Positions 1 to 64,000 of a DNA stretch of 64,000 bases are shown here, one piece after another. Within the stretch, counting starts at the first letter, position 1, and every line of letters begins with the position of its first letter. The stretch is from assembly GCF_008710135.1 (NCBI RefSeq), contig NZ_VYKK01000022.1, positions 62,001 through 126,000 on the forward strand, in the 5' to 3' direction. Source of the stretch: Paenibacillus spiritus. GTDB lineage: Bacteria > Bacillota > Bacilli > Paenibacillales > Paenibacillaceae. A program made the translations under genes and the position numbers. The notes under the pieces were generated by a model. It made no database searches. It saw only the letters and a list, made by a program, of their open reading frames with translations, and was not told the origin of the DNA.

Positions 1-2405
1 ATGCCGCCAAGCGGGGAAGCGGCAGGGCGGGCCACTCCGCCTACAGTTACACTGCCCGGGACGAAGGTGGTGCCGGAAGGCGGCGTATCGCTGAAGGTGA
101 CCTCTGCGCCCAGATTGCCGGTGTTGGCGATTCGGATTCTATAGACCAGCATCCCTCCCACCAGCGCGGAGGCGGCTGATGCGCTCTTGACGGCGGTGAT
201 GACCGGCAGATAGACTGCCGTCGTTACGGTGTTCGACTGAGCAATGCCGCTGAATGCGCCCGAATTGTAGGCGGCCGAGGCCCGGTTGTTCAATGAGCCG
301 GACGAAGGGACGGCGGCGACAGAGACGCGAAAGACCGCGGCAGCCGAGGCGCCCGGCGCAAGGGTGCCGATCGGAATGCCGGTAGCCGGATCGGCTGCCG
401 GAAGCGGCGTACCGGACAGGGATACGCTTCCGGCGACGAAGGTGCTGCCGGCGGGAAGCGCGTCGGTCAGTGTCACCGCCGTGAGCGGCGAAGCGCCGTT
501 GTTGGCGACAACGGCGGTATAAGTCAGCGTCTGGCCGACGGCGGCCTCCGACTGGCTGACGCTTTTGACTACAGAGACATTGGGAACCGAGACGGGGAGG
601 GTCAGCGAATTGGAAGCGGCGTTTCCCGAAAGGGTCCTTCCGTCCGGCACTTGATAGGTGTAAGCGGCAGTTGCCTGGTCGGTCAGCGCGGGCGGGGAAG
701 GAAGGCTGCTGACGAGAACAGAGAATCTGGCGGTTACCGTCTGTCCGGACGCAACGGTTCCGATAGCGATGCCTGCGGCCGGTTTCCCGGCCACCGGCGT
801 ACCGGAGACGGTGAAGCTTCCGGGAACATAGGTGCTCCCCGAAGGGATGTTGTCGGTCAGCGTGACCGAAGCGCCGATATTCCCGCTGTTGGAGACCGAG
901 AGCGTATAGGTTAAGGTATCGCCGACCACGGCGGCGGTCTGGCTGGCGCTCTTGGATATGGCAAGAACCGGGGAATACACGGGAAGAGTGACGGTATTGG
1001 AGGGGACGACGCCGGTAAGAACAGGACCTCCGCTGACGCTCTGGAAGGTAAAGGCGGCGCTGGCCGTGTTGGCGACCTGCTGCGGGCTCGGGAGCGATGA
1101 CACTCTGGCCTGATAGACCACGGTGACGGAGGTTCCGAAGTTGACGGTTCCCAGCGGGACGCCGGCGACGATGTCAAATCCGGGGCGGGAGACGCCGGCG
1201 ACGCTTACGCTGCCACCTACAAAGACCAGTCCGGCCGGAAGCGCGTCGGTCAGGACGGCGCTTGTGGCGTTGGCGGTCCCGGTGTTGGCAACCGTCACCG
1301 TGTAGGTGAGAAGATCGCCGACGACCGCACCGGCAGCGCCGGCGCTTTTGGTTACCGTAATCTTGGGAGCATTGATATCGACCTGTATCGCATTGGCATT
1401 GACCACATAAGCGTCGCCCGAGGTCGTCAGCGTAAGGACTGCGGAGGCCTGGTTATTGACCAGGCGCGGAGAGATATCCACATTCGTAATATCCCAGCCC
1501 TGACGTCCGCCGGAAATGTTGCTTCCCGGGCTGCCGTTCGTCTGGTTCCGGCTGCCGAAGGTGCCCGTGGTGTCGATCAGACCGGCGTCATTATTGATCT
1601 GGGAAGCGAAGAAATTGTTCGCAAAATTGTTCGGTCCCGACAGCGCGGCCAGCGAAGCGGCGTTCGGACCGAACAAGGCCTGGTCGCCGGCACGGTTCGC
1701 GTCGCCCTCCTGGGCGCTGAACAGCGCCCGGCCGCCCAGCGCGCCGGAGACCGGCGTGGCAAATCCGGTGAGCGTTGTGGTCACCGGAGCGGAGGTCGAT
1801 TGAACGAGCACGGCCCCCGCCCGAAGCGACATATTCCGGAAGGGGAGCGACGGATTCTGATAAATGACGCCCAGTGTCCAGCCGGCGTGATTTGCGGTGG
1901 GATCGCCGCTGATGACAATGGTCCCGGCTACCCCGCCCGTAATATAGCGTCCTGCCCCCCCAAGCTGGATGTAGGAGGTCACGTTGGCGGACCGGACGTA
2001 AGCGGAGGCCCCGTTGCCGAGATCCACATTGTTGCTCGTCGCCGAATCGGGTGATACGCTGATAACGGTTCCCGAGGGCAGCGTCAGCGAGACCGGATTG
2101 TTAATCTGGGCGCTCAAGTTGACGGTTCCGTTAATGTAGGAGCCGCCCCAGATTAATTCCGCGTACAGAACGGTGCTGCTCGGCGGAAGATTGAGGATGG
2201 CCGCTGAGCTGTTGGCGGTGTACAGGCTTGTCGTTCCGGCGGGATAGGAATTGTAGACGGAAGCGGTGTTGACCGTGGTGAAGGCGCCGATACTGTCCTG
2301 AGTGCCGGGAACGCCTGCTGTGTCAGACCGGCTCAGACCGAGCGTGTTGCCCGTGAACGTAACGGCGCCGGTGGCATTGATCGTTGCTCGTACGACGAGA
2401 GGAAT
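1..2405 (-). CDS. DUF11-repeat surface/adhesin-like protein (5' part, runs off left edge)
   Basis: The minus frame stays open from 2405 to the window edge, giving about 801 codons without a stop; the C-terminus is outside. The first ~330 residues form a globular N-terminal region rich in Asn, Ser and Thr, containing INATGAVTFTGNTLGLSR near the start. Then come tandem DUF11 (conserved repeat TIGR01451-type) modules, each opening with a (V/I)KSxS...VG..LxYT pattern. Repeat starts fall near 1355, 965, 575 and 197, a period of about 130 residues; the fourth is cut by the edge. DUF11 proteins of Bacillales are large cell-surface or spore-surface proteins. No signal peptide is visible, as is common for the DUF11 proteins of this type. 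Function inferred only from the repeats. Confidence 0.85.
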   Translation of the reverse strand, partial: MPLVVRATINATGAVTFTGNTLGLSRSDTAGVPGTQDSIGAFTTVNTASVYNSYPAGTTSLYTANSSAAILNLPPSSTVLYAELIWGGSYINGTVNLSAQINNPVSLTLPSGTVISVSPDSATSNNVDLGNGASAYVRSANVTSYIQLGGAGRYITGGVAGTIVISGDPTANHAGWTLGVIYQNPSLPFRNMSLRAGAVLVQSTSAPVTTTLTGFATPVSGALGGRALFSAQEGDANRAGDQALFGPNAASLAALSGPNNFANNFFASQINNDAGLIDTTGTFGSRNQTNGSPGSNISGGRQGWDITNVDISPRLVNNQASAVLTLTTSGDAYVVNANAIQVDINAPKITVTKSAGAAGAVVGDLLTYTVTVANTGTANATSAVLTDALPAGLVFVGGSVSVAGVSRPGFDIVAGVPLGTVNFGTSVTVVYQARVSSLPSPQQVANTASAAFTFQSVSGGPVLTGVVPSNTVTLPVYSPVLAISKSASQTAAVVGDTLTYTLSVSNSGNIGASVTLTDNIPSGSTYVPGSFTVSGTPVAGKPAAGIAIGTVASGQTVTARFSVLVSSLPSPPALTDQATAAYTYQVPDGRTLSGNAASNSLTLPVSVPNVSVVKSVSQSEAAVGQTLTYTAVVANNGASPLTAVTLTDALPAGSTFVAGSVSLSGTPLPAADPATGIPIGTLAPGASAAAVFRVSVAAVPSSGSLNNRASAAYNSGAFSGIAQSNTVTTAVYLPVITAVKSASAASALVGGMLVYRIRIANTGNLGAEVTFSDTPPSGTTFVPGSVTVGGVARPAASPLGG

Positions 2406-2419
2406 CGTGCTCACCTCCT
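2403..2419 (-). promoter_or_regulatory. RBS and putative ATT initiation codon of the DUF11 gene
   Basis: On the minus strand AGGAGG (2419-2414) is followed by 8 nt and then ATT (2405-2403), continuing as CCT CTC GTC for a protein starting PLVVRATINATG. The only in-frame ATG/GTG/TTG close by is a GTG at 2414-2412 that overlaps the Shine-Dalgarno itself and so is badly placed. From memory, related Bacillales DUF11 proteins start with MPL, which fits initiation at ATT. Reading seen; the start choice is inference. Confidence 0.55.
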
Positions 2420-2549
2420 GGGCCGGCGTCCCCGGTTGCGATGGCCTGCCTGCGGGTTGCCGGGAATTGACGGAAAGAATGGCGTTAGGTAAGCTTATGT
2501 GCAGCAAGGGTTCCATTATGACTGCTGCGGAGGAATGGAGGAGGAGCGC

Positions 2550-4148
2550 ATGGCGGGTACGCTGTATGCGAACGGACGTTTATACGGATACCCGGACGAT
2601 GGCCCGGGCCGGCTGTTGTCGGTCTATACCGAGGAAGGGCGAATCGCGGCCATCGGGAGCGCGGAGGAACTGAGGCTCCAGCTCGCGGGCCGCAGCTACG
2701 GCACCGTGGATTGGGAAGGCGCGGCGGTACTGCCGGGACTGGTCGATGCGCATATGCACCTGGCCATGACGGGGATGAAGCTGGACATGCTCGATTTTAC
2801 GGGATGCGCTTCCCGGGAGCAGATGCTGGAAGCGATCCGGGAGCGGGCTGCGGTCACGCCGTCGGGAGAGTGGATTCTCGGACTCAACTGGAATGAAAAT
2901 GATTTTGCGCCGGCCGAGGCGCCGCACCGGCTGGAGCTGGATGCCGTAACGGACCGGCATCCGGTCTTCCTGACCCGCACCTGCTTCCATGCGTATCTCG
3001 GGAACAGCGAAGCTTTTCGCCGGGCCGGCGTTGCGGCGGATACGCCGGACCCTCCGTCCGGCTCATATGGAAGGGACCCGGACGGGTCTTTGAACGGCTG
3101 GATCTATGAGGATGCGTCCCGGCCGTTCTCCGCCGTTCAGCCGAAGCCGGACTATGCCGCCCTGAAGGCGGCGGTCCGCCGGGGCGCGGAGCACGCCCTG
3201 TCGCTCGGTCTGACCGGCGTGCATACGGAGGACCTGCGCCTGATCGGCGGAGCGGAGACCATGCTGCGCATTCACCGGGAACTGCGCGAAGAGGGTCTTG
3301 CCTTCCGGACGCATCAGCTGATGTACCATGAGTATCTGCCCGAGCTCGCCGAGCTGGGCCTGCGCGCCGGCAGCGGGGACGAATGGCTGCGGATCGGAGC
3401 CGTCAAGCTGTTCGCGGACGGCGCCATCGGCGGACGGACGGCACTGCTGTCTGCTCCTTACAGCGATGCGCCGGGCACCTCCGGCATGGCGGTCCACACG
3501 CCGGAAGAGCTGGAGCGCATCTTCGCAGAGGCGCGGCGGATCGGCTTCCCTGTGGCGGTTCACGCCATCGGTGACGGAGCTGCGGATCTGACGCTGACGG
3601 CGATGGAGCGGGTGCCGCTGCCGCAGAGCTGCCGGCTGCCCGACCGGTTCATCCACGCGCAGGTGCTGCGCCGGGACCTGGTCGTTCGCATGAAGAATCT
3701 GCCGCTGATTGCCGACATTCAGCCCCGGTTCGTGGCGAGCGACTTCCCCTGGGTGCTGGAGAGGGTGGGGCCGGAACGCACCCGCTGGCTCTACGCGTGG
3801 AAGAGTCTGCTGGAAGCCGGAGTGGTCTGCGCAGGGGGAAGCGACGCGCCGATTGAACCGGTCAGCCCGTTCCTCGGGATGCATGCAGCCATAACCCGCC
3901 GGAAGCCGGGCGAGCGCCACGCCGGCTATGTGCCGGAGGAGAAGCTCACGGCCGGTCAAGCGCTCGGATTGTTCACTTCGGGCAGCGCGGCTGCGGCCGG
4001 AGAGACGGCGGAACGCGGCAGTCTGGAGACCGGCAAGCGGGCCGACTTCACGGTCATGGACCGCCCGCCGGGCAGCGACCCCGATGATCTGCTCGCCGCG
4101 CGCGTGCGCATGACGGTAGTCAACGGTACGGTGGCGTACAAGCTGTAA
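2550..4148 (+). CDS. YtcJ-like metal-dependent amidohydrolase
   Basis: A 532-residue protein of the amidohydrolase superfamily, COG1574 (YtcJ/predicted exoenzyme-regulator type). Metal-binding and fold motifs are in order: VDAHMHLAMTG (HxH, about residue 65), an active-site lysine region KLFADGAIGGRT (about 290), AVHAIGDGAAD (about 330), FIHAQVL, and GGSDAPIEPVSPF with the final Asp (about 430). A C-terminal MTVVNGTVAY strand closes the composite sandwich. The start is ATG 2550, behind GGAGGAGG; the longer in-frame start at 2499 lacks an RBS. It is divergent from the DUF11 gene with a 144-bp gap. The substrate cannot be told from sequence; members are usually annotated as amidohydrolase of unknown substrate. 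Likely cytoplasmic, as no signal peptide is seen. Confidence 0.9.
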   Translation: MAGTLYANGRLYGYPDDGPGRLLSVYTEEGRIAAIGSAEELRLQLAGRSYGTVDWEGAAVLPGLVDAHMHLAMTGMKLDMLDFTGCASREQMLEAIRERAAVTPSGEWILGLNWNENDFAPAEAPHRLELDAVTDRHPVFLTRTCFHAYLGNSEAFRRAGVAADTPDPPSGSYGRDPDGSLNGWIYEDASRPFSAVQPKPDYAALKAAVRRGAEHALSLGLTGVHTEDLRLIGGAETMLRIHRELREEGLAFRTHQLMYHEYLPELAELGLRAGSGDEWLRIGAVKLFADGAIGGRTALLSAPYSDAPGTSGMAVHTPEELERIFAEARRIGFPVAVHAIGDGAADLTLTAMERVPLPQSCRLPDRFIHAQVLRRDLVVRMKNLPLIADIQPRFVASDFPWVLERVGPERTRWLYAWKSLLEAGVVCAGGSDAPIEPVSPFLGMHAAITRRKPGERHAGYVPEEKLTAGQALGLFTSGSAAAAGETAERGSLETGKRADFTVMDRPPGSDPDDLLAARVRMTVVNGTVAYKL

Positions 4149-4260
4149 CCGGCTTGTTAATAAACGGTAACCCAATGGAGAGCGTCCTGTGGTAGATTGA
4201 TCCAAGTACCTTATGGATGGGTACCTTAGTCCCTTATATCCCTGCGACAAGGAGATTTCT

Positions 4261-5427
4261 ATGTTGAAGCCGATTTATCGAACAGCGCTTGGGGCGGCGC
4301 TCTCGCTGCTGCTGGCGGCGGCGCCCCTGGCCCCTCTTCCGGCAGGCGAAGCCCGGGCCGCCCGAACGGAAGCGGTCCCGACGGGGCCGGCGGCTGTCGC
4401 CGCAGCCCATATCTTACCGGCAGCTTCTGGCCGGACCGCAGGCCATGCCGACGTCTCTGTCCGCTGGAATGGCCAAGTGTTGAACTTGTCCCCTGCCCCT
4501 TATATCAGCAACGGGGTCACGATGGTTCCTCTGTCCATGATTCAGAAACTCGGCAGCGTGTCGGCGCACTGGCAGTCCGATGAGGGCCTGGTGCGCATCT
4601 GGATGACCCGGGGCGGCGTCTATGATTTCAAGCCGGGAGAAAGGGAAGTGAGGGAGACGGCGGAGGCGGGTCGCTATCCGCTGGCTGCGCCGATTGCCGG
4701 GCAAGGCAGCGAGACGATGCTTCCGCTTCGCTTTATCGCGGAACTGGCGGGAGCGGATGTCCGCTGGAACGCCTCCGTCCGCAGCGCAGAGGTCGTCACG
4801 GGACGGACCGTGCTGGCGGCGGTGCCCGGCGGCGGTCCGCGGCTGTTCCGTATCGGCAAGAAGGCGGATACTTTTGAAGGCATGCGGCTGGAATGGGATG
4901 GCTGGGTGAAATCGTTCCCGTACTGGAAGAACCCGGTCGATGCGTCCCATGCTCCGGTTCTGGAGACAGGCGATATCGGCGGGGATCAGAGTCCCGAAGC
5001 CGTGATCCGTCTGAACGCCGGATGGGGGACGGGGCTTCATCTGGAGGAGGTTCATGTCATCGAACGCCGTTCCTTCAAGGAGATACCGGTCGATGATCCG
5101 GTCGAGGCGGCCCGCAATCGGATCGGCAGCTCGGTATCGCTGCGGGGGGATCAGGTCATTATCCGGGCGGAAACGCCCGGCGGCGGGGATCAAATCAGCC
5201 GCAGCGCTTCCTCTTACGGAACGGAAGCCGCAGCGCTGGACCGGCAGAAGATCGCCTTCGGGTCCATTATCTATTATGGGATCGAAGGGGGACGGCTGAC
5301 CGCGAGGCTTGGCGGGGCTATCGGGAATGCCGATTTTGTAGGGGAGGCGCGGATCGTCTACCGGTATGAGGAGGGACGCTACAAGGCGGACCAGGCCACC
5401 TTCTCGTTCTATCCGTCCCGCCCTTAA
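4261..5427 (+). CDS. secreted stalk-domain (copper amine oxidase N-terminal-like) protein
   Basis: 388 residues, starting at ATG 4261 behind AAGGAGAT. The N-terminus MLKPIYRTALGAALSLLLAA plus an AxA-like site forms a Sec signal peptide. Residues of about 55-180 resemble the stalk domain common in Paenibacillus secreted proteins (V...NGQ.L.LSPAPYI..GVTMVPL..I...G, then a second half MLPLRFIAELAGADVRWN). The C-terminal 200 residues (ETGDIGGDQSPEAVIRLN, EVHVIE) look like a VCBS/lipoprotein-type beta-rich region of unknown role. The name of the Pfam family is historical; no amine oxidase chemistry is implied. Probably exported to the cell surface. Confidence 0.8.
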   Translation: MLKPIYRTALGAALSLLLAAAPLAPLPAGEARAARTEAVPTGPAAVAAAHILPAASGRTAGHADVSVRWNGQVLNLSPAPYISNGVTMVPLSMIQKLGSVSAHWQSDEGLVRIWMTRGGVYDFKPGEREVRETAEAGRYPLAAPIAGQGSETMLPLRFIAELAGADVRWNASVRSAEVVTGRTVLAAVPGGGPRLFRIGKKADTFEGMRLEWDGWVKSFPYWKNPVDASHAPVLETGDIGGDQSPEAVIRLNAGWGTGLHLEEVHVIERRSFKEIPVDDPVEAARNRIGSSVSLRGDQVIIRAETPGGGDQISRSASSYGTEAAALDRQKIAFGSIIYYGIEGGRLTARLGGAIGNADFVGEARIVYRYEEGRYKADQATFSFYPSRP

Positions 5428-5449
5428 CCCCGGCCGGCTCCCATCAACT

Positions 5450-5500
5450 GGCAGCGCCCCTGACTGGCGGATCACGGATCCGCCGGACAGGGGCGCTGCC
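5450..5500. terminator. long nested inverted repeat between convergent genes
   Basis: GGCAGCGCCCCTG (5450-5462) pairs with CAGGGGCGCTGCC (5488-5500), and inside it GGCGGATC pairs with GATCCGCC around a 3-nt loop. It sits between the stops of two convergent genes. There is no T-tract on either side, so it may be a Rho-assisted or bidirectional terminator or an mRNA 3'-end barrier. Confidence 0.5.
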
Positions 5501-5508
5501 GATTGCGT

Positions 5509-5964
5509 CTAGGACGCGCCGACATTAGCCAGACCGACTGCAATTACCAGAATGAACAGCAGCAGAATCAGACCGTTGATGAGGGTGCCGATGACCGCCA
5601 GAGCTTTCTTGCGGTCCCGCAGGGCGATGCCGATAATGCCGGTGATTACTCCGATCAGATTCAGTGCCGCCAGGCCGAGAACCGACATGCCAAGCAGGAT
5701 GAATGCCTCGCTGGAGTCGCTGCGCAGTTCCCCGATCTCGTCGATCAGAGGGGCAATGATGGCGCCCGCGGCGGCCAGAGCGGCGATATAGCCGACAACC
5801 GTGACCAGGCCAATGACGAAGGAAGCGATCCCCGGGCCTGAATGTCTGCGGTCTTGCAGGTTCTTATAGTCTTGCGCTTCCGTGGGTTCGCTCATTCCGT
5901 AGCCGGATGGCGGTTGGGCGGAAGGCGATGGGCCTTCCGGCGGATTGACTTGTGGCTCGTCCAT
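5509..5964 (-). CDS. small DUF4190-like membrane protein
   Basis: 151 residues. The first ~45 are Pro/Ser/Gln-rich and soluble (MDEPQVNPPEGPSPSAQPPS), followed by three hydrophobic segments at roughly 46-72, 85-112 and 122-147. The order of tail plus short hydrophobic helices with a GITGIIGIALR-like turn is typical of DUF4190/DUF4064-type proteins of Bacillales. Function unknown. It starts at ATG 5964 after GAAGGAG. It is a single gene between convergent and divergent neighbours. Confidence 0.7.
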   Translation of the reverse strand: MDEPQVNPPEGPSPSAQPPSGYGMSEPTEAQDYKNLQDRRHSGPGIASFVIGLVTVVGYIAALAAAGAIIAPLIDEIGELRSDSSEAFILLGMSVLGLAALNLIGVITGIIGIALRDRKKALAVIGTLINGLILLLFILVIAVGLANVGAS

Positions 5965-6146
5965 AATCGAACTCCTTCAAGATGAGTAGTGGTGAATCCA
6001 ATGCTGCTTCTCTTACTCTTCCATAAGGGGGCGAGAAAAGCAAGCACATCCCGCACTCCTGGTGGAAAAGACTTGCCGCTTGCGATAAGATGAATCCGTG
6101 CCGCCGAACAAGCGGCTAAGACCAGCGGATCGAAGGAGAGAAAGAC

Positions 6147-6533
6147 ATGCAGCGTTTCTATGCGGGCTGGGGAGCTCTGCTGCTGATGCTGGCCGTTGCC
6201 ATTGGCGCATTTGGCGCCCATATGCTGAAGACGGCAATCAGCGCGGATGATTTGACAGTCTATGAGACCGGTGTGCATTATCACATGGTACATGCGCTCG
6301 GAATTTTGGCCATTGCTCTGGCAGCCGGACAATGGGGCGAGAGCGCCCGGCTGCGCTGGGCAGCCCGGCTGATGCTGACCGGCATCGTCCTCTTCTCGGG
6401 CAGCCTCTATGTGCTCAGTATCTCGGGAATCAAGGCCCTTGGCGCCATTACGCCGCTTGGCGGCGTGGCGTTCATAGCAGCATGGCTGCTGCTGGCGCTT
6501 GAAGCTTTCTCGCGGCGCGAATCCCGGCGCTGA
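6147..6533 (+). CDS. DUF423 family membrane protein (YwdK/YgdD-like)
   Basis: 128 residues with four predicted transmembrane segments. The DUF423 hallmarks are visible: AIGAFGAHML near residue 20, YETGVHYHMVHALG near 45-58, FSGSLYVLSISG near 90 and ITPLGGVAFIAAW near 105. It matches the family in length and in motif order. RBS GAAGGAGAG lies ahead of ATG 6147. Molecular function is unknown for the family; an inner-membrane location is expected. Confidence 0.92.
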   Translation: MQRFYAGWGALLLMLAVAIGAFGAHMLKTAISADDLTVYETGVHYHMVHALGILAIALAAGQWGESARLRWAARLMLTGIVLFSGSLYVLSISGIKALGAITPLGGVAFIAAWLLLALEAFSRRESRR

Positions 6534-6551
6534 CCGCAGATCGCAATCGCG

Positions 6552-6602
6552 CAAGAACGCCCCGGCACAGACCCGATATTCGGGAAGGCCGGGGCGTTCT
6601 TG
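6552..6602. terminator. bidirectional terminator between DUF423 gene and its convergent neighbour
   Basis: CAAGAACGCCCCGGC pairs with GCCGGGGCGTTCTTG, a 15-bp perfect stem with a ~21-nt loop. It ends 4 bp before the stop codon of the convergent gene at 6606, so it can serve both strands. Confidence 0.75.
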
Positions 6603-6605
6603 TCC

Positions 6606-7193
6606 CTACATGAACTCGTCGATTTCGTTGAGCTTGAAGGTATAAACCTGTTTCTCATCCACATGGTAGACATTGATCGTATTCGTGGCCTCATCCAGAT
6701 TCAGCACCCGGCACGGAATGGAGAGCTGCTTGCCGTAGCGGTTCGCCCGGATGCGGATCAGCTGATTCTTGCGGATGAATTCCCGGATCTGGATATAGAT
6801 CGGACCGAACGGATGGGCTTCGCCTCCGGTTCGGGGGGCGGCAGCCGCTCCGCGCGCGGCTTCTGGTCTGGCGGCCGGTGCGGTCTTGGCCTCTGCCGAA
6901 GGTGTGGCTTCGGCAGAAGTCTTGGCGGCAGTCAATGGCTTGGCGGGCTCCGCTGCGGCCGCGTCGGCGGCTCCAGCCTTGCCCTGGGACAAATTTCGCT
7001 TGGCGTTCTGAAGCAGCTCGTCGATGGTTCTTCCAAGCTGCAGGTTGGAATTAATCTTGAAGTCGGTTACATACTCGCTTCCATTCAGCAGTTCAAGCAG
7101 ATACTGCAAGGCAAGCGGGTTGGTCTTGGCATTTATTAAAATGTCAAGATTAAACAGAAATTGACCTTCCGTGCTTCGCAGTTTGTTGTTCAT
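6606..7193 (-). CDS. conserved hypothetical protein with Ala/Pro-rich linker
   Basis: 195 residues. N-terminal region 1-70 (FNLDILINAKTNPLALQYLL) is likely helical. Residues ~75-135 are a low-complexity Ala/Glu/Pro/Thr linker. The C-terminal ~60 residues (FGPIYIQIREFIRKNQLIRI to FKLNEIDEFM) look like a small beta-barrel/SH3-like fold. I do not recognise a named family. ATG start at 7193 follows GGGGGAC. Divergent from yunC. Likely cytoplasmic; no functional prediction is justified. Confidence 0.75.
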   Translation of the reverse strand: MNNKLRSTEGQFLFNLDILINAKTNPLALQYLLELLNGSEYVTDFKINSNLQLGRTIDELLQNAKRNLSQGKAGAADAAAAEPAKPLTAAKTSAEATPSAEAKTAPAARPEAARGAAAAPRTGGEAHPFGPIYIQIREFIRKNQLIRIRANRYGKQLSIPCRVLNLDEATNTINVYHVDEKQVYTFKLNEIDEFM

Positions 7194-7408
7194 AAGTCCC
7201 CCAGCCTGTTCAATATAGCGCTTCTTTTGCGTATTTACACTATATCATTATCATTGAAAGAAGAACAGCGGGGGAACAGATCGAATTGGGACTATCGGCC
7301 CGGGAACCTTGATGCGCAACCGGGACATTTGTCCGCACCCCTGCTCCCTGAATGGCATACATTTAGATAGAGCATGACGGGAAGCAAGAAGAAAGGCGGT
7401 GTGCAGCA

Positions 7409-7711
7409 ATGGTAACACTGAAACCGATTGTGATCGGCGGACATACGATGCTTGGCGTAGTGGTGCAGCTCCCCAAGACAACTCTTCTAAGCGTCAGCAC
7501 GGACAAGGGATACATCATGTGCGGAGCGCTGGATGTCGGACTGCTGAACGACAAGCTGAAGGACCGCGGTATTATTGCAGGCCGGGCGGTAGGCGTACGA
7601 ACGCTGGAGCAGCTGCTAAACTCTCCCCTGGAGTCGGTTACGCATGAAGCCGAGAAGCTTGGCATTGCGGCGGGAATGTCCGGGCGGGAAGCGCTGCTGC
7701 GGATGGTCTAG
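7409..7711 (+). CDS. yunC: YunC-like DUF1805 protein
   Basis: 100 residues covering the whole DUF1805 family length. The conserved stretch GYIMCGALDVGLLNDKL at about 34-50 and the RGIIAGRAVGVRTLEQLL segment that follows are typical. Start ATG 7409 behind AAAGGCGG. In Bacillus subtilis yunC neighbours yunD; here the yunD-like gene is 9.5 kb away (17164). Biochemical role unknown. Confidence 0.88.
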   Translation: MVTLKPIVIGGHTMLGVVVQLPKTTLLSVSTDKGYIMCGALDVGLLNDKLKDRGIIAGRAVGVRTLEQLLNSPLESVTHEAEKLGIAAGMSGREALLRMV

Positions 7712-7750
7712 GAACGCTGGCACAAAGCGGCCATACAGGTGTAAAATGGA

Positions 7751-7780
7751 GGAGCGGAAGCGAAATTCCGCTCCTTTTTG
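7751..7780 (+). terminator. Rho-independent terminator of yunC
   Basis: GGAGCGGAA - 6-nt loop - TTCCGCTCC followed by TTTTT; placed 40 bp after the yunC stop. Confidence 0.85.
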
Positions 7781-7886
7781 CCCGTTCGCGAACCCTCAGG
7801 CATAACCCTCCTTCCGTTCGTCCATCCTACAATTGATCTTTGGACGGCTGTGCGCAGCCGCACGGCCGGGAGGAAGACGCCGCTTT

Positions 7887-7912
7887 GTTTCGGCGGAACG
7901 GGGCTAGGGTAA
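7887..7912 (+). promoter_or_regulatory. possible SigB-type promoter of dps
   Basis: GTTTCG, 14 nt, GGGTAA resembles the general-stress consensus GTTTAA-N12-14-GGGWAW and lies about 85 bp ahead of dps. dps is SigB-dependent in Bacillus subtilis, but whether this organism has SigB is unknown. One motif in 285 bp could be chance. The rest of 7781-7995 shows no gene. Confidence 0.3.
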
Positions 7913-7995
7913 TGTGACAGTAGACGACGACAAGGCCGGCACGACGGATCAGACACAGCCGGTCAAATTCTAAGTGGACAAGGAAGGGATCAACG

Positions 7996-8460
7996 ATGGC
8001 CAAAGCAACCAACAAAACGAACACGACTTCCATCGAGCAGGTGCTCAACAAAGAGGTGGCGAATCTCAACGTCCTCTATGTGAAACTTCATAACTACCAC
8101 TGGTACGTGAAGGGCGAGCAGTTCTTCTCTCTGCATGTGAAATTTGAGGAACTGTACGATGAAGTTACGCTGAAAATGGACGAGGTGGCCGAGCGCCTGC
8201 TGAGCATCAAGGGCAAACCTGCGGCTACGATGAAGGAATATCTGGAGCTCTCCACCATTCAGGAAGCTTCCGGCAACGAAGATACCCGCGGCATGGTTCA
8301 GACGCTGATTGAGGACTTCTCGACGGTAGCGGAAGAGCTTAGCGAAGGGATCGAACTCGCCGAGGAGAACGGCGATCAGCCGACGGCCGATCTGTTCATC
8401 AAGATCCGTACGGATCTGGAAAAACACGCCTGGATGCTTCGCTCGTTCCTGGATAAGTAA
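7996..8460 (+). CDS. dps: Dps-family DNA-protecting ferritin-like protein
   Basis: 154 residues, one four-helix ferritin-like domain. The dinuclear ferroxidase signature of Dps is present: a His in KLHNYHWYVKG (about residues 31-41) and the downstream FEELYDEVTLKMDEVAERL helix with Asp/Glu ligands (about 50-68). Family members form 12-mers that oxidise Fe(II) with peroxide and store iron, sometimes binding DNA; the Lys/Thr-rich N-terminus (MAKATNKTNTTS) could be a DNA-contacting tail. RBS AAGGAAGGG lies ahead of ATG 7996. Monocistronic, with its own terminator. With the PerR-like suf promoter 1 kb downstream, the neighbourhood has an iron/oxidative-stress flavour. Confidence 0.92.
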   Translation: MAKATNKTNTTSIEQVLNKEVANLNVLYVKLHNYHWYVKGEQFFSLHVKFEELYDEVTLKMDEVAERLLSIKGKPAATMKEYLELSTIQEASGNEDTRGMVQTLIEDFSTVAEELSEGIELAEENGDQPTADLFIKIRTDLEKHAWMLRSFLDK

Positions 8461-8517
8461 GGTTGATGTTATGCATATGAACGCTCTCATGTGAGAGGGT
8501 GTGACGAATGGTTGAAG

Positions 8518-8543
8518 AAGAGCCCGTTTTGGGCTCTTTTTTC
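8518..8543 (+). terminator. Rho-independent terminator of dps
   Basis: AAGAGCCC - GTTTT - GGGCTCTT followed by a T-tract, 58 bp after the dps stop. Confidence 0.92.
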
Positions 8544-8571
8544 ATTCACCATGTCGATTGCCTACATGAGT

Positions 8572-8580
8572 TGTTATAAT
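8572..8580 (+). promoter_or_regulatory. extended -10 promoter element for the DUF1802 gene
   Basis: TGTTATAAT is a perfect extended -10 (TGnTATAAT). No good -35 is seen at 17 bp. It is 66 bp ahead of ATG 8646. Confidence 0.5.
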
Positions 8581-8645
8581 ATAGATATCAAATTCGGAAC
8601 GGCCGGACGGCGGGAGCCGCGAGGCCAGGAGAGGAGAGCAGCCCC

Positions 8646-9251
8646 ATGAAGATTGAACCGACGGCTCTGAAGGAATGGGCCGCAGCCGCCGAACTGTTGG
8701 GGGAGGGAGAGAGCATCCTTCTTCTCCGAAAGGGCGGAATCCGGGAAGAAACCAAGCGGTTTGAACTCCGCAGCTCTTCCTTCTATTTCTTCCCTACGTA
8801 TGAGCACCAGAAGCCCTGGTTGTTCAAGGAACCTTACCGTCCGCTAGTCGAGAAATCGCTGGCCGAGGCCCATCCCGGTGCTGACCGGATTACGCTATTC
8901 TACTGGGCGGAGGCGGCGGACGATCTGGAGATCCGGACCGAGGAAGAGCTGGAGGCGCTGTATCCTTACCATATTTGGACTAAGGAAATGGCTGCGGAGA
9001 GACTCCGGTGGAAGCCGCGCGAGCCGCTGCATGCCCTGCTGCTTCGGGTCTACCGGCTGGATCAGCCGCTAGAAATTCCCGTCCATCCGGAATATGGAGG
9101 CTGCCGGTCCTGGATCGGTCTTCAGGATACGCCCGAACCCGGGAAATCCGTGCCCGTGCTGGATGAGGAGCGTTTTGAAGCCCGGCGGCAGGAAATCCGA
9201 CAATGTTTGATAAAGCTGAGGGATTATAATAAAATGAGTGAGAATCATTGA
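8646..9251 (+). CDS. DUF1802 family protein
   Basis: 201 residues matching DUF1802 in length and in hallmarks: LLRKGGIREETKRFEL near 25-42, FYFFPTYEHQKPWLFKE near 46-64, and a C-terminal YGGCRSWIGL near 150. RBS AGGAGAGGAGAGCAGCCCC lies ahead of ATG 8646. Its stop codon lies inside the Fur-like repeat ahead of suf. Function of the family is unknown. Confidence 0.85.
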   Translation: MKIEPTALKEWAAAAELLGEGESILLLRKGGIREETKRFELRSSSFYFFPTYEHQKPWLFKEPYRPLVEKSLAEAHPGADRITLFYWAEAADDLEIRTEEELEALYPYHIWTKEMAAERLRWKPREPLHALLLRVYRLDQPLEIPVHPEYGGCRSWIGLQDTPEPGKSVPVLDEERFEARRQEIRQCLIKLRDYNKMSENH

Positions 9252-9263
9252 TAATCATTGATT
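9239..9263 (+). promoter_or_regulatory. Fur-family-like direct repeat upstream of suf
   Basis: AATCATTGAT occurs twice in tandem (9243-9252, 9253-9262), giving TGAGAAT and TGATAAT half-sites like those of Fur-family boxes (TGATAATnATTATCA). It overlaps the DUF1802 stop and the -35 region of the suf promoter. The right half of the consensus is imperfect. Confidence 0.45.
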
Positions 9264-9286
9264 ATACAATTTATAATGATTATAAT
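9258..9286 (+). promoter_or_regulatory. sigma-A-type promoter of the suf operon
   Basis: TTGATT (9258-9263), 17-bp spacer, TATAAT (9281-9286). It is about 100 bp ahead of sufC. A perfect PerR-type palindrome covers the end of the spacer and most of the -10. Confidence 0.7.
9271..9285. promoter_or_regulatory. PerR-box-like operator, perfect 7-1-7 palindrome
   Basis: TTATAATGATTATAA equals the Bacillus PerR consensus TTATAATnATTATAA at every position. It overlaps the -10 hexamer of the suf promoter, where a bound repressor would block RNA polymerase. Fur/Zur boxes are related, so the identity of the regulator is inference. Confidence 0.7.
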
Positions 9287-9385
9287 TTAATACAGAATCT
9301 AAATAGTTCCGCTGGCGTGTTACAGGGTCATCCCCTGCAGACGGATACAGGCTAGGCAAATCGATTATTGGAGGGAATTCACGTT

Positions 9386-10168
<783 letters not shown>

Positions 10169-10193
10169 CCGGACTGGAAGGAGGAGAATAGAG

Positions 10194-13136
<2,943 letters not shown>

Positions 13137-13183
13137 AAGAAGGCCGGCAACGGCAGGGTGAACTATAAGGAGGCGAACGACCC

Positions 13184-14581
13184 ATGGCTAAGAAAGCGCC
13201 TGAAATGGAAGAATACAAGTACGGGTTTCGCGACGAGCACAAGGCGGTGTTTCAGACCGGCAAAGGACTGACGCCCGAGATCGTCAAGGAAATTTCCAAG
13301 ATCAAGAATGAACCGGAATGGATGCTGGAGTTCCGCCTGAAATCGCTGAAGCAGTTCGAGAAGATGCCAATGCCGCGCTGGGGCGGGGATCTGGACGAAC
13401 TGGATTTTAACGACATTCAGTATTATGTGCGTCCTTCGGAGAAGCAGGGCAAGACCTGGGAAGAGGTTCCGGCCGAAATCAAGGAGACGTTCGACAAGCT
13501 GGGCATTCCGGAAGCGGAGCAGAAGTTCCTGGCCGGCGTGTCGGCGCAGTACGAATCCGAGGTCGTCTATCACAGCATGCAAAAGGACCTTGAAGAACAG
13601 GGCGTTATCTTCATGGATACGGACACCGCGCTCCGCGAGCATCCCGAGCTGCTGAAGGAATACTTCGGCACCGTAATCCCCCCGGCGGACAACAAGTTCG
13701 CGGCGCTGAACAGCGCGGTCTGGTCCGGCGGTAGCTTCATCTACGTGCCGAAGGGCGTGAAGTGCGAAGTGCCGCTGCAGGCGTACTTCCGCATCAACTC
13801 CGAGAACATGGGCCAGTTCGAACGGACGCTGATCATTGCCGATGAGGACAGCTTTGTCCACTACGTGGAGGGCTGCACCGCTCCAATCTACAGCACGAAT
13901 TCGCTGCACAGCGCCGTTGTAGAGATTATCTGCAAAAAGAACGCCCGCGTTCGTTACACGACGATCCAGAACTGGGCGCCGAACATCTACAACCTGGTCA
14001 CCAAGCGCGCCGTTGCCGAAGAGAATGCGACGATGGAATGGGTCGACGGCAACATCGGCTCCAAGCTGACCATGAAATATCCGGCCGTTGTCCTCAAGGG
14101 ACGCGGCGCGAAGGGCTCCGTGCTGTCGATCGCCGTTGCGGGCAAGGGACAGCACCAGGATGCCGGCGCGAAGATGATCCATCTGGCGCCGGACACCACT
14201 TCGACGATCGTCTCCAAGTCGATCAGCAAGCACGGCGGCAAGGTGACGTACCGCGGTCTGGCTTCCTTCGGCCGCCAGGCGGAAGGCGCCAAGTCCAACA
14301 TCAAGTGCGATACGCTCATTCTTGACAACCAGTCGACGTCCGACACGATCCCGTACAACGAGATCATGAACGACAATATCATGCTGGAGCATGAGGCCAC
14401 GGTCTCCAAAGTATCCGAAGAGCAGCTCTTCTATCTGATGAGCCGCGGCCTGTCGGAAGCCGAAGCGACGCAGATGATTATCATGGGCTTCATCGAGCCG
14501 TTCACGAAGGAGCTGCCGATGGAGTACGCGGTTGAGATGAACCGGCTGATTAAGTTCGAGATGGAAGGCAGTATCGGTTAA
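13184..14581 (+). CDS. sufB: SufB, SUF scaffold subunit
   Basis: 465 residues, the SufB/SufD beta-helix family. The conserved [20 protein letters not shown] (about 184-203) and [12 protein letters not shown] (about 226) are typical of SufB, with [13 protein letters not shown] near the C-terminus. With SufC and SufD it forms the scaffold on which nascent clusters are built. RBS AAGGAGG precedes ATG 13184, 47 bp after sufU. Last gene of the operon; a complex hairpin follows. Confidence 0.97.
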
Positions 14582-14619
14582 TCCGGCAGACCCTTCTGAA
14601 ATATATCCCGGTGTTGGTT

Positions 14620-14678
14620 AAATACGTGTCCGCAGTGAGCTTGACACTCTGGTGTCAAGGCGCTCGGGCACGTATTTT
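14620..14678 (+). terminator. two-level hairpin after sufB
   Basis: Outer arms AAATACGTG and CACGTATTT enclose an inner perfect stem TTGACAC-TCTG-GTGTCAA. The next bases are TAGG, so there is no long T-tract. Likely 3' end of suf mRNA and, on the other strand, of the convergent small gene. Confidence 0.6.
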
Positions 14679-14717
14679 AGGTTGAACGTCCGTTTCGGGC
14701 AGTGGACGTGGACAAGG

Positions 14718-14954
14718 TCATCCCACCTTATTTCTGATCTTTACCAACTCGTTAATAAAATAATTCAGTTGAGTCTTCGTGGATTTAATAGAAACGGTGG
14801 GATTTTTCTTTTTGGCTGCATAATCCTGTTTCAGAGCGTCCAAGGCTAACCCGGCAGCCAGTGCGGCGATTCCATCCCCGATTGCAGCAATGGATCCACC
14901 TATAAACGCCAGCTTGGCAATTTCAATATCACGCAGATCCTTGTTATTGGCCAA
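14718..14954 (-). CDS. small hypothetical protein with hydrophobic core
   Basis: 78 residues, TTG start at 14954 with a perfect GGAGG 8 nt upstream. Residues 14-41 (AFIGGSIAAIGDGIAALAAG and onward) form one long hydrophobic Gly/Ala-rich stretch, and the C-terminal half is Lys-rich. Small Bacillales proteins of this shape are annotated as hypothetical. Not recognised further. Confidence 0.65.
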   Translation of the reverse strand: MANNKDLRDIEIAKLAFIGGSIAAIGDGIAALAAGLALDALKQDYAAKKKNPTVSIKSTKTQLNYFINELVKIRNKVG

Positions 14955-15116
14955 TCCTGGTACCTCCTATATTCACATATGTACTAATATATGCGATCGT
15001 TGGCCAATGGTTAAAAAGGCATCCGGCAAGGAGCGTCCTTTCGAGGCCTGTCCAGCGGACATAAAAAAACAGGCAGCGCTCCAATGGAAGATTGGACTGC
15101 TGCCCGTCTGCTCGGG

Positions 15117-16157
15117 CTATTCCATATAAATTTCTACAATTCCAACGTTGCGGTCGCGTGCCAGATCAAAGAACCGGCCCTCGCTCTGCACAAGCGGACG
15201 GAACATATCCGTCGGGTTGTTCATAATAATTACGCCCATGTCGCCGGAGCTGAGGAGAACGCGCTTGCCGATGAAGTTCGGCATCATATGCTGGATGAAG
15301 GCCTGAACGGCTTTGGCGTTCAGCTTGCCGAAGCTCAGGTTATGTATTTCCCGGAGAACTGCAATCAGCTCCTGCTTGGATTGATAGACTCTCGCGGTGG
15401 TCATGGCGCTGTATACATCGGCGATGGCGGCGATCTGGGCGTACGGGTGAATCTCCGGCTTGCGGAGTCCGTTCGGATAGCCTGTGCCGTCTTCCCGTTC
15501 ATGATGCTGCAGAGCGACCAGAGCCGTATGCTCGTCCGGCATGGAGTTCCGGATAATCTCGTAACCATGCAAGGTATGTTTCTTCACTTCTTCAAATTCC
15601 TCGGGGGTGAGCTTCTGCGGCTTGCTCAGAATGGAGGCCGGTATCCGGCATTTGCCGATATCGATCAGAAAGCCGGCCTTGCTGATTTCGTAGCATTCCT
15701 TCTTGCCGTATCCGAGCCAGCTGGCCAGGAAGTAGCTCAGCATACCGACCTGCAGGGAATGATTATACGTATAATCGTCTTCCCGGTCCAGAAGCAGCAA
15801 CAGCGTTACAACGTCTTTGTGCCGGTCGAGAGACTGGAGCATGGGCTGCAGGACATCATCCACCATGGACTGATTGAAACTGCCTTTGGTCAACGCTTCC
15901 AGATAGAGCGATTCAAAACCGATGATCGTGTTGTCAAAATTCGTGGTGACGGCCTGGATGGCTGAGGATCTTCCGGCGCTGACAGGAGAGGGGGAGACCG
16001 ATTCGATATCGACGTAATCGACACCGTGCTGAATCAGCCGGAATATCTCGTCTGTCTGCAACTGCGTACCCTTGGGGAGGACATGAAGACCGCGTGAACT
16101 GAACGTATCTTCTTTCAGATAATCCCCCGGTTTAAGATCTGTGACATGCACTCTCAA
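15117..16157 (-). CDS. HD-GYP domain protein with a degenerate HD dyad
   Basis: 346 residues; TTG start at 16157 preceded by GAGGTGG. N-terminal ~90 residues are a small beta-rich domain (MRVHVTDLKPGDYL...). The HD-GYP domain follows: YNHSLQVG (about 134), then LIDIGKCRIP where the family has HD (His to Ile, codon ATC), HGYEI, HHEREDGTGYP and ADVYSAM. HD-GYP enzymes hydrolyse cyclic di-GMP using the HD dyad as metal ligands, so this copy is probably inactive or altered, perhaps a c-di-GMP sensor. The second HD-GYP protein at 19604 has an intact dyad. Monocistronic. Confidence 0.9.
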   Translation of the reverse strand: MRVHVTDLKPGDYLKEDTFSSRGLHVLPKGTQLQTDEIFRLIQHGVDYVDIESVSPSPVSAGRSSAIQAVTTNFDNTIIGFESLYLEALTKGSFNQSMVDDVLQPMLQSLDRHKDVVTLLLLLDREDDYTYNHSLQVGMLSYFLASWLGYGKKECYEISKAGFLIDIGKCRIPASILSKPQKLTPEEFEEVKKHTLHGYEIIRNSMPDEHTALVALQHHEREDGTGYPNGLRKPEIHPYAQIAAIADVYSAMTTARVYQSKQELIAVLREIHNLSFGKLNAKAVQAFIQHMMPNFIGKRVLLSSGDMGVIIMNNPTDMFRPLVQSEGRFFDLARDRNVGIVEIYME

Positions 16158-16268
16158 GTCTTTCTTCCACCTCTGCTTGCAAATTGACTAACCTCAATCC
16201 ATGCAAGGCGAATCTTGTCAAAATAAACGGTTGGAACGACCGCCGTTGCTTCTAATCTGAAGCATAGC

Positions 16269-16291
16269 AAAAAAAGGCATTGTTAACAATG
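16269..16291 (-). terminator. terminator of the moaDE fusion gene (minus strand)
   Basis: CATTGTTAACAATG (16278-16291) is a perfect 14-bp palindrome. Read on the minus strand it forms CATTG-TTAA-CAATG followed by CC and seven T. It could instead be an operator for the HD-GYP gene 120 bp downstream. Confidence 0.5.
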
Positions 16292-16357
16292 ATAAAGTCA
16301 TAGTCTGATACAGGAGCGTCCAAGCCGGACGGACTGCCGCCCAAGCTGCGTCTGGCT

Positions 16358-17032
16358 TCAGCTTACCCAGTGCTGCCCGGATTCGCCGACGTCCTTCTTC
16401 CAGATGGGAACCATTCGTTTCAGCTCTTCGATGGCATACCGGCTGGCTTCATAGGCGGCTTCCCGGTGGGCGGATGCAACCGCAATCGCCACACTGGCTT
16501 CTCCGGGACCGACCGGTCCGATCCGGTGGGAAATGGCGCAGCAGGCGTTCCAGCGCGTCTCGGTCTCCCGTCCGATGGATTCAAGCTTGGCGAGCGCCAT
16601 CGGAAGGTAAGCTTCGTATTCCAGGAGAACGGTCCGTTCCTCGCCGGTCATTTCCCGAACGGTGCCCAGGAACAGCAGAGAGGCGCCCCGGTTGCGGTCC
16701 TGGACCTTGTCCAGGATGTCCTGCGGGTTCAAGGGCAGCTCGGTGATCGCATAGCGTCCGTCGACGGAAGCCGCTGTCAGCGGTTCGCCGCCGGAGACTG
16801 GAGGAATGAGCGCGACCTCGGAGCCTTCGGCAATGACAGTATCGTCTCCTGCATACTCGCGGTCGACCGCCGTCATCGAGACGGCAATCTGGGAAGCGGC
16901 GTCGGGATAGGAGGCAGCCAGCAGTTCTTTCAGTCGGCCCGCCGTAACCGGGGGCTCCGCAATGTGAAAGGACAGGAGGGAAGAGCCGATAACCTCTGCC
17001 AAGCCGGCGAACAGCCGGATCTCTACGTGCAT
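16358..17032 (-). CDS. fused MoaD-MoaE molybdopterin synthase
   Basis: 224 residues. Residues 1-84 are MoaD (IRLFAGLAEVIGSS..., ending ALIPPVSGGEP). Residues ~94-224 are MoaE (ITELPLNPQDILDKV, FLGTVRE at about 121, HRIGPVGPGEASVAIAVAS at about 168, PIWKKD at about 213). Molybdopterin synthase converts cyclic pyranopterin phosphate to molybdopterin; MoaD's C-terminal Gly-Gly must be free to carry a thiocarboxylate. Here GG is internal (residues 81-82), so cleavage after GG would be needed, as reported for MoaX of Mycobacterium tuberculosis. RBS GAGGTGATGAT, ATG 17032. No other moa genes are nearby. Confidence 0.92.
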   Translation of the reverse strand: MHVEIRLFAGLAEVIGSSLLSFHIAEPPVTAGRLKELLAASYPDAASQIAVSMTAVDREYAGDDTVIAEGSEVALIPPVSGGEPLTAASVDGRYAITELPLNPQDILDKVQDRNRGASLLFLGTVREMTGEERTVLLEYEAYLPMALAKLESIGRETETRWNACCAISHRIGPVGPGEASVAIAVASAHREAAYEASRYAIEELKRMVPIWKKDVGESGQHWVS

Positions 17033-17163
17033 ATCATCACCTCGGGGCGTATTTAGAATGACTACAATATACCATATCAGTCTTGAAAATGTTATGCTAT
17101 CCTCTGGAAGTCCGACTCCGCAGAGAGCCGGATTAATACCGGCCGGGAAGGGAGTTGAGCCGT

Positions 17164-18600
17164 ATGGCCGCTAAGACACAATCCGTAACGATCCTGCACA
17201 CGAACGATATTCACAGTCATTTCGAACGAATGAGCCCCATCGCCGCACTGATGGATGAACAGCGGGCCGCAGCAGAGGGAGCGGTGCTGATGCTCGACAT
17301 CGGCGACCACATGGACCGGGCCGCTGCGGAGACGGAGGGCACCCGCGGACAGGCTAATATTGATATCCTGAACCTTACCGGATACGATGCCGTCACCATC
17401 GGCAACAATGAGGGACTCACCTTCTCCTCCGCCGAGTTGGAGAGACTGTACGCCGGACTTCATTGTCCGGTGGTCTGCTGCAACTTCCTGGAATCTGCCA
17501 CCGGAGAACCGCCTGTCTGGATGAAGCGGAGCACGGTCATCGACAAAGACGGGGTACGCATCGGCATTACCGGGGCAACCGCTCCGTTTCATACGTATTA
17601 CGCCCTTCTGGGCTGGGAGGCGCTGGAGCCGGAAGAAGCGCTGCGTGAGCAAGTGGAGCAGCTCGCGCCCCAGTCGGATATTATCGTCATTCTGTCCCAT
17701 CTGGGACTGGCCGCGGACCGCGAGCTGGCCGCGAAGCTGAACGGGGTTCATGCCATTCTGGGCGGGCATACCCATCATGTCCTGGAGGAGCCTCTTCTAA
17801 TTAATGGAACGGCGGTATGCGGAGCCGGCAAGTTCGGCCGGCTCGTGGGCAGCATCCGCTTTGAGCGGGAGCCGGACGGCGGGCCCTTCCGCTATGCGGG
17901 GGGGCGCTGTCTGCCGGTTGATCCCGACCGCCTCAATGAGCGGGTCGCACTGGCCGGCGGTATTCTGCTCGACCGGGCACGGGAAGCCCTGGACGAGACG
18001 ATAGCAGTTACCGACCGCGAGCTGCCGCTTGATCTGGCGGGAGACTCCCCGTTCTCCAACCTGCTCGCCCAGGCAGTACGCCGGTTCACCGGAAGTCAAT
18101 TCGCCCTCGTCAACGCCGGTCAGCTCCTGGGCCCGCTGCCGAAAGGGCGCGTCACCGCCGGCATGCTGCATGCTCTTTGTCCTTCGCCCATCAATCCCTG
18201 CACGATGAAGCTGAAGGGCTCCGACGTTCGCCGGGCGCTGGAGCAGAGTCGCACGGCGGAATACCGGGACAAGATTGTATACGGATACGGCTTTCGCGGG
18301 GAACGGCTGGGCGGACTGGCCGTGGACGGATTAAACATCTTGTCCGAGCAAGGCCCGATGCCGTATGATGAACGTATTGCGGTCTTTGTCGACGGACAGC
18401 CGCTGGAGGATGAAGCGGAATACACGGTTGGAACCCTGGATATGTTCACCTTCAGAGCGGGGTACGAGACAATCGGGAACGGCCGGGAAGTGGCCTTTAT
18501 GCTTCCCCACTTCCTGCGCAGTCTGCTGGCTATGGAGCTGAAGCGGCCCGGAAGTCTGGAGACATGCGCCGAGCCGCGCTTCAGGAGCGCGCTGCGCTGA
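17164..18600 (+). CDS. YunD-like metallophosphatase / 5'-nucleotidase
   Basis: 478 residues, no signal peptide. The N-terminal calcineurin-like metallophosphatase has HTNDIHSHFE (about 12), DIGDHMD (about 43), GNNEG (about 80), LSHLGL (about 178) and LGGHTHH (about 198). The C-terminal half is a 5'-nucleotidase C domain (SPFSNLLAQAVRR, NAGQLLGPL). Absence of a leader and the GNNEG variant fit cytoplasmic YunD-type enzymes. Start ATG 17164 behind AAGGGAG. Substrate likely nucleotide phosphates, inferred only. Confidence 0.88.
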   Translation: MAAKTQSVTILHTNDIHSHFERMSPIAALMDEQRAAAEGAVLMLDIGDHMDRAAAETEGTRGQANIDILNLTGYDAVTIGNNEGLTFSSAELERLYAGLHCPVVCCNFLESATGEPPVWMKRSTVIDKDGVRIGITGATAPFHTYYALLGWEALEPEEALREQVEQLAPQSDIIVILSHLGLAADRELAAKLNGVHAILGGHTHHVLEEPLLINGTAVCGAGKFGRLVGSIRFEREPDGGPFRYAGGRCLPVDPDRLNERVALAGGILLDRAREALDETIAVTDRELPLDLAGDSPFSNLLAQAVRRFTGSQFALVNAGQLLGPLPKGRVTAGMLHALCPSPINPCTMKLKGSDVRRALEQSRTAEYRDKIVYGYGFRGERLGGLAVDGLNILSEQGPMPYDERIAVFVDGQPLEDEAEYTVGTLDMFTFRAGYETIGNGREVAFMLPHFLRSLLAMELKRPGSLETCAEPRFRSALR

Positions 18601-18661
18601 AGATTCAAGCAGGGATTGGCGGTAAGAAGATTTAGACTATTTGTCTGTTGGGGAGGAATTT

Positions 18662-19486
18662 ATGGACATTATTACAGCGATCATTCTCGCCATTGTCGAG
18701 GGCATTACTGAATTCATCCCGGTCTCTTCGACCGGCCACATGATTCTGACTACGAAGCTGCTGGGCTTCAACGAGCAGGATAACCTGATGAAGACCTTCG
18801 AGATCGTCATTCAGCTCGGCGCCATTCTGGCAATTGCCATTGTCTACCGGACCCGGATTATCGACCTTTTGGGTCTGGGGAAACAGCGTTCGGACGGACT
18901 GGCCCCGCGCTCCCGGCTCAATCTGATACATATCATTCTGGGGATCGCGCCGGCGCTTGCCGTAGCTTTCTTCGCCAGGGACTTCATCAAGGGGCTCTTC
19001 AGCGCGAATACCGTGCTGTGGGCGCTCGTTGCCGGCGGCATTCTGATGATCGTAGCCGAGCAGGTCAACAAGCGCCGCGCCCGCAATACGGCTCAGGAAT
19101 TGGATGATCTGTCGTACGGGCAGGCGCTGGCCATCGGGCTCTATCAGATCATATCCGTGCTCTGGCCGGGCTTCTCCCGTTCGGGATCGACGATTTCGGG
19201 CGGTATGCTGAGCGGGGTCAGCTATAAGGCTTCCGCGGATTTCTCGTTCATTATCGCAATTCCGATCATGTGCGCGGCTTCGGGCTATGAACTGCTGGAT
19301 TCCTACAAGGAGTTCACCAGCGACACAATCGGCATTTTTCTCGCGGGCTTCGTCATTTCGTTCATCGTGGCCTACGTAGTCGTTCTTCTCTTTATGCGCA
19401 TGATTCAGCGAATCCGGCTGACCCATTTTGCCATCTATCGTTTTCTGCTGGCGGCGGCGTTCTGGCTGTTCGTTATGCGTTCGTAG
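18662..19486 (+). CDS. uppP: undecaprenyl-diphosphatase UppP (BacA)
   Basis: 274 residues, multi-spanning membrane protein. Catalytic motifs are intact: EGITEFIPVSSTGH (about 13-26, two Glu and the His) and PGFSRSGSTISGG (about 167-179). It dephosphorylates undecaprenyl diphosphate to recycle the lipid carrier for peptidoglycan and other polymers, and confers bacitracin tolerance. Start ATG 18662 behind GGGGAGG; the upstream in-frame start at 18641 would place the RBS inside the coding region. Monocistronic as far as visible. Confidence 0.96.
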   Translation: MDIITAIILAIVEGITEFIPVSSTGHMILTTKLLGFNEQDNLMKTFEIVIQLGAILAIAIVYRTRIIDLLGLGKQRSDGLAPRSRLNLIHIILGIAPALAVAFFARDFIKGLFSANTVLWALVAGGILMIVAEQVNKRRARNTAQELDDLSYGQALAIGLYQIISVLWPGFSRSGSTISGGMLSGVSYKASADFSFIIAIPIMCAASGYELLDSYKEFTSDTIGIFLAGFVISFIVAYVVVLLFMRMIQRIRLTHFAIYRFLLAAAFWLFVMRS

Positions 19487-19603
19487 GACGGTAGGGAACA
19501 AATTCGGGTAAGCCATCCGTCAGCCTGACCGGCATGACACCGGAAAGCGGGATAGGAAGACAGGCAAAGCAATTTTACCGTGACGGTCAGGAGTGAACCC
19601 AAA

Positions 19604-20680
19604 TTGCGTTTACTAGCTGTGAACCGGCTGCAGCCGGGGATGAAGATTGGCAAGAAAATTTACAACGACGAAGGGCTTATTCTGCTCGCCGAGGGCATGG
19701 AGCTGACCGATGCGCTGATCAGCCGTCTGCTTCGGATGGATATCGGCTACGTGTATGTGCATGATCGGGACACGGACGATGTGGACATTCCGGCCATGCT
19801 CCATGATGAGACCCGGAATCAGGCGCTCAAGGCTATCCGGAGCCAGTTCCAGGAAATGTCGGGCGCTTCGGGCATCACCAAGGGCTTCTACCATTTAGAC
19901 AAGAAATTCTCCAGACTGATGGAGAACATTCTGGACGACCTTTCCAATATGGAGTCTCCCATGATTATGCTTCAGGATATGCACACGACGGATAATTACC
20001 TTTATGTGCATTCGCTGAACGTCTGTCTCTACACTCTGGTGCTTGGCATCGCCTACGGTTACAGCAAGCAGGAGCTGAACGTGCTGGGAATGGGCGCTCT
20101 GCTCCATGATATCGGGAAGACGCAGATTCCGGTTCGGATCGTCCAGAAGCCGGGCAAGCTCAGCGACGAAGAGTTCCGGCATATGCAGGCCCACACCGAG
20201 ATCGGTTACCGGATCCTGAAGGAAGAGCCGAATATTCCGCTGCTCGTGGCCCACTGTGCGCTTCAGCATCACGAACGGATCAACGGTACCGGTTATCCGC
20301 GCGGCCTGAAAGGCGACGAGATTCATGAGTACGGTAAATGGCTGGGAGTAGCGGATTCCTACGACGCTATGACGTCCAACCGGGTATACAAGAAAGCCAT
20401 GCTCCCCCATCAGGCTGTCGAGGCGCTGTATGTCGGTTCGGGCACGCTCTATGAGCAGAAGCAGCTTGAACTGTTCCGCGACCGGGTAGCCATCTATCCA
20501 ATTGGAATCAGTGTCAACTTAAGCAACGGAGAGAGCGGGATTGTCGTCAAAATCGACCCGTCCGTCCCGCACCGTCCGGTTGTCCGTGTGCTGAATGGAC
20601 CCGAGGGCGAGAAGGTCGCCCCTTTCGAGAGGGATTTGGGAAAGACGCTGTCTCTTGTCATCACCGGCGTCAGCGAGTGA
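19604..20680 (+). CDS. HD-GYP domain c-di-GMP phosphodiesterase
   Basis: 358 residues from TTG 19604 (RLLAVNRLQPGMKIGKKIYN), preceded by AGGAG at 10 nt. This start aligns with that of the paralogue at 16157; a GTG 24 nt upstream lies ahead of the RBS. N-terminal beta-rich domain, then an intact HD-GYP: HSLNVCLYTLV, LLHDIGKTQIP, HTEIGYRIL, HHERINGTGYPRGL and ADSYDAMTSNRVY. Expected to hydrolyse c-di-GMP and so affect motility or biofilm. Cytoplasmic; no sensory domain recognised. Confidence 0.92.
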   Translation: MRLLAVNRLQPGMKIGKKIYNDEGLILLAEGMELTDALISRLLRMDIGYVYVHDRDTDDVDIPAMLHDETRNQALKAIRSQFQEMSGASGITKGFYHLDKKFSRLMENILDDLSNMESPMIMLQDMHTTDNYLYVHSLNVCLYTLVLGIAYGYSKQELNVLGMGALLHDIGKTQIPVRIVQKPGKLSDEEFRHMQAHTEIGYRILKEEPNIPLLVAHCALQHHERINGTGYPRGLKGDEIHEYGKWLGVADSYDAMTSNRVYKKAMLPHQAVEALYVGSGTLYEQKQLELFRDRVAIYPIGISVNLSNGESGIVVKIDPSVPHRPVVRVLNGPEGEKVAPFERDLGKTLSLVITGVSE

Positions 20681-20893
20681 ACGACAAGCTCCTCCTTTCC
20701 CTGTGGCAGTGCAATCGCGGTCCCGCTGATGCGGCGGGGCGGATTCGCGCTGTTTTTTTGTGCCCTTATGCAGGAATGAACCGGCGTTCGGACGCCGGAG
20801 TTCGGTTTTGACGAAGTTCATGTTATGATAAAGGATGAATCAATCGGGTTAATAATAGGGATAGGCCATACAACTTTGAAGGAGTCTATAGGA

Positions 20894-22030
20894 ATGACAG
20901 GAATTCAACCAACCACCACGACGCTTCGGGCGATCTCGCCGAGCTATGATCCGTGGGACCCGCTGCTCTCTCTTCGCGAGCATGGACGGCATGTGCTGAC
21001 CAGCGTCGAGATGACCGTGACCAATCTGTGCAATATGCGCTGCGAGCACTGTGCGGTGGGTGACAGTCTTACTATGAAGGAGGGCGATCTGCTTCCGCTC
21101 GAACGGATGCTGGAGGCGCTCGATCGCGTAGAGCATCTGCAGACGATCAGCATCACCGGCGGAGAGCCGATGTTCCGGGCTTCCACGGTGGACGGGATGA
21201 TTGTTCCGCTGCTGAAATATGCCAGAGAACGGGGAGTCCGCTCCCAGATTAACTCCAATTTGACGATGCCCTACAACCGGTATGAGAAGCTGCTTCCGTA
21301 CCTGGATGTTATGCATATTTCGTTCAATTACTTGAATGGCGATGACTTCCATGAAGTCGGATTTGCGAACAGCGGACACCCGGTATCCAAAGAGGCCGCT
21401 TACCGGCTCTACGACACGATGCTGGAGAACGCGCAGCGGCTCAGCCGGGACGGCATGTTCATTTCGGCCGAGTCGATGATTAACTACCGGACCCATACGA
21501 AGCTGCCCGGCATTCATGAGCTGATCCGGCAGATGGGCTGTCTCCGCCATGAAGTGCATCCGATGTATGCGTCGAATTTTGCGGCTTCCCTCCCGGTGTT
21601 GTCTCTTGAGGAAATGGCTTCCGCCATTCACGGGCTGCTGGATGCCCGCGATCCCGAGATGTGGATGCTGCTTGGCACCTTGCCTTTCTTCGCCTGCAGC
21701 GCGGAAGAGCGCGACCAGAAGCTGCTGGAGCGGCTGAGAAGCGAACGGAATGTAACGGTCCGCAACGATCCCGACGGACGCAACCGCGTCAATGTGAATT
21801 TGTTCAACGGCGAGGTCTTTGTGACCGATTTCGCGGACATTCCGGCTTTTGGCAACATTGCAGAATCGGGTCTGGACGAAATATTCGGGCGATGGGTGAA
21901 CGAACATCCGCTGAATCGGAAAGTCGACTGCTACTGCGAAGCGGCTGCCTGCTGCGGCCCCAACCTGCTGGTTGCCGACATGTACTATTCCGATATCGAC
22001 TTTAAGTCTAGAAGAGCGATCATTCTGTAG
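20894..22030 (+). CDS. yfkAB: YfkAB-type radical SAM / CxCxxxxC protein
   Basis: 378 residues, start ATG 20894 behind GAAGGAG. The radical SAM cluster motif CNMRCEHC (about 43-50) has the CxxxCxxC spacing, ITGGEPMF (about 85) is the SAM-binding GGE motif, and the C-terminus has CYCEAAACC, fitting the CxCxxxxC second motif that defines the YfkAB family. The reaction is unknown. No signal peptide. The next gene starts 20 bp after the stop and may be co-transcribed. Confidence 0.88.
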   Translation: MTGIQPTTTTLRAISPSYDPWDPLLSLREHGRHVLTSVEMTVTNLCNMRCEHCAVGDSLTMKEGDLLPLERMLEALDRVEHLQTISITGGEPMFRASTVDGMIVPLLKYARERGVRSQINSNLTMPYNRYEKLLPYLDVMHISFNYLNGDDFHEVGFANSGHPVSKEAAYRLYDTMLENAQRLSRDGMFISAESMINYRTHTKLPGIHELIRQMGCLRHEVHPMYASNFAASLPVLSLEEMASAIHGLLDARDPEMWMLLGTLPFFACSAEERDQKLLERLRSERNVTVRNDPDGRNRVNVNLFNGEVFVTDFADIPAFGNIAESGLDEIFGRWVNEHPLNRKVDCYCEAAACCGPNLLVADMYYSDIDFKSRRAIIL

Positions 22031-22049
22031 AAACGGGGCGTGTGTTATC

Positions 22050-23414
22050 GTGAATACTCACTTCGAGTTCGGAAGCCTGCTGCTGAATCTGGCGCTTGTG
22101 CTGGTACTCGTCTTCTTGAACGGGGTGTTCGTGGCGGCGGAGTTCTCGCTCGTCAAAATCAGGCAATCCCGTCTGACGCAGTTGGTCAGCGAGGGCAACA
22201 AACTGGCAGGCTATGCCTTGAAGGTCAACAAGAAGCTGGACGCTTATTTGTCCGCTACCCAGTTCGGCATTACGCTGGCGTCGCTGGGCTTAGGCTGGAT
22301 CGGGGAGCCTGCCATATCCGAGCTGCTGATCGAGCCGCTGATGTTCAAGCTCGGGATTACCGATCATGGGCTGATCTCCACTGTATCGGTAGTCGTCGGA
22401 TTCTGCATCATCACGTTCTTACATATCGTTCTCGGAGAGCTGGCGCCGAAATCGCTGGCCATTCAGAAGACGGAAGGATCTGCGCTGCTGCTGTCTGCAC
22501 CGCTGATGTTCTTCTATAAAGTGTTCATGCCTTTCATCTGGGTGCTGAACGCTTCCGCCAACGGTCTGCTGCGGCTGGTCGGCGTAGAGCCGGCAAGCGA
22601 GTCGGAGGCCGCCCACTCGGAGGAGGAAATCCGGATCCTGATGAACCAGAGCGCGAACAGCGGGGTTATCGACAAGGAAGAAATGAAGCTGATGGACAAC
22701 ATCTTCGAGTTCTCCGACCTGCTGGCCCGCGAGGTTATGCTGCCTAGAACCGATATGGATGTCCTCTACACGAACCTGACGCTGGAAGAGAACCTGAAGA
22801 TTGTCTCGGAGACCAAACATTCGCGGTATCCTGTAGCGGTGGAAGACAAAGACCGGATTATCGGCTTTGTCCATATCACCGATCTCCTCCTGGCTCCGAC
22901 CGATCAGCAGAACGATCTGGCTACGCTGGTCCGGCCGATTCTCAACGTGCCCGAATCTATCGAGATCAGCCATGCGCTGCGGCTGATGCAGAAGAATCAT
23001 GCGCAGCTTACCCTGGTGGTGGACGAGTACGGAGGAACGGCGGGTCTCCTGACCGCCGAAGAGATTCTGGAGGAGATCGTGGGAGACCTGCACGACGAAT
23101 TCGAGGACGAGCGTCCCGAGGTTGAAGTGAAGGGCGAATACATCTCGGTGTCCGGCCGCATGCTGATCGAAGAAGTATGCGATCTGGTCGGCGTTGAGAT
23201 CGAGGACGATGAAGTGGACTCTATCGGCGGATGGCTGTTCAAAGAACTGGAAGGAAGCCCGTCCAAAGGCAAGAAACGTATCGTGGACAATATAACCTTC
23301 GAGGTGGAAGAATCAACGCGTCTGCGCATTACGCGCGTGCTGATTCATAAGCCGATGCCGGCCCTGCCGCAGGAGAGCGAACGGAAGGATTCGGATGAGA
23401 GGGAAGAAGAATAG
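22050..23414 (+). CDS. CNNM/CorC (HlyC-like) transporter-associated protein
   Basis: About 454 residues from GTG 22050. Four-helix DUF21/CNNM membrane domain (1-190; NGVFVAAEFSLVKIRQSRL), a CBS pair (about 215-330; MLPRTDMDVLY, IIGFVHITDLL, LTLVVDEYGGTAGLLT) and the C-terminal CorC/HlyC FAD-type transporter-associated domain. Family members are linked to Mg2+/Co2+ efflux. The RBS (GGGGCG) is weak. Ends with a clean terminator. Confidence 0.9.
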   Translation: MNTHFEFGSLLLNLALVLVLVFLNGVFVAAEFSLVKIRQSRLTQLVSEGNKLAGYALKVNKKLDAYLSATQFGITLASLGLGWIGEPAISELLIEPLMFKLGITDHGLISTVSVVVGFCIITFLHIVLGELAPKSLAIQKTEGSALLLSAPLMFFYKVFMPFIWVLNASANGLLRLVGVEPASESEAAHSEEEIRILMNQSANSGVIDKEEMKLMDNIFEFSDLLAREVMLPRTDMDVLYTNLTLEENLKIVSETKHSRYPVAVEDKDRIIGFVHITDLLLAPTDQQNDLATLVRPILNVPESIEISHALRLMQKNHAQLTLVVDEYGGTAGLLTAEEILEEIVGDLHDEFEDERPEVEVKGEYISVSGRMLIEEVCDLVGVEIEDDEVDSIGGWLFKELEGSPSKGKKRIVDNITFEVEESTRLRITRVLIHKPMPALPQESERKDSDEREEE

Positions 23415-23429
23415 AGAGCATTGAAGATT

Positions 23430-23459
23430 CCGGCCGCGGAGATGCGGCCGGGATTTTTT
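23430..23459 (+). terminator. Rho-independent terminator of the CNNM gene
   Basis: CCGGCCGC-GGAGAT-GCGGCCGG followed by GATTTTTT, 15 bp after the stop; it touches the stop codon of the convergent gene. Confidence 0.93.
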
Positions 23460-23967
23460 AGTGGTGTGGTCTAAGCGAGGGCTTCTCTGCCGAAGGTGCT
23501 GAATCGCCCTGATTCGTGTTCTCCCGAATCGCCTCTTCAGTAGACGCAAGTTTAACCGTTAGTAAGGCATTGACCGCATACCCTTGGCTTGGGGTGGCGC
23601 TGACGACGTGAGGACCGGTAGACCAAGGACTCGAGGCGATTTTGTATGCCATTTTTCCCGGGGGGACCTTGAACTGCATTTTAATCGGTCCGGCTTCCGT
23701 TCCCTGAGTCACGGTGACTGTGATGGTATCTTCTCCTTTATTCTTCACCCAGACTTTAACCCAACCATAATGGGCAGGAATGGTATAGGCGGGAAGAATA
23801 ACGGAAGGGGTGCCCAGCACAGCATGATTATAGTACGGATAACGGGTATGGGAGTCTGACTCGGAGAGAAGGCTTCGTTCCGGATTTACCGCCATGGCAG
23901 GTGATGCAGAGAGAACGATTGCCGTACTTAATAAGGATGTTAACACCATTTTTGCAGCAAACTTCAT
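23458..23967 (-). CDS. small secreted hypothetical protein
   Basis: 169 residues. MKFAAKMVLTSLLSTAIVLS...PAMA is a Sec signal peptide with an AMA cleavage site at about 26. The mature protein has alternating beta segments (WVKVWVKNKGEDTITVTVTQ, IKMQFKVPPGKMAYKIA) of a beta-sandwich type and a low-complexity tail ending PSLRPHH. RBS AGGAGGCG, ATG 23967. No named family recognised. Confidence 0.75.
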   Translation of the reverse strand: MKFAAKMVLTSLLSTAIVLSASPAMAVNPERSLLSESDSHTRYPYYNHAVLGTPSVILPAYTIPAHYGWVKVWVKNKGEDTITVTVTQGTEAGPIKMQFKVPPGKMAYKIASSPWSTGPHVVSATPSQGYAVNALLTVKLASTEEAIRENTNQGDSAPSAEKPSLRPHH

Positions 23968-24146
23968 GATTCGCCTCCTATGGATTCGGTTGGTTATTTT
24001 ACACTTTATATCATATCATCCAATAGAATGGAAGAAAACGAGGTGCCGGTTAAATTTTGTCTGCTTCCTTCTGATCCCCCGTTTTGCCGCATATAGTGAT
24101 ACGGAAAATATGCCCGGGTACGTCCGGGCCGGAGGAGGACTCGACT

Positions 24147-24353
24147 TTGAACTCGCAAATCCGATCCTATGTGCCCTTCCGGGGCCCCTTTGATCCCTGT
24201 CCGCCGCTCCCTTGCAAAACGTATGTCATTCCGCCGAATCAGTATCTGGGCTTTCAGCCGCCCGATCTGCCACAATTCAGCCTGCCGGAAGCGCTGAGAG
24301 CCGGAACACTGTGGCCGGCCTTGTTCAGTCCCTACGAGCCGAAGAAGTGTTAG
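24147..24353 (+). CDS. cotJA: CotJA spore coat protein
   Basis: 68 residues from TTG 24147, with GGAGGAGG 8 nt upstream; no ATG is suitably placed. Proline- and cysteine-rich: PFRGPFDPCPPLPCKTYVIP, then NQYLGFQPP and LRAGTLWPALFSPY, the hallmark of CotJA. In Bacillus, cotJABC is a SigE-controlled operon for an inner-coat complex. Stop is 11 bp before cotJB. Confidence 0.93.
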   Translation: MNSQIRSYVPFRGPFDPCPPLPCKTYVIPPNQYLGFQPPDLPQFSLPEALRAGTLWPALFSPYEPKKC

Positions 24354-24364
24354 GAGGAGGAGCC

Positions 24365-24631
24365 ATGGAGACCCAAGCGTGCGATGCCCAATATTACGAG
24401 ATGCTGGAACAGCTTCAGACGCTGGACTTTGCGCTGGTAGAGCTGAATCTGTTCCTGGATACCCATCCGCTGGACCTGCGCGCCATCCAGCAATTCAATC
24501 AGTTGACCCAGGAGCGGACCCGGCTGGCGAAGCAGTTCCAGGAGCTGTACGGACCGCTGCAGAATTTTGGCCGCGCCTATTCCAAGTGTCCCTGGGAATG
24601 GAGCCAGAGTCCCTGGCCTTGGCAGGTTTAA
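24365..24631 (+). CDS. cotJB: CotJB spore coat protein
   Basis: 88 residues. YEMLEQLQTLDFALVELNLFLDTHP near the start, and a Trp-rich end SKCPWEWSQSPWPWQV, are typical of CotJB. ATG 24365 follows AGGAGGAGGAGCC. Middle gene of cotJABC; small helical coat component made in the mother cell. Confidence 0.94.
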   Translation: METQACDAQYYEMLEQLQTLDFALVELNLFLDTHPLDLRAIQQFNQLTQERTRLAKQFQELYGPLQNFGRAYSKCPWEWSQSPWPWQV

Positions 24632-24689
24632 CCGGAAGCGTGGAAGGGTGGATGGAGGCAAAAAAGCAGAAGCGGGAGGGAAGCGGGCA

Positions 24690-25259
24690 ATGTGGGTGTA
24701 TGAGAAGAAACTGCAATACCCGGTCCGGGTTGGCAAGTGCGATCCGCGCATGGCCAAGTATTTGATGGAGCAGTACGGCGGGGCCGACGGAGAACTGGCA
24801 GCGGCGCTGCGTTATATGAATCAGCGGTATACGATTCCAGATAAAGTCATCGGGGTGCTCAACGATATTTCAACGGAGGAGTTCGCCCACCTGGAAATGA
24901 TTGCTACCATGATCTTCAAGCTGACCAAAGATGCCACGCCGGACCAGTTGGTGGAGGCAGGACTGGGCGCGCATTTTGTGAATCATGACAGCGCCCTTTA
25001 CTACGAGAATGCCGCCGGAGTTCCTTGGACTGCGACCTACATTCAGGCCAAGGGCGACCCGCTCGCCGATCTGTACGAAGACATTGCCGCCGAAGAGAAA
25101 GCACGCGCTACATACCAGTGGCTAATCGACATCACCGACGACGTGGACCTTCAGGACGGACTGAAATTCCTGCGCGAGCGGGAAGTCGTGCATGCCCAGC
25201 GCTTCAAGGAAGCGGTGGAGATCATTAAGGAAGACCGGGAATACAAGAAGGTGTATTGA
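24690..25259 (+). CDS. cotJC: CotJC, manganese-catalase-like spore coat protein
   Basis: 189 residues; starts ATG 24690 (MWVYEKKLQYPVRV) behind GGGAGGGAAG. Single ferritin-like Mn-catalase domain: GELAAALRYMNQRY (about 31), EEFAHLEMIATMI (about 62-74), AAEEKARATYQWLI (about 135) and REVVHAQRFKEAVE (about 165), which supply the Glu/His dimanganese ligands. Coat-located; may remove peroxide. Its last 63 bases are repeated at 26817-26879. Confidence 0.95.
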   Translation: MWVYEKKLQYPVRVGKCDPRMAKYLMEQYGGADGELAAALRYMNQRYTIPDKVIGVLNDISTEEFAHLEMIATMIFKLTKDATPDQLVEAGLGAHFVNHDSALYYENAAGVPWTATYIQAKGDPLADLYEDIAAEEKARATYQWLIDITDDVDLQDGLKFLREREVVHAQRFKEAVEIIKEDREYKKVY

Positions 25260-25280
25260 AAGGGCGGGATAACCCGCGAA

Positions 25281-25306
25281 CGTGTACAGATACTCCATTC
25301 CGTCGT
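25281..25306 (-). pseudogene. 3'-end remnant of a nitroreductase gene
   Basis: These 26 bases match 26953-26978, the end of the intact nitroreductase gene, at 23 of 26 positions, in the same orientation relative to the preceding cotJC end. On the minus strand they read NDGMEYLYT, compared with DDGTEYLYT. It implies a duplicated cotJC/nitroreductase junction. Confidence 0.55.
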
Positions 25307-25335
25307 TCTTGCAAACATTTTATTAATCAGGATTT

Positions 25336-25362
25336 GCCCCAGAGTCAATCTGGGGCTATTTT
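25336..25362 (+). terminator. Rho-independent terminator after cotJC
   Basis: GCCCCAGA-GTCAA-TCTGGGGC followed by TATTTTA. The region to 25615 is AT-rich and holds no gene. Confidence 0.85.
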
Positions 25363-25615
25363 ATGTCCTGAGGATTTTTATCGATTGTTAACTATCTTTC
25401 ATGGTAGTGGAATGACCCAATAATTCGCTATATGTAAAAGGGCAAAGATCCCCAGAGTTAAGCCTAGAGGACTTATTTGTTCTCTTCATTGATAATTTAA
25501 TCAATTCTGTGTAGCAAAATTTTTACAATATATCCAAATATAAAAAAAGTTTGGACAAACATTCTACTATTTTGTTAGTATATGTACCGTATTTACAAAT
25601 ATAGGGGGAAGTTGA

Positions 25616-26647
25616 ATGAAAAACAAAGTCATTTTTATGCTATTTGTAACACTATTTATGGGGTTGAATACTCCGCTATCTGTATCTGCTGCATCAGTAG
25701 GACAAACATTGCCGATTCCTGAAACTAGTTGGCAGAGAATTGATGATACGGATACCAGAATCACCTATAATGGTAATTTTTTAAAAGGGACCGGTAATAG
25801 TGTTGATTATAATGGAACAGCACATTGGACAGATAGCGCAAATCAAGGGAAGTATGTAGAGTTTTCATTCGTTGGTACAAAGTTAAGACTTATTTATGCA
25901 AAAAATAATGCAGGTTCTAGTAATGTTGCAGTAACTATTGATGGTGTTACAGAGACCTATTCTGCCTACAGCAATAGTGTTACTACTGATAGATTTGTTT
26001 TGTTATATGAGAAGACTGGTCTTTCTAATACACAACATACAGTTCATATTGAAGCAGCCACCACAGGAACTTGGGGAATGGATGCAATAGATATTGACAG
26101 TACAGGGTATATGATTAATACCAGTTTAAATAGTCCAAGCAATCTTACTGCAACTGCTGGCGATGCCAATGTATCTCTACAGTGGATCGGCAATAGTGCA
26201 GCTACCTACTATAATGTTAAGCGATCCACCTCTCCAGTTGGACCCTTTGTAACAATACAACAAAATGTACCGGTAACAAGGGCTACCTATCAAGATTTGA
26301 CTGTAACAAATTCGACTACGTATTATTATGTTATAACTTCTATAAATTCAGCTGGTGAAGGTTACTATTCAAATGTGGTAGTTGCAACTCCGCAAGCTCC
26401 TCAAAAGAATAGAGGGCTACTTACTATTACCATGTCCACTGGACTTGAAAAGGAATATGATTTAAGTATGCAAGAGATTAATGCCTTCATTTCGTGGTAT
26501 GAGACAAAGGAAGCTGGAACGGGTACAGCATCATATGCGATAAACAAGTATAATACTAATAAAGGCCCTTTCAAGAATCGAAAAGATTATGTTATCTTTG
26601 ATAAAATATTGACTTTCGAAGTAAATGAGTATATTCCTGTTGAGTAA
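25616..26647 (+). CDS. AT-rich orphan: secreted FN3-type protein
   Basis: 343 residues. Signal peptide MKNKVIFMLFVTLFMGLNTP to VSA at about 25. Residues ~30-165 form a beta-rich module (WQRIDDTDTRITYNGNF ... GTWGMDAIDID) like extracellular sugar- or ligand-binding modules. About 175-262 is a fibronectin type III domain (SNLTATAGDANVSLQW, TTYYYVITSINSAGEG). The last ~70 residues (EYDLSMQEINAFISWYE, NKGPFKNRKDYVIFDKIL) are a small C-terminal domain that I recall on other Paenibacillus secreted proteins. Third codon positions and flanks are A/T-rich, unlike every neighbour, which suggests transfer. RBS GGGGGAAG, ATG 25616. Confidence 0.85.
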   Translation: MKNKVIFMLFVTLFMGLNTPLSVSAASVGQTLPIPETSWQRIDDTDTRITYNGNFLKGTGNSVDYNGTAHWTDSANQGKYVEFSFVGTKLRLIYAKNNAGSSNVAVTIDGVTETYSAYSNSVTTDRFVLLYEKTGLSNTQHTVHIEAATTGTWGMDAIDIDSTGYMINTSLNSPSNLTATAGDANVSLQWIGNSAATYYNVKRSTSPVGPFVTIQQNVPVTRATYQDLTVTNSTTYYYVITSINSAGEGYYSNVVVATPQAPQKNRGLLTITMSTGLEKEYDLSMQEINAFISWYETKEAGTGTASYAINKYNTNKGPFKNRKDYVIFDKILTFEVNEYIPVE

Positions 26648-26655
26648 TAATTTTG

Positions 26656-26681
26656 GGGTCGCAGAAATGCGACCCTTTTTT
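26656..26681 (+). terminator. Rho-independent terminator of the orphan gene
   Basis: GGGTCGCA-GAAA-TGCGACCC followed by TTTTTT, 9 bp after the stop. Confidence 0.94.
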
Positions 26682-26718
26682 AGTGTGGAATTATGGGATT
26701 GTAAAACTTTAATCTAAA

Positions 26719-26748
26719 TAAATTAAGCTAAATCAAGTTAAATCAAGC
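26719..26748 (+). repeat. three 10-bp tandem repeats at the island's right end
   Basis: TAAATTAAGC, TAAATCAAGT and TAAATCAAGC follow each other without gaps, 15 bp before the cotJC remnant. Possibly a mark of the insertion event. Confidence 0.6.
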
Positions 26749-26762
26749 GTCTGCTATTTGCT

Positions 26763-26879
26763 CATATGGAAATTTTCTTCATTATGATCTTCCAGCTTAC
26801 AAAAGATGCCGGACCTAGCGCTTCAAGGAAGCGGTGGAGATCATCAAGGAAGACCGGGAGTATAAGAAAGTGTATTGAA
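26763..26879 (+). pseudogene. cotJC remnant with internal deletion
   Basis: 26763-26810 reads HMEIFFIMIFQLTKDA and aligns with HLEMIATMIFKLTKDA of cotJC (24888-24935). After GGACC it jumps to 26817-26879, which matches the last 63 bases of cotJC at 59 positions; the jump deletes about 250 bases and shifts the frame. The four mismatches in the 3' part are all synonymous third-codon changes, so the copy diverged while still coding before it broke, or came from a related strain. Confidence 0.85.
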
Positions 26880-26940
26880 GAGGGGGGTTACCCCAGCCGG
26901 TCTGAAGGTGACCCTAATAAAAAGGCGGAGACGCGGTGGC

Positions 26941-27807
26941 TTAGAGCATCCGCGTGTACAGATATTCCGTTCCGTCATCCGGCGCAGCCGGAGCGGAATC
27001 GGCAATGATCCAATCCCCGGGCAATTCCAGAGCACGGCAGGCCTCCTCGAAATGCCGCATGGCAATGCCAAGGTCGATGCGCTGCATAGTCTCGCTGTAG
27101 CCGGGGGTGCGGCGCAGGAAGAAGTGGACCGCCCGCCGGTCTTCGGCCAGCAGCAGCCGCCAGGGCTGCTTGTTGGAAGCGGAAGGGCCTTGCCGCACCG
27201 ACTCGAACGCTTCCGCGAGCCTGCCGGCGGCTGCCTCCGTCAGCGGCTGTCCGAAGGCGCCGTCCATGAACAGCTCGCTCCACTCTTTGCGCCGGTTCGC
27301 TCCTACGGCCTGGCGTATCACGCTGCGCAGCAGACCTTCGCTGTCCGCGGGATAGCCGACCGGACTGACGCACGGAATCCATTCGTCCGCCCCGATGTTC
27401 AGTTCTTGACCAAAGGTGCTGCGGGTGAAGCTGCCGCCGAGCCAGCAGGTGCCCACTCCCTGATGGGTCAGATGCAGCACCAGCCCTTCAAAGACATAGC
27501 CGAAATCGGCAAGTCCGAGCGGATCGTCCTTGCGGACGGAGCCTGCGGCATATCCTTGGGGATTCCGGATCATGCCGTAGGTGCCAAGCTTGATACCCTG
27601 GTCCGTCCGCTTGCCCTTCACCGGAATCCACTGGGGCCGGACTGTTCTTCCCCAAGGACCGGTCCAGTTGGCCGGATCTGCTAGATAAGCTTCCAGAGTA
27701 AGAAGATCTTCGCTGCGCAGCGCCTCGGTCCTGAAGGTTCGCACCGATCTTCTGATCTTGATTGCTTCGTACAGGCTGCCGGCAGCAGGAGACGTGTCGG
27801 TCGTCAT
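26941..27807 (-). CDS. nitroreductase-family flavoprotein (TM-nitroreductase type)
   Basis: 288 residues, built of two nitroreductase-like halves. IKIRRSVRTFRTEAL (about 17-31) is the N-terminal FMN phosphate-binding region, LVLHLTHQGVGTCWLGGSF (about 130) the core, and GPSASNKQPWRLLLAE (about 215) a second FMN-contact motif. Family members are NAD(P)H-dependent FMN oxidoreductases; the substrate is unknown. ATG 27807 behind AAAGGAAGCG. Convergent with cotJC in the ancestral arrangement. Confidence 0.88.
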   Translation of the reverse strand: MTTDTSPAAGSLYEAIKIRRSVRTFRTEALRSEDLLTLEAYLADPANWTGPWGRTVRPQWIPVKGKRTDQGIKLGTYGMIRNPQGYAAGSVRKDDPLGLADFGYVFEGLVLHLTHQGVGTCWLGGSFTRSTFGQELNIGADEWIPCVSPVGYPADSEGLLRSVIRQAVGANRRKEWSELFMDGAFGQPLTEAAAGRLAEAFESVRQGPSASNKQPWRLLLAEDRRAVHFFLRRTPGYSETMQRIDLGIAMRHFEEACRALELPGDWIIADSAPAAPDDGTEYLYTRML

Positions 27808-27959
27808 GGGATCGCTTCCTTTCTGTTCGTTCGCTGGATGATTCGAGTATATAAGGCCCCCGGGCAGAAAGGTGTGAGAAAAGGCACCGAATCTCGAAGG
27901 CTGGCGTATAGGCGGTTGCCCGGGGAGGAAGAGAGAGGAGAGGATTTTTTATAAGGTGC

Positions 27960-27988
27960 TTGGATAGAACAAAGGATTTTGATATGAT
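27960..27988 (+). promoter_or_regulatory. putative promoter of the alpha-galactosidase gene
   Basis: TTGGAT, 17-bp spacer, TATGAT; about 80 bp ahead of the chosen start ATG 28068. It lies in an AT-rich leader, which supports the downstream start. Confidence 0.5.
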
Positions 27989-28067
27989 GTTTAGAATAAT
28001 GTTATTAAGTTATCCTAACAAAAATAATGAAGAACCTATAAGAAGCTACATGAAGCGGGAGGATGGC

Positions 28068-30161
28068 ATGAACCAATTAATCCAAGTGGAAGAGAATGGC
28101 CTTGAGCTGCGGATCGAAATTACAGCAGAGGGCGATGTGCGCCTGCTGCACTTCGGCGCTTTTCGTCCTGAAAGCGAAATCAACGAGAAGGCGAAGCCGG
28201 GATTTCGGCTGATGGAAGTCCAATTATCCGGTGAAGACCGGGCGGAGTACCATGGGCGGTCGCATCGGGCTTCCTATCCCGGCCTGCGGCTTGTCTATAA
28301 CGGGCATCGCGACTACGCCGGAGAGAAGGGACGGAAGCTGGAAGTTATGCTCCGCGACCCCGCTACCGGGTTGCAGGCGGTCCAGCACTATCAGTTCTAC
28401 GACGGACTTACGGTGGTTCGATGCTGGAATGAGCTGAGCAATGAAGGAGCCGAGGCCGTTGGAGTCGAATACGTCTCCTCCTTTGCCCTGACCGGCTGCG
28501 ACCGGGAGGGCCAGGGAGACCGCAGCGACAAGATGGAGGTCTATCTGGCGCACAGCGGATGGCAAAGCGAACTGCAATGGCGCGCCTACACCCTGCCCGA
28601 GCTTGGCATGTCGCATCTGACGGACCGCGGGTCCAAGCGGATCGCCGCATCGAATACCGGCTCCTGGTCGTCGGCCGAGCTGCTGCCGATGGCCGTCATG
28701 CTGAACCGGGAGCACGGTTCGGCGCTGTTCTGGCAGATTGAGCATAACGGGTCCTGGCACTGGGAGCTGATCGACCAGTACGATCAGCTGACTCTGCTGG
28801 CGAGCGGACCGACCGAACACGACAATCACTGGTGGCTGCGGCTGGAGCCGGGCGAGAAGTTTATATCGGTGCCGGTAGCGGTCGGATCGGTGATCGGCGG
28901 ATTCGAGGAAGCGGCCGGTCAGCTTACCCGCTATCGCCGGACCATCCGGCGGACGAATGACGATAACCGGCTGCTGCGGGTCATTTTCAATGACTATATG
29001 AACTGTCTGTGGGGCAGTCCGACGACGGCGAAGCTGCTGCCGCTTATCGACGCCGCCGCCGAGATCGGAGCAGAATACTTCTGCATCGACGCCGGCTGGT
29101 ATGCCGAAGGGGAATGGTGGGACGGAGTCGGGGAATGGCTGCCTTCGCCGGAACGGTTCCCGGAAGGCATCGTCTACGTTCTGGATTATATCCGGAAGAA
29201 AGGGATGATCCCCGGACTGTGGCTGGAGCTGGAAGTCATGGGGATTCACAGTCCGAAGCTGAAGGATACGGATGATTCCTGGTTCTTCATGCGCCACGGA
29301 CGGCGGGTGATGGACCGCAGCCGCTATCAGCTCGATTACCGCAATCCGAAGGTTCGCGCCTATGCGGATTCGGTCATTGACCGTCTGGTTCGGGAGTATG
29401 GAGTCGGGTATATCAAGATGGATTACAATATCAACGCCGGTATCGGGACCGAGACGGATGCGGACAGCTATGGGGACGGCCTGCTCGGACATAACCGGGC
29501 TTATCTGGAATGGCTCGACGGCGTGTTCGCGCGGTATCCCGAGCTGGTCATCGAGAACTGCTCGAGCGGCGGGATGCGGATGGATTACGCCATGCTGAGC
29601 CGCTACAGCATTCAGTCCACCAGCGATCAGGACAACTATGTCCGTTATGCCTCCATTGCGGCCGGTTCCCCTGCGGGACTGACGCCGGAGCAGTCGGCGA
29701 TCTGGTCGTACCCGATGCGCGAGGGAGATGACAATGAAGTCATCTTCAACATGGTGAATGCGCTGCTGCTGCGGGTTCATCAGAGCGGTCACCTGGCGGA
29801 GCTGAGTCCGCGGCGGCGGGCGCTGGTGAAGGAGGCGCTGGATGTGTACAAAAGAATCCGCTCCGATATCCCCGAAGCGCTGCCCTTCTGGCCGCTGGGT
29901 CTGCCGGACCCGGCTTCGCCTTGGGTCAGTCTGGGCCTTGCCCGCGGCAACAAGCGCTATATCGCCCTGTGGCGCACGGCGGGCGATGAGCCCGGCACGG
30001 TACTCCCACTGCCGGCGCTGGCCGGGCGCGAAGCCGACGCCGAGTGCCTGTATCCGCGCGGGGCGGGATGCGAGCTCGCGTGGGACGCCGCCGCGGGCAC
30101 GCTGTCGGCCCAGCTGCCGCCCGGCGTGACGGCCCGGCTCATTGCGCTCACGGTGCGCTGA
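28068..30161 (+). CDS. GH36 alpha-galactosidase
   Basis: 697 residues, no signal peptide. N-terminal beta-sandwich (1-290), then a TIM barrel with CIDAGWYAEGEWWD (about 338), the nucleophile Asp in YIKMDYNINAG (about 448-458) and the acid/base Asp in the segment CSSGGMRMDYAMLSRY...STSDQDNY (about 498-525), and a C-terminal beta domain. It hydrolyses terminal alpha-galactosides such as melibiose or raffinose in the cytoplasm. Start ATG 28068 has GGGAGG 5 nt upstream; the 36-residue longer frame overlaps the promoter. No transporter is adjacent. Confidence 0.94.
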   Translation: MNQLIQVEENGLELRIEITAEGDVRLLHFGAFRPESEINEKAKPGFRLMEVQLSGEDRAEYHGRSHRASYPGLRLVYNGHRDYAGEKGRKLEVMLRDPATGLQAVQHYQFYDGLTVVRCWNELSNEGAEAVGVEYVSSFALTGCDREGQGDRSDKMEVYLAHSGWQSELQWRAYTLPELGMSHLTDRGSKRIAASNTGSWSSAELLPMAVMLNREHGSALFWQIEHNGSWHWELIDQYDQLTLLASGPTEHDNHWWLRLEPGEKFISVPVAVGSVIGGFEEAAGQLTRYRRTIRRTNDDNRLLRVIFNDYMNCLWGSPTTAKLLPLIDAAAEIGAEYFCIDAGWYAEGEWWDGVGEWLPSPERFPEGIVYVLDYIRKKGMIPGLWLELEVMGIHSPKLKDTDDSWFFMRHGRRVMDRSRYQLDYRNPKVRAYADSVIDRLVREYGVGYIKMDYNINAGIGTETDADSYGDGLLGHNRAYLEWLDGVFARYPELVIENCSSGGMRMDYAMLSRYSIQSTSDQDNYVRYASIAAGSPAGLTPEQSAIWSYPMREGDDNEVIFNMVNALLLRVHQSGHLAELSPRRRALVKEALDVYKRIRSDIPEALPFWPLGLPDPASPWVSLGLARGNKRYIALWRTAGDEPGTVLPLPALAGREADAECLYPRGAGCELAWDAAAGTLSAQLPPGVTARLIALTVR

Positions 30162-30234
30162 GCCGAAGGCCGCGCCGCCGCGGACGGCTTCAGGCGGGGT
30201 ATCACCGCCCCGCTTTGAAGCTGCGGGCAGACAG

Positions 30235-30269
30235 GAAGAGCCGTCCGGCAGTCAGCCGGGCGGCTCTTC
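30235..30269. terminator. hairpin between alpha-galactosidase and deacetylase genes
   Basis: GAAGAGCCGTCCGGC-AGTCA-GCCGGGCGGCTCTTC, 15-bp stem with one mismatch pair; CTGTTCTTCT follows on the plus strand. Convergent position suits both genes. Confidence 0.75.
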
Positions 30270-30277
30270 CTGTTCTT

Positions 30278-31123
30278 CTATTCCTGTTCCAGTCCGCGCT
30301 CAGAAACCGGGTCCTTCCCCAGGGCTCCGCGGCTCTCTCGCACCGGATCGGGAATCTGCGGCGGCGAATCCGAGCCTTCCGCCCTCTGCCGCAGACCGTG
30401 CACCGGTCGATGCTGCAGAAGCTCGGAGACCGTAACGAAGCGGTAATGCCTGCGCTGGAGCTCCGGCAGAATGATCCGCAGCGCTTGGACCGTCTGGGAG
30501 CTGCCGGGAACATAATCGTGCATCAGCACGATGTTGCCTCCCTTGACGCCGCGCAGCACCTTGGTAACGATATGGTTCACGCCCGGCCGGGCCCAATCCC
30601 AGGTATCCTGGTTCCAGGACCAGAGAACAAGCTGCATCCGGTTCCGCTTGATCAGTTCGACGACCGCTTCGTTGTACCAACCTCCCGGCGGGCGGAAGAG
30701 CACCGGCTTCAGGCCGGTTGCCTTCAGCACCGCTTCCTGGGTGCTGTCAATTTCCTTTAGCATGTCTCCCGCAGAGACGGCCTTCAGCGAGGGGTGGTGA
30801 TAGGTATGATTGCCGACCTCGTGTCCTGCAGCCAATTCAGCCCGGACGAGGTCCGGGTACCGGGCGACCTTGTCGCCAACCACAAAAAAGGTAGCCTTGG
30901 CGTTGTACTGCTTGAGCAGCGCCAGAATCTCCGGCGTATGGGAGCGGTCCGGCCCGTCATCGAAGGTCAGCGCCACGAGGGGGTCCTCCGTCGGAACCTC
31001 CCAGACGATCTCGCCGCGCTGCTCGTAATACTCGCGCCCCTTCGGAGAGGCTTCCGCGAAGCCGGAAGCAGAAGGAAGCAGCGCAATCAGAGCCGCGCAT
31101 CCCAGCAGGCGCAGTGCATTCAT
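30278..31123 (-). CDS. polysaccharide deacetylase (NodB/CE4)
   Basis: 281 residues from ATG 31123 (AAAGGAG 9 nt upstream). Signal peptide MNALRLLGCAALIALLPSAS to about 23. NodB motifs: LTFDDGPDRSH (about 53), HEVGNHTYHHPSL (about 100-112; metal His pair), FRPPGGWYN (about 143), SWNQDTWDW (about 166) and IVLMHD (about 193). Likely deacetylates N-acetyl sugars of peptidoglycan or another wall polymer outside the membrane. The C-terminal ~45 residues are charged and extend past the domain. Confidence 0.9.
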   Translation of the reverse strand: MNALRLLGCAALIALLPSASGFAEASPKGREYYEQRGEIVWEVPTEDPLVALTFDDGPDRSHTPEILALLKQYNAKATFFVVGDKVARYPDLVRAELAAGHEVGNHTYHHPSLKAVSAGDMLKEIDSTQEAVLKATGLKPVLFRPPGGWYNEAVVELIKRNRMQLVLWSWNQDTWDWARPGVNHIVTKVLRGVKGGNIVLMHDYVPGSSQTVQALRIILPELQRRHYRFVTVSELLQHRPVHGLRQRAEGSDSPPQIPDPVRESRGALGKDPVSERGLEQE

Positions 31124-31265
31124 CCTCTGTCGCTCCTTTCCTGACAACGCCTATAGCTTGCCATTCAGGACGTTTTATTATGCGGGAATAGGAAGGACGG
31201 CATCTGTTAACGGCAGCGGGCCATATAGTAGAATGATAGGATGAGAAGAGAGGAGATTCCTACAA

Positions 31266-32399
31266 GTGTACAGATTCAGCAAGCATTGGCTCTACAAGAC
31301 AGGCGGCCGCGCAGCCGCCGTTCTGCTGGCAGGCGCCCTGGCGCTGCCGGCGATTGTGCCGGCGAGAACCTCGGCAGCGGCCTCGCCGGTTCCATCCGCC
31401 GCGGTATCCGCTTCTCCGGCTTCCGTTCCCGCGAAGCCCGGGAAGTCTGCAGAGCCGCTGACCATGGCCTTTGCGGGCGATATTCTGCTGGACGGCTATG
31501 TCGGGAACCAGATTGCCCGCTACGGAACGAAGTATCCGTTCCTCAAGACGGCTCCGCTGCTGAAGCCTGCCGATCTGGCATTCGCCAATCTGGAGACGCC
31601 GGTCTCCATCCGCGGGAAGGCCTCGCAGGGCAAGACCTTTGTATTCCGTTCCAAGCCCGAGACGCTGGAGGGGCTGGTCTATGCCGGGATCGACGGCGTA
31701 ACCTTGGCGAATAACCATATTCTCGACTATGGACAGCAGGCGATGCTCGACACCCTGATTCATCTGGACCGCAACCGGATCGGGCGAACTGGGGCCGGAG
31801 CCAATATAAAGGAAGCGTTTCGTCCGTATGTGAAGACGATCGGCGGGAAATCCGTCGCGGTCCTCGGAGTCAGCCGGGTACTGTCCGGCCCTGCCTGGTA
31901 TGCCGGAGAGAAGACGCCGGGAGCGGCGTCGGCGTACACGGATGAGCCGATGCTCAGCGCCGTCCGGGCCAGCGCGAAGACGCATGATTTTACCGTCGTC
32001 TATATTCACTGGAACCAGGAGTTCAAGGACTACCCGGAAGCGTATGCCCGCAAGCTGGCCCGTTCCCTGATCGACAGCGGAGCCGATCTCATTATCGGAG
32101 CCCACAGCCATTGTCTGATGGGCGTGGAATACTACAAGCATAAACCAATTTACTATTCGCTCGGCAACTTCGTCTTCAACCGCTCCACAAGAGGAGGCGA
32201 CAAGACGCTCCGCTCGATGATTGCCACGTTCAAGCTCGACCCGGCGGGCAAGCTGACTTCCCGGGTTGTGCCGGTGCAGATCAAGCAGGGGCAGCCGACG
32301 CCGATGGATCCGTCATATAACCGGGTCACCTACAATCTGTTGAACAAGCTGTCCTACAACGCCGTAGTGGACACCTCGGGCAACGTGAGGGAGAAATAA
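31266..32399 (+). CDS. CapA-family (PGA-capsule type) metallophosphatase-like protein
   Basis: 377 residues, GTG 31266 with AGGAG 10 nt upstream. Signal peptide (RAAAVLLAGALALPAIVPA) plus an Ala/Ser/Pro linker to about residue 60. CapA domain: MAFAGDILLDGYV (about 67), ANLETPVS (about 110), TLANNHILDYG (about 147), YIHWNQEF (about 245), IIGAHSHCLMGVEYY (about 277) and YYSLGNFVFN (about 298). CapA proteins take part in poly-gamma-glutamate or capsule export; no capBC genes are nearby, so role is uncertain. Extracellular side of the membrane. Confidence 0.9.
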   Translation: MYRFSKHWLYKTGGRAAAVLLAGALALPAIVPARTSAAASPVPSAAVSASPASVPAKPGKSAEPLTMAFAGDILLDGYVGNQIARYGTKYPFLKTAPLLKPADLAFANLETPVSIRGKASQGKTFVFRSKPETLEGLVYAGIDGVTLANNHILDYGQQAMLDTLIHLDRNRIGRTGAGANIKEAFRPYVKTIGGKSVAVLGVSRVLSGPAWYAGEKTPGAASAYTDEPMLSAVRASAKTHDFTVVYIHWNQEFKDYPEAYARKLARSLIDSGADLIIGAHSHCLMGVEYYKHKPIYYSLGNFVFNRSTRGGDKTLRSMIATFKLDPAGKLTSRVVPVQIKQGQPTPMDPSYNRVTYNLLNKLSYNAVVDTSGNVREK

Positions 32400-32404
32400 G
32401 AACC

Positions 32405-32428
32405 GAAGGCCGAAAGGCCTTCTTTTTA
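32405..32428 (+). terminator. Rho-independent terminator of the CapA gene
   Basis: GAAGGCC-GAAA-GGCCTTC followed by TTTTTATT. Confidence 0.93.
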
Positions 32429-32440
32429 TTAGAAGAAAGA

Positions 32441-32480
32441 TGTCGAAAGCGAAAGCGAATCAACGGAGTCATTTGTCGAT
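32441..32480 (+). promoter_or_regulatory. Spo0A-box-like sites upstream of abrB
   Basis: TGTCGAA at 32441-32447 is a perfect 0A box; TGTCGAT at 32474-32480 has one mismatch. They are 28-67 bp upstream of the abrB -35. In Bacillus subtilis Spo0A represses abrB, though from boxes downstream of the promoter. Confidence 0.45.
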
Positions 32481-32507
32481 AAATATCGAAAAATGTAAAA
32501 AAATAAT

Positions 32508-32536
32508 TTGACATAAAACTTGCAGGACCTTACAAT
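32508..32536 (+). promoter_or_regulatory. sigma-A promoter of abrB
   Basis: TTGACA (32508-32513), 17-bp spacer, TACAAT (32531-32536). It leaves a leader of about 90 nt before ATG 32635. Confidence 0.8.
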
Positions 32537-32634
32537 TTGATAGAGAATGCTAAGTTTTACTCTACGCTGAGTAAATCGGTACGTTCAACAATAGAAGAAC
32601 ATTATACGAAGGGCCATACGGGAGGATGTTGACG

Positions 32635-32889
32635 ATGAAAGCAACAGGTATTGTAAGAAAAGTGGATGAGCTGGGACGGATCGTAATTCCGATCGAGCTG
32701 CGCAGAACGATGGGCATCGACATTAAGGACCCGCTTGAAATTTTTGTCGATGGGGAGAAGATTATTTTGCGCAAATACGAGCCTACCTGCATTTTCTCGG
32801 GAAGCTCGGAGAATCTGATTAACTTTAAGGGGAAAATGGTCAGCCGGGATATTCTGGACGAGCTGCTGGAGAGCTTCGACCGTGCCTAA
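32635..32889 (+). CDS. abrB: AbrB-type transition-state regulator
   Basis: 84 residues from ATG 32635 (MKATGIVRKVDELGRIVIPI), with GGGAGG 9 nt upstream. The N-terminal swapped-hairpin DNA-binding domain (1-50) is nearly the AbrB/Abh sequence: ELRRTMGI, LEIFVDGEKIILRKY. The C-terminal part is short and diverged. Represses many post-exponential genes in Bacillus; whether this is AbrB proper or Abh-like cannot be told. Confidence 0.88.
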   Translation: MKATGIVRKVDELGRIVIPIELRRTMGIDIKDPLEIFVDGEKIILRKYEPTCIFSGSSENLINFKGKMVSRDILDELLESFDRA

Positions 32890-32918
32890 GACGGCAAGCC
32901 CGCATATAGAGACGAGCG

Positions 32919-32955
32919 AACGGGGTGCCCGACAGGGCCCCCGTTTGTTTTGTTA
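32919..32955 (+). terminator. terminator of abrB
   Basis: AACGGGG-T-GCCC pairs with GGGC-CCCCGTT around GACA (one bulge), followed by TGTTTTGTT. Confidence 0.8.
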
Positions 32956-32974
32956 AGAGAGGAGGAGAAGCGCT

Positions 32975-33895
32975 GTGCAGAACGAACACCGGAGAGTGAC
33001 CATGCGGGACATTGCGGCCGAAGCCGGCGTATCGTCGGCGACGGTCTCCTATGTGCTGAACTACTCCGAGAAGGAGAAGATCAGCCACGAAACTAGGCTC
33101 CGGGTATTTGAAGCGGCCCGCAAGCTGAACTATGTGCCCGATATGACCGCCAAGACGCTGGCGAACCGTCAGAGCCGGATGATCGGACTGATTGCAGGCG
33201 GCAACCGCTCCCGGGGCCGAAGGCTGGAACAGTATGATCTGGTCGATGCGCTGCAAAAGGAGATGGGCCGCAGAGGCTACGATACGCTGCTGCTCTCGGC
33301 CGGAGATCCCGCTGAACAGATTCGGATCAGCCGCAGCCGTTCGCTCGACGGGGCTTTCCTGATCGATGTCGATACGGAGACGCTGAAGCAGCGGGTACAG
33401 CAGTTCGTTATTCCGCTTGTATTTATCGACAGCCATCTGGGCGACCCGCTTTTTCACGAGGTTCTCGGGGATTACGAGACAATCTTTCGCGCCGCAGCAC
33501 GGGAGGAAGAGCCGTTCTTCGTGGTGATGGAAGACGGCCCGGAAAGTTACGTCTACCGGCAGGCCGAGCGCGTATGCGGACGGGAGCATCTCTACGTGGA
33601 GGACGGCACCCGTTCCATGGAAGCGTTCCTCGGCGAAAGACGGGGTATGAGAGGCATCGTGCTGGGCGAAGCGCTAGGCGTACGGGCCGAGCGGCAGCTT
33701 GGAAGTGCCGGTCTGACGGTCGTAGTCGGCAGCGCAGAAGGCGGACTGCTGGCCCCGGGAACCCGCCGGATTCTGATCGACAGCGTCGTCAAAGCCGAAA
33801 TGGCTGCCGATCTTCTGGCGGAGATTTCGCAAATGCACACCGACCGGCCGTTTCCGCCGGCGATTATGCGGGTCTCTCCGGTTCCGCTCGATTGA
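32975..33895 (+). CDS. LacI-family transcriptional regulator
   Basis: 306 residues, GTG 32975 behind GAGGAGGAG. Helix-turn-helix at 9-30 (TMRDIAAEAGVSSATVSYVLN) with hinge KTLANRQSRMIGLI (about 58-72), then a periplasmic-binding-like sensor domain (AFLIDVD, GIVLGEALGVRAERQL). The residues after the DNA helix are NYSEKEKISHETR. Adjacent GH13 amylase gene has a palindrome next to its promoter, so it may be the target. Sugar effector unknown. Confidence 0.9.
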   Translation: MQNEHRRVTMRDIAAEAGVSSATVSYVLNYSEKEKISHETRLRVFEAARKLNYVPDMTAKTLANRQSRMIGLIAGGNRSRGRRLEQYDLVDALQKEMGRRGYDTLLLSAGDPAEQIRISRSRSLDGAFLIDVDTETLKQRVQQFVIPLVFIDSHLGDPLFHEVLGDYETIFRAAAREEEPFFVVMEDGPESYVYRQAERVCGREHLYVEDGTRSMEAFLGERRGMRGIVLGEALGVRAERQLGSAGLTVVVGSAEGGLLAPGTRRILIDSVVKAEMAADLLAEISQMHTDRPFPPAIMRVSPVPLD

Positions 33896-34074
33896 CCGGT
33901 CACAAAAATGTCGAGCCTTGTACGCCCGACAGAAGCTTCCGCTTAACCGTCTGCCGGAGAAGGTCTGAACGGGCTTGACAGGAGAGGCTTGCGGCCTCGC
34001 CGGCAGTCACTTAACGCCGAGGAGAGAAAGCTCGGAAAACGGCGGAAATTGGCGGTGCGAGCGTTCGTTCCCTC

Positions 34075-34103
34075 TTGACACCGTCGCTTCAAAAGCTTAC
34101 GAT
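34075..34103 (+). promoter_or_regulatory. sigma-A promoter of the GH13 gene
   Basis: TTGACA (34075-34080), 17-bp spacer, TACGAT (34098-34103). Confidence 0.75.
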
Positions 34104-34117
34104 TTGAGCTGACTTAA

Positions 34118-34135
34118 GCGCATAAGTTCATGCGC
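34118..34135. promoter_or_regulatory. operator-like palindrome downstream of the GH13 promoter
   Basis: GCGCAT-N6-ATGCGC, perfect arms, starting about 15 bp after the -10, at the expected transcript start. Position suits a repressor; the LacI regulator gene ends 220 bp upstream. Confidence 0.5.
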
Positions 34136-34164
34136 CAACCCGAATAGTGAAAGGAATGAGAGAG

Positions 34165-36003
34165 TTGGAACTGGCCTCTGTTATTCATGAACCGAAAGGC
34201 CCACTCTGCTATGCCGTCGATGCCCGCACGCTTCATATTCGTCTCAAGACCCGCAAGGGAGATGTCTCGGGGGTTACGCTGCTTGCCGCCGATCCGTTCA
34301 ACTGGCGTCCTTCGCCGGAGACGGGGATTTATGAGTATGCGACCGAGACGATGCAGCGGGTCGAAATGAAGAAGGAATACGTAACCCGGCTGCATGACTG
34401 CTGGTTCGCCGAAGTAACGGATATTCCTTGGGGCCGCGTGAAGTACGGATTTGTGCTGCATGACGGCGAGACTTCCTGCTTTGCAGGCTGTCATGATTTC
34501 ACGCCGATGGGAGAGAACGGAGAGCCGCCTGCCGATCATTCCAACTACTATATGTATCCTTACATCCTGGAAGAGGATCTGTACAAGGCACCGGCCTGGG
34601 TCAAGGATACGGTCTGGTATCAGATTTTTCCGGATCGCTTCAGCCGGGGAGGCCGGGAAGACGAGGCCGGGCTGCCGGAGTGGGGAAGCGAGGATGCCGA
34701 CAGCTACGACCGCATCTACGGCGGCAACCTGGAAGGGATCGTTACGCGGCTGGATTATATCAAGGAGCTCGGCGCTTCCGGAATTTATTTTACGCCGCTC
34801 TTCGTCTCCCCGAGCGCGCATAAATACGATACCAAGGACTACTTCCAGATTGATCCGCTCTTTGGCACCAACGAGATCTTTGGCACCCTGGTAAAAGAAG
34901 CCCACAAACGGGGCATCCGGGTCATGCTGGATGCGGTGTTCAACCACTGCGGCTACGAGCACCCGTTCTGGCAGGATGTGCTCAAGAACGGACGGGACTC
35001 CAAGTACTACGATTACTTCTATATTGTCGATCCCGAGCGACCGATTGCCCCGGAATCGCAGGAAGGCAAGTTCTATGGCGAGCATTTGAACTACCGGACC
35101 TTCGGTTTCACGGAATTTATGCCGAAATGGAATACCGCCAACCCGGAAGCGCGGGAATATCTGCTGAGCGTCGCTGAATTCTGGGTGAAGGAGTACGGCA
35201 TCGACGGCTGGCGCCTTGACGTTGCCAACGAGGTGTCGCATGAATTCTGGAGAGAATTCCGCAAGCGGGTCAAGGTCCTCAACCCGGATATCTATATCCT
35301 GGGAGAGAACTGGCTGAACTCCAACCCTTGGCTGCTGGGCGACCAGTTCGACGCCGTTATGAACTATGAATTCACAACTCCTGCGGTGCGCTTCTTCGGG
35401 ACGAACCTGCGCAATCAGGAGCCTTATGCTCCGACCGAGTTCATGCATGCGATCAACGAGCTGCTGATCGCCTATCCCAAGCCGGTTGCATCGAGTCTGT
35501 TCAATCTGCTGGACAGCCACGATACGGCGCGCATCCTGACCCTGTGCGGGGACAATCCGGATATCGCGGCTCTGGCCTATGTGTTCCAGCTGACCTATGC
35601 AGGCAGCCCGAGCATTTATTACGGCGGCGAAATCGGTCTCGGGGGAGACGAGCGCCACAACCGGCGCTGTATGCCCTGGAAGCCGGAGCAGCAGAACCGG
35701 AAGCTCTACGAGACTGTGCGCCGGCTGATTGCGCTGCGGCAGGAGCATCCGTCTTTCCGGGAAGTGGACATCGAATGGCTGCAGGCCGACGATGACAAGC
35801 GGACCTTGATCTACCGCAAGAACGCGCCTTCCGAGACGCTGTATGTCCTGATCCACCACTCGGCGGAGCCGCAGTCGGCTGACGTTCCCGAGGACTGGAA
35901 AGGCCGCAGCCTGACCGATTTAATGACGGGAGAGACCGTCGACGGAGATGCTCCTCTGAAGCTCGGGCCGTACGGCTTCCGCCTGCTGCTCGACCGTAAA
36001 TAA
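34165..36003 (+). CDS. GH13 neopullulanase / cyclomaltodextrinase-type amylase
   Basis: 612 residues from TTG 34165 (ELASVIHEPKGPLCYAVD), with AAAGGA 9 nt upstream. A GTG at 34147 and ATG at 34156 are in frame but lie before or at the RBS. N-terminal CBM34-like domain (1-125), then the GH13 barrel with region I DAVFNHCG (about 260), II GWRLDVANE (nucleophile Asp, about 352), III ILGENW (acid/base Glu, about 385), IV LLDSHDTAR (about 450). No signal peptide, so it works on imported maltodextrins. Belongs by its layout to the GH13_20 group. Confidence 0.92.
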   Translation: MELASVIHEPKGPLCYAVDARTLHIRLKTRKGDVSGVTLLAADPFNWRPSPETGIYEYATETMQRVEMKKEYVTRLHDCWFAEVTDIPWGRVKYGFVLHDGETSCFAGCHDFTPMGENGEPPADHSNYYMYPYILEEDLYKAPAWVKDTVWYQIFPDRFSRGGREDEAGLPEWGSEDADSYDRIYGGNLEGIVTRLDYIKELGASGIYFTPLFVSPSAHKYDTKDYFQIDPLFGTNEIFGTLVKEAHKRGIRVMLDAVFNHCGYEHPFWQDVLKNGRDSKYYDYFYIVDPERPIAPESQEGKFYGEHLNYRTFGFTEFMPKWNTANPEAREYLLSVAEFWVKEYGIDGWRLDVANEVSHEFWREFRKRVKVLNPDIYILGENWLNSNPWLLGDQFDAVMNYEFTTPAVRFFGTNLRNQEPYAPTEFMHAINELLIAYPKPVASSLFNLLDSHDTARILTLCGDNPDIAALAYVFQLTYAGSPSIYYGGEIGLGGDERHNRRCMPWKPEQQNRKLYETVRRLIALRQEHPSFREVDIEWLQADDDKRTLIYRKNAPSETLYVLIHHSAEPQSADVPEDWKGRSLTDLMTGETVDGDAPLKLGPYGFRLLLDRK

Positions 36004-36012
36004 AGCCTGCGT

Positions 36013-36055
36013 AAGCGCGGATTGCCCGGCCTTGGCCTTGGCGCCGCGCTTTTTT
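36013..36055 (+). terminator. terminator of the GH13 gene
   Basis: AAGCGCGG pairs with CCGCGCTT across a 23-nt structured loop, followed directly by six T. Confidence 0.75.
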
Positions 36056-36132
36056 GGAAGACAGGGCTGGCAGGCCGCGGTCCCATTCGATAAGATGGAA
36101 GGGTCAGGAATAGAGAGAAGGAGGAGATCATA

Positions 36133-36858
36133 TTGAACCTCAATCAAGAGAATTGCCCCGAAGCGGGCACCGGCGCCTCCGGGCTGCAGAGACCGGAAGC
36201 GATCATCTTCGACATGGACGGCACGCTGTTCCAGACGGAGAGTCTGCTGCTGCCGGCGTATCACAAGATGTTCGACATTCTGCGGGAAGAAGGCTTGTAT
36301 CAGGGGCCAACGCCTCCCGATGAGCGAATTCTTAGCGGACTCGGGATGCTGCTCAAAGACATCTGGATGAAGGTCATACCTGAAGCGGACGAATCCGTTC
36401 ACCGCCGGGCGGACGAAGTGCTCCTGAAGCTGGAGATTGAAGGGATCGAATCCGGCGCCGGGAAGCTCTATCCGGAAGTGGAGTCTACACTCCGCGCGTT
36501 GAAGGACAAAGGCTTCCGCCTGTTTGTCGCCAGCAACGGGCTGGAGAATTATATCCACAGCATTGTGGTGGTGAACCGGATGGAAGACCTGTTCGACGGG
36601 CTCTACAGCGCCGGGAAGCAGGGAACCGAGACGAAGGTGGAGCTCGTTCGCATGCTGCTTGAAGAGAACGGCATCACGCGGGCCTGGATGGTCGGCGACC
36701 GGTCCTCCGATGTGCAGGCAGGCCAAGAGAACGGCCAGACCGTCATCGGCTGCGCATATGCGGGCTTTGGCAAGAATGACGAGCTGAAGGGCTCCGATGT
36801 CATTATTCATTCGTTCGCCGAGCTGCTGGAGCTGGCAGACCGCAGTCGTCAGGAGTAG
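36133..36858 (+). CDS. HAD-superfamily phosphatase
   Basis: 241 residues, TTG 36133 with GGAGGAG upstream. HAD motifs: I IFDMDGTLFQTES (about 24-36), II FVASNGLENY (about 133-142), III Lys in TETKVELVRML (about 170), IV MVGDRSSDVQAG (about 187). A helical cap lies between I and II, as in phosphoglycolate-phosphatase-like or beta-phosphoglucomutase-like enzymes. The first ~20 residues precede the domain. Neighbours process maltodextrins, but a sugar-phosphate role is only a guess. Confidence 0.88.
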   Translation: MNLNQENCPEAGTGASGLQRPEAIIFDMDGTLFQTESLLLPAYHKMFDILREEGLYQGPTPPDERILSGLGMLLKDIWMKVIPEADESVHRRADEVLLKLEIEGIESGAGKLYPEVESTLRALKDKGFRLFVASNGLENYIHSIVVVNRMEDLFDGLYSAGKQGTETKVELVRMLLEENGITRAWMVGDRSSDVQAGQENGQTVIGCAYAGFGKNDELKGSDVIIHSFAELLELADRSRQE

Positions 36859-36913
36859 GGAGACGAAATTTCCGGTCGCCCGAATCATTTCTTGTCCCGC
36901 TTTCTCATAAAGT

Positions 36914-36927
36914 GTACAAGTCTGTAC
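36914..36927. promoter_or_regulatory. palindrome upstream of the LysE gene
   Basis: GTACA-AGTC-TGTAC, a perfect 5-4-5 inverted repeat 25 bp before the start codon; operator candidate. Confidence 0.3.
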
Positions 36928-36951
36928 CCTTTGGCATGGGAGTGAGGAAGC

Positions 36952-37587
36952 TTGAGCGTCCAAATGCTGTTCAGCTACATGATTTTGGGATTGACGCTGG
37001 CCGCGCCGATCGGGCCGGTGAATTCGGCAAGACTGGATAAGGGAATCAAGCACGGATTCTGGAACGCCTGGATCGTGGGAGTGGGGTCAATGACGGCTGA
37101 CGGCATTTTTATGCTGCTCATTTTTTGGGGGCTGGTCAGCTTTCTCAACATTCCCGAGGTCCAGGTTTTTCTGTGGCTGTTCGGAGCACTGGTGCTGGTC
37201 TATTCCGGCATACAAGGCATCGGTTCGGCTCAGGAGGTGGACTTCCGGCATTCGGATAGGAGGCAGGAGCCGCTGTTCCGAAGTTTCCTGGTAGGATTCA
37301 TGGTGTCCATTTCGAGTCCGCTGTCCATTCTGTTCTGGCTCGGGATTTACGGGTCGATTCTCGCCCGGACGGCCCATTCCTACGGCACCACGCATCTGTT
37401 GATTTACAGCAGCATGATCTTTCTGGGGCTGGCGCTGTGGGATGTGGCGGTCGCTTCGTTGACGACAGGGCTCCGCCGGTTTTTGAGCCGGAGAATGCTG
37501 ACCGTTATTTCCGTGCTCTCCGGCGCTTCGCTCATCGGCTTCGGCATCTACTTCGGTATTCAGGCCGTTAAAGCGTTGTGGAGATAA
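36952..37587 (+). CDS. LysE/RhtB-family amino-acid exporter
   Basis: 211 residues with about six membrane segments. LAAPIGPVNSARLDKGIKHG (about 17-36) matches the PIGPVN signature of the family, and SISSPLSILFWLGIYGS (about 120) is the second conserved region. It starts at TTG 36952, with GTGAGGAAG just upstream. Exports an amino acid or related solute. Stop lies at the edge of the permease remnant. Confidence 0.88.
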   Translation: MSVQMLFSYMILGLTLAAPIGPVNSARLDKGIKHGFWNAWIVGVGSMTADGIFMLLIFWGLVSFLNIPEVQVFLWLFGALVLVYSGIQGIGSAQEVDFRHSDRRQEPLFRSFLVGFMVSISSPLSILFWLGIYGSILARTAHSYGTTHLLIYSSMIFLGLALWDVAVASLTTGLRRFLSRRMLTVISVLSGASLIGFGIYFGIQAVKALWR

Positions 37588-37589
37588 AG

Positions 37590-37781
37590 ATTTCTTCAGA
37601 CGGAAAAATACCGGATAGGCCGCATAGGTTCCGGCCGCCAGAAGAAACGAGAGAACCATAAAAGGCCCGGCATTGCGGATACCGATGCCTGACCCCAGAA
37701 AATACCCTGTTCCGATGGTACAGCCCACGCCAAGCAGAGAGAGCTGCCACCAGGCCAGACGGCCTGTGAAGGATCGCTCAT
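37590..37781 (-). pseudogene. amino-acid permease fragment (5' part only, frameshifted)
   Basis: On the minus strand a good RBS (GGAGG, 7 nt) precedes ATG 37781. That frame (MSDPSQAVWP...) is not permease-like, while the next frame reads TGRLAWWQLSLLGVGCTIG then TGYFLGSGIGIRNAGPFMV, a clear TM1 of an APC-type permease. One frameshift near codon 4 would join them. The rest is cut off at the 3' end of the LysE gene. Confidence 0.7.
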
Positions 37782-37895
37782 AGTCCCACCTCCGAATGGC
37801 TAAGGTGCGCAGCCGGGCGATATTCTATTCCTGCGCAGGCTGAACCGCCGTTTCCGGGGTTCCCGGAAAGGCGGTCATCCATCAGAAGAAGGATT

Positions 37896-39023
37896 CTATT
37901 CTTCCGCGCTCTTGGGCGCTGCGGCTCCCGTTCGGTTCTTGTGCAGCCACAAGGCGTATTCAAGCGGGCGGACCAGCGCCTTGCGGTAGGTCTCGCGGTC
38001 GCCCGAGCGGGCGAATACTTCCCGTGCCGGCTTCGGGTTGACCTCCAGGATATAAATATTCCCGCTGCGGTCGATGGCCAGATCCAGCGCCAGTTCGCAG
38101 AGCGCCCCGAAGGTCCCCTCCAGATAAGCGGCCGCATCCAGACCGAGCCGTTCCGCCGTCTTCATCGTCCGTTCGGCCGCTTCCGCGCTGCCCAGCCACT
38201 CGCGCAGCAGCCGGGAAGCGCGGACTGCGCGCCCCCCGCCGTGCAGATTGGAAGTGACGCTGCCCGCCGGCCCGACCCGTCCGGCCATGCCGGTCAGCTC
38301 CCAGGCACCCTGGCTGTTCTTCTGCACGAGCATCCGGTAATCATGGACGCGTCCGTTCGGAAGGCGCAGCGGAATGCCCTCCTGAATCAGAAAGCGCCCG
38401 CCGAGACACCATTGCCGGACTACCGATTCCAGCCGGGACAGGGTAACCTTCCGCGGGGGAATCATCCGCCGGTTCTGCCGGCGTCCTTGGATGTCGTACT
38501 GCCCTCCTCCGGAGAGGCGCTCGATGCGCAGAATGCCCCGTCCCCCCGTCCCGTTGATCGGCTTGAGATAGAGCACCCGCGCTTTTCCGAGCATACGCTT
38601 CAGGTCTGCGGAGGAATGGTACAGCACCGTCTCCGGCAGATGGGGCCGGAAACGGCTCTTGTTCCAGAACGTCTGATGAATGGTCCACTTGTTCCGCAGA
38701 GGACGATTCAGGAAGGTGAGATGACCGTAGCGGGAGCGGAATCTTAGCAGCTGCTGGAAGCGCTCGGAGCGCTGGATGCGGCAGCGGTCGTAGATCATAT
38801 CGGGAAAAGCCCGCCACCGCCGGGTCCACTGGCCCGTGGCCGGGTCTACGGTCAGGGCATGAATCTTGTCGCCGCCGGGGTTTACATCCATCGGCGTGAA
38901 GACATAGACGTCGAGCCCCAGTCTGCGTCCCTCGGCAATCATTTTGCGGTAGACGGGTTTCTCCTCAAGTTGTCTGGCTTGGTTCAAATAGAGGGTCAGA
39001 ATGCCCAATACAGGTTGCGGCAT
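37896..39023 (-). CDS. YheC/YheD-family ATP-grasp spore-coat protein, copy 5 (short type)
   Basis: 375 residues. N-terminal region (VLGILTLYL, VYVFTPMDVN), then ATP-grasp motifs YLKPINGTGGRGILRI (about 152-167), QEGIPLRL, DYRMLVQKN (about 228) with VTSNLHGGG (about 259) and a metal-site end LALDLAIDRSGNIYILEVNPKP (about 312-333). Family B. subtilis YheC/YheD is endospore-coat associated; the reaction is unknown but ATP-grasp folds usually ligate a carboxylate to an amine. Last of five; 6 bp after copy 4. The tail after the metal site is Ala-rich. Confidence 0.92.
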   Translation of the reverse strand: MPQPVLGILTLYLNQARQLEEKPVYRKMIAEGRRLGLDVYVFTPMDVNPGGDKIHALTVDPATGQWTRRWRAFPDMIYDRCRIQRSERFQQLLRFRSRYGHLTFLNRPLRNKWTIHQTFWNKSRFRPHLPETVLYHSSADLKRMLGKARVLYLKPINGTGGRGILRIERLSGGGQYDIQGRRQNRRMIPPRKVTLSRLESVVRQWCLGGRFLIQEGIPLRLPNGRVHDYRMLVQKNSQGAWELTGMAGRVGPAGSVTSNLHGGGRAVRASRLLREWLGSAEAAERTMKTAERLGLDAAAYLEGTFGALCELALDLAIDRSGNIYILEVNPKPAREVFARSGDRETYRKALVRPLEYALWLHKNRTGAAAPKSAEE

Positions 39024-39029
39024 CGCAAT

Positions 39030-40154
39030 TCACCTTCTTGCTTCTATAGGATGGCCGGCCAGATGGCGGGAATACTGGATGATCCGTTCCAGCGAGAGCC
39101 TGCGGATCGGCGGTTCGTCGAATTTCATGGGCCGGGAATTGGCTTCGAAGAACCAGAGGCCCCCTTCTCGGTCCACGCCCAGGTCCATCGACATTTCACC
39201 CAGTGCGGAAGCGCTGGCCCGCTCGATCTGCCGGGCAATGAGCAGCGCGGCCGCAGGCACGCTTCGGAGGATGGCGGCGCTCTTCTCGGCTCCGAAGACG
39301 TTGTCCAGCAGCTTCCCGGGCTCCTCGATGCTGCCTCCGCGCGGCACATGGGTAGTAATGCTGCGCGCGCCAGCCAGCCGGGCGCCGATGCCGGTCACGC
39401 CCCAGACCCCGCGTCCGTTCTTCTGCACAAGCACGCGCAGATCGAACGGACGGCCCCGGTAGGAGGAGAGGTCAATCGCCTGCTGGACAATATAGCGTTC
39501 CTGGCCTCTCTCCCGGCTGATCCGGTTCCAGAGCCGCTCCATCGATGCGGCCTTGTACGTTAGATGCCGCTGCCCGGACTGTACCTGAAGCCGGTAGGGC
39601 AGAGGGTGGTCGGGAACATATTTCAGCCGCATGATCCCTTTTCCGGCTTTGCCCGCTTCAGGCTTGAGATAGAGGGAGGAATGATTCTTCAGCAGAGCCT
39701 TCAGCGTAGCTGCGCTCCGGAGCTTGCGGGTCTCGGGGACATGCCGGGCGGTCGCCCGGGAGCCCTTCAGCCACTCGAACAGATCCCATTTATTGAAGAA
39801 ACGCGGATTGAACAGACGGATGGAGGGATGCTCCAGCAGCTCGCCGATTTTGCGGAGCACCGCCGGCTTGCTCTCCTGTTCCCGGCTTGGAATCCGGTTA
39901 TAGACGACCTGCGGCAGCGGCATAATCTCGGTATTCCAGTTCCGGCGCCCCGGGCCCGGCACATAGCCGATGATGTCCGTCTCCTCCAGCCGCAGATCGC
40001 GGACGGTTACCACATACACGAGGCAGCCGAGCTCGCCTCCCGCCCGGATCAGATCCCTGAAATTGCGCCGGTTGCCCCGGAACTGCTTCACCGGATGGCT
40101 TGTCGTCAGAATGGCGACAACCGGCCGTCCCTCGGCTGAAGTCGAATGGATCAC
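39030..40154 (-). CDS. YheC/YheD-family ATP-grasp spore-coat protein, copy 4 (short type)
   Basis: 374 residues. GTG start at 40154 overlaps the copy 3 stop by 4 bp (GTGA). N-terminal domain VVAILTTSHP ... PLPQVVYNRIPSRE (about 88). ATP-grasp: LYLKPEAGKAGKGIMRL (about 160), FDLRVLVQKNGRGVWGVTG (about 240) and MSMDLGVDREGGLWFFEANSRP (about 320). Seems catalytically complete. Confidence 0.92.
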   Translation of the reverse strand: MIHSTSAEGRPVVAILTTSHPVKQFRGNRRNFRDLIRAGGELGCLVYVVTVRDLRLEETDIIGYVPGPGRRNWNTEIMPLPQVVYNRIPSREQESKPAVLRKIGELLEHPSIRLFNPRFFNKWDLFEWLKGSRATARHVPETRKLRSAATLKALLKNHSSLYLKPEAGKAGKGIMRLKYVPDHPLPYRLQVQSGQRHLTYKAASMERLWNRISRERGQERYIVQQAIDLSSYRGRPFDLRVLVQKNGRGVWGVTGIGARLAGARSITTHVPRGGSIEEPGKLLDNVFGAEKSAAILRSVPAAALLIARQIERASASALGEMSMDLGVDREGGLWFFEANSRPMKFDEPPIRRLSLERIIQYSRHLAGHPIEARR

Positions 40155-41524
40155 AGATCATCCCTCCTGCGGAACTTGCTGAGGTACAGGCAGTGTTCCA
40201 GGATATGCTCAACGGAAGCTTTGCCTTCAGCGCGCAGGGAGGGGTGGCGGAAGATGGAGCGCCCGGGCTTGGCGTTCGCTTCGAACATCCAGATGTTCTC
40301 TTCCTGATCGATGCCGAGATCGAACCCGATTTCCCCGATCAGATGGCGGTGCTGGGCTTCCAGCGCTTCCGCCAGACGGATCGCGGTCGCCTTGGCCTGC
40401 TGGAGCACCTCGTCGGCCCGTGCGCCGAAGACCCGGCCAAGCGCCTGCTGCGGCGTCATCAGCGAGCCCCCGTTCTTCAGGTGCGTCGTCACGCTGCCCC
40501 GCCCGGCCTTCTTGGCGCCGATGCCGACAACGACCCACTGGTTGTTCCCGTTCTTGTGCATATGGAAGCGGAAGTCGATCGGGCAGCCGTCGATTTCGAT
40601 CAGACGGATGCCCTGCTGCACCACATAATTCTGCAGGCTGCGTCCGTGGCGGGACTCCAGCATCCGCATGAGGCTCTCGAAGCTGCCGAAGCGCAGCAGC
40701 ACATTCTTGCCGCCCCGGCGGTAGCGGGCGAAGTAGCCCCGCTTGGGCAGATAGGTCAGCCGGTAGATGCCCATGCCCAGGCTCCCGGCCGACGGCTTGT
40801 AGTAGACAAAATGGTGCCGCTCCAGCATCTCCTTGATGAGCTCGGGAGCAGGATTGCTGTGGGTCTCCGGCACATAGCGGACGGCGGCGGGATCATTCTC
40901 CATCAGCCGGTAGATGTCGGATTTATTGAAGAAGCTCCAGTTGAAGAACGGGATTCTCCTGCGGATGAACCGTTCGCGGAGCTGGCTGATCGCCTGGGAC
41001 GTCTCGGCCCGCCTGCTCGGAAGCCGGTTATAGACGACATCGGGCAGGGGAACGAGCTTGCGCTCGAACCGTCCGGCGGCATTCAGGAAATACCCGTTCA
41101 CCCGTTCCTGCTGCCAGTCGATGTCGCGCGGGGTGAAGGCGAAGATGTAGCACATGCGCCCGCCTTCCCGCAGAAGCTGCTTGATGAACCCGGTGCGCGA
41201 GCCGAACGGGTTGGCGGAAGAGAGCGGACCGTCGGAGAGAATTCCGACCAGCGGCCCGAGCTGAACCTCATCGTTCTGCAGGTTGCGCAGGTAGACGCCC
41301 CCGGTCTTGGGCACCTTGATGGCATGCTGGACGCCGGAGGCGAGGAACAGATGCTTCCCGGCGCGTTTGATCGGCTTGATCACCGCCGGGATCGTATCCT
41401 TGCCGAGCCGGACCCGGATGCTGCGTTTGCCGGACAGCTTCAGACTCTTCATCAGCGAGCCCGAGATGTAGACGACCCGTTCAGGCTTCTTGGTGAAATG
41501 GATGTTGCCAAATGTAAGACCCAT
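40151..41524 (-). CDS. YheC/YheD-family ATP-grasp spore-coat protein, copy 3 (long type)
   Basis: 457 residues, close to the length of B. subtilis YheD. It has an extra ~90-residue N-terminal beta-rich domain (VVYISGSLMKSLKLSGKRSI). Then LGPLVGILSDGPL, PLPDVVYNRLPSRRAE (about 160), FVYYKPSAGSLGMGIYRL (about 242), DFRFHMHKNGNNQWVVVGIG (about 325) and IGFDLGIDQEENIWMFEANA (about 398). RBS GGAGG, ATG 41524; 19 bp after copy 2. The middle copy of the array. Confidence 0.93.
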   Translation of the reverse strand: MGLTFGNIHFTKKPERVVYISGSLMKSLKLSGKRSIRVRLGKDTIPAVIKPIKRAGKHLFLASGVQHAIKVPKTGGVYLRNLQNDEVQLGPLVGILSDGPLSSANPFGSRTGFIKQLLREGGRMCYIFAFTPRDIDWQQERVNGYFLNAAGRFERKLVPLPDVVYNRLPSRRAETSQAISQLRERFIRRRIPFFNWSFFNKSDIYRLMENDPAAVRYVPETHSNPAPELIKEMLERHHFVYYKPSAGSLGMGIYRLTYLPKRGYFARYRRGGKNVLLRFGSFESLMRMLESRHGRSLQNYVVQQGIRLIEIDGCPIDFRFHMHKNGNNQWVVVGIGAKKAGRGSVTTHLKNGGSLMTPQQALGRVFGARADEVLQQAKATAIRLAEALEAQHRHLIGEIGFDLGIDQEENIWMFEANAKPGRSIFRHPSLRAEGKASVEHILEHCLYLSKFRRRDDL

Positions 41525-41543
41525 TTATGAATCCTCCTTAGGA

Positions 41544-42656
41544 TCATTGTCTAGGAAAAGCCGCCGGCCGCCTGGATTGCAGCAGGCAGCGCGCGTACCG
41601 CAGCGGATTCTCGGCCGCCCGGCGTTCGGCTTCGGTGTCGCCCGTCAGCCGGAAGACCGTCCGCCCCGGCTTGGAATTGGCTTCGAGCAGCCAAATGCGG
41701 CCGCCCGGATCGATGCCAAAATCCAGGCCAAGCTCACCCAGCCTGCCGAATCCGGCTTCCAGCAGCGGCGGCAGTCCGGCCGCCGCTTCGCGGACATCGC
41801 GCAGGACGGCGGCGGCCGCCCCGGGCCCGAACTCGGCCGCGAGGAAAGGCTCCGGCGGCACGGCGGTTCCGCCGCCGTGCAGGTTCGAGGCCGCCGTGCC
41901 GGGGCGGCCCAGCCGGACCGCCATGCCGCTGACCGTCCAGCGGGCCCGGCCGTCCTTCTGCGCCAGCACGCGCAGATCGAACGGCCTTCCCGCCGAGTCG
42001 CACAGCGGCAGGCAGGGCTGCAGGAGATACGGTCTGCCGGCGGTGAACCGGCGGACCGCATCTCCGCCCTCCGCTTCGTCTGCATAATCGCGGACGAAGG
42101 AGCGGTTGCCGGCGTCCCGGCCGGCGAGGCGGAGCCCGCCGCCCGGGAGCCGGACGGCGCGAAGCACGCCCCGGCCCTGGGAGCCGGCCGCCGGCTTCAG
42201 GAAGACGCCGTCCTCGCGCTCGGCCAGTATCAGCGCGAAGCCGCGCCCGCTGTAGAGGTGCGTCTCCGGGAGCAGTTCCGCCGCCGGCGATGCGGTGAGA
42301 TGCCGGTGGACGCGCCACTTGTCCGGAAGGCCGCGGGACAGGGGAACGGCTCCCCGCAGGGCGTTCAGCGCGGCGCCTGCGGCGCGGCGCTCCCTGGCGT
42401 CGGCGGGGAAGAAGCGGTTGTAGAGCACGCCGGGAGCCGGAGAGGCGCATTCCTTCCAGCCCGACGGCGTCCGGACGTAGCCGTGCGGGATGGAACCGTC
42501 CGGGGCGACGCCCTCCGGCGGGAAGAGGATCAGCTCGAGGCCGAACCGGGGGGCAAGCTGGCTGAGCCGGGAGGCGAACTCGGGCTCGGTGACGGGTGCG
42601 GGTCCCTGGCCGCGTCCGGTGAGGACGCCAAGCCTTCCGATCATCGTATCGCTCAT
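41544..42656 (-). CDS. YheC/YheD-family ATP-grasp spore-coat protein, copy 2 (short type, very GC-rich)
   Basis: 370 residues, with many Ala/Arg/Gly/Pro codons and the highest GC of the five. GRLGVLTGRG, GVLYNRFFPADARE (about 75), VFLKPAAGSQGRGVLRA (about 148), FDLRVLAQKDGRARWTVSG (about 225) and LGLDFGIDPGGRIWLLEANSKP (about 306) are in place. Start ATG 42656 behind AGGTGG, 8 bp after copy 1. It has diverged most but keeps the nucleotide and metal motifs. Confidence 0.9.
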   Translation of the reverse strand: MSDTMIGRLGVLTGRGQGPAPVTEPEFASRLSQLAPRFGLELILFPPEGVAPDGSIPHGYVRTPSGWKECASPAPGVLYNRFFPADARERRAAGAALNALRGAVPLSRGLPDKWRVHRHLTASPAAELLPETHLYSGRGFALILAEREDGVFLKPAAGSQGRGVLRAVRLPGGGLRLAGRDAGNRSFVRDYADEAEGGDAVRRFTAGRPYLLQPCLPLCDSAGRPFDLRVLAQKDGRARWTVSGMAVRLGRPGTAASNLHGGGTAVPPEPFLAAEFGPGAAAAVLRDVREAAAGLPPLLEAGFGRLGELGLDFGIDPGGRIWLLEANSKPGRTVFRLTGDTEAERRAAENPLRYARCLLQSRRPAAFPRQ

Positions 42657-42664
42657 GACGCCAC

Positions 42665-44035
42665 CTATAAATTGGCCAGATAGCGGCAGTATTGGATCAT
42701 TTGCTTGACGGAGGGACGGATCTTCTGATCGGCATTGAGCGGCGTGTTGTCGTTCTTGGACGGCTTCGAATTCACTTCCAGCAGCCAGACCCGGCCGGAC
42801 TGGTCCATGGCGAGGTCAATGCCAAGCTCCCCGAAATGGGCGGGGATATAGGCTTCGATGCCGCGGGCGATGGCGAGCGACGCTTTCGTAAGCTGGAGAG
42901 TGGCGTTGTCCCGCGTTCCCGCCGGGAGGTTGCTCTTGCTTACCGCTTCTTTGACCGTGCTGAGACTGCCCCCCCGGGCCAGGTTGGAGACAAAATGGTT
43001 ATTGCCTGCGGTCCTGGCGACGATGGAAGTCACGCCCCACTTGCCCGTTCCGTTCTTCTGCACCAGTGCCCGGAAATCGACCGGCCGCCTGCCGACTTCG
43101 ATCAGGGACAACCCCTGCTGGATCTGGTACCGTGTAGTGCGCATCTTGGGAGCGACCGCCCGGAAAAGCTTGGCGAGACTGGGATAGCTGATGGTGCGGG
43201 TCCCGAGCGGCGTGGTGGTCTGGAGACGGTAGCTGCCGCCCTCCTCGCGGGAGATCCGCAGAATGCCCTTGCCGAGACTGCCGCGCACCGGCTTCAGAAA
43301 GACGACCGGATAGTGGGCGCACATCCGTTTGATCAGCGGGAAGCCGCTGAGCGCGTGCGACTCGGGAAGGTAGCGCTGCAGGGCAGGGTCCTGTCTCAGC
43401 GCCTCGAACACTTCGGTTTTGTCGAGGAACTTTTCATTGAAGAAGTGGGTACCGTACCGGGATTTTACTTCCGCAAGGAATTGCTGTACGCTAGGCTTAT
43501 TCTCTGCTTTGCGCGAGGTAACACGGTTATTGATGACGTCGGGCACGGGGAGCTTGCGGCGCTTCCAGCCTCCCTCGTAGATCCAGCCGACGATGCCGGA
43601 GCCGGACGTCTCGAGCGCTTCGGGCGTGAAGAAGCAGACGAAAGCGCCCTGGGCGTGACAGGCGTTCGTCAGCTCGCGGCAGAAGAGGGTGATCGGACCG
43701 AACAGGCGATCCGGATGGTCGGGATACTCCCGGCTGACCAGAACGCCGATCAGCGGCCCGAGCCGGATCGTGCGGGTGCCGGGAACATAGGACATATTCA
43801 GCAGATTTCGGGAATCCCAGCCGGCCCGGCGGGCCAATCCCTCGCTGACGCGCAGATTGTCGGACTTTGGAACCGGTATGACGGTGACATCCTGACGGAA
43901 TGAACCGAAGGCGAGCTGAAGCGGACCGTGAACCGGAATCCGGAGCTTTCGGACGTACTTGTCGCCCAGCATGATGGCGTTCTCCTGAAGAATGCCGGAG
44001 TGTACGGTGTGAACCGGGATTTTGAGCTTTGACAT
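42665..44035 (-). CDS. YheC/YheD-family ATP-grasp spore-coat protein, copy 1 (long type)
   Basis: 456 residues; start ATG 44035 (MSKLKIPVHT) behind AAGGAGATTCAAG, whereas the upstream in-frame codon 44062 has the RBS inside the frame. It is the promoter-proximal gene. It has the N-terminal ~90-residue domain, LGPLIGVLVSREY, PVPDVINNRVTSRKAE (about 172), VFLKPVRGSLGKGILRI (about 250), DFRALVQKNGTGKWGVTS (about 332), LGIDLAMDQSGRVWLLEVNS (about 405). Divergent from yheA across 136 bp; in B. subtilis yheA and yheC/D are neighbours. Confidence 0.93.
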   Translation of the reverse strand: MSKLKIPVHTVHSGILQENAIMLGDKYVRKLRIPVHGPLQLAFGSFRQDVTVIPVPKSDNLRVSEGLARRAGWDSRNLLNMSYVPGTRTIRLGPLIGVLVSREYPDHPDRLFGPITLFCRELTNACHAQGAFVCFFTPEALETSGSGIVGWIYEGGWKRRKLPVPDVINNRVTSRKAENKPSVQQFLAEVKSRYGTHFFNEKFLDKTEVFEALRQDPALQRYLPESHALSGFPLIKRMCAHYPVVFLKPVRGSLGKGILRISREEGGSYRLQTTTPLGTRTISYPSLAKLFRAVAPKMRTTRYQIQQGLSLIEVGRRPVDFRALVQKNGTGKWGVTSIVARTAGNNHFVSNLARGGSLSTVKEAVSKSNLPAGTRDNATLQLTKASLAIARGIEAYIPAHFGELGIDLAMDQSGRVWLLEVNSKPSKNDNTPLNADQKIRPSVKQMIQYCRYLANL

Positions 44036-44171
44036 CTTGAATCTCCTTCCGGTGAGCAGCATGATGCCGGTTGCCTGCTGTCAGGGGGTTCATATCATTC
44101 ATCATATGGAGTCGTTTGCCCCTTGGTGATTGGCCTTGGCGGCCTCCATAGAGAAACGGAGGAACGAAGCA

Positions 44172-44519
44172 ATGAATATTTACGACAAAGCGCATGAACT
44201 GGCGCAAGCCATCAAGGAGAGCACAGAGGTGGCCGACATCATGGCGGCGATGAAGCTGGTAGAAGCGGATCCCGCGAGCCGGGAGATGCTGGACAACTTC
44301 CGCACCAGCCAGCTGGAGCTTCAGCAGCGGATGATGGAAGGCGATATGCCGGCGCCGGAAGAAATGGAGAAGATGGAGAAGCTGTTCGAGGTGTTGAACC
44401 TCAATCTGGGCATCCGCCGTCTCTTTGAAGCCGAGCGCCGCCTGAGCGGTGTCATCGAGGATGTGAACAAGATTATTGCAGAGAGCCTGCAGCATCTGTA
44501 CGGACCGGAACAGGCGTAA
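44172..44519 (+). CDS. yheA: YheA-like protein (UPF0342, YlbF family)
   Basis: 115 residues, almost all helical. DKAHELAQAIKESTEV at the start and MLDNFRTSQLELQQRMMEGDMPAPEE near 38-63 align with B. subtilis YheA, and VNKIIAESLQHLYG closes. Start ATG 44172 with GGAGG 9 nt upstream. YlbF-family members such as YlbF/YmcA regulate RNase Y; YheA itself has no assigned role. Its location next to the YheC/D array keeps the yhe synteny. Confidence 0.9.
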   Translation: MNIYDKAHELAQAIKESTEVADIMAAMKLVEADPASREMLDNFRTSQLELQQRMMEGDMPAPEEMEKMEKLFEVLNLNLGIRRLFEAERRLSGVIEDVNKIIAESLQHLYGPEQA

Positions 44520-44596
44520 GACTTGTCTCATATTACGCTGCACGCTCTCATAGACTAGAGCATAGACTTCCGATATGAAGGAGATGCTTAAGTACA

Positions 44597-44878
44597 ATGA
44601 AGAAACGCAGCAAAATCAAACACGCGCTCAGCCTGACCGTTGCCCTTGGAATGCTGCTCTTTGCCATCCCCCAGCTGTCGGTCCGGCAGTCCGGCCCCGT
44701 CTTTGCCTTCGGTATCGCCTGGGCGGTATTCGCCCTGATGGTTATTGCCGCCCATCTGCACTTTCTGATCGGTGTCGATGCCGAACGGGCGAAGCGCCTG
44801 GAAGCCGTCCGCCGCGCGAAGCTCTCGCGCTGGGAGGACGATTGGCGGAGAGAGAGAAGCGTGGCGGGCAAGCTGTAG
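44597..44878 (+). CDS. small two-helix membrane protein (possibly YtpI-like)
   Basis: 93 residues. Lys/Arg-rich start MKKRSKIKHALS, two hydrophobic segments (about 10-28 and 37-56) and a basic tail with ERAKRLEAVRRAKLSRWEDD. RBS GAAGGAG upstream of ATG 44597. B. subtilis has the small membrane gene ytpI beside ytoI, which makes YtpI possible, but the sequence does not prove it. Confidence 0.7.
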   Translation: MKKRSKIKHALSLTVALGMLLFAIPQLSVRQSGPVFAFGIAWAVFALMVIAAHLHFLIGVDAERAKRLEAVRRAKLSRWEDDWRRERSVAGKL

Positions 44879-44899
44879 ACCTGCCGCCGACACATCATA

Positions 44900-44943
44900 C
44901 GACCCGCAGATCGGCACCCTTTAGGGGCCGGGTCTGCGGGTCG
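44900..44943 (+). terminator. terminator after the small membrane-protein gene
   Basis: CGACCCGCAGA pairs perfectly with TCTGCGGGTCG across a 22-nt loop, followed by TTTCTATTT. Confidence 0.8.
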
Positions 44944-45068
44944 TTTCTATTTCCGATGAAGCGCGGCCGGACGGCAGCTGAAGGAGACCGTCTGCGCTTG
45001 TATCGGGCGTCTGCACCTGTGTATAATGAATACAGAGTAGTACAGATCGGATAGTGGAGGTGTAACAG

Positions 45069-46403
45069 ATGGAGGGACAAGGCGATGCCGTTACCAAGCA
45101 CGAACAGCTGCTTCAGCATATCGAGACGCTGAAGGTCGGCACGAAGATCTCCGTCCGCAAGCTTGCCCGGGAGCTGAACGTGAGTGAAGGGACGGCGTAC
45201 CGGGCCGTCAAGGAAGCGGAGAATTTGGGAATCGTAATTACCAAGGAGCGAATCGGCACCGTTCGGATCGAGAAGAAACCCCGCAACATTTCAGAACAGC
45301 TTACGTTCGCCGATGTTGTGGAGATTGTGGAAGGCCATGTGCTGGGAGGAGCGGCCGGCCTGGACAAGCACTTGCACAAATATGTAATCGGTGCGATGAA
45401 GGTGGACGCCATGATCCGTTATATCGACGCGGACAGCCTGCTGATCGTCGGCAACCGGGACGATGTGCACTCAATGGCCCTGGAACAGGGGGCCGGAGTC
45501 CTGGTAACGGGCGGGTTCGGCACAAGCCGGGAGGTCAAGGCATTCGCGGACGAGCTGTCGCTTCCTGTCATTTCTTCCCGGCACGATACCTTCACCGTCG
45601 CCTCGATGATCAACCGGGCGATCTTCGACCGGCTGATCAAGAAGAAGATCATGCTGGTCGAGGATATCGTGGGCCGCAAGCCGCGCCCTGAGCTGCTGAA
45701 GATCACCAGCACGGCCGCGGAGGTCCGGCGCCTCTCCCGGGAGAGCGGAGACACCCGGTTCGCGGTGACGGACGAATGGAACCGGGTTATCGGAATCGTC
45801 GGCCGCCGGGATGTGGAGGAGCTGGAGGACTCGGCTTCGATCGAGAAGGCGATGGTCCGCGGGCCGGTGACGGCCGGACTTTCTACCTCGCTGGCTTCGG
45901 CCGCCCAGATCATGATGTGGGAAGGCATCGACTTTCTCCCGATTGTAGACCGCAGCCGCAAGCTGGTCGGCGTCGTCACGCGCCGGGAAGTGATGCAGAG
46001 CCTCCGGGATGCCCAAGGGCAGCCGCAGCTTGGGGAGACATTCGACCATCTCATCTGGAACGGATTTGCGGAGGACCGGGACGAAGAGGGACGCTTGTTT
46101 TTTCACGGCCTGATTACTCCGCAGATGGCGACCGACCTCGGGACGATTTCGGAGGGTGTCCTGTCCACACTGATGACCCAAGCCGCTTTTCGGGCGGCCA
46201 AGGACAGAACGGGAGGCGACTATGTGCTCGACAGTCTCTCGACTTACTTCGTTCGTCCGGTCCAGATCGAGGATCCGATTCTGATCCGTCCGCGGCTTCT
46301 GGAGAGCAGCCGGCGCACCTGCAAGCTGGAGATCGAGGTGCTGCATCTCGACAATCTGGTGTGTAAAGCCGTTATGCTGCTTCAGTCCCTGGATCACGGT
46401 TGA
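45069..46403 (+). CDS. ytoI: YtoI-like HTH-DRTGG-CBS-thioesterase protein
   Basis: 444 residues with four modules: N-terminal GntR-like winged HTH (10-65; SVRKLARELNVSEGTAYRAV), DRTGG domain (about 75-185; GVLVTGGFGTSREVKAFADE), CBS pair (about 195-310; EDIVGRKPRPELLKITST, VVTRREVMQSLRDAQ) and a hot-dog thioesterase-like end (about 325-440). This order is that of B. subtilis YtoI and fits a ligand-binding regulator; the ligand, perhaps an adenine nucleotide at the CBS pair, is unknown. RBS GGAGGTG, ATG 45069. Followed by the polysaccharide block rather than ytrI. Confidence 0.9.
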   Translation: MEGQGDAVTKHEQLLQHIETLKVGTKISVRKLARELNVSEGTAYRAVKEAENLGIVITKERIGTVRIEKKPRNISEQLTFADVVEIVEGHVLGGAAGLDKHLHKYVIGAMKVDAMIRYIDADSLLIVGNRDDVHSMALEQGAGVLVTGGFGTSREVKAFADELSLPVISSRHDTFTVASMINRAIFDRLIKKKIMLVEDIVGRKPRPELLKITSTAAEVRRLSRESGDTRFAVTDEWNRVIGIVGRRDVEELEDSASIEKAMVRGPVTAGLSTSLASAAQIMMWEGIDFLPIVDRSRKLVGVVTRREVMQSLRDAQGQPQLGETFDHLIWNGFAEDRDEEGRLFFHGLITPQMATDLGTISEGVLSTLMTQAAFRAAKDRTGGDYVLDSLSTYFVRPVQIEDPILIRPRLLESSRRTCKLEIEVLHLDNLVCKAVMLLQSLDHG

Positions 46404-46489
46404 AGCCGGAAGCCGCCCTGGAAACGGAATGGTACTTTTGCGTTATATATGTGGTTCCTTAGTTTACATTTGATCCATTTTCATTGCTA

Positions 46490-46518
46490 TTGAAAAATCG
46501 TTTCTTTAAAATTGCAAT
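46490..46518 (+). promoter_or_regulatory. possible promoter of the exopolysaccharide genes
   Basis: TTGAAA, 17-bp spacer, TGCAAT in an otherwise AT-rich gap. The -10 is weak (TGCAAT against TATAAT). Confidence 0.35.
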
Positions 46519-46526
46519 TAAGTAAA

Positions 46527-46555
46527 GGGGTTTTCTGAAAAGACCCCGTTTTTTT
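46527..46555 (+). terminator. terminator (ytoI) or leader attenuator (polysaccharide genes)
   Basis: GGGGTTTTC...GAAAAGACCCC with one bulge, then GTTTTTTT. It is 123 bp after ytoI and 43 bp before the next start codon. Confidence 0.75.
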
Positions 46556-46597
46556 CTTTTCCGGGAGATAACGCTCAGAGAAAGGAAGGATGCAATT

Positions 46598-47782
46598 TTG
46601 AGGAAAATGATGATCCACGCTTATGCCAAGCTGAACCTGGGCGATGATCTGTTCATCAAGATGCTCTGCGAACGATATCCGGAGACGAGGTTCGTTCTTC
46701 CTGCCGAGAAGGCGTACAAAGAATGTTTCCGGAACCAGGCCAATCTCAGCGTGCGATCGGTGGAAGCCATTTGGCTGCGCGCCTTCAAGAAGGTGCTCAA
46801 GCGCTTCCGAAGCCTTGAAGTGGAGAAGCTGTATATCAAGTGGCTGGCTTTCCGCTGCGACGGCGTTGTGCAGATTGGCGGATCGGTGTTCATGGAGACG
46901 CCGGGATGGGAAGAGCATCTGGAATGGAAAAGGGAGGTCTACGGCCGGCGGAAGCCGTACTTCATACTGGGAGCGAACTTCGGCCCCTGGAAAGACCCGG
47001 CCTTTCTGGAGCGGCACCGCGAAGGGTTCGCCGGCTGCACGGATATCTGCTTCAGAGACCGGCACTCCTTCGAGCTGTTCCGCGATCTCGGGAACGTGCG
47101 GGTGGCGCCGGATATCATCTTCGGCTATCCCGTTCAGACCGTTCCGTCCCGGCCGGAACTTTCTTCCTCAGCCGGCAGGACAGCGGTCCTGTCCGTAATC
47201 CGTCCCTCCGACCGGGAGAGTCTGAAATCGCTTGACGAACGCTACTACGACAAATTTCGCGATCTCTCCGTTGCTCTGATCGAAGCGGGATACCGGGTTG
47301 TTCTGATGTCGTTCTGCGAGCATGAAGGCGACGAAGAGGCTGCGGAAGCGATCAGCGCCCGAATTCCCGTCGGGTATGCCGACCGGGTGTCCTGCTTCAA
47401 GTACCGGACGAATCTCGACGAGGCTATCGCCTGCCTGGCCGGAGCGGATTTGATCGTCGCCACCCGGTTCCATGCCATGATTCTCGGATGGCGCTTCGGC
47501 AAGCCGGTCTATCCTGTCGCCTACAGCGACAAGACGCTGCATGTGATGGATGATGCCCGCTTCAGCGGCGGCTACGGCGATCTGAGACATCTGGAGGATA
47601 TGGTTCCGATGGACGTCGTGCGCAGCGCGGAGACCGGACGGCTGAATGTGTCGGGACTGGCGCGGCGGGCCGAATATCATTTTGAACGGCTGGATCATTA
47701 TCTCGGGCGCAGTCCGGGAGAAGAGGAATCTGCGGAGAACGCGGGCCGCCGGGTTCTGGCAGGGAGGAACCATGAGAACTAG
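46598..47782 (+). CDS. polysaccharide pyruvyl transferase family protein
   Basis: 394 residues, TTG 46598 after AAGGAAGG. AYAKLNLGDDLFIKML (about 8-23) and QIGGSVFME (about 92) mark the CsaB/PssM-type fold, FGPWKDPAFLE (about 128) and LIVATRFHAMILGWRFGKPVY (about 285) its second half. Members add ketal pyruvate to sugars of wall or exopolysaccharide. Overlaps the flippase start by 11 bp. The C-terminus after 360 is charged and variable. Confidence 0.9.
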   Translation: MRKMMIHAYAKLNLGDDLFIKMLCERYPETRFVLPAEKAYKECFRNQANLSVRSVEAIWLRAFKKVLKRFRSLEVEKLYIKWLAFRCDGVVQIGGSVFMETPGWEEHLEWKREVYGRRKPYFILGANFGPWKDPAFLERHREGFAGCTDICFRDRHSFELFRDLGNVRVAPDIIFGYPVQTVPSRPELSSSAGRTAVLSVIRPSDRESLKSLDERYYDKFRDLSVALIEAGYRVVLMSFCEHEGDEEAAEAISARIPVGYADRVSCFKYRTNLDEAIACLAGADLIVATRFHAMILGWRFGKPVYPVAYSDKTLHVMDDARFSGGYGDLRHLEDMVPMDVVRSAETGRLNVSGLARRAEYHFERLDHYLGRSPGEEESAENAGRRVLAGRNHEN

Positions 47783-49316
47783 ACGGAGCCTTCTCAATCT
47801 CGCGCTCGGCCTCGGCAGCCAGCTTGTCACCATCGTACTCAGCTTCTTCATTCCCCGTCTGCTGATGGTCAATTACGGATCGGAGGCGAACGGGCTCGTC
47901 TCCTCGGTGATCCAGATCATCGCCTATCTCTCCCTGCTTGAGGCGGGAGTCGGTTCCGCGTCGCTGCAGGCCCTCTACAAGCCGATTGCCCAGGGAGACC
48001 GTTCCTCGATCAACGGCATTCTGTCGGCAACCGCCCTTTATTACCGCAAGACGGGATTCTATTACATGCTGGCCGTTATCGGCATCGCTCTCGTCTATCC
48101 GCTTGCCGTGGAGTCCGGTTTTGCCGCCTGGCAAGTCATGGGCATCGTCCTCTTCAACGGCCTGGGCGGCGCCATCAACTATTACTATCAGGGCAAATTC
48201 CGGATCTATCTCATGGCTGAGGGCAAGAGCTACATCGATACCTCGGTCGTTACGGTGGGCAACATTCTGAACAGTCTGCTGCGGATTGTTCTCCTGATGC
48301 AGACGGCGGATATAGTGCTGGTACAGGCCGTATTCTTCGCGGTCACGCTGCTGCAGATGGTGGTCTTCCATCTCTACAAGAAGCGCCATTACGGCTGGAT
48401 GGAGTTCGACCGCACGCCCGATCTGGCGGCCATCGGCCAGAAGAATTTCGTGCTGCTGCATGAGCTCTCCTACATGATTTTCCGCAATACGGATGTGCTG
48501 ATTCTGACGTTCTTCACCAATCTGAAGGTGGTCAGCGTCTATGTCATGTACAACATGGTCTTCAACATCGTGGACAACATCGTGAACACGGTGAACGGAA
48601 GCGTCAAATTCGCCCTCGGACAGAGCTTCCATGAGGAGCGGAGCCGGTTCCTGAAGCTGTACGATGCGTATGAGCTGTATTTTATGTCCTTCGTCTTCTC
48701 GGTGCTGACGGTAACGTACGTGGTTATGCTTCCGTTCATCACGCTGTACACGGCGGGCGTCAACGATACGCAATATGTGCTGTACTGGCTGCCGGTCCTT
48801 TTTGTGGCCCAGAAACTGCTGGTCAACGCCCGGTCTTCGGCGAACAATGTCATCAACATTGCGGGTCATTTCAAAAACACCCTGAGCCGCTCCCTGCTGG
48901 AGTCCGGCATCAACCTGGGCGCTTCGCTCGTTCTCGTGCATTTCATGGGCATCTACGGCGTGCTGCTCGGCACGATTCTGGCCCTCGTCTACCGCTCGGC
49001 GGACATCGTCATCTATGCCAACCGGCGTCTGCTGGACCGCAGTCCCTGGATTACTTTCCGCCGCTGGCTGGTCAATATCGCGCTGTTCGCGGCCATAGTC
49101 TTCGCCGCCGACCGCCTTGACTTTGCCTTCGATTCCTATCTCTCGATTATCGTCGGAGCCGTGCTTCTCGGCTGTGTGGTGCTGCCGGTGTACGCCGGGG
49201 TCGCATCGCTTCTGGAGCGGGAGGTCTTCCGCTACAGCCTCGGCATGTTCCGCGGAATCGGGCTGAAGCTGAGAGCGAAGCTGATGCCGGGCAAGCCTTC
49301 GGCCGATGCGTCCTGA
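47772..49316 (+). CDS. Wzx-like polysaccharide flippase
   Basis: 514 residues, MATE/MVF superfamily (MurJ/Wzx type), about twelve to fourteen membrane segments. NLALGLGSQLVTIVLSFFIP at the start and GSEANGLVSSVIQIIAYLSL next are typical of PST exporters. Start ATG 47772 behind GGGAGG, inside the end of the preceding gene. Moves lipid-linked oligosaccharide across the membrane. Confidence 0.9.
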   Translation: MRTRRSLLNLALGLGSQLVTIVLSFFIPRLLMVNYGSEANGLVSSVIQIIAYLSLLEAGVGSASLQALYKPIAQGDRSSINGILSATALYYRKTGFYYMLAVIGIALVYPLAVESGFAAWQVMGIVLFNGLGGAINYYYQGKFRIYLMAEGKSYIDTSVVTVGNILNSLLRIVLLMQTADIVLVQAVFFAVTLLQMVVFHLYKKRHYGWMEFDRTPDLAAIGQKNFVLLHELSYMIFRNTDVLILTFFTNLKVVSVYVMYNMVFNIVDNIVNTVNGSVKFALGQSFHEERSRFLKLYDAYELYFMSFVFSVLTVTYVVMLPFITLYTAGVNDTQYVLYWLPVLFVAQKLLVNARSSANNVINIAGHFKNTLSRSLLESGINLGASLVLVHFMGIYGVLLGTILALVYRSADIVIYANRRLLDRSPWITFRRWLVNIALFAAIVFAADRLDFAFDSYLSIIVGAVLLGCVVLPVYAGVASLLEREVFRYSLGMFRGIGLKLRAKLMPGKPSADAS

Positions 49317-49412
49317 GGCGGCGCGGCAGCGGAGCTCGGCTGCCGCTAAGCCGCTGCTGTCCGCCACTGAGCAAGCCCGAGATTTATTACCTGTACATGG
49401 AGGGATGCGCAT

Positions 49413-50732
49413 ATGATACAGCAGGAACAAGGGGCCGCCGGAGCCGAAAGGCGGCTGATGGATGCCCTGGCGGATGAACTGTCCGCAGGCGGGGGACGGC
49501 TGCAGAGCGGGGCGCTGAGCGGAGAAATCCGCGCTCTTGCGGACAGGGAAGAGACGGAATTCCGGGAATCGCTGGATACGCTTGCCCGGCTGGCGATTCG
49601 GCAGGCGGACGGCAGGGATGCGCCCGGTGCGCTGGCCCTGTATCTGCGGAGCCGGCCGGAACTGGACGGTACGCCCGAGGCGGAGCGTCTGGCCGGGGTT
49701 CTGGCCAAGCTTCGCACGGGCGGCTCTGCCTTCCGGGAATCCGCCGGTTCGCAGGCCGCCGGTAAGGAGGCGGCGCCCAAAGTCAGCGTCATCATTACGA
49801 CTTACAACCGCCGGGACTTTCTGAAGCAGGCGGTCGAGAGCATTCTGGCGCAGGATTATCCGAACAAGGAAGTGACCGTCATCGACGACGCCTCCACGGA
49901 TGGAACGGACACGCTCATGCGCGGGGCATTCGGCGGCGAGGAACGGGTATTCTATATGCGGAACGAGGCCAACCGGGGCCCCGGCGTCAACCGGCTGGCC
50001 GCCTTCGAGGCGCACGGCGACGGAGAATTCGTCCTGTTCCTGGACGATGACGATTATCTGATCGACCCCGGCTATTTCAGCCGGGCGGTCGCTTTTCACC
50101 GGGAACACCCGGGTCTGTCGTTCGTCGCCGCCAATGTCTTTCTGGAGTACACCGCGGAGCGGCGGCTGGATCTGCAGGAGCTGGGACTGGCGGAGATTAC
50201 CGGGCGGCGGGATTTCTTCCTGAACTTCGAGCGGCCGGGCTACGGCAAGCCCGCCTCGACGCTGACGACGGTCTTCCGGCGTCAGGCCCTGATCGACATG
50301 AACATCTCGCAGATGAACATGGTGAATGACTCGTCCATTTATCTCCGCTCGCTGCTGGTTGGAGACGCCGGGTTCATCGACTGCGTCGCCGGAGTCTACC
50401 GGATTCACGGCAGCAATATCACCTTCAGCCTCAGCCGCGACTTCCTGGTGCGCAATCTGGAAGAGAAGCGGAGCATCCGCCAGCTTGCCCTGGATCGCTA
50501 CGGCTACCGGAACCAAGAGCTGACCCCCTGGTTCGAGAACACTTCCTATGATACGATCGTCTACTATCTTAGAAATTCCGCGAAGACCTCGGAGGATTAC
50601 AGCTACATGTTCCGCTGGACCCGGGACCACTGCCCGGGGGTATACGGCCAAGTGAAGCGGGAATTCGGCCGCAAGCGGATCAAGAAGCAGATCCTCCAGG
50701 TGCCGCTGGTGCGGATGCTGGTGCGGCGCTGA
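49413..50732 (+). CDS. GT2-family glycosyltransferase with N-terminal extension
   Basis: 439 residues. GT-A domain from about 125: VSVIITTYNRRDFLKQAVES, VTVIDDASTDGTD (about 153), FVLFLDDDDYLIDPGY (about 208; DxD metal site). The first ~120 residues are charged/helical and carry no recognised domain. ATG 49413 with TGGAGGG upstream. Third and last gene of the exopolysaccharide block; likely builds the repeat unit or side chain. Confidence 0.9.
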   Translation: MIQQEQGAAGAERRLMDALADELSAGGGRLQSGALSGEIRALADREETEFRESLDTLARLAIRQADGRDAPGALALYLRSRPELDGTPEAERLAGVLAKLRTGGSAFRESAGSQAAGKEAAPKVSVIITTYNRRDFLKQAVESILAQDYPNKEVTVIDDASTDGTDTLMRGAFGGEERVFYMRNEANRGPGVNRLAAFEAHGDGEFVLFLDDDDYLIDPGYFSRAVAFHREHPGLSFVAANVFLEYTAERRLDLQELGLAEITGRRDFFLNFERPGYGKPASTLTTVFRRQALIDMNISQMNMVNDSSIYLRSLLVGDAGFIDCVAGVYRIHGSNITFSLSRDFLVRNLEEKRSIRQLALDRYGYRNQELTPWFENTSYDTIVYYLRNSAKTSEDYSYMFRWTRDHCPGVYGQVKREFGRKRIKKQILQVPLVRMLVRR

Positions 50733-50779
50733 AGGCGGGCCGTGCAGGCCGAAGCAGGCCTCTTCATAGCAACAGAAGC

Positions 50780-50813
50780 AGAAGCCGCCGGGGCTAGCGT
50801 CCCGGCGGCTTCT
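50780..50813. terminator. hairpin after the glycosyltransferase gene
   Basis: AGAAGCCGCCGGG-N8-CCCGGCGGCTTCT, 13-bp perfect stem; 46 bp after the stop, TTGG follows. The gap 50814-50934 shows no gene. Confidence 0.75.
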
Positions 50814-50934
50814 TGGCAATGGATGTTTATTTCAGACGGATGTTTCTTTCTGTTGAAGGTCTCTTGTTGACGGCTGAACTTTCTTTGGAGTCCAAGGCTG
50901 GATCTTCTTGGACGGATAGCCGTCCCGGAGGCCG

Positions 50935-51438
50935 CTACGGGCGGCGCGCCGGCCCGATCTCCACCCAAATCTGCAGCACGCCTTCCATGACAAGCATCGT
51001 CCGGATTGTGACAGCATACTCCTTGTCCCGGACGATATAGACCTTGCCGCCGAGCAGCAGGCGGGCCATCTTGGCGTCGGTGTCGATATCGAACACGCTC
51101 CGTCCCCGCATCGGGGCGAGATCGGCCCCCAGCCGGCTGACGATATCCTTGACGGTAACCGCATCCGGGACGGATGTCTCGCCGCGCGCGGAGGCGTCCT
51201 CGGCGCGGATTTTGATCTCCTTGATGACGGAGCTGCTGTTCTTGTATTTCTTCAGCGTAACGATGTCTTTCTCGTATTGGGAGAGCCGGACCCGCAGGTC
51301 CTGATTGTCGAGCCAGAGCGCATTGTACCCGGCGTGAAAGACGGAATTATAGAATACGCTGCCGAGCACCATGCCGAGCACGCAGGAAGCGGCCAGCTGC
51401 GAGAACCGGCGGAACCGGCCGAAAGGAGGAATCCGCAT
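50935..51438 (-). CDS. ytrI: YtrI-like sporulation membrane protein
   Basis: 167 residues. One N-terminal transmembrane helix (about 13-34), a coiled-coil-like stretch NQDLRVRLSQYEKDIVTLKK (about 45-64), then a soluble alpha/beta end (VTVKDIVSRLGADLAPMRG, YIVRDKEYAVTIRTMLV). Size, topology and place next to ytrH and dnaE match B. subtilis YtrI. Start ATG 51438, 3 bp after ytrH. Assembly in the mother cell envelope is known for the family. Confidence 0.85.
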   Translation of the reverse strand: MRIPPFGRFRRFSQLAASCVLGMVLGSVFYNSVFHAGYNALWLDNQDLRVRLSQYEKDIVTLKKYKNSSSVIKEIKIRAEDASARGETSVPDAVTVKDIVSRLGADLAPMRGRSVFDIDTDAKMARLLLGGKVYIVRDKEYAVTIRTMLVMEGVLQIWVEIGPARRP

Positions 51439-51441
51439 GGC

Positions 51442-51765
51442 CTACCCCCTGCCTGCAACCCATTTGACCAGCTCGCTGCCCATATGCGCTCCAAGGAACG
51501 CGAACACCAGGTAAAGGATCTGCTTGATGGCCGGCGAGAGGTTCCCCCCCAGCATGTTGCTCTCGATTACCCGCATCGGGTCAATCGTCCCCCCGACAGC
51601 AGCCGCAAGCGCCCAGATCTTGATGCGGTCCGCCACGTCAAGCATGGTGACCGTCGGCGGCTGCAGCGAGAAGACCGCGCCTATGCCCCCAAGCATGGCC
51701 CCGCCCAGCACAATGCCGAAGGCAATGAAAAAATCAAGGATGGCCTTGCTCAGAAAAGTGCCCAT
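51442..51765 (-). CDS. ytrH: YtrH-like sporulation membrane protein
   Basis: 107 residues, ATG 51765 behind AAAGGAGGATTCGG. Three hydrophobic helices: DFFIAFGIVLGGAMLGGIGA (about 10-29), IKIWALAAAVGGTID (about 50-64) and QILYLVFAFLGAHMGSELV (about 82-100). Belongs to the YtrH family of spore-forming bacteria. First gene of ytrHI, divergent from dnaE. Confidence 0.9.
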   Translation of the reverse strand: MGTFLSKAILDFFIAFGIVLGGAMLGGIGAVFSLQPPTVTMLDVADRIKIWALAAAVGGTIDPMRVIESNMLGGNLSPAIKQILYLVFAFLGAHMGSELVKWVAGRG

Positions 51766-51919
51766 CCGAATCCTCCTTTCGCCGGAAGCGGGGCTGCCGC
51801 CAGCAGCCGCTTGCGGCCTGTCCCCGCTCTCTTCCCATTGTATGGGCGGCTCCCCCGGCAATATGATAAAATGTAGGGAAGGAATTCAAGTCAGGCGAAG
51901 GCCGGAAGGAAGTGGGAGC

Positions 51920-54900
51920 ATGACCCCTTTCGTGCATCTGCATGTGCACAGCGAATACAGTTTACTGGACGGGGCCGCGCGCATCTCGGAACTCGCGCGC
52001 CGCGCCGCCGATTACGGCATGACCTCGCTGGCGCTGACCGATCACGGCGTCATGTACGGGGCCATTCCCTTCTATAAAGCATGCCGCGAACACGGCATCA
52101 AGCCGATCATCGGCTGCGAGGTTTATTTGACGGCAGGCTCCCGGAAGGAACGGGGGAGCCGCAAGGATCAGCCGATTTATCACCTCATTCTGCTCGCCAA
52201 GTCGGAGACGGGTTACCGGAACCTCATGAAGCTGGTTTCGGCCGGCCATCTCGAAGGCTACCATTATAAACCGCGCATTGATATGGAGCTGCTGGCGGCG
52301 TACGCAGAGGGGCTCGTCTGCCTCAGCGCATGTCTGGGCGGCGAGGTGCCGCAGCATCTGCTGCACGGCCGGGAGGAAGAGGCCCGGCGCGCCGCCCTGC
52401 GGTACCGGGAGATTTTCGGAGAAGACTTCTATCTGGAGCTGCAGGACCACGGCCTAGTGGAGCAGAAACGGGTCAATCCGAAGCTGATCACGCTTGCCGG
52501 GGAACTCGGCATCGGGCTTGCAGCCACCAATGATGTCCACTACCTGTCCCGGGAAGACGCCGCCATGCAGGATGTGCTGATCTGCATCGGGACCGGCAAG
52601 ACGGTGGATGACGAAGACCGGCTGAAGATCGGCACCGACCAGCTCTATCTGAAGAACGACGCCGAGATGGCGGCGCTGTTCCCGCATGTGCCGGAGGCGA
52701 TCGCCAACACGGCGGCCATCGCGGACAAATGCAATCTGGAGCTGGAATTCGGCAGACATATTCTCCCGGCGTACGACCCGATTCCGGAAGGGCTGGACGC
52801 CCCGGCTTATCTTCGCCGGCTCTGCCTGGCCGGGCTGGAGGAACGGTACGCGGGCACGGCGCGCTGGGAAGAGCCGAGTTCCCGGCAGGAAGCGCAGGAT
52901 AGGCTGGAGTATGAGCTTGGCGTCATCGAGAGCATGGGCTTCAGCGATTATTTTCTGATTGTCTGGGACTTCATTGCCTACTGTCACCGCCAAGGCATTG
53001 CGACCGGACCGGGGCGCGGCTCGTCGGCGGGCAGTCTGACGGCGTATTGTCTGCGGATTACGGATGTCGATCCGCTGAAGTACAATCTGCTGTTCGAGCG
53101 CTTCCTGAACCCCGAACGGGTAACTATGCCCGATATCGACATCGACTTCAGCGACGAGCGGCGCGATGAGGTGATTGCCTACGTTGCCGCTAAATACGGC
53201 GAATCGCATGTCGCCCAGATTATCACCTTCGGCACCATGGCCGCCCGCGCCGCCGTTCGCGACGTCGGACGAGCGCTGAATATGCCGTACGGCGAAGTCG
53301 ACAAGGCGGCGAAGCTGATTCCCGGCCAGCTCGGAATCAGCATTGCGCGCGCGCTGGAGAGCAGCCCCGATCTTAAGGCGCTCTATGAGGGCAGCCCCCG
53401 GGTCCGGGAGCTGCTGGACATGGCGATGAAGGTCGAGGGCATGCCCCGGCACGCTTCGACCCATGCGGCGGGCGTTGTAATCTCGCGCGGTCCGCTGACC
53501 GACGCGGTGCCGCTGCAGGAGGGCAATGAAGGAACGGCGCTGACGCAGTACTCCATGGAGCATCTGGAAGCGATCGGATTGCTGAAGATGGACTTCCTCG
53601 GGCTGCGCACCCTGTCGATCATCGAGCGCTGCACAGACTGGATCGCGCAGCTTGCCGGCTCGGCCCCCGACTTCCGCGGCATTGCCGACGATGATCCGGC
53701 GACCTACGAGATGCTGGGACGCGGCGAGACAACCGGCGTCTTTCAGCTGGAGTCGGCGGGCATGAGAAGAGTGCTCAAGGAGCTGCGGCCGACGGCCTTT
53801 GAGGATATCGTCTCCGTCCTGGCGCTGTACCGTCCGGGACCGATGGAGTTCATTCCGAAGTATATCCAGGGCAAACACGGGCTGGCGGAGGTGGAGTATC
53901 CCCACCCCGATCTGATCCCGATTCTCGCCGATACGTACGGGATCATCGTCTATCAGGAACAGATTATGCAGATTGCCTCCCGCATGGCGGGCTTCTCGCT
54001 GGGCGAAGCCGATCTTCTGCGCCGCGCCGTCTCGAAGAAGAAGCGCGAGACGCTGGACCGCGAACGCGGGCATTTTGTCGCCGGCAGTCTGAAGCAGGGC
54101 TACCGGGAGGCGGACGCCAACGCCGTCTATGATATGATTGTCCGCTTCGCCGACTACGGCTTCCCCCGGGCCCATGCTGCCGCCTACGGCGTTCTGGCGT
54201 TCCAGACGGCCTATCTCAAGGCCCATCATCCGGTGCCGTTCATGGCCGCCATGCTGACGGCTGTCATGGGGGTTCACCGCAAGGTGGCCGAATATGTGCT
54301 GGACTGCCGGAGAATGGGCATCTCTGTCCTGCCGCCGGACGTCAACGGCAGCGGGGTGACCTTCACGCCGTCGAGCGCCGGAGGCGGGGAATCCGGCAGC
54401 GGGCATATCCGCTTCGGGCTGGCGGCGATCAAGAACGTCGGCACGCTGGCCGTTGAAGGCATTCTGGAGGCCCGGAAGGAGCGGCCGTTCGACAGCCTGC
54501 TCGATTTCTGCCGCCGGGTCGACCTTCGCGTCTGCAACAAGCGGGTCATCGAGTCGCTGATTCAGGCCGGAGCCTTCGACAGCCTGCCCGGACACCGGGC
54601 CCAGCTCCTGGCGATGCTGGACGAGACGGTGGATGCCGCCGTGAAATGGCGGAAGGAGCGGGATGAACTGCAGATCCAGCTCTTCGACGATCTGATCGAA
54701 TCGCCGAACTGGGACATCTCCTATCCGGACATTCCCCGGTTCTCGGCCGCCCAGCAGCTGGAGCTGGAGCGGGAGCTGCTCGGCCTGTATTTGTCGGGCC
54801 ATCCGCTGGACGATGCCGAAGAGCTGCTGGAGGAGCCGGGCGTGCAGCGTCTGGTGGAGCTGGAGGAGGCCCCTGACGAGAGCATGGCCGTGACGGCGGG

Positions 54901-55576
54901 GAGAATCGTGTCCATCAAGGAGATTATGACAAAGGCCGGCAAGGCGATGGCCTTTGTCGAATGGGAAGACCAGATCGACCGCTGCGAGGTCGTGCTCTTC
55001 CCCGAAGTGTGGCGGCGCAGCCGCAGCGCCGCCCAGAAAGGCGCGCTGCTGGCGCTGCGCGCCAGGGTCCAGCAGCAGGACGAAGGCTTCAAGCTGCTGG
55101 CCGAAGAGCTCGCGCCGCTCACGCTGGACGCCGTGCGCGCCCTGCTGCGGCGCCGGGAAGCTGCGGCTTCCCGGCCGCGGGGGGGCGCCGGGCCTGCGCA
55201 GGCCGGCGGCTTGACGGCCGCGCCGCGTCAAGCCGGCGCGGCTCCGCGGTCCGCAGCGTCCCCGGGGCGTCCGCCGGGGACGGGAGCCGGCGGCGCTGCC
55301 CGCGCTTCGTCCGCCGGAGCCTCAGGGGACGGCTCCCCAACGGGCGCCGGGCTGCGCGCGTTCGTCAAGATCACGCCGCAGGCCGAAGAGCAGGGTCTCC
55401 TGCCGGGCCTGCAGGAGCTGCTGCGCCGCCATCCGGGCAGCGTGCCCACGCTGCTCTTCTACGAGAGCCGACAGAAGCTGCTCGCGCTCAGCGACAGCTA
55501 CCGGGTCGAGCCGGCCCCGGAGCTGGTCCGGGGCATCGAGGCGATGCTCGGGGAGGGAACGGTCGTTATCAAATAA
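51920..55576 (+). CDS. dnaE: DNA polymerase III alpha subunit DnaE
   Basis: 1218 residues from ATG 51920 (MTPFVHLHVHSEYSLLDG). N-terminal PHP domain (1-240; HVHSEYSLLDG, LALTDHG), polymerase palm with TGPGRGSSAGSL (about 360) and PDIDIDFSDERRDEV (about 405-420, catalytic Asp), fingers, HhH and OB domains (VTAGRIVSIKEIMTKAGKAM near 990). An Ala/Gly/Pro/Arg/Ser low-complexity stretch (about 1077-1143) precedes the C-terminal 75 residues; this makes it about 100 residues longer than B. subtilis DnaE (1115). A long upstream in-frame extension to 51524 overlaps ytrH and is not real. Confidence 0.96.
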   Translation: MTPFVHLHVHSEYSLLDGAARISELARRAADYGMTSLALTDHGVMYGAIPFYKACREHGIKPIIGCEVYLTAGSRKERGSRKDQPIYHLILLAKSETGYRNLMKLVSAGHLEGYHYKPRIDMELLAAYAEGLVCLSACLGGEVPQHLLHGREEEARRAALRYREIFGEDFYLELQDHGLVEQKRVNPKLITLAGELGIGLAATNDVHYLSREDAAMQDVLICIGTGKTVDDEDRLKIGTDQLYLKNDAEMAALFPHVPEAIANTAAIADKCNLELEFGRHILPAYDPIPEGLDAPAYLRRLCLAGLEERYAGTARWEEPSSRQEAQDRLEYELGVIESMGFSDYFLIVWDFIAYCHRQGIATGPGRGSSAGSLTAYCLRITDVDPLKYNLLFERFLNPERVTMPDIDIDFSDERRDEVIAYVAAKYGESHVAQIITFGTMAARAAVRDVGRALNMPYGEVDKAAKLIPGQLGISIARALESSPDLKALYEGSPRVRELLDMAMKVEGMPRHASTHAAGVVISRGPLTDAVPLQEGNEGTALTQYSMEHLEAIGLLKMDFLGLRTLSIIERCTDWIAQLAGSAPDFRGIADDDPATYEMLGRGETTGVFQLESAGMRRVLKELRPTAFEDIVSVLALYRPGPMEFIPKYIQGKHGLAEVEYPHPDLIPILADTYGIIVYQEQIMQIASRMAGFSLGEADLLRRAVSKKKRETLDRERGHFVAGSLKQGYREADANAVYDMIVRFADYGFPRAHAAAYGVLAFQTAYLKAHHPVPFMAAMLTAVMGVHRKVAEYVLDCRRMGISVLPPDVNGSGVTFTPSSAGGGESGSGHIRFGLAAIKNVGTLAVEGILEARKERPFDSLLDFCRRVDLRVCNKRVIESLIQAGAFDSLPGHRAQLLAMLDETVDAAVKWRKERDELQIQLFDDLIESPNWDISYPDIPRFSAAQQLELERELLGLYLSGHPLDDAEELLEEPGVQRLVELEEAPDESMAVTAGRIVSIKEIMTKAGKAMAFVEWEDQIDRCEVVLFPEVWRRSRSAAQKGALLALRARVQQQDEGFKLLAEELAPLTLDAVRALLRRREAAASRPRGGAGPAQAGGLTAAPRQAGAAPRSAASPGRPPGTGAGGAARASSAGASGDGSPTGAGLRAFVKITPQAEEQGLLPGLQELLRRHPGSVPTLLFYESRQKLLALSDSYRVEPAPELVRGIEAMLGEGTVVIK

Positions 55577-55650
55577 GAACGTTTTGCCTTTTGCGCGCAT
55601 AGAGTAGGAGACGGCCGGACTTAACCGGCGCAGCAAAGGGGAGAACGCGG

Positions 55651-56139
55651 ATGTCATACCAAGTCGCGGCGGACATGCTGGAGCGCAGGGGCGTCTCCAT
55701 CGAATCGATTGCAGAGATTGTCCATGCCCTTCAGTCAGTCTATTATCCGGAGTTGAAGCAGGAGGAATGCGCGGCGAGCGTCCGGGCCGTCCTCGGCAAG
55801 AGAGAGGTGCAATATACGCTGATGACGGGGATCGCCCTGGATGAGCTGGCCGAGCGGAAGCTGCTGCCCCAGCCGCTGCAGGCCGTAATGGAGGCGGACG
55901 AATCCCTCTACGGGGCGGACGAGACGCTGGCGCTCGGCATCACCGGCGTATACGGCATGATTGGCCTGACCGGCTTCGGCTATCTCGACAAGAACAAACC
56001 CGGCGTTATCGGCATGCTCAACGACAAAACCCGAGGCATTCATGTCTTTCTCGACGATCTGGTCGCCAGCATCGCGGCGGCCGCATCGGCGCGGATTGCC
56101 CACCGGCATGAGGGAGCAAGGCAATATTTCGATGCCTGA
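55651..56139 (+). CDS. phosphatidylglycerophosphatase A (YutG type)
   Basis: 162 residues. The PgpA family signature is seen in GVYGMIGLTGFGYLDKNKPGVIG... (about 105-128) and HVFLDDLVASIAAAASARIA (about 131-150). Shorter Gram-positive YutG-type proteins lack most of the membrane spans of the E. coli form. Would dephosphorylate phosphatidylglycerol phosphate. ATG 55651 after AAGGGGAG. Lies between dnaE and accD. Confidence 0.85.
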   Translation: MSYQVAADMLERRGVSIESIAEIVHALQSVYYPELKQEECAASVRAVLGKREVQYTLMTGIALDELAERKLLPQPLQAVMEADESLYGADETLALGITGVYGMIGLTGFGYLDKNKPGVIGMLNDKTRGIHVFLDDLVASIAAAASARIAHRHEGARQYFDA

Positions 56140-56317
56140 ACGGGGCGTTCGCGAAGCCTTTTATTCCGCACCGCAGAGCCGCTCTGCGTCCTTCCGGGGA
56201 CGCGGCGCGGCCCTTTGTCCTATGCCCGGACTCTGTTGCAGGAAAAAAGTAAACTGTGTTATCATGGTTCCAACGTACGGGTACGGCTGATTGAGGAAGG
56301 GGAGGACTTGTCGGGAC

Positions 56318-56506
56318 ATGTGGACGGTCATCTATATTGCGCCTACCGCCAGGATGGCGGATATGATCAAGAGTAAGCTGACGGAAGAAGGATTTCTGGT
56401 CCAGAGCCGCCCGGTCAATATGTCCAAGCAGCAATTTGAAATTCTCGTTCCTTCCGGAGAATTGGAAGAAGTCCAGGAAGTGCTTAACCTGATTCTGCAC
56501 CCGTAG
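56318..56506 (+). CDS. DUF2007-like small protein
   Basis: 62 residues. VIYIAPTARMADMIKSKLTEEGFLV is the usual DUF2007 (putative signal-transducing) start: a beta strand, a helix that scans A..MIKSKL and a GF turn. QQFEILVPSGELEEVQEVLN is the second half. Start taken at ATG 56318; a TTG at 56291 is in frame but has no RBS. 75 bp upstream of accD and probably co-transcribed. Confidence 0.75.
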   Translation: MWTVIYIAPTARMADMIKSKLTEEGFLVQSRPVNMSKQQFEILVPSGELEEVQEVLNLILHP

Positions 56507-56581
56507 CCCGCCGACGTCGGGAACGGGAGAGCAGTGAACGGCAGGCTGCATAACGCCAATAATGTGCTGAGAGGTGCGGTT

Positions 56582-57475
56582 GTGTTCAAAGACTTATTTC
56601 AGAAAAAACGGAAATACGCGACTATTCCATCCCAGCGCGCGCTGCGCAGCGGCGAGCCGGAACCCGGTGAACGCCCGAAGCGGGAAGTTCCCGAAGGATT
56701 GATGAGCAAATGCGCCAAGTGCGGCTCTATCCAGTACAGCAAGGAACTGGAGAAGCACCTGAAAGTATGTCCGGCCTGCGGCTATCACATGCGGCTGAAC
56801 GCCGCCGAGCGGATTGCCATCACGCTGGATGAGGGCAGCTTCGTGGAATTCGACGCCGGCATGACTTCGGTCGATCCGCTGCAATTCCCGGGCTACGCCT
56901 CGAAGCTGGAGCAGCAGAAGCTGAAGACCGGCCGCGAAGAAGCGGTCATCACCGGCATAGGGACCATTGACGGACATGCCGTCATGATCGCCGTTATGGA
57001 TTTTGAATTCTTTTCGGGCAGCATGGGCTCGGTCGTCGGAGAGAAGATTACCCGGGCCGTCGAGGAAGCGACCGTGCAGCGTCTGCCGCTGCTGATCTTC
57101 TCGACCTCGGGCGGCGCCCGGATGCAGGAGAGCATTCTCAGTCTCATGCAGATGGCGAAGACGAGCGCCGCTCTCGCCCGGTTCGGCGAGTCCGGAGGCC
57201 TTTATTTGTCGATCATTACCGACCCGACTACAGGCGGCGTATCCGCCAGCTTTGCAAGTCTGGGCGATATTATCATTGCCGAGCCGGGAGCGGTATTCGG
57301 CTTTGCTGGACGGATTGTCATTGAGCAGACGATCCGGCAGAAGCTGCCGGATGACTTTCAGACGGCGGAGTTCAATTTAAAGCACGGACAATTGGATCTT
57401 GTGGTTCACCGCAAGGAAATGCGGTCCAAGCTCTCCAAGCTGCTGGAGCTGCATGACACGAAAGGGGGCTGCTGA
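56582..57475 (+). CDS. accD: acetyl-CoA carboxylase carboxyltransferase beta subunit
   Basis: 297 residues from GTG 56582 ([17 protein letters not shown]), preceded by GAGGTG. The zinc ribbon is CAKCG...CPACGY (about 41-63). Crotonase-fold: [19 protein letters not shown] (about 142), [13 protein letters not shown] (about 178). With AccA it transfers carboxyl from carboxybiotin to acetyl-CoA to make malonyl-CoA. The stop is 1 bp before the accA ATG. Confidence 0.97.
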
Positions 57476-57476
57476 A

Positions 57477-58478
57477 ATGGCGGGCGAATTGCCTTTTGAG
57501 ACCCCTCTGGCGGAAATGCGCAAGAAGATCATGGAACTGCAGCAGTTCGGCGCAGAGAAGGGCATTGATTTCAGCGAAGAGATTGCCAGGCTGGAAGAAC
57601 GCTACCGGCTGCTGGAAGATGAAATATACGCCAATATTACGCCTTCGCAGAAAATGCACCTGGCCCGCCATCACGGCCGGCCGACCTCGCTTGATCTGAT
57701 GAATCTCATCTTCGACGATTTCCTGGAACTGCACGGCGACCGGCTCTTCGGCGACGATCTGGCCGTAGTCGGAGGCCTTGCCAAGCTGGACGGGCAGCCC
57801 GTAACGGTAATCGGGCAGCAGCGCGGGAAGGACACCAAGGACAATATTGCCCGCTTCTTCGGCAGCGCTCATCCCGAGGGCTTCCGCAAGGCGCTGCGGC
57901 TGATGCAGCAGGCGGACAAGTTTCGGCGCCCCATTATTACTTTTATTGATACGAAGGGCGCTTATCCAGGCAATACGGCCGAGGAGCGGGGGCAGTCCGA
58001 GGCCATCGCCCGGAATCTGCTGGAGATGTCGAAGCTTCGGGTTCCGGTCATCTGCGTTGTCATCGGCGAAGGCGGAAGCGGCGGAGCGTTGGCCATGGCC
58101 GTCGGCAACCGGGTGCTGATGCTGGAGCATGCGATCTATTCCGTCATTTCTCCGAACGGAGCCGCTTCCATTCTGTGGAAGGACGCCACCAAAGCCGACA
58201 AGGCGGCGGAAGCGATGAAGATTACGGCCGCCGATCTGCTGGCCATGGAAGTCGTCGAGGAGATCGTGCCCGAGCCGAAGGGCGGGGCGCATGCCGATTA
58301 TGAAGCGACAGCCGGACATATTAAGGAAGCAATTATCCGCCATCTGCAGGAGCTGTCCGTCATGGACGCCGACGAGCTGCGGGAGGACCGCTACCTGAAA
58401 TTCCGCAAGATCGGCGAATATGCCGAAGCCCGCGAAGAAGAGGCGCTTCCCGAAGAAGCGGCCTTGAGTCCGGAATAG
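57477..58478 (+). CDS. accA: acetyl-CoA carboxylase carboxyltransferase alpha subunit
   Basis: 333 residues. N-terminal helices ([20 protein letters not shown]), then [20 protein letters not shown] (about 117), [20 protein letters not shown] (about 158-177) and [17 protein letters not shown] (about 196). Stoichiometric partner of AccD, immediately downstream with AAAGGGGG as RBS within the accD end. The extension after residue 315 is Glu/Ala-rich. Clean terminator follows. Confidence 0.97.
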
Positions 58479-58491
58479 AGGAATAGCCATA

Positions 58492-58530
58492 GCGGCCTGC
58501 TCCCGCCCTGCGAGAGCAGGCCGCTTTTTG
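58492..58530 (+). terminator. Rho-independent terminator of accDA
   Basis: GCGGCCTGCTC pairs with GAGCAGGCCGC around an 11-nt loop, followed by TTTTT. Confidence 0.93.
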
Positions 58531-58628
58531 CCGATCAGGGTCTCTCAATCTATCAAATTGCTTTTCGTATCTGTGTACTGTTTTTCACAAATTACATGTG
58601 AGTTTTACATGAAATCACCCCGGAATCA

Positions 58629-58657
58629 TTGATTTTGTCTAGCGGTTGCAGTAATAT
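58629..58657 (+). promoter_or_regulatory. sigma-A promoter of pyk
   Basis: TTGATT (58629-58634), 17-bp spacer, TAATAT (58652-58657); leader of about 90 nt. The gap 58531-58753 holds no other gene. Confidence 0.6.
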
Positions 58658-58753
58658 TCATAAGGGCGCAGTTAACCTGCCAATTCATAGGGTATCAGTA
58701 TTAACGGTTGGATCAGCCACACAGAGAGAAACAAAAAAACGGAGGAAAACCTA

Positions 58754-60178
58754 ATGCGGAAAAGTAAAATTGTATGTACGATCGGTCCTGCAAGCGAATC
58801 GTTGGAGAACATCAAAAAATTGATTTTGGCCGGAATGAACGTGGCCCGTCTGAACTTCTCCCACGGCGATTATGAAGAGCACGGCAACCGGATCAAGACG
58901 ATCCGTCAGGCTTCCCAGGAACTGGGCAAGACTGTAGCCATCCTTCTGGATACCAAAGGACCCGAAATTCGTACAGGCAAGCTGGAAGTAGAGCCGATCG
59001 AACTGGTTCAGGATGAATACCTGACCCTGACGACCGAAGAAATCCTGGGCGACAAGAACCGGATTTCCGTGACCTACACCGATCTGCCGAGCGACGTTCA
59101 GGTAGGTTCGACCATCCTCATCGACGACGGTCTGATCGGACTGACTGTTGTTGACATTCAAGGCACCGAAATCAAGACCCGTATCGTTAACGGCGGAACG
59201 ATTAAGAGCAAGAAGGGCGTTAACGTGCCCGGAGTTGCCATTTCCCTGCCGGGCATTACGGAGAAGGACACCAACGACATTATTTTCGGGATCGAACAGG
59301 ACATCGATTTTATTGCCGCTTCCTTCGTTCGCAAAGCCAGCGACGTGCTGGAAATCCGCGATCTGCTCAAGAAGCACAATGCGGAGCATATCCAGATTAT
59401 TTCCAAGATTGAGAACCAGCAGGGTGTGGACAACCTGGACGAGATCCTGGCTGTATCCGACGGCCTGATGGTTGCCCGCGGCGACCTGGGCGTAGAAATT
59501 CCGGCGGAAGATGTGCCGCTGGCCCAGAAGCTGATGATTCAGAAGTGCAACATCGCCGGCAAGCCGGTAATTACGGCTACCCAGATGCTGGATTCCATGC
59601 AGCGCAACCCGCGTCCGACCCGCGCCGAAGCGAGCGACGTGGCGAACGCCATCTTCGACGGCACCGACGGCATCATGCTGTCCGGCGAAACGGCCGCAGG
59701 GAAATACCCGGTTGAATCTGTATTGACGATGTCCCGCATCGCCGAGAAGGCCGAATCCGCGCTGAACTACCGTGAAATCTTCCTGAAGCAGCAGATTGCC
59801 CAGGAAACGACGGTAACGGAAGCGATCAGCCAATCCGTCGCGATCTCCGCGCTGGACCTGAACGCCAAAGCGATCATTTCCTCGACGGTCAGCGGCCACA
59901 CGGCTCGCGTCGTATCGAAGTATCGTCCGAAGTCGCCGATCATCGCGGTAACGACCGAAGACCGCACGATGCGTCAGCTCGCGCTGGTATGGGGCGTGTT
60001 CCCGGTTCGCGGCGAGCAGGCTTCTTCGACCGATGAACTGCTGGAGACAGCCGTTAAGGGCGGCAAGGCTTCCGGCCTCGTGAAGGGCGGCGACCTTGTC
60101 GTAATCACTGCCGGTATTCCGCTGGGCCGTTCGGGCTCCACGAACCTGGTGAAAGTTGAACAAATCGCGAACGACTAA
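58754..60178 (+). CDS. pyk: pyruvate kinase (short form)
   Basis: 474 residues, [21 protein letters not shown] at the start, [10 protein letters not shown] (about 33), [11 protein letters not shown] (about 63-73), ISKIENQQG (about 216), [12 protein letters not shown] (about 239; K+/Mg2+ site) and [11 protein letters not shown] (about 271). Converts PEP and ADP to pyruvate and ATP. B. subtilis Pyk is about 585 residues, with a C-terminal PEP-utiliser-like extra domain; it is absent here. B. subtilis has pfkA between accA and pyk; none is found here. Confidence 0.97.
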
Positions 60179-60251
60179 GCACCTGCTGCCTTAGGTCTGA
60201 AGACCCGGCTCTCGCAGGAGTGTTACGCATGAATAGAGCATCGAACAAGAA

Positions 60252-60278
60252 GCAATGGCGTTCTAGCCATTGCTTTTT
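60252..60278 (+). terminator. Rho-independent terminator of pyk
   Basis: GCAATGGC-GTTCTA-GCCATTGC followed by TTTTT. The last codons of the convergent G1-peptidase gene lie inside it. Confidence 0.93.
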
Positions 60279-61108
60279 GTATGAGGTGAAGGATGCCGGC
60301 AGGGCTTCCGGCGGATAAGCCTTGCTGCGAGACGGAGCTTTCCGAGCGGCGGACCAAGGCGGCGCACCGCAAAGGCGTCTCCGCGAGCCGAAGGGGCGGT
60401 AGGGACGGCATAGACCCGGCCGTTCTGAATGAGAATGCCGCCGTCTCTCAGGCGCAGCCGGGGATTGCGGCCGTTCACCCGGCAGCGGAAGAAGCAGACG
60501 GGAGTCAGCGCGGCAAGGCGAGTGGGCGCCCCGTCGACGAAGGGGGGCTCCAGAATCCATTCGGCCGATGTCATGGGACCGCTATAGGAACGATCGGTGC
60601 AGAAGCTCCAGCCGCGGGTAAGGTTGCAGAGCGCAATTCTCCATAAGCCGGAGGACTGGCGGCGGATCGAAGCGCGCATCCGGTCCCCGGGTAAGACAGG
60701 ATAGGGAATCGGGGTCTCCGCTGCCGGAAGAATCTCCCACCAGGCATAATAGCGGGCTTTGCCGTCCACAAATTCATGGGCGGTCCCCGTCTGGATCAGG
60801 CTGGAATTCCGGAATCCGTCGATTCCAATCCAGGCGGAGGAATAAGAAGGCTGTCTCGTCGGTCGGACTGTCGGGACGCGCCACTCGGCTGAAATGCTGC
60901 GGAAGCGGCCCTTACGGCCGGAGAGGGCATACCCGCTCCAGTTCGAGGAAGCCCAGCCCAGGCGTTCTCTGCCGGAAGGCGAAGGGCGTCCGGTTATGGA
61001 ACAGGGCCGGTGGCGGTGTCTGCCCGGCAACGGTCTTCGGGTCGAAGTTGCCGCCGGGCCTGAAGCGGGCATTCGGCGGTTGGCGTGGGACCGCTTGCGT
61101 TGAATCAT
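60263..61108 (-). CDS. G1-type (eqolisin-like) glutamic peptidase homologue
   Basis: 281 residues, ATG 61108 behind AAGGAGGAG. From about residue 53 it matches G1 peptidases: SSNWSGYAL, FRSISAEWRVPTV (about 70), SSAWIGIDGFRNSSLIQTGT (about 89-108, with the catalytic Gln), YYAWWEILP (about 118) and SAEWILEPP (about 178, with the catalytic Glu). Fungal members are secreted acid proteases, but here no signal peptide is seen, only an Arg/Pro-rich N-terminus, and the C-terminal 60 residues are basic. The C-terminus reads through the pyk terminator. Confidence 0.8.
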   Translation of the reverse strand: MIQRKRSHANRRMPASGPAATSTRRPLPGRHRHRPCSITGRPSPSGRERLGWASSNWSGYALSGRKGRFRSISAEWRVPTVRPTRQPSYSSAWIGIDGFRNSSLIQTGTAHEFVDGKARYYAWWEILPAAETPIPYPVLPGDRMRASIRRQSSGLWRIALCNLTRGWSFCTDRSYSGPMTSAEWILEPPFVDGAPTRLAALTPVCFFRCRVNGRNPRLRLRDGGILIQNGRVYAVPTAPSARGDAFAVRRLGPPLGKLRLAARLIRRKPCRHPSPHTKSNG

Positions 61109-61227
61109 AGGTATTCTCCTCCTTGATAAAGCTGGCTGTTCGGGTGGTTATGACAGTAGATGCACAGCCGAAGGGCGGGGAATGGGCATTTAGACAATTT
61201 GGATGGTGCGGGAGGAAGCAAGGCGCG

Positions 61228-62406
61228 ATGTGGACCAAAATGCTTAAACTTCGGTTGTTCTATCTGTTTCTCGGCTTATCGGGCGGGCTGTTCGGCCCGT
61301 ATCTGACCCTTCTGCTCTCGCATAACGGGCTGGACAGCAGCCGGATCGGTATGCTGATGGCGCTCGGGACGCTGGTGGCGATTCTGCTCCAGCCGGTCTG
61401 GGGCATTATTTCCGACCGCTACCGCCAGACCCGGCTTGTGCTGATCCTCAGTGTTGCGGTTCCGGCAGCGCTCGCTGTGCTGTACCGCTCCGATCTCTAT
61501 CTGGTGCTCACGCTGGTCTATATGGTATCGACAGTCTTTTCCTCTACCCAGGCGCCGATCTCGGACTCCTACGCCATCGCGGCGGCCCGGCAGGCGGGAT
61601 CGACCTATGGCAGCATCCGGCTCATGCTGAGCTTTGGAGCGGCGGTGGGAGGCTATGCCGGCGGACGGTATGTATCGGCCTTCACGGTATCGAGCATCTG
61701 GCTGCCTTATCTGCTGCTGGCCGCAGCCGCCGTAGCGGTGGCGCTGACCCTGCCGCGGGAAGCGGAGGAGAACCATATGATGCCGCAGTCGCTCTCGCGG
61801 GGCATCCGGGAGCTGATGGGCAACCGGATGTTCCTCGCCTTCCTGGGAGGCAGCTTCCTGGTCAATCAGACGATGACGGCCTTCGGTACCTACTTCGTGC
61901 TGGCCTTCAAGTCGGCGGGCGGCTCGACCGCCCATGCGGGCATCGCGCTGCTGATAGCTTCGATCACCAACGTGCCGTCCATGCTGATCGCTTCCAAGGT
62001 CATGGCCCGGTGGGGCATCGAACGGACGATGCTTCTGGCGGCGCTGGTCTATGTGCTGCGCTGGGGTATCCAGGTTGTCCTGCCCGATCCGTCTGTCATG
62101 ATCGGAGTCCAGTTCCTTCACGGGCTTTCTTTTGGCTTCTTCTATATTGCTGCGGTGGAATACGTGTCCCGAATCACGGCGGCGGACATGCAGGCTACCG
62201 GACAGAGCGTCTTCAATATGGTCTTCTCCGGTCTGGCGGGAATCGTGGGCAATCTGCTGAACGGGTATCTGCTGAATCAGGGCGGCGTTGCGGCGATGAA
62301 CATCTCCTGCATGCTGAGCGCAGCCCTCGGTTCGCTGCTTCTGCTCATCGTGGCGCGGAGCTCGCGCCGCCGGAAATTTGCCGCCCCGGTGCAGACGGGC
62401 GTATAA
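61228..62406 (+). CDS. MFS transporter (MFS_1-like / nucleoside-H+-symporter-like)
   Basis: 392 residues, twelve membrane segments. GGLFGPYLTLLLSHNGLDSSRIGMLMALGT spans TM1-2 with GIISDRYRQTR (about 69) as the MFS loop 2-3 motif. PISDSYAIAAARQAGSTYGSIRLM near 112 resembles the LacY-like/MFS_1-like group. Start ATG 61228 (MWTKMLKLR); the 35-residue longer frame is not hydrophobic at its N-terminus. Substrate unknown. Confidence 0.85.
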   Translation: MWTKMLKLRLFYLFLGLSGGLFGPYLTLLLSHNGLDSSRIGMLMALGTLVAILLQPVWGIISDRYRQTRLVLILSVAVPAALAVLYRSDLYLVLTLVYMVSTVFSSTQAPISDSYAIAAARQAGSTYGSIRLMLSFGAAVGGYAGGRYVSAFTVSSIWLPYLLLAAAAVAVALTLPREAEENHMMPQSLSRGIRELMGNRMFLAFLGGSFLVNQTMTAFGTYFVLAFKSAGGSTAHAGIALLIASITNVPSMLIASKVMARWGIERTMLLAALVYVLRWGIQVVLPDPSVMIGVQFLHGLSFGFFYIAAVEYVSRITAADMQATGQSVFNMVFSGLAGIVGNLLNGYLLNQGGVAAMNISCMLSAALGSLLLLIVARSSRRRKFAAPVQTGV

Positions 62407-62458
62407 TGAGTCAACCGGGTAATGATGAAGGATTGTATGACTCAAGGAGGAAGACCAA

Positions 62459-62932
62459 ATGAGAAAGAACGCTGTTGCGCTGCCCGGAAGCTGGCACGGG
62501 ACCCCGCTCAGGGTCCGCTACCAGGAGACCGACGGCATGGGCGTCGTGTACCATTCCAATTATTTGAACTGGTTCGAGGTGGCGCGAACGGAGATGCTCC
62601 GTGAGCTCGGCTTCGCTTACCGTATGCTTGAGGAGCAAGGCGTAATGCTGCCTGTGACCGCGGCAGAGCTGCAATATAAAAGCCCGGCCCGTTATGACGA
62701 TCAGATTAGGGTATACACGCGGGTATCGGCGTTCTCGCCGCTCCGCATGGCCTTTGAGTACGAAGTCCGGCGGAGCGATGGCCTGGACGGGGAGGAGGCT
62801 CCCGCCGGCAGCGGCGATCTGCTTGTAACCGGGAAGACCGAGCATGTCTGGGTGGACCGGACCTGGAAGCCCTGCCGGCTGGAACGGGTGCTTCCGGAGC
62901 AGTTCGCGGCTTTGGCCGAGGCGCTGCGGTAG
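62459..62932 (+). CDS. YbgC/FadM-type acyl-CoA thioesterase
   Basis: 157 residues, hot-dog fold. RVRYQETDGMGVVYHSNYLNWFEVART (about 18-44) contains the 4-hydroxybenzoyl-CoA-thioesterase signature with the catalytic Asp. Start ATG 62459 behind GGAGG. Hydrolyses acyl-CoA; the chain length is unknown. 52 bp after the MFS gene and 13 bp before fxsA, so possibly one operon. Confidence 0.9.
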   Translation: MRKNAVALPGSWHGTPLRVRYQETDGMGVVYHSNYLNWFEVARTEMLRELGFAYRMLEEQGVMLPVTAAELQYKSPARYDDQIRVYTRVSAFSPLRMAFEYEVRRSDGLDGEEAPAGSGDLLVTGKTEHVWVDRTWKPCRLERVLPEQFAALAEALR

Positions 62933-62945
62933 AAGGGAGAGCGTA

Positions 62946-63347
62946 ATGGTTATCAGGGGAAAATGGTTGTGGGCCGCGATCTTTATTGTGCCCGCTGTGG
63001 AATTATTCGGTTTTCTGCTCGTGTCGGAGCACATCGGCGTCTCCAAGGCGCTCCTGCTGCTGCTGGCCACGTCGGTCATCGGACTTGTGATGATGCGTTT
63101 TGAGGGCAAGAAAGTGCTGCAGGACAGCAAGGCGCTGCTGGAAGCGGGCCAGCCGCCCGGCCGGACCATGCTGGACGGCCTGTGCGTTTTTATGGGCGGC
63201 ATGATGTTGATTCTGCCCGGATTCGTAACGGATCTGATCGGCTTTACGCTGCTGTTCCCGCTGACGCGGCCGGTGTACCGCTTCTGGATGATGAAGTGGA
63301 TTCAGAGAAAGATGAAGAACGGAACCTTCACGTATTACCGCAAATAG
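62946..63347 (+). CDS. fxsA: FxsA-like membrane protein
   Basis: 133 residues. Membrane segments near 9-28, 32-50 and 78-105, with ELFGFLLVSEHIGVSKALLL (about 19) and GGMMLILPGFVTDLIGFTLLFPLTR (about 82) typical of FxsA. ATG 62946 behind GGGAGAG. Role in phage-exclusion effects in E. coli is by overexpression only. Lies next to ytvI, as in B. subtilis. Confidence 0.92.
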   Translation: MVIRGKWLWAAIFIVPAVELFGFLLVSEHIGVSKALLLLLATSVIGLVMMRFEGKKVLQDSKALLEAGQPPGRTMLDGLCVFMGGMMLILPGFVTDLIGFTLLFPLTRPVYRFWMMKWIQRKMKNGTFTYYRK

Positions 63348-63355
63348 AAGCTGAT

Positions 63356-63400
63356 AAGCCGCTTTTGCCCGCCCGCCGGCAGGAATTAGCGGCTTTTGGC
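63356..63400. terminator. hairpin between fxsA and ytvI
   Basis: AAGCCGC pairs with GCGGCTT across a GC-rich loop, followed by TTTGG on the plus strand. It precedes the ytvI stop. Confidence 0.6.
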
Positions 63401-63404
63401 ATTC

Positions 63405-64000
63405 TTAACGGGGTCTCCCGGTTGCGATGTAGCTCCGCAGGCTGCGGAAGACGCCCGCCCGGTGCAGCGCCCCCAGCACGACGAGCGCAACGGGGCCGAA
63501 GAGCAGGCCGACCGCGCCGAAGAGCTGAAGCCCTGCGAACATCACGATCAGCATGGCCAAGGGATCGACGCCGATGCTGCTTCCGAGCACCTTGGGCTCC
63601 AGGAGCTGACGCGTAATCAGCACGACGGCGAAGAGAGCGGCCAGCCCTGCGGCAAGGCCGGTCTGCCCCGACATATAGGAGAGCAGGGCCCAGGGAATCA
63701 GGACGGCGCCGACGCCGAGGTAGGGCAGCAGATCGACAACGCTGATCATCAGCCCGATCGCGAAGGCGGAATCGACGCCGAGCAGCGCCAGACCGAGAAT
63801 GACCAGGGTTGCCGTGATCGACAGCAGAATGAGCTGGGCGGTGAAGTAGCCAAGCAGCGATTTGCGGAGCTCCGCCCAGATGCCTTCGGCCGTATCCCGC
63901 CAGGTGGCCGGGATGATCCCGGCCAGCATCCGGTTGTGCCGCTCCCAGCCGGTTGCGAGAAAAAAAGCGGCAAGAACGACTACCCCAAGCACCGTACCGA
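63405..64000 (-). CDS. ytvI: YtvI-like AI-2E-family sporulation membrane protein (3' part)
   Basis: The frame enters from the right edge and gives 197 residues to the stop; the N-terminal part lies outside. LLGYFTAQLILLSITATLVIL, a core PYLGVGAVLIPWALLSYMSG and EPKVLGSSIGVDPLAMLIVMF fit the C-terminal half of AI-2E/PerM-type proteins. Adjacency to fxsA and pyk matches B. subtilis ytvI. Needed in sporulation there; transport of AI-2 should not be assumed. Confidence 0.85.
   Translation of the reverse strand, partial: GTVLGVVVLAAFFLATGWERHNRMLAGIIPATWRDTAEGIWAELRKSLLGYFTAQLILLSITATLVILGLALLGVDSAFAIGLMISVVDLLPYLGVGAVLIPWALLSYMSGQTGLAAGLAALFAVVLITRQLLEPKVLGSSIGVDPLAMLIVMFAGLQLFGAVGLLFGPVALVVLGALHRAGVFRSLRSYIATGRPR

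Follow-up and report, generated by a model that had tools for sequence, protein, structure and literature searches.

Five old lineages of YheC/D-type ATP-grasp genes stand in fixed order in a candidate late-sporulation operon of Paenibacillus spiritus

In Paenibacillus spiritus, five tandem ATP-grasp genes of the YheC/D family (PF14398), all intact and on the minus strand, occupy positions 37896-44035 of the window, the 64,000-nucleotide stretch of contig NZ_VYKK01000022.1 analysed here (Table 1). These genes, numbered as slots 1 to 5, are old, distinct lineages of one enzyme family in fixed order, and they look like a single transcription unit. We lean, if only slightly, towards reading this unit as a late-sporulation mother-cell operon of ancient ligases attaching amino acids to coat proteins or to a coat peptide. 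Slot lineages, order, residues, promoter and partner linkage were computed, whereas an action like that of RimK and the tubulin ligases is what we infer.

Table 1. Positions within the window of the five-gene array and its surrounding features.
Feature	Position	Strand	Description
Slot 1	42665..44035	-	Long YheC/D-type ATP-grasp, 456 aa; separate orthologous clade; PF14398 261 bits; group support 99
Slot 2	41544..42656	-	Short ATP-grasp, 370 aa; PF14398 214 bits; group support 98; fastest evolving slot
Slot 3	40151..41524	-	Long ATP-grasp, 457 aa; PF14398 270 bits; group support 98; pLDDT 88; most conserved slot
Slot 4	39030..40154	-	Short ATP-grasp, 374 aa; GTG start; PF14398 263 bits; group support 100
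Slot 5	37896..39023	-	Short ATP-grasp, 375 aa; PF14398 256 bits; group support 96; pLDDT 92
GNAT place, slots 4/5 junction	39024..39029	-	GNAT gene of ~170 codons in most same-genus relatives; 6 bases here
Putative ribosome-binding site of slot 1 (GGAAGGAG)	44043..44050	-	Read from the sequence upstream of slot 1
Predicted sigma-K-like -35 (CACC)	44125..44128	-	Conserved sequence pattern upstream of slot 1
Predicted sigma-K-like -10 (CATATGATG)	44100..44108	-	16 bases past the -35; block conserved in close relatives
YlbF/YheA-like gene, divergent	44172..44519	+	PF06133 90.5 bits; ORF caller start 44130, but ATG 44172 has a ribosome-binding site

All five proteins cleared the curated PF14398 cut-off of 26.8 bits (scores of 214-270), and an NCBIfam profile search with the same proteins returned no name over a cut-off. 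The first-pass annotation had described five intact minus-strand copies, and its lengths (456, 370, 457, 374 and 375 residues) and gaps (8, 19, -4 and 6 bases) were all reproduced. For slot 1, the mechanical open reading frame begins at 44062 and encodes 465 aa; we prefer the start at 44035 given in that annotation because the ribosome-binding site sits at 44050-44043.

The slots are 25-33% identical to one another, and throughout the class each array position corresponds to a separate supported clade in a tree of 104 of 186 rows, from which the short own-genome paralogues L006, L007 and L009 were excluded. The proposal of five different ligase genes, as opposed to recent, nearly identical copies, is upheld by these identities and clades. 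Recent tandem duplication for dosage, which would suit a tandem arrangement of one family, is ruled out by the same divergence and by the single group that every slot forms across the class, and we give it practically no probability. Six loci (L049, L051, L055, L059, L066 and L075) received their slot numbers by hand on the basis of a first tree; four of these loci are in the supported tree and all six in the residue counts and slot profiles, and for them the slot-profile assignments are partly circular. Slot 2 has a dN/dS of 0.26-0.40 (three pairs, one partial).

By slot profiles, the order 1-2-3-4-5 recurs in 94 of 121 loci. All five genes are present at 17 of the 20 loci fetched from the source genus and order, and slots 1-4 have clear margins at 13 of 18 loci from other families of the class, a set chosen around strong matches. 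Slot 5 is found in the source order and at 3 of those 18 loci (L062, L066 and L075). Order and slot identity thus recur across families, which places the array beyond chance, and the view of it as a peculiarity of the source genome has to be given up.

Catalytic residues are retained throughout. The K-P-x-x-G loop noted earlier is present in all five window proteins, as are the near-invariant ATP-grasp columns (two lysines, D-x-R, and acidic and asparagine metal ligands), whose individual roles are general ATP-grasp knowledge. The D-x-G-I/V/M-D motif, claimed for every copy, is found in slots 2, 3 and 4, whereas slot 1 carries DLAMD and slot 5 DLAID; the acidic residues and asparagine of the metal motif are kept in all five. 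Missing catalytic residues, which would have spoken against the ligase proposal, did not appear: alignment counts over 175 proteins (L074 and L076 were excluded from per-slot residue counts and slot profiles) show conservation in every slot, fast-evolving slot 2 included. Residues beside the catalytic motifs, which probably lie close to the active site as judged along the sequence, differ between slots.

Structure models predicted for slots 3 and 5 adopt the ATP-grasp fold, with RimK, LysX/ArgX and glutathione synthetase as their best structural matches. In Foldseek's own ranking, D-Ala ligases come first for the slot 3 model and glutathione synthetase for that of slot 5. Predicted folds nearest to amide-forming ligases would agree with the amide-type chemistry suggested earlier. 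Counting against a coat-modifying ligase operon, these model matches share 14-21% identity, and synapsin and inositol-phosphate kinases, of the same fold, lie only a few Z below the best ligase matches. PDB sequence searches with slots 1 and 3 singly gave nothing significant, while a profile of 59 proteins matched glutathione synthase (E 0.0003). The N-terminal extra part of slots 1 and 3 (~90 residues) matched no known fold in a minimal test.

A predicted sigma-K-like promoter sequence is conserved ahead of slot 1, on a pattern tried after a conserved block had been seen in close relatives and so not in a blind test; a sigma-E-type sequence pattern, tried first, matched 0 of 41 loci. Neither L040-L078 nor the majority of the remoter named loci matched a long fuzzy pattern of the conserved block. 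Of 41 loci, 20 (L059 included) have the YlbF-like gene on the same side of the array. Structured RNA ahead of slot 1 was considered and rejected (folding z-score 0.65; one chance-level Rfam match, E 0.71, far below the gathering score).

L059, typed as a Bacillus-type yhe locus from its neighbours (partly by eye) and its gene lengths, shares this YlbF-like neighbour. Slot 2 groups with its first gene (the YheC place) and slot 3 with its second (the YheD place), each as a single group, the slot 2 gene of L059 being long-branched; the Bacillus-type two-gene locus is a short case of the five-gene row. B. subtilis yheC-yheD belongs to the same Pfam family, its likeness to slots 2 and 3 being drawn through L059; it has two genes as against five here. 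In the available passages of PMC517825, B. subtilis yheC and yheD are sigma-E genes stimulated by SpoIIID, unlike the sigma-K-like promoter here, and this counts against our preferred reading of a late-sporulation operon, as does the lack of yheD in Anoxybacillus flavithermus (PMC3533761, in excerpt). Among family members covered by the literature passages, a coat location is reported for B. subtilis YheD only, which encases the spore and shows strong two-hybrid self-interaction (PMC7911427, in excerpt). yheD also appears in a variant table (excerpt of PMC12893347), the passages mention no yheC or yheD phenotype, and the main text of two sporulation screens (PMC12700454 and PMC4703394) names neither gene.

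Titles and abstract openings in the open-access literature yielded no paper on the array or on YheC/YheD activity. The first-pass annotation called the product undescribed, and as far as the product goes this stands, but a coat role had already been predicted at family level: Iyer et al. 2009 reportedly proposed one for these families, and the Pfam text does likewise. The array would accordingly be a fuller member of an already predicted coat-linked kind. Its description as a coat-associated operon derives from the family name, and the close neighbours scanned (LysE-like, YlbF-like, SpxR-like and one without a family) include no known coat protein; the genes look like one transcription unit with a predicted sporulation-type promoter.

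Directly after slot 4, 72 of 121 loci carry a gene for a GNAT acyltransferase; the source genome has none. Among 20 chosen arrays, mostly from outside the class, 8 stand with cotE, 11 with a gene for a glutamine-synthetase-type ligase of PF14395 (an amide ligase by Pfam name) and 9 with neither, and in the source genome cotE and the PF14395 gene adjoin each other on another contig, unlinked to the array. The loci with neither partner and the unlinked pair weigh against a coat-modifying operon. ATP-grasp, COOH-NH2 ligase and GNAT genes co-occur in L173-L175, like the operons in the available passages of PMC4431377, where linked ligases often perform successive ligations, possibly followed by a GNAT cap; the source genome differs from these in its unlinked PF14395 ligase and absent GNAT. 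The GNAT place, the cotE/PF14395 link and the promoter had all been passed over in the first-pass annotation.

Were amino acids joined to coat material, the slots would act in the manner of RimK and the tubulin ligases: each would use ATP to activate a carboxylate on a coat protein side chain, a C-terminus or a growing peptide, and would then join an amino acid to it, with an acceptor or donor particular to that slot. In loci that have one, the GNAT would add a cap or an acyl group to the product, and the modified material would be part of the CotE-dependent coat. The known enzymes differ from the array: RimK (poly-alpha-glutamate/ribosomal protein S6 ligase) is a single enzyme at 18-21% identity, LysX/ArgX and glutathione synthetase are metabolic enzymes whose substrate is a carrier protein or small peptide, and TTL/TTLL ligases are eukaryotic and target tubulin tails.

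It is possible, though we are inclined to doubt it, that the ligases instead work one after another from a small precursor and build a single peptide-like metabolite or polymer (teichuronopeptide- or glutathione-like, for instance) that is deposited in coat or cortex. The tight operon, the two-ligase fusions that three genomes outside the class encode (911, 931 and 935 aa), the PF14395 and GNAT partners, the successive ligations with a possible GNAT cap in PMC4431377 (in excerpt), and glutathione synthetase and D-Ala ligases among the closest folds of the predicted models would all suit such a pathway. So would a 43% identical slot 1-like gene found by a slot 1 query elsewhere in genome G029, whose array lacks slot 1; this is therefore a relocation and not a loss, so absence from an array is not always loss, and it slightly lowers the coat-addition reading and slightly raises the single-product one. 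Genomes G027, G035 and G207, unlike an all-or-none pathway, carry the other four slots and no clear slot 2 counterpart anywhere; slot 2 queries there peaked at 196, 200 and 206 bits, all on slot 5 genes, as against at least 228 bits for 33 of 35 other slot 2 proteins. Since the remaining two score 144 and 149 bits, these genomes may hold a very divergent slot 2 copy. No precursor-making enzyme was recognised among the array neighbours annotated, a partial set. The original suggestion of one product built in several steps, taken as all obligatory, is thus weakened, though not wholly.

A structural coat role for a fold no longer catalytic would fit the spore encasement and strong self-interaction of B. 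subtilis YheD (PMC7911427, in excerpt), yet it is improbable given the catalytic residues kept in five slots and 175 proteins, even in fast slot 2. That the fold serves a different chemistry, phosphoryl transfer for instance, seems if anything a shade more improbable: for both predicted models, the top entries for RimK, LysX/ArgX and glutathione synthetase score higher, and the linked PF14395 family is named for amide ligation.

Across several Bacillota classes, we tentatively and with some doubt envisage a non-ribosomal system of up to five fixed-identity ATP-grasp ligases, together with a GNAT and, next to cotE, a glutamine-synthetase-type ligase, which may write peptide or amino-acid side chains on coat proteins in tubulin-ligase-like fashion, and of which B. 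subtilis-type species kept two ligases. If so, the retention of only two would account for how little has been seen in the model organism: amide-linked coat modifications would be hardly visible in B. subtilis work, and the slot map would point to the gene behind each modification. A family of unknown function is thereby made testable, with five orthologous slots, one predicted promoter, two predicted partners (GNAT and PF14395) and species that carry the full set.

The five YheC/YheD-type ATP-grasp genes (PF14398; slots 1-5 in transcription order) that the first-pass annotation had described on the minus strand were all reproduced from the window sequence, with the same lengths and gaps. Pairwise identity among them is 25-33%, and slot 3 has its nearest named relatives in Paenibacillus (identity up to 89%). 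Among 20 loci sampled from the same genus and order, 17 carry five genes and 3 carry four; a second sample of 20, picked at strong family matches, comprised 18 loci from the class's other families and 2 from the family of the window's genome. A quick tree was built from 104 proteins, drawn from 23 loci plus one further paralogue of the window's genome. Each slot formed one single group in it, with SH-aLRT support of 96-100 calculated without bootstraps; the slot labels of L055, L059, L066 and L075 had been assigned manually on the basis of an earlier tree. By sequence, the five slots are old paralogues in a fixed order. The two genes of L059 group with slots 2 and 3; the locus looks Bacillus-type from its neighbours, one YlbF-like gene and, by eye, one DUF445-looking gene, as around B. 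subtilis yhe.

PF14398 genes of the window and its genome (G000; C, contig), with neighbouring genes and examples of CotJ-like genes at two compared loci (L040, L041)
Feature	Sequence	Coordinates	Strand	Remark
Slot 1	window	42665-44035	-	PF14398 match far over cut-off
Slot 2	window	41544-42656	-	PF14398 match far over cut-off
Slot 3	window	40151-41524	-	PF14398 match far over cut-off
Slot 4	window	39030-40154	-	PF14398 match far over cut-off
Slot 5	window	37896-39023	-	PF14398 match far over cut-off
Further PF14398 copy	G000 C1	67390-68055
Further PF14398 copy	G000 C13	1344-2054
Further PF14398 copy	G000 C44	4395-5183		between gyrA- and gyrB-like genes (by eye)
Further PF14398 copy	G000 C1	20363-21121
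93-aa protein gene	window	44597-44878	+	no Pfam match above cut-off; by eye resembles a membrane protein
DRTGG-CBS-4HBT protein gene	window	45069-46403	+	SpxR-like, under that model's cut-off
CotJ-like gene	L040	15926-16495		downstream of array
CotJ-like gene	L041	13266-13580		downstream of array

Slot profiles run on 121 loci (the window, 40 fetched and 80 named) read the order 1-2-3-4-5 in 94 and 1-2-3-4 in 16. The remaining readings are partial, apart from one locus with an additional slot 5 and the unclear L074; contig ends account for the partial readings of L085, L100, L106 and L143. Slot 4 ORFs from outside the order (L060-L073, L075) reach 427-523 aa by mechanical start, with an N-terminal part unrecognised by the slot 1/3 domain profile, and those within the order are mostly shorter. 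Upstream of the array, the divergent gene for the 93-aa protein is kept in 27 of 41 loci, and the SpxR-like gene is likewise kept in its position in 22 of them.

Across 175 proteins, Lys201, Lys243, Asp317, Arg319, Asp402 and Asn417 (slot 3 numbering) are kept without exception and Glu415 and Glu398 in 99%, such that every slot looks like a working enzyme by its residues. The D-x-G motif earlier assigned to all five genes does not apply to slots 1 and 5, which have D-x-A. At 16 alignment columns the residue differs by slot and is well kept inside each slot; five of these (348, 350, 400, 421 and 422) lie at most 4 residues from an invariant position and jointly separate the five slots, which no one column does. 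From these slot-specific residues we infer that substrate pockets probably differ between slots. Against three near relatives, dN/dS was 0.07-0.40 (slot 3 lowest, slot 2 highest), rough values given dS near or above 1.

In several same-genus relatives, slots 4 and 5 are separated by a gene of ~170 codons. Weak Pfam matches identify it as a GNAT, with a single query out of three scoring just above a cut-off. Within the genus, searches matched it in 22 of 24 genomes; in the rest of the order the figure was 4 of 15, and a whole-genome search of the window's own genome gave no match. It occurs in 72 of the 121 loci, always directly 3' of the slot 4 gene, and is missing from the arrays of the window, P. 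sinensis (L084) and loci around P. polymyxa and P. pabuli (L107-L117 and others). In two Paenibacillus loci (L089, L094), slot 5 could be seen only as a ~45-residue piece 3' of the GNAT.

A block upstream of slot 1 is unusually well conserved among close relatives; it includes CACC, then 16 bases, then CATATGATG. A pattern of this type, the sigma-K consensus mACm-16/17-CATAnnnT, occurs there in 107 of the 111 loci (out of 121) with a placeable slot 1 start (31 of 35 diverse loci) and in 72 of 11,100 random, mostly coding stretches of the same loci; the pattern was picked after the block had been seen and the loci are related, so these odds are not a probability. The strict form CATAnnnTA was found in 18 of 111 loci, 13 of 35 diverse loci and 13 of 11,100 random stretches, a looser pattern in 105 of 111 loci versus 4.8% of shuffled upstream sequences, and a sigma-E pattern in 0 of 111. 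The window's -35/-10 spacing fits the 14-16 bases between a 5-base -35 and a 10-base -10 element given in PMC517825. The paper also lists yheC and yheD as SpoIIID-stimulated sigma-E genes, and expression timing may therefore differ between species.

Among 250 genomes of the class (E 0.001), 164 carry both PF14398 and SpoIVA, 7 PF14398 alone, 15 SpoIVA alone and 64 neither, in a hand comparison that includes a few matches below curated cut-offs and, like the linkage counts, ignores kinship. Across the phylum sample, PF14398 was present in 66 of 199 genomes, 5 of the 66 belonging to the class. Outside the class, 20 loci picked for tandem or fused copies, belonging to 18 genomes, include CotE in 8, a PF14395 (COOH-NH2) amide ligase in 11 and a GNAT in 3; L173, L174 and L175 read cotE, slot 1, PF14395 ligase, slots 2-3-4, GNAT. 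Inside the class, L074 reads cotE, two YheC/D-type genes, PF14395 and a third such gene, and on contig C40 of the window's genome cotE adjoins a PF14395 ligase, followed by a mutS-like gene (by eye). PF14395 was found in 36 of 40 genomes (relatives and the window's own), at most 1.6 kb from cotE in 36 of 36 by hand comparison, with split frames in 2. By hand tally, all 140 PF14395-bearing genomes of the class contain PF14398, with at least five matches among those listed in 121 of 140 versus 1 of 31 PF14398 genomes without PF14395; a PF14395 search of the B. subtilis control gave no match. By eye, a CotJC-like gene lies 3' of the array in 10 of 41 loci and a CotJB-like gene in 9 of 41.

The window's genome has four PF14398 stretches besides the array, three of them short and one match with an internal TAA; PMC5627462 describes a YheC/D family gene at the gyrA/gyrB place as typical of paenibacilli. 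Outside the class, one 20-kb cluster (L180) holds ten YheC/D-type matches, the last weak.

The most economical reading is that the slots are RimK-like ligases that would be produced late in the mother cell and would attach amino acids to coat proteins or to a peptide of the coat; the GNAT would cap the product. According to PMC4431377, which cites Iyer et al. 2009 for this, operons combining ATP-grasp ligases with further ATP-grasp ligases, with COOH-NH2 ligases or with GNATs had been seen earlier. The paper adds that ligases linked in this way often carry out successive ligations and that a GNAT may cap their product. A single product needing all five slots is less likely, given that three genomes keeping the other four appear to have lost slot 2; the argument is modest, since slot 1 of another genome (G029) proved to have moved. 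In L166, L167 and L170, from three genomes that lie outside the class, two ligases are fused into one protein (911-935 aa), which suggests that neighbouring ligases can act as a pair.

The family and its coat association in B. subtilis are already known. Iyer et al. 2009 and the Pfam descriptions reportedly predict that PF14398 and PF14395 are tied to CotE and the spore coat. Within the portion of the open-access literature covered, neither the five-slot orthology nor the GNAT place nor the promoter was found described. The array is thus a fuller version of a system type already known.
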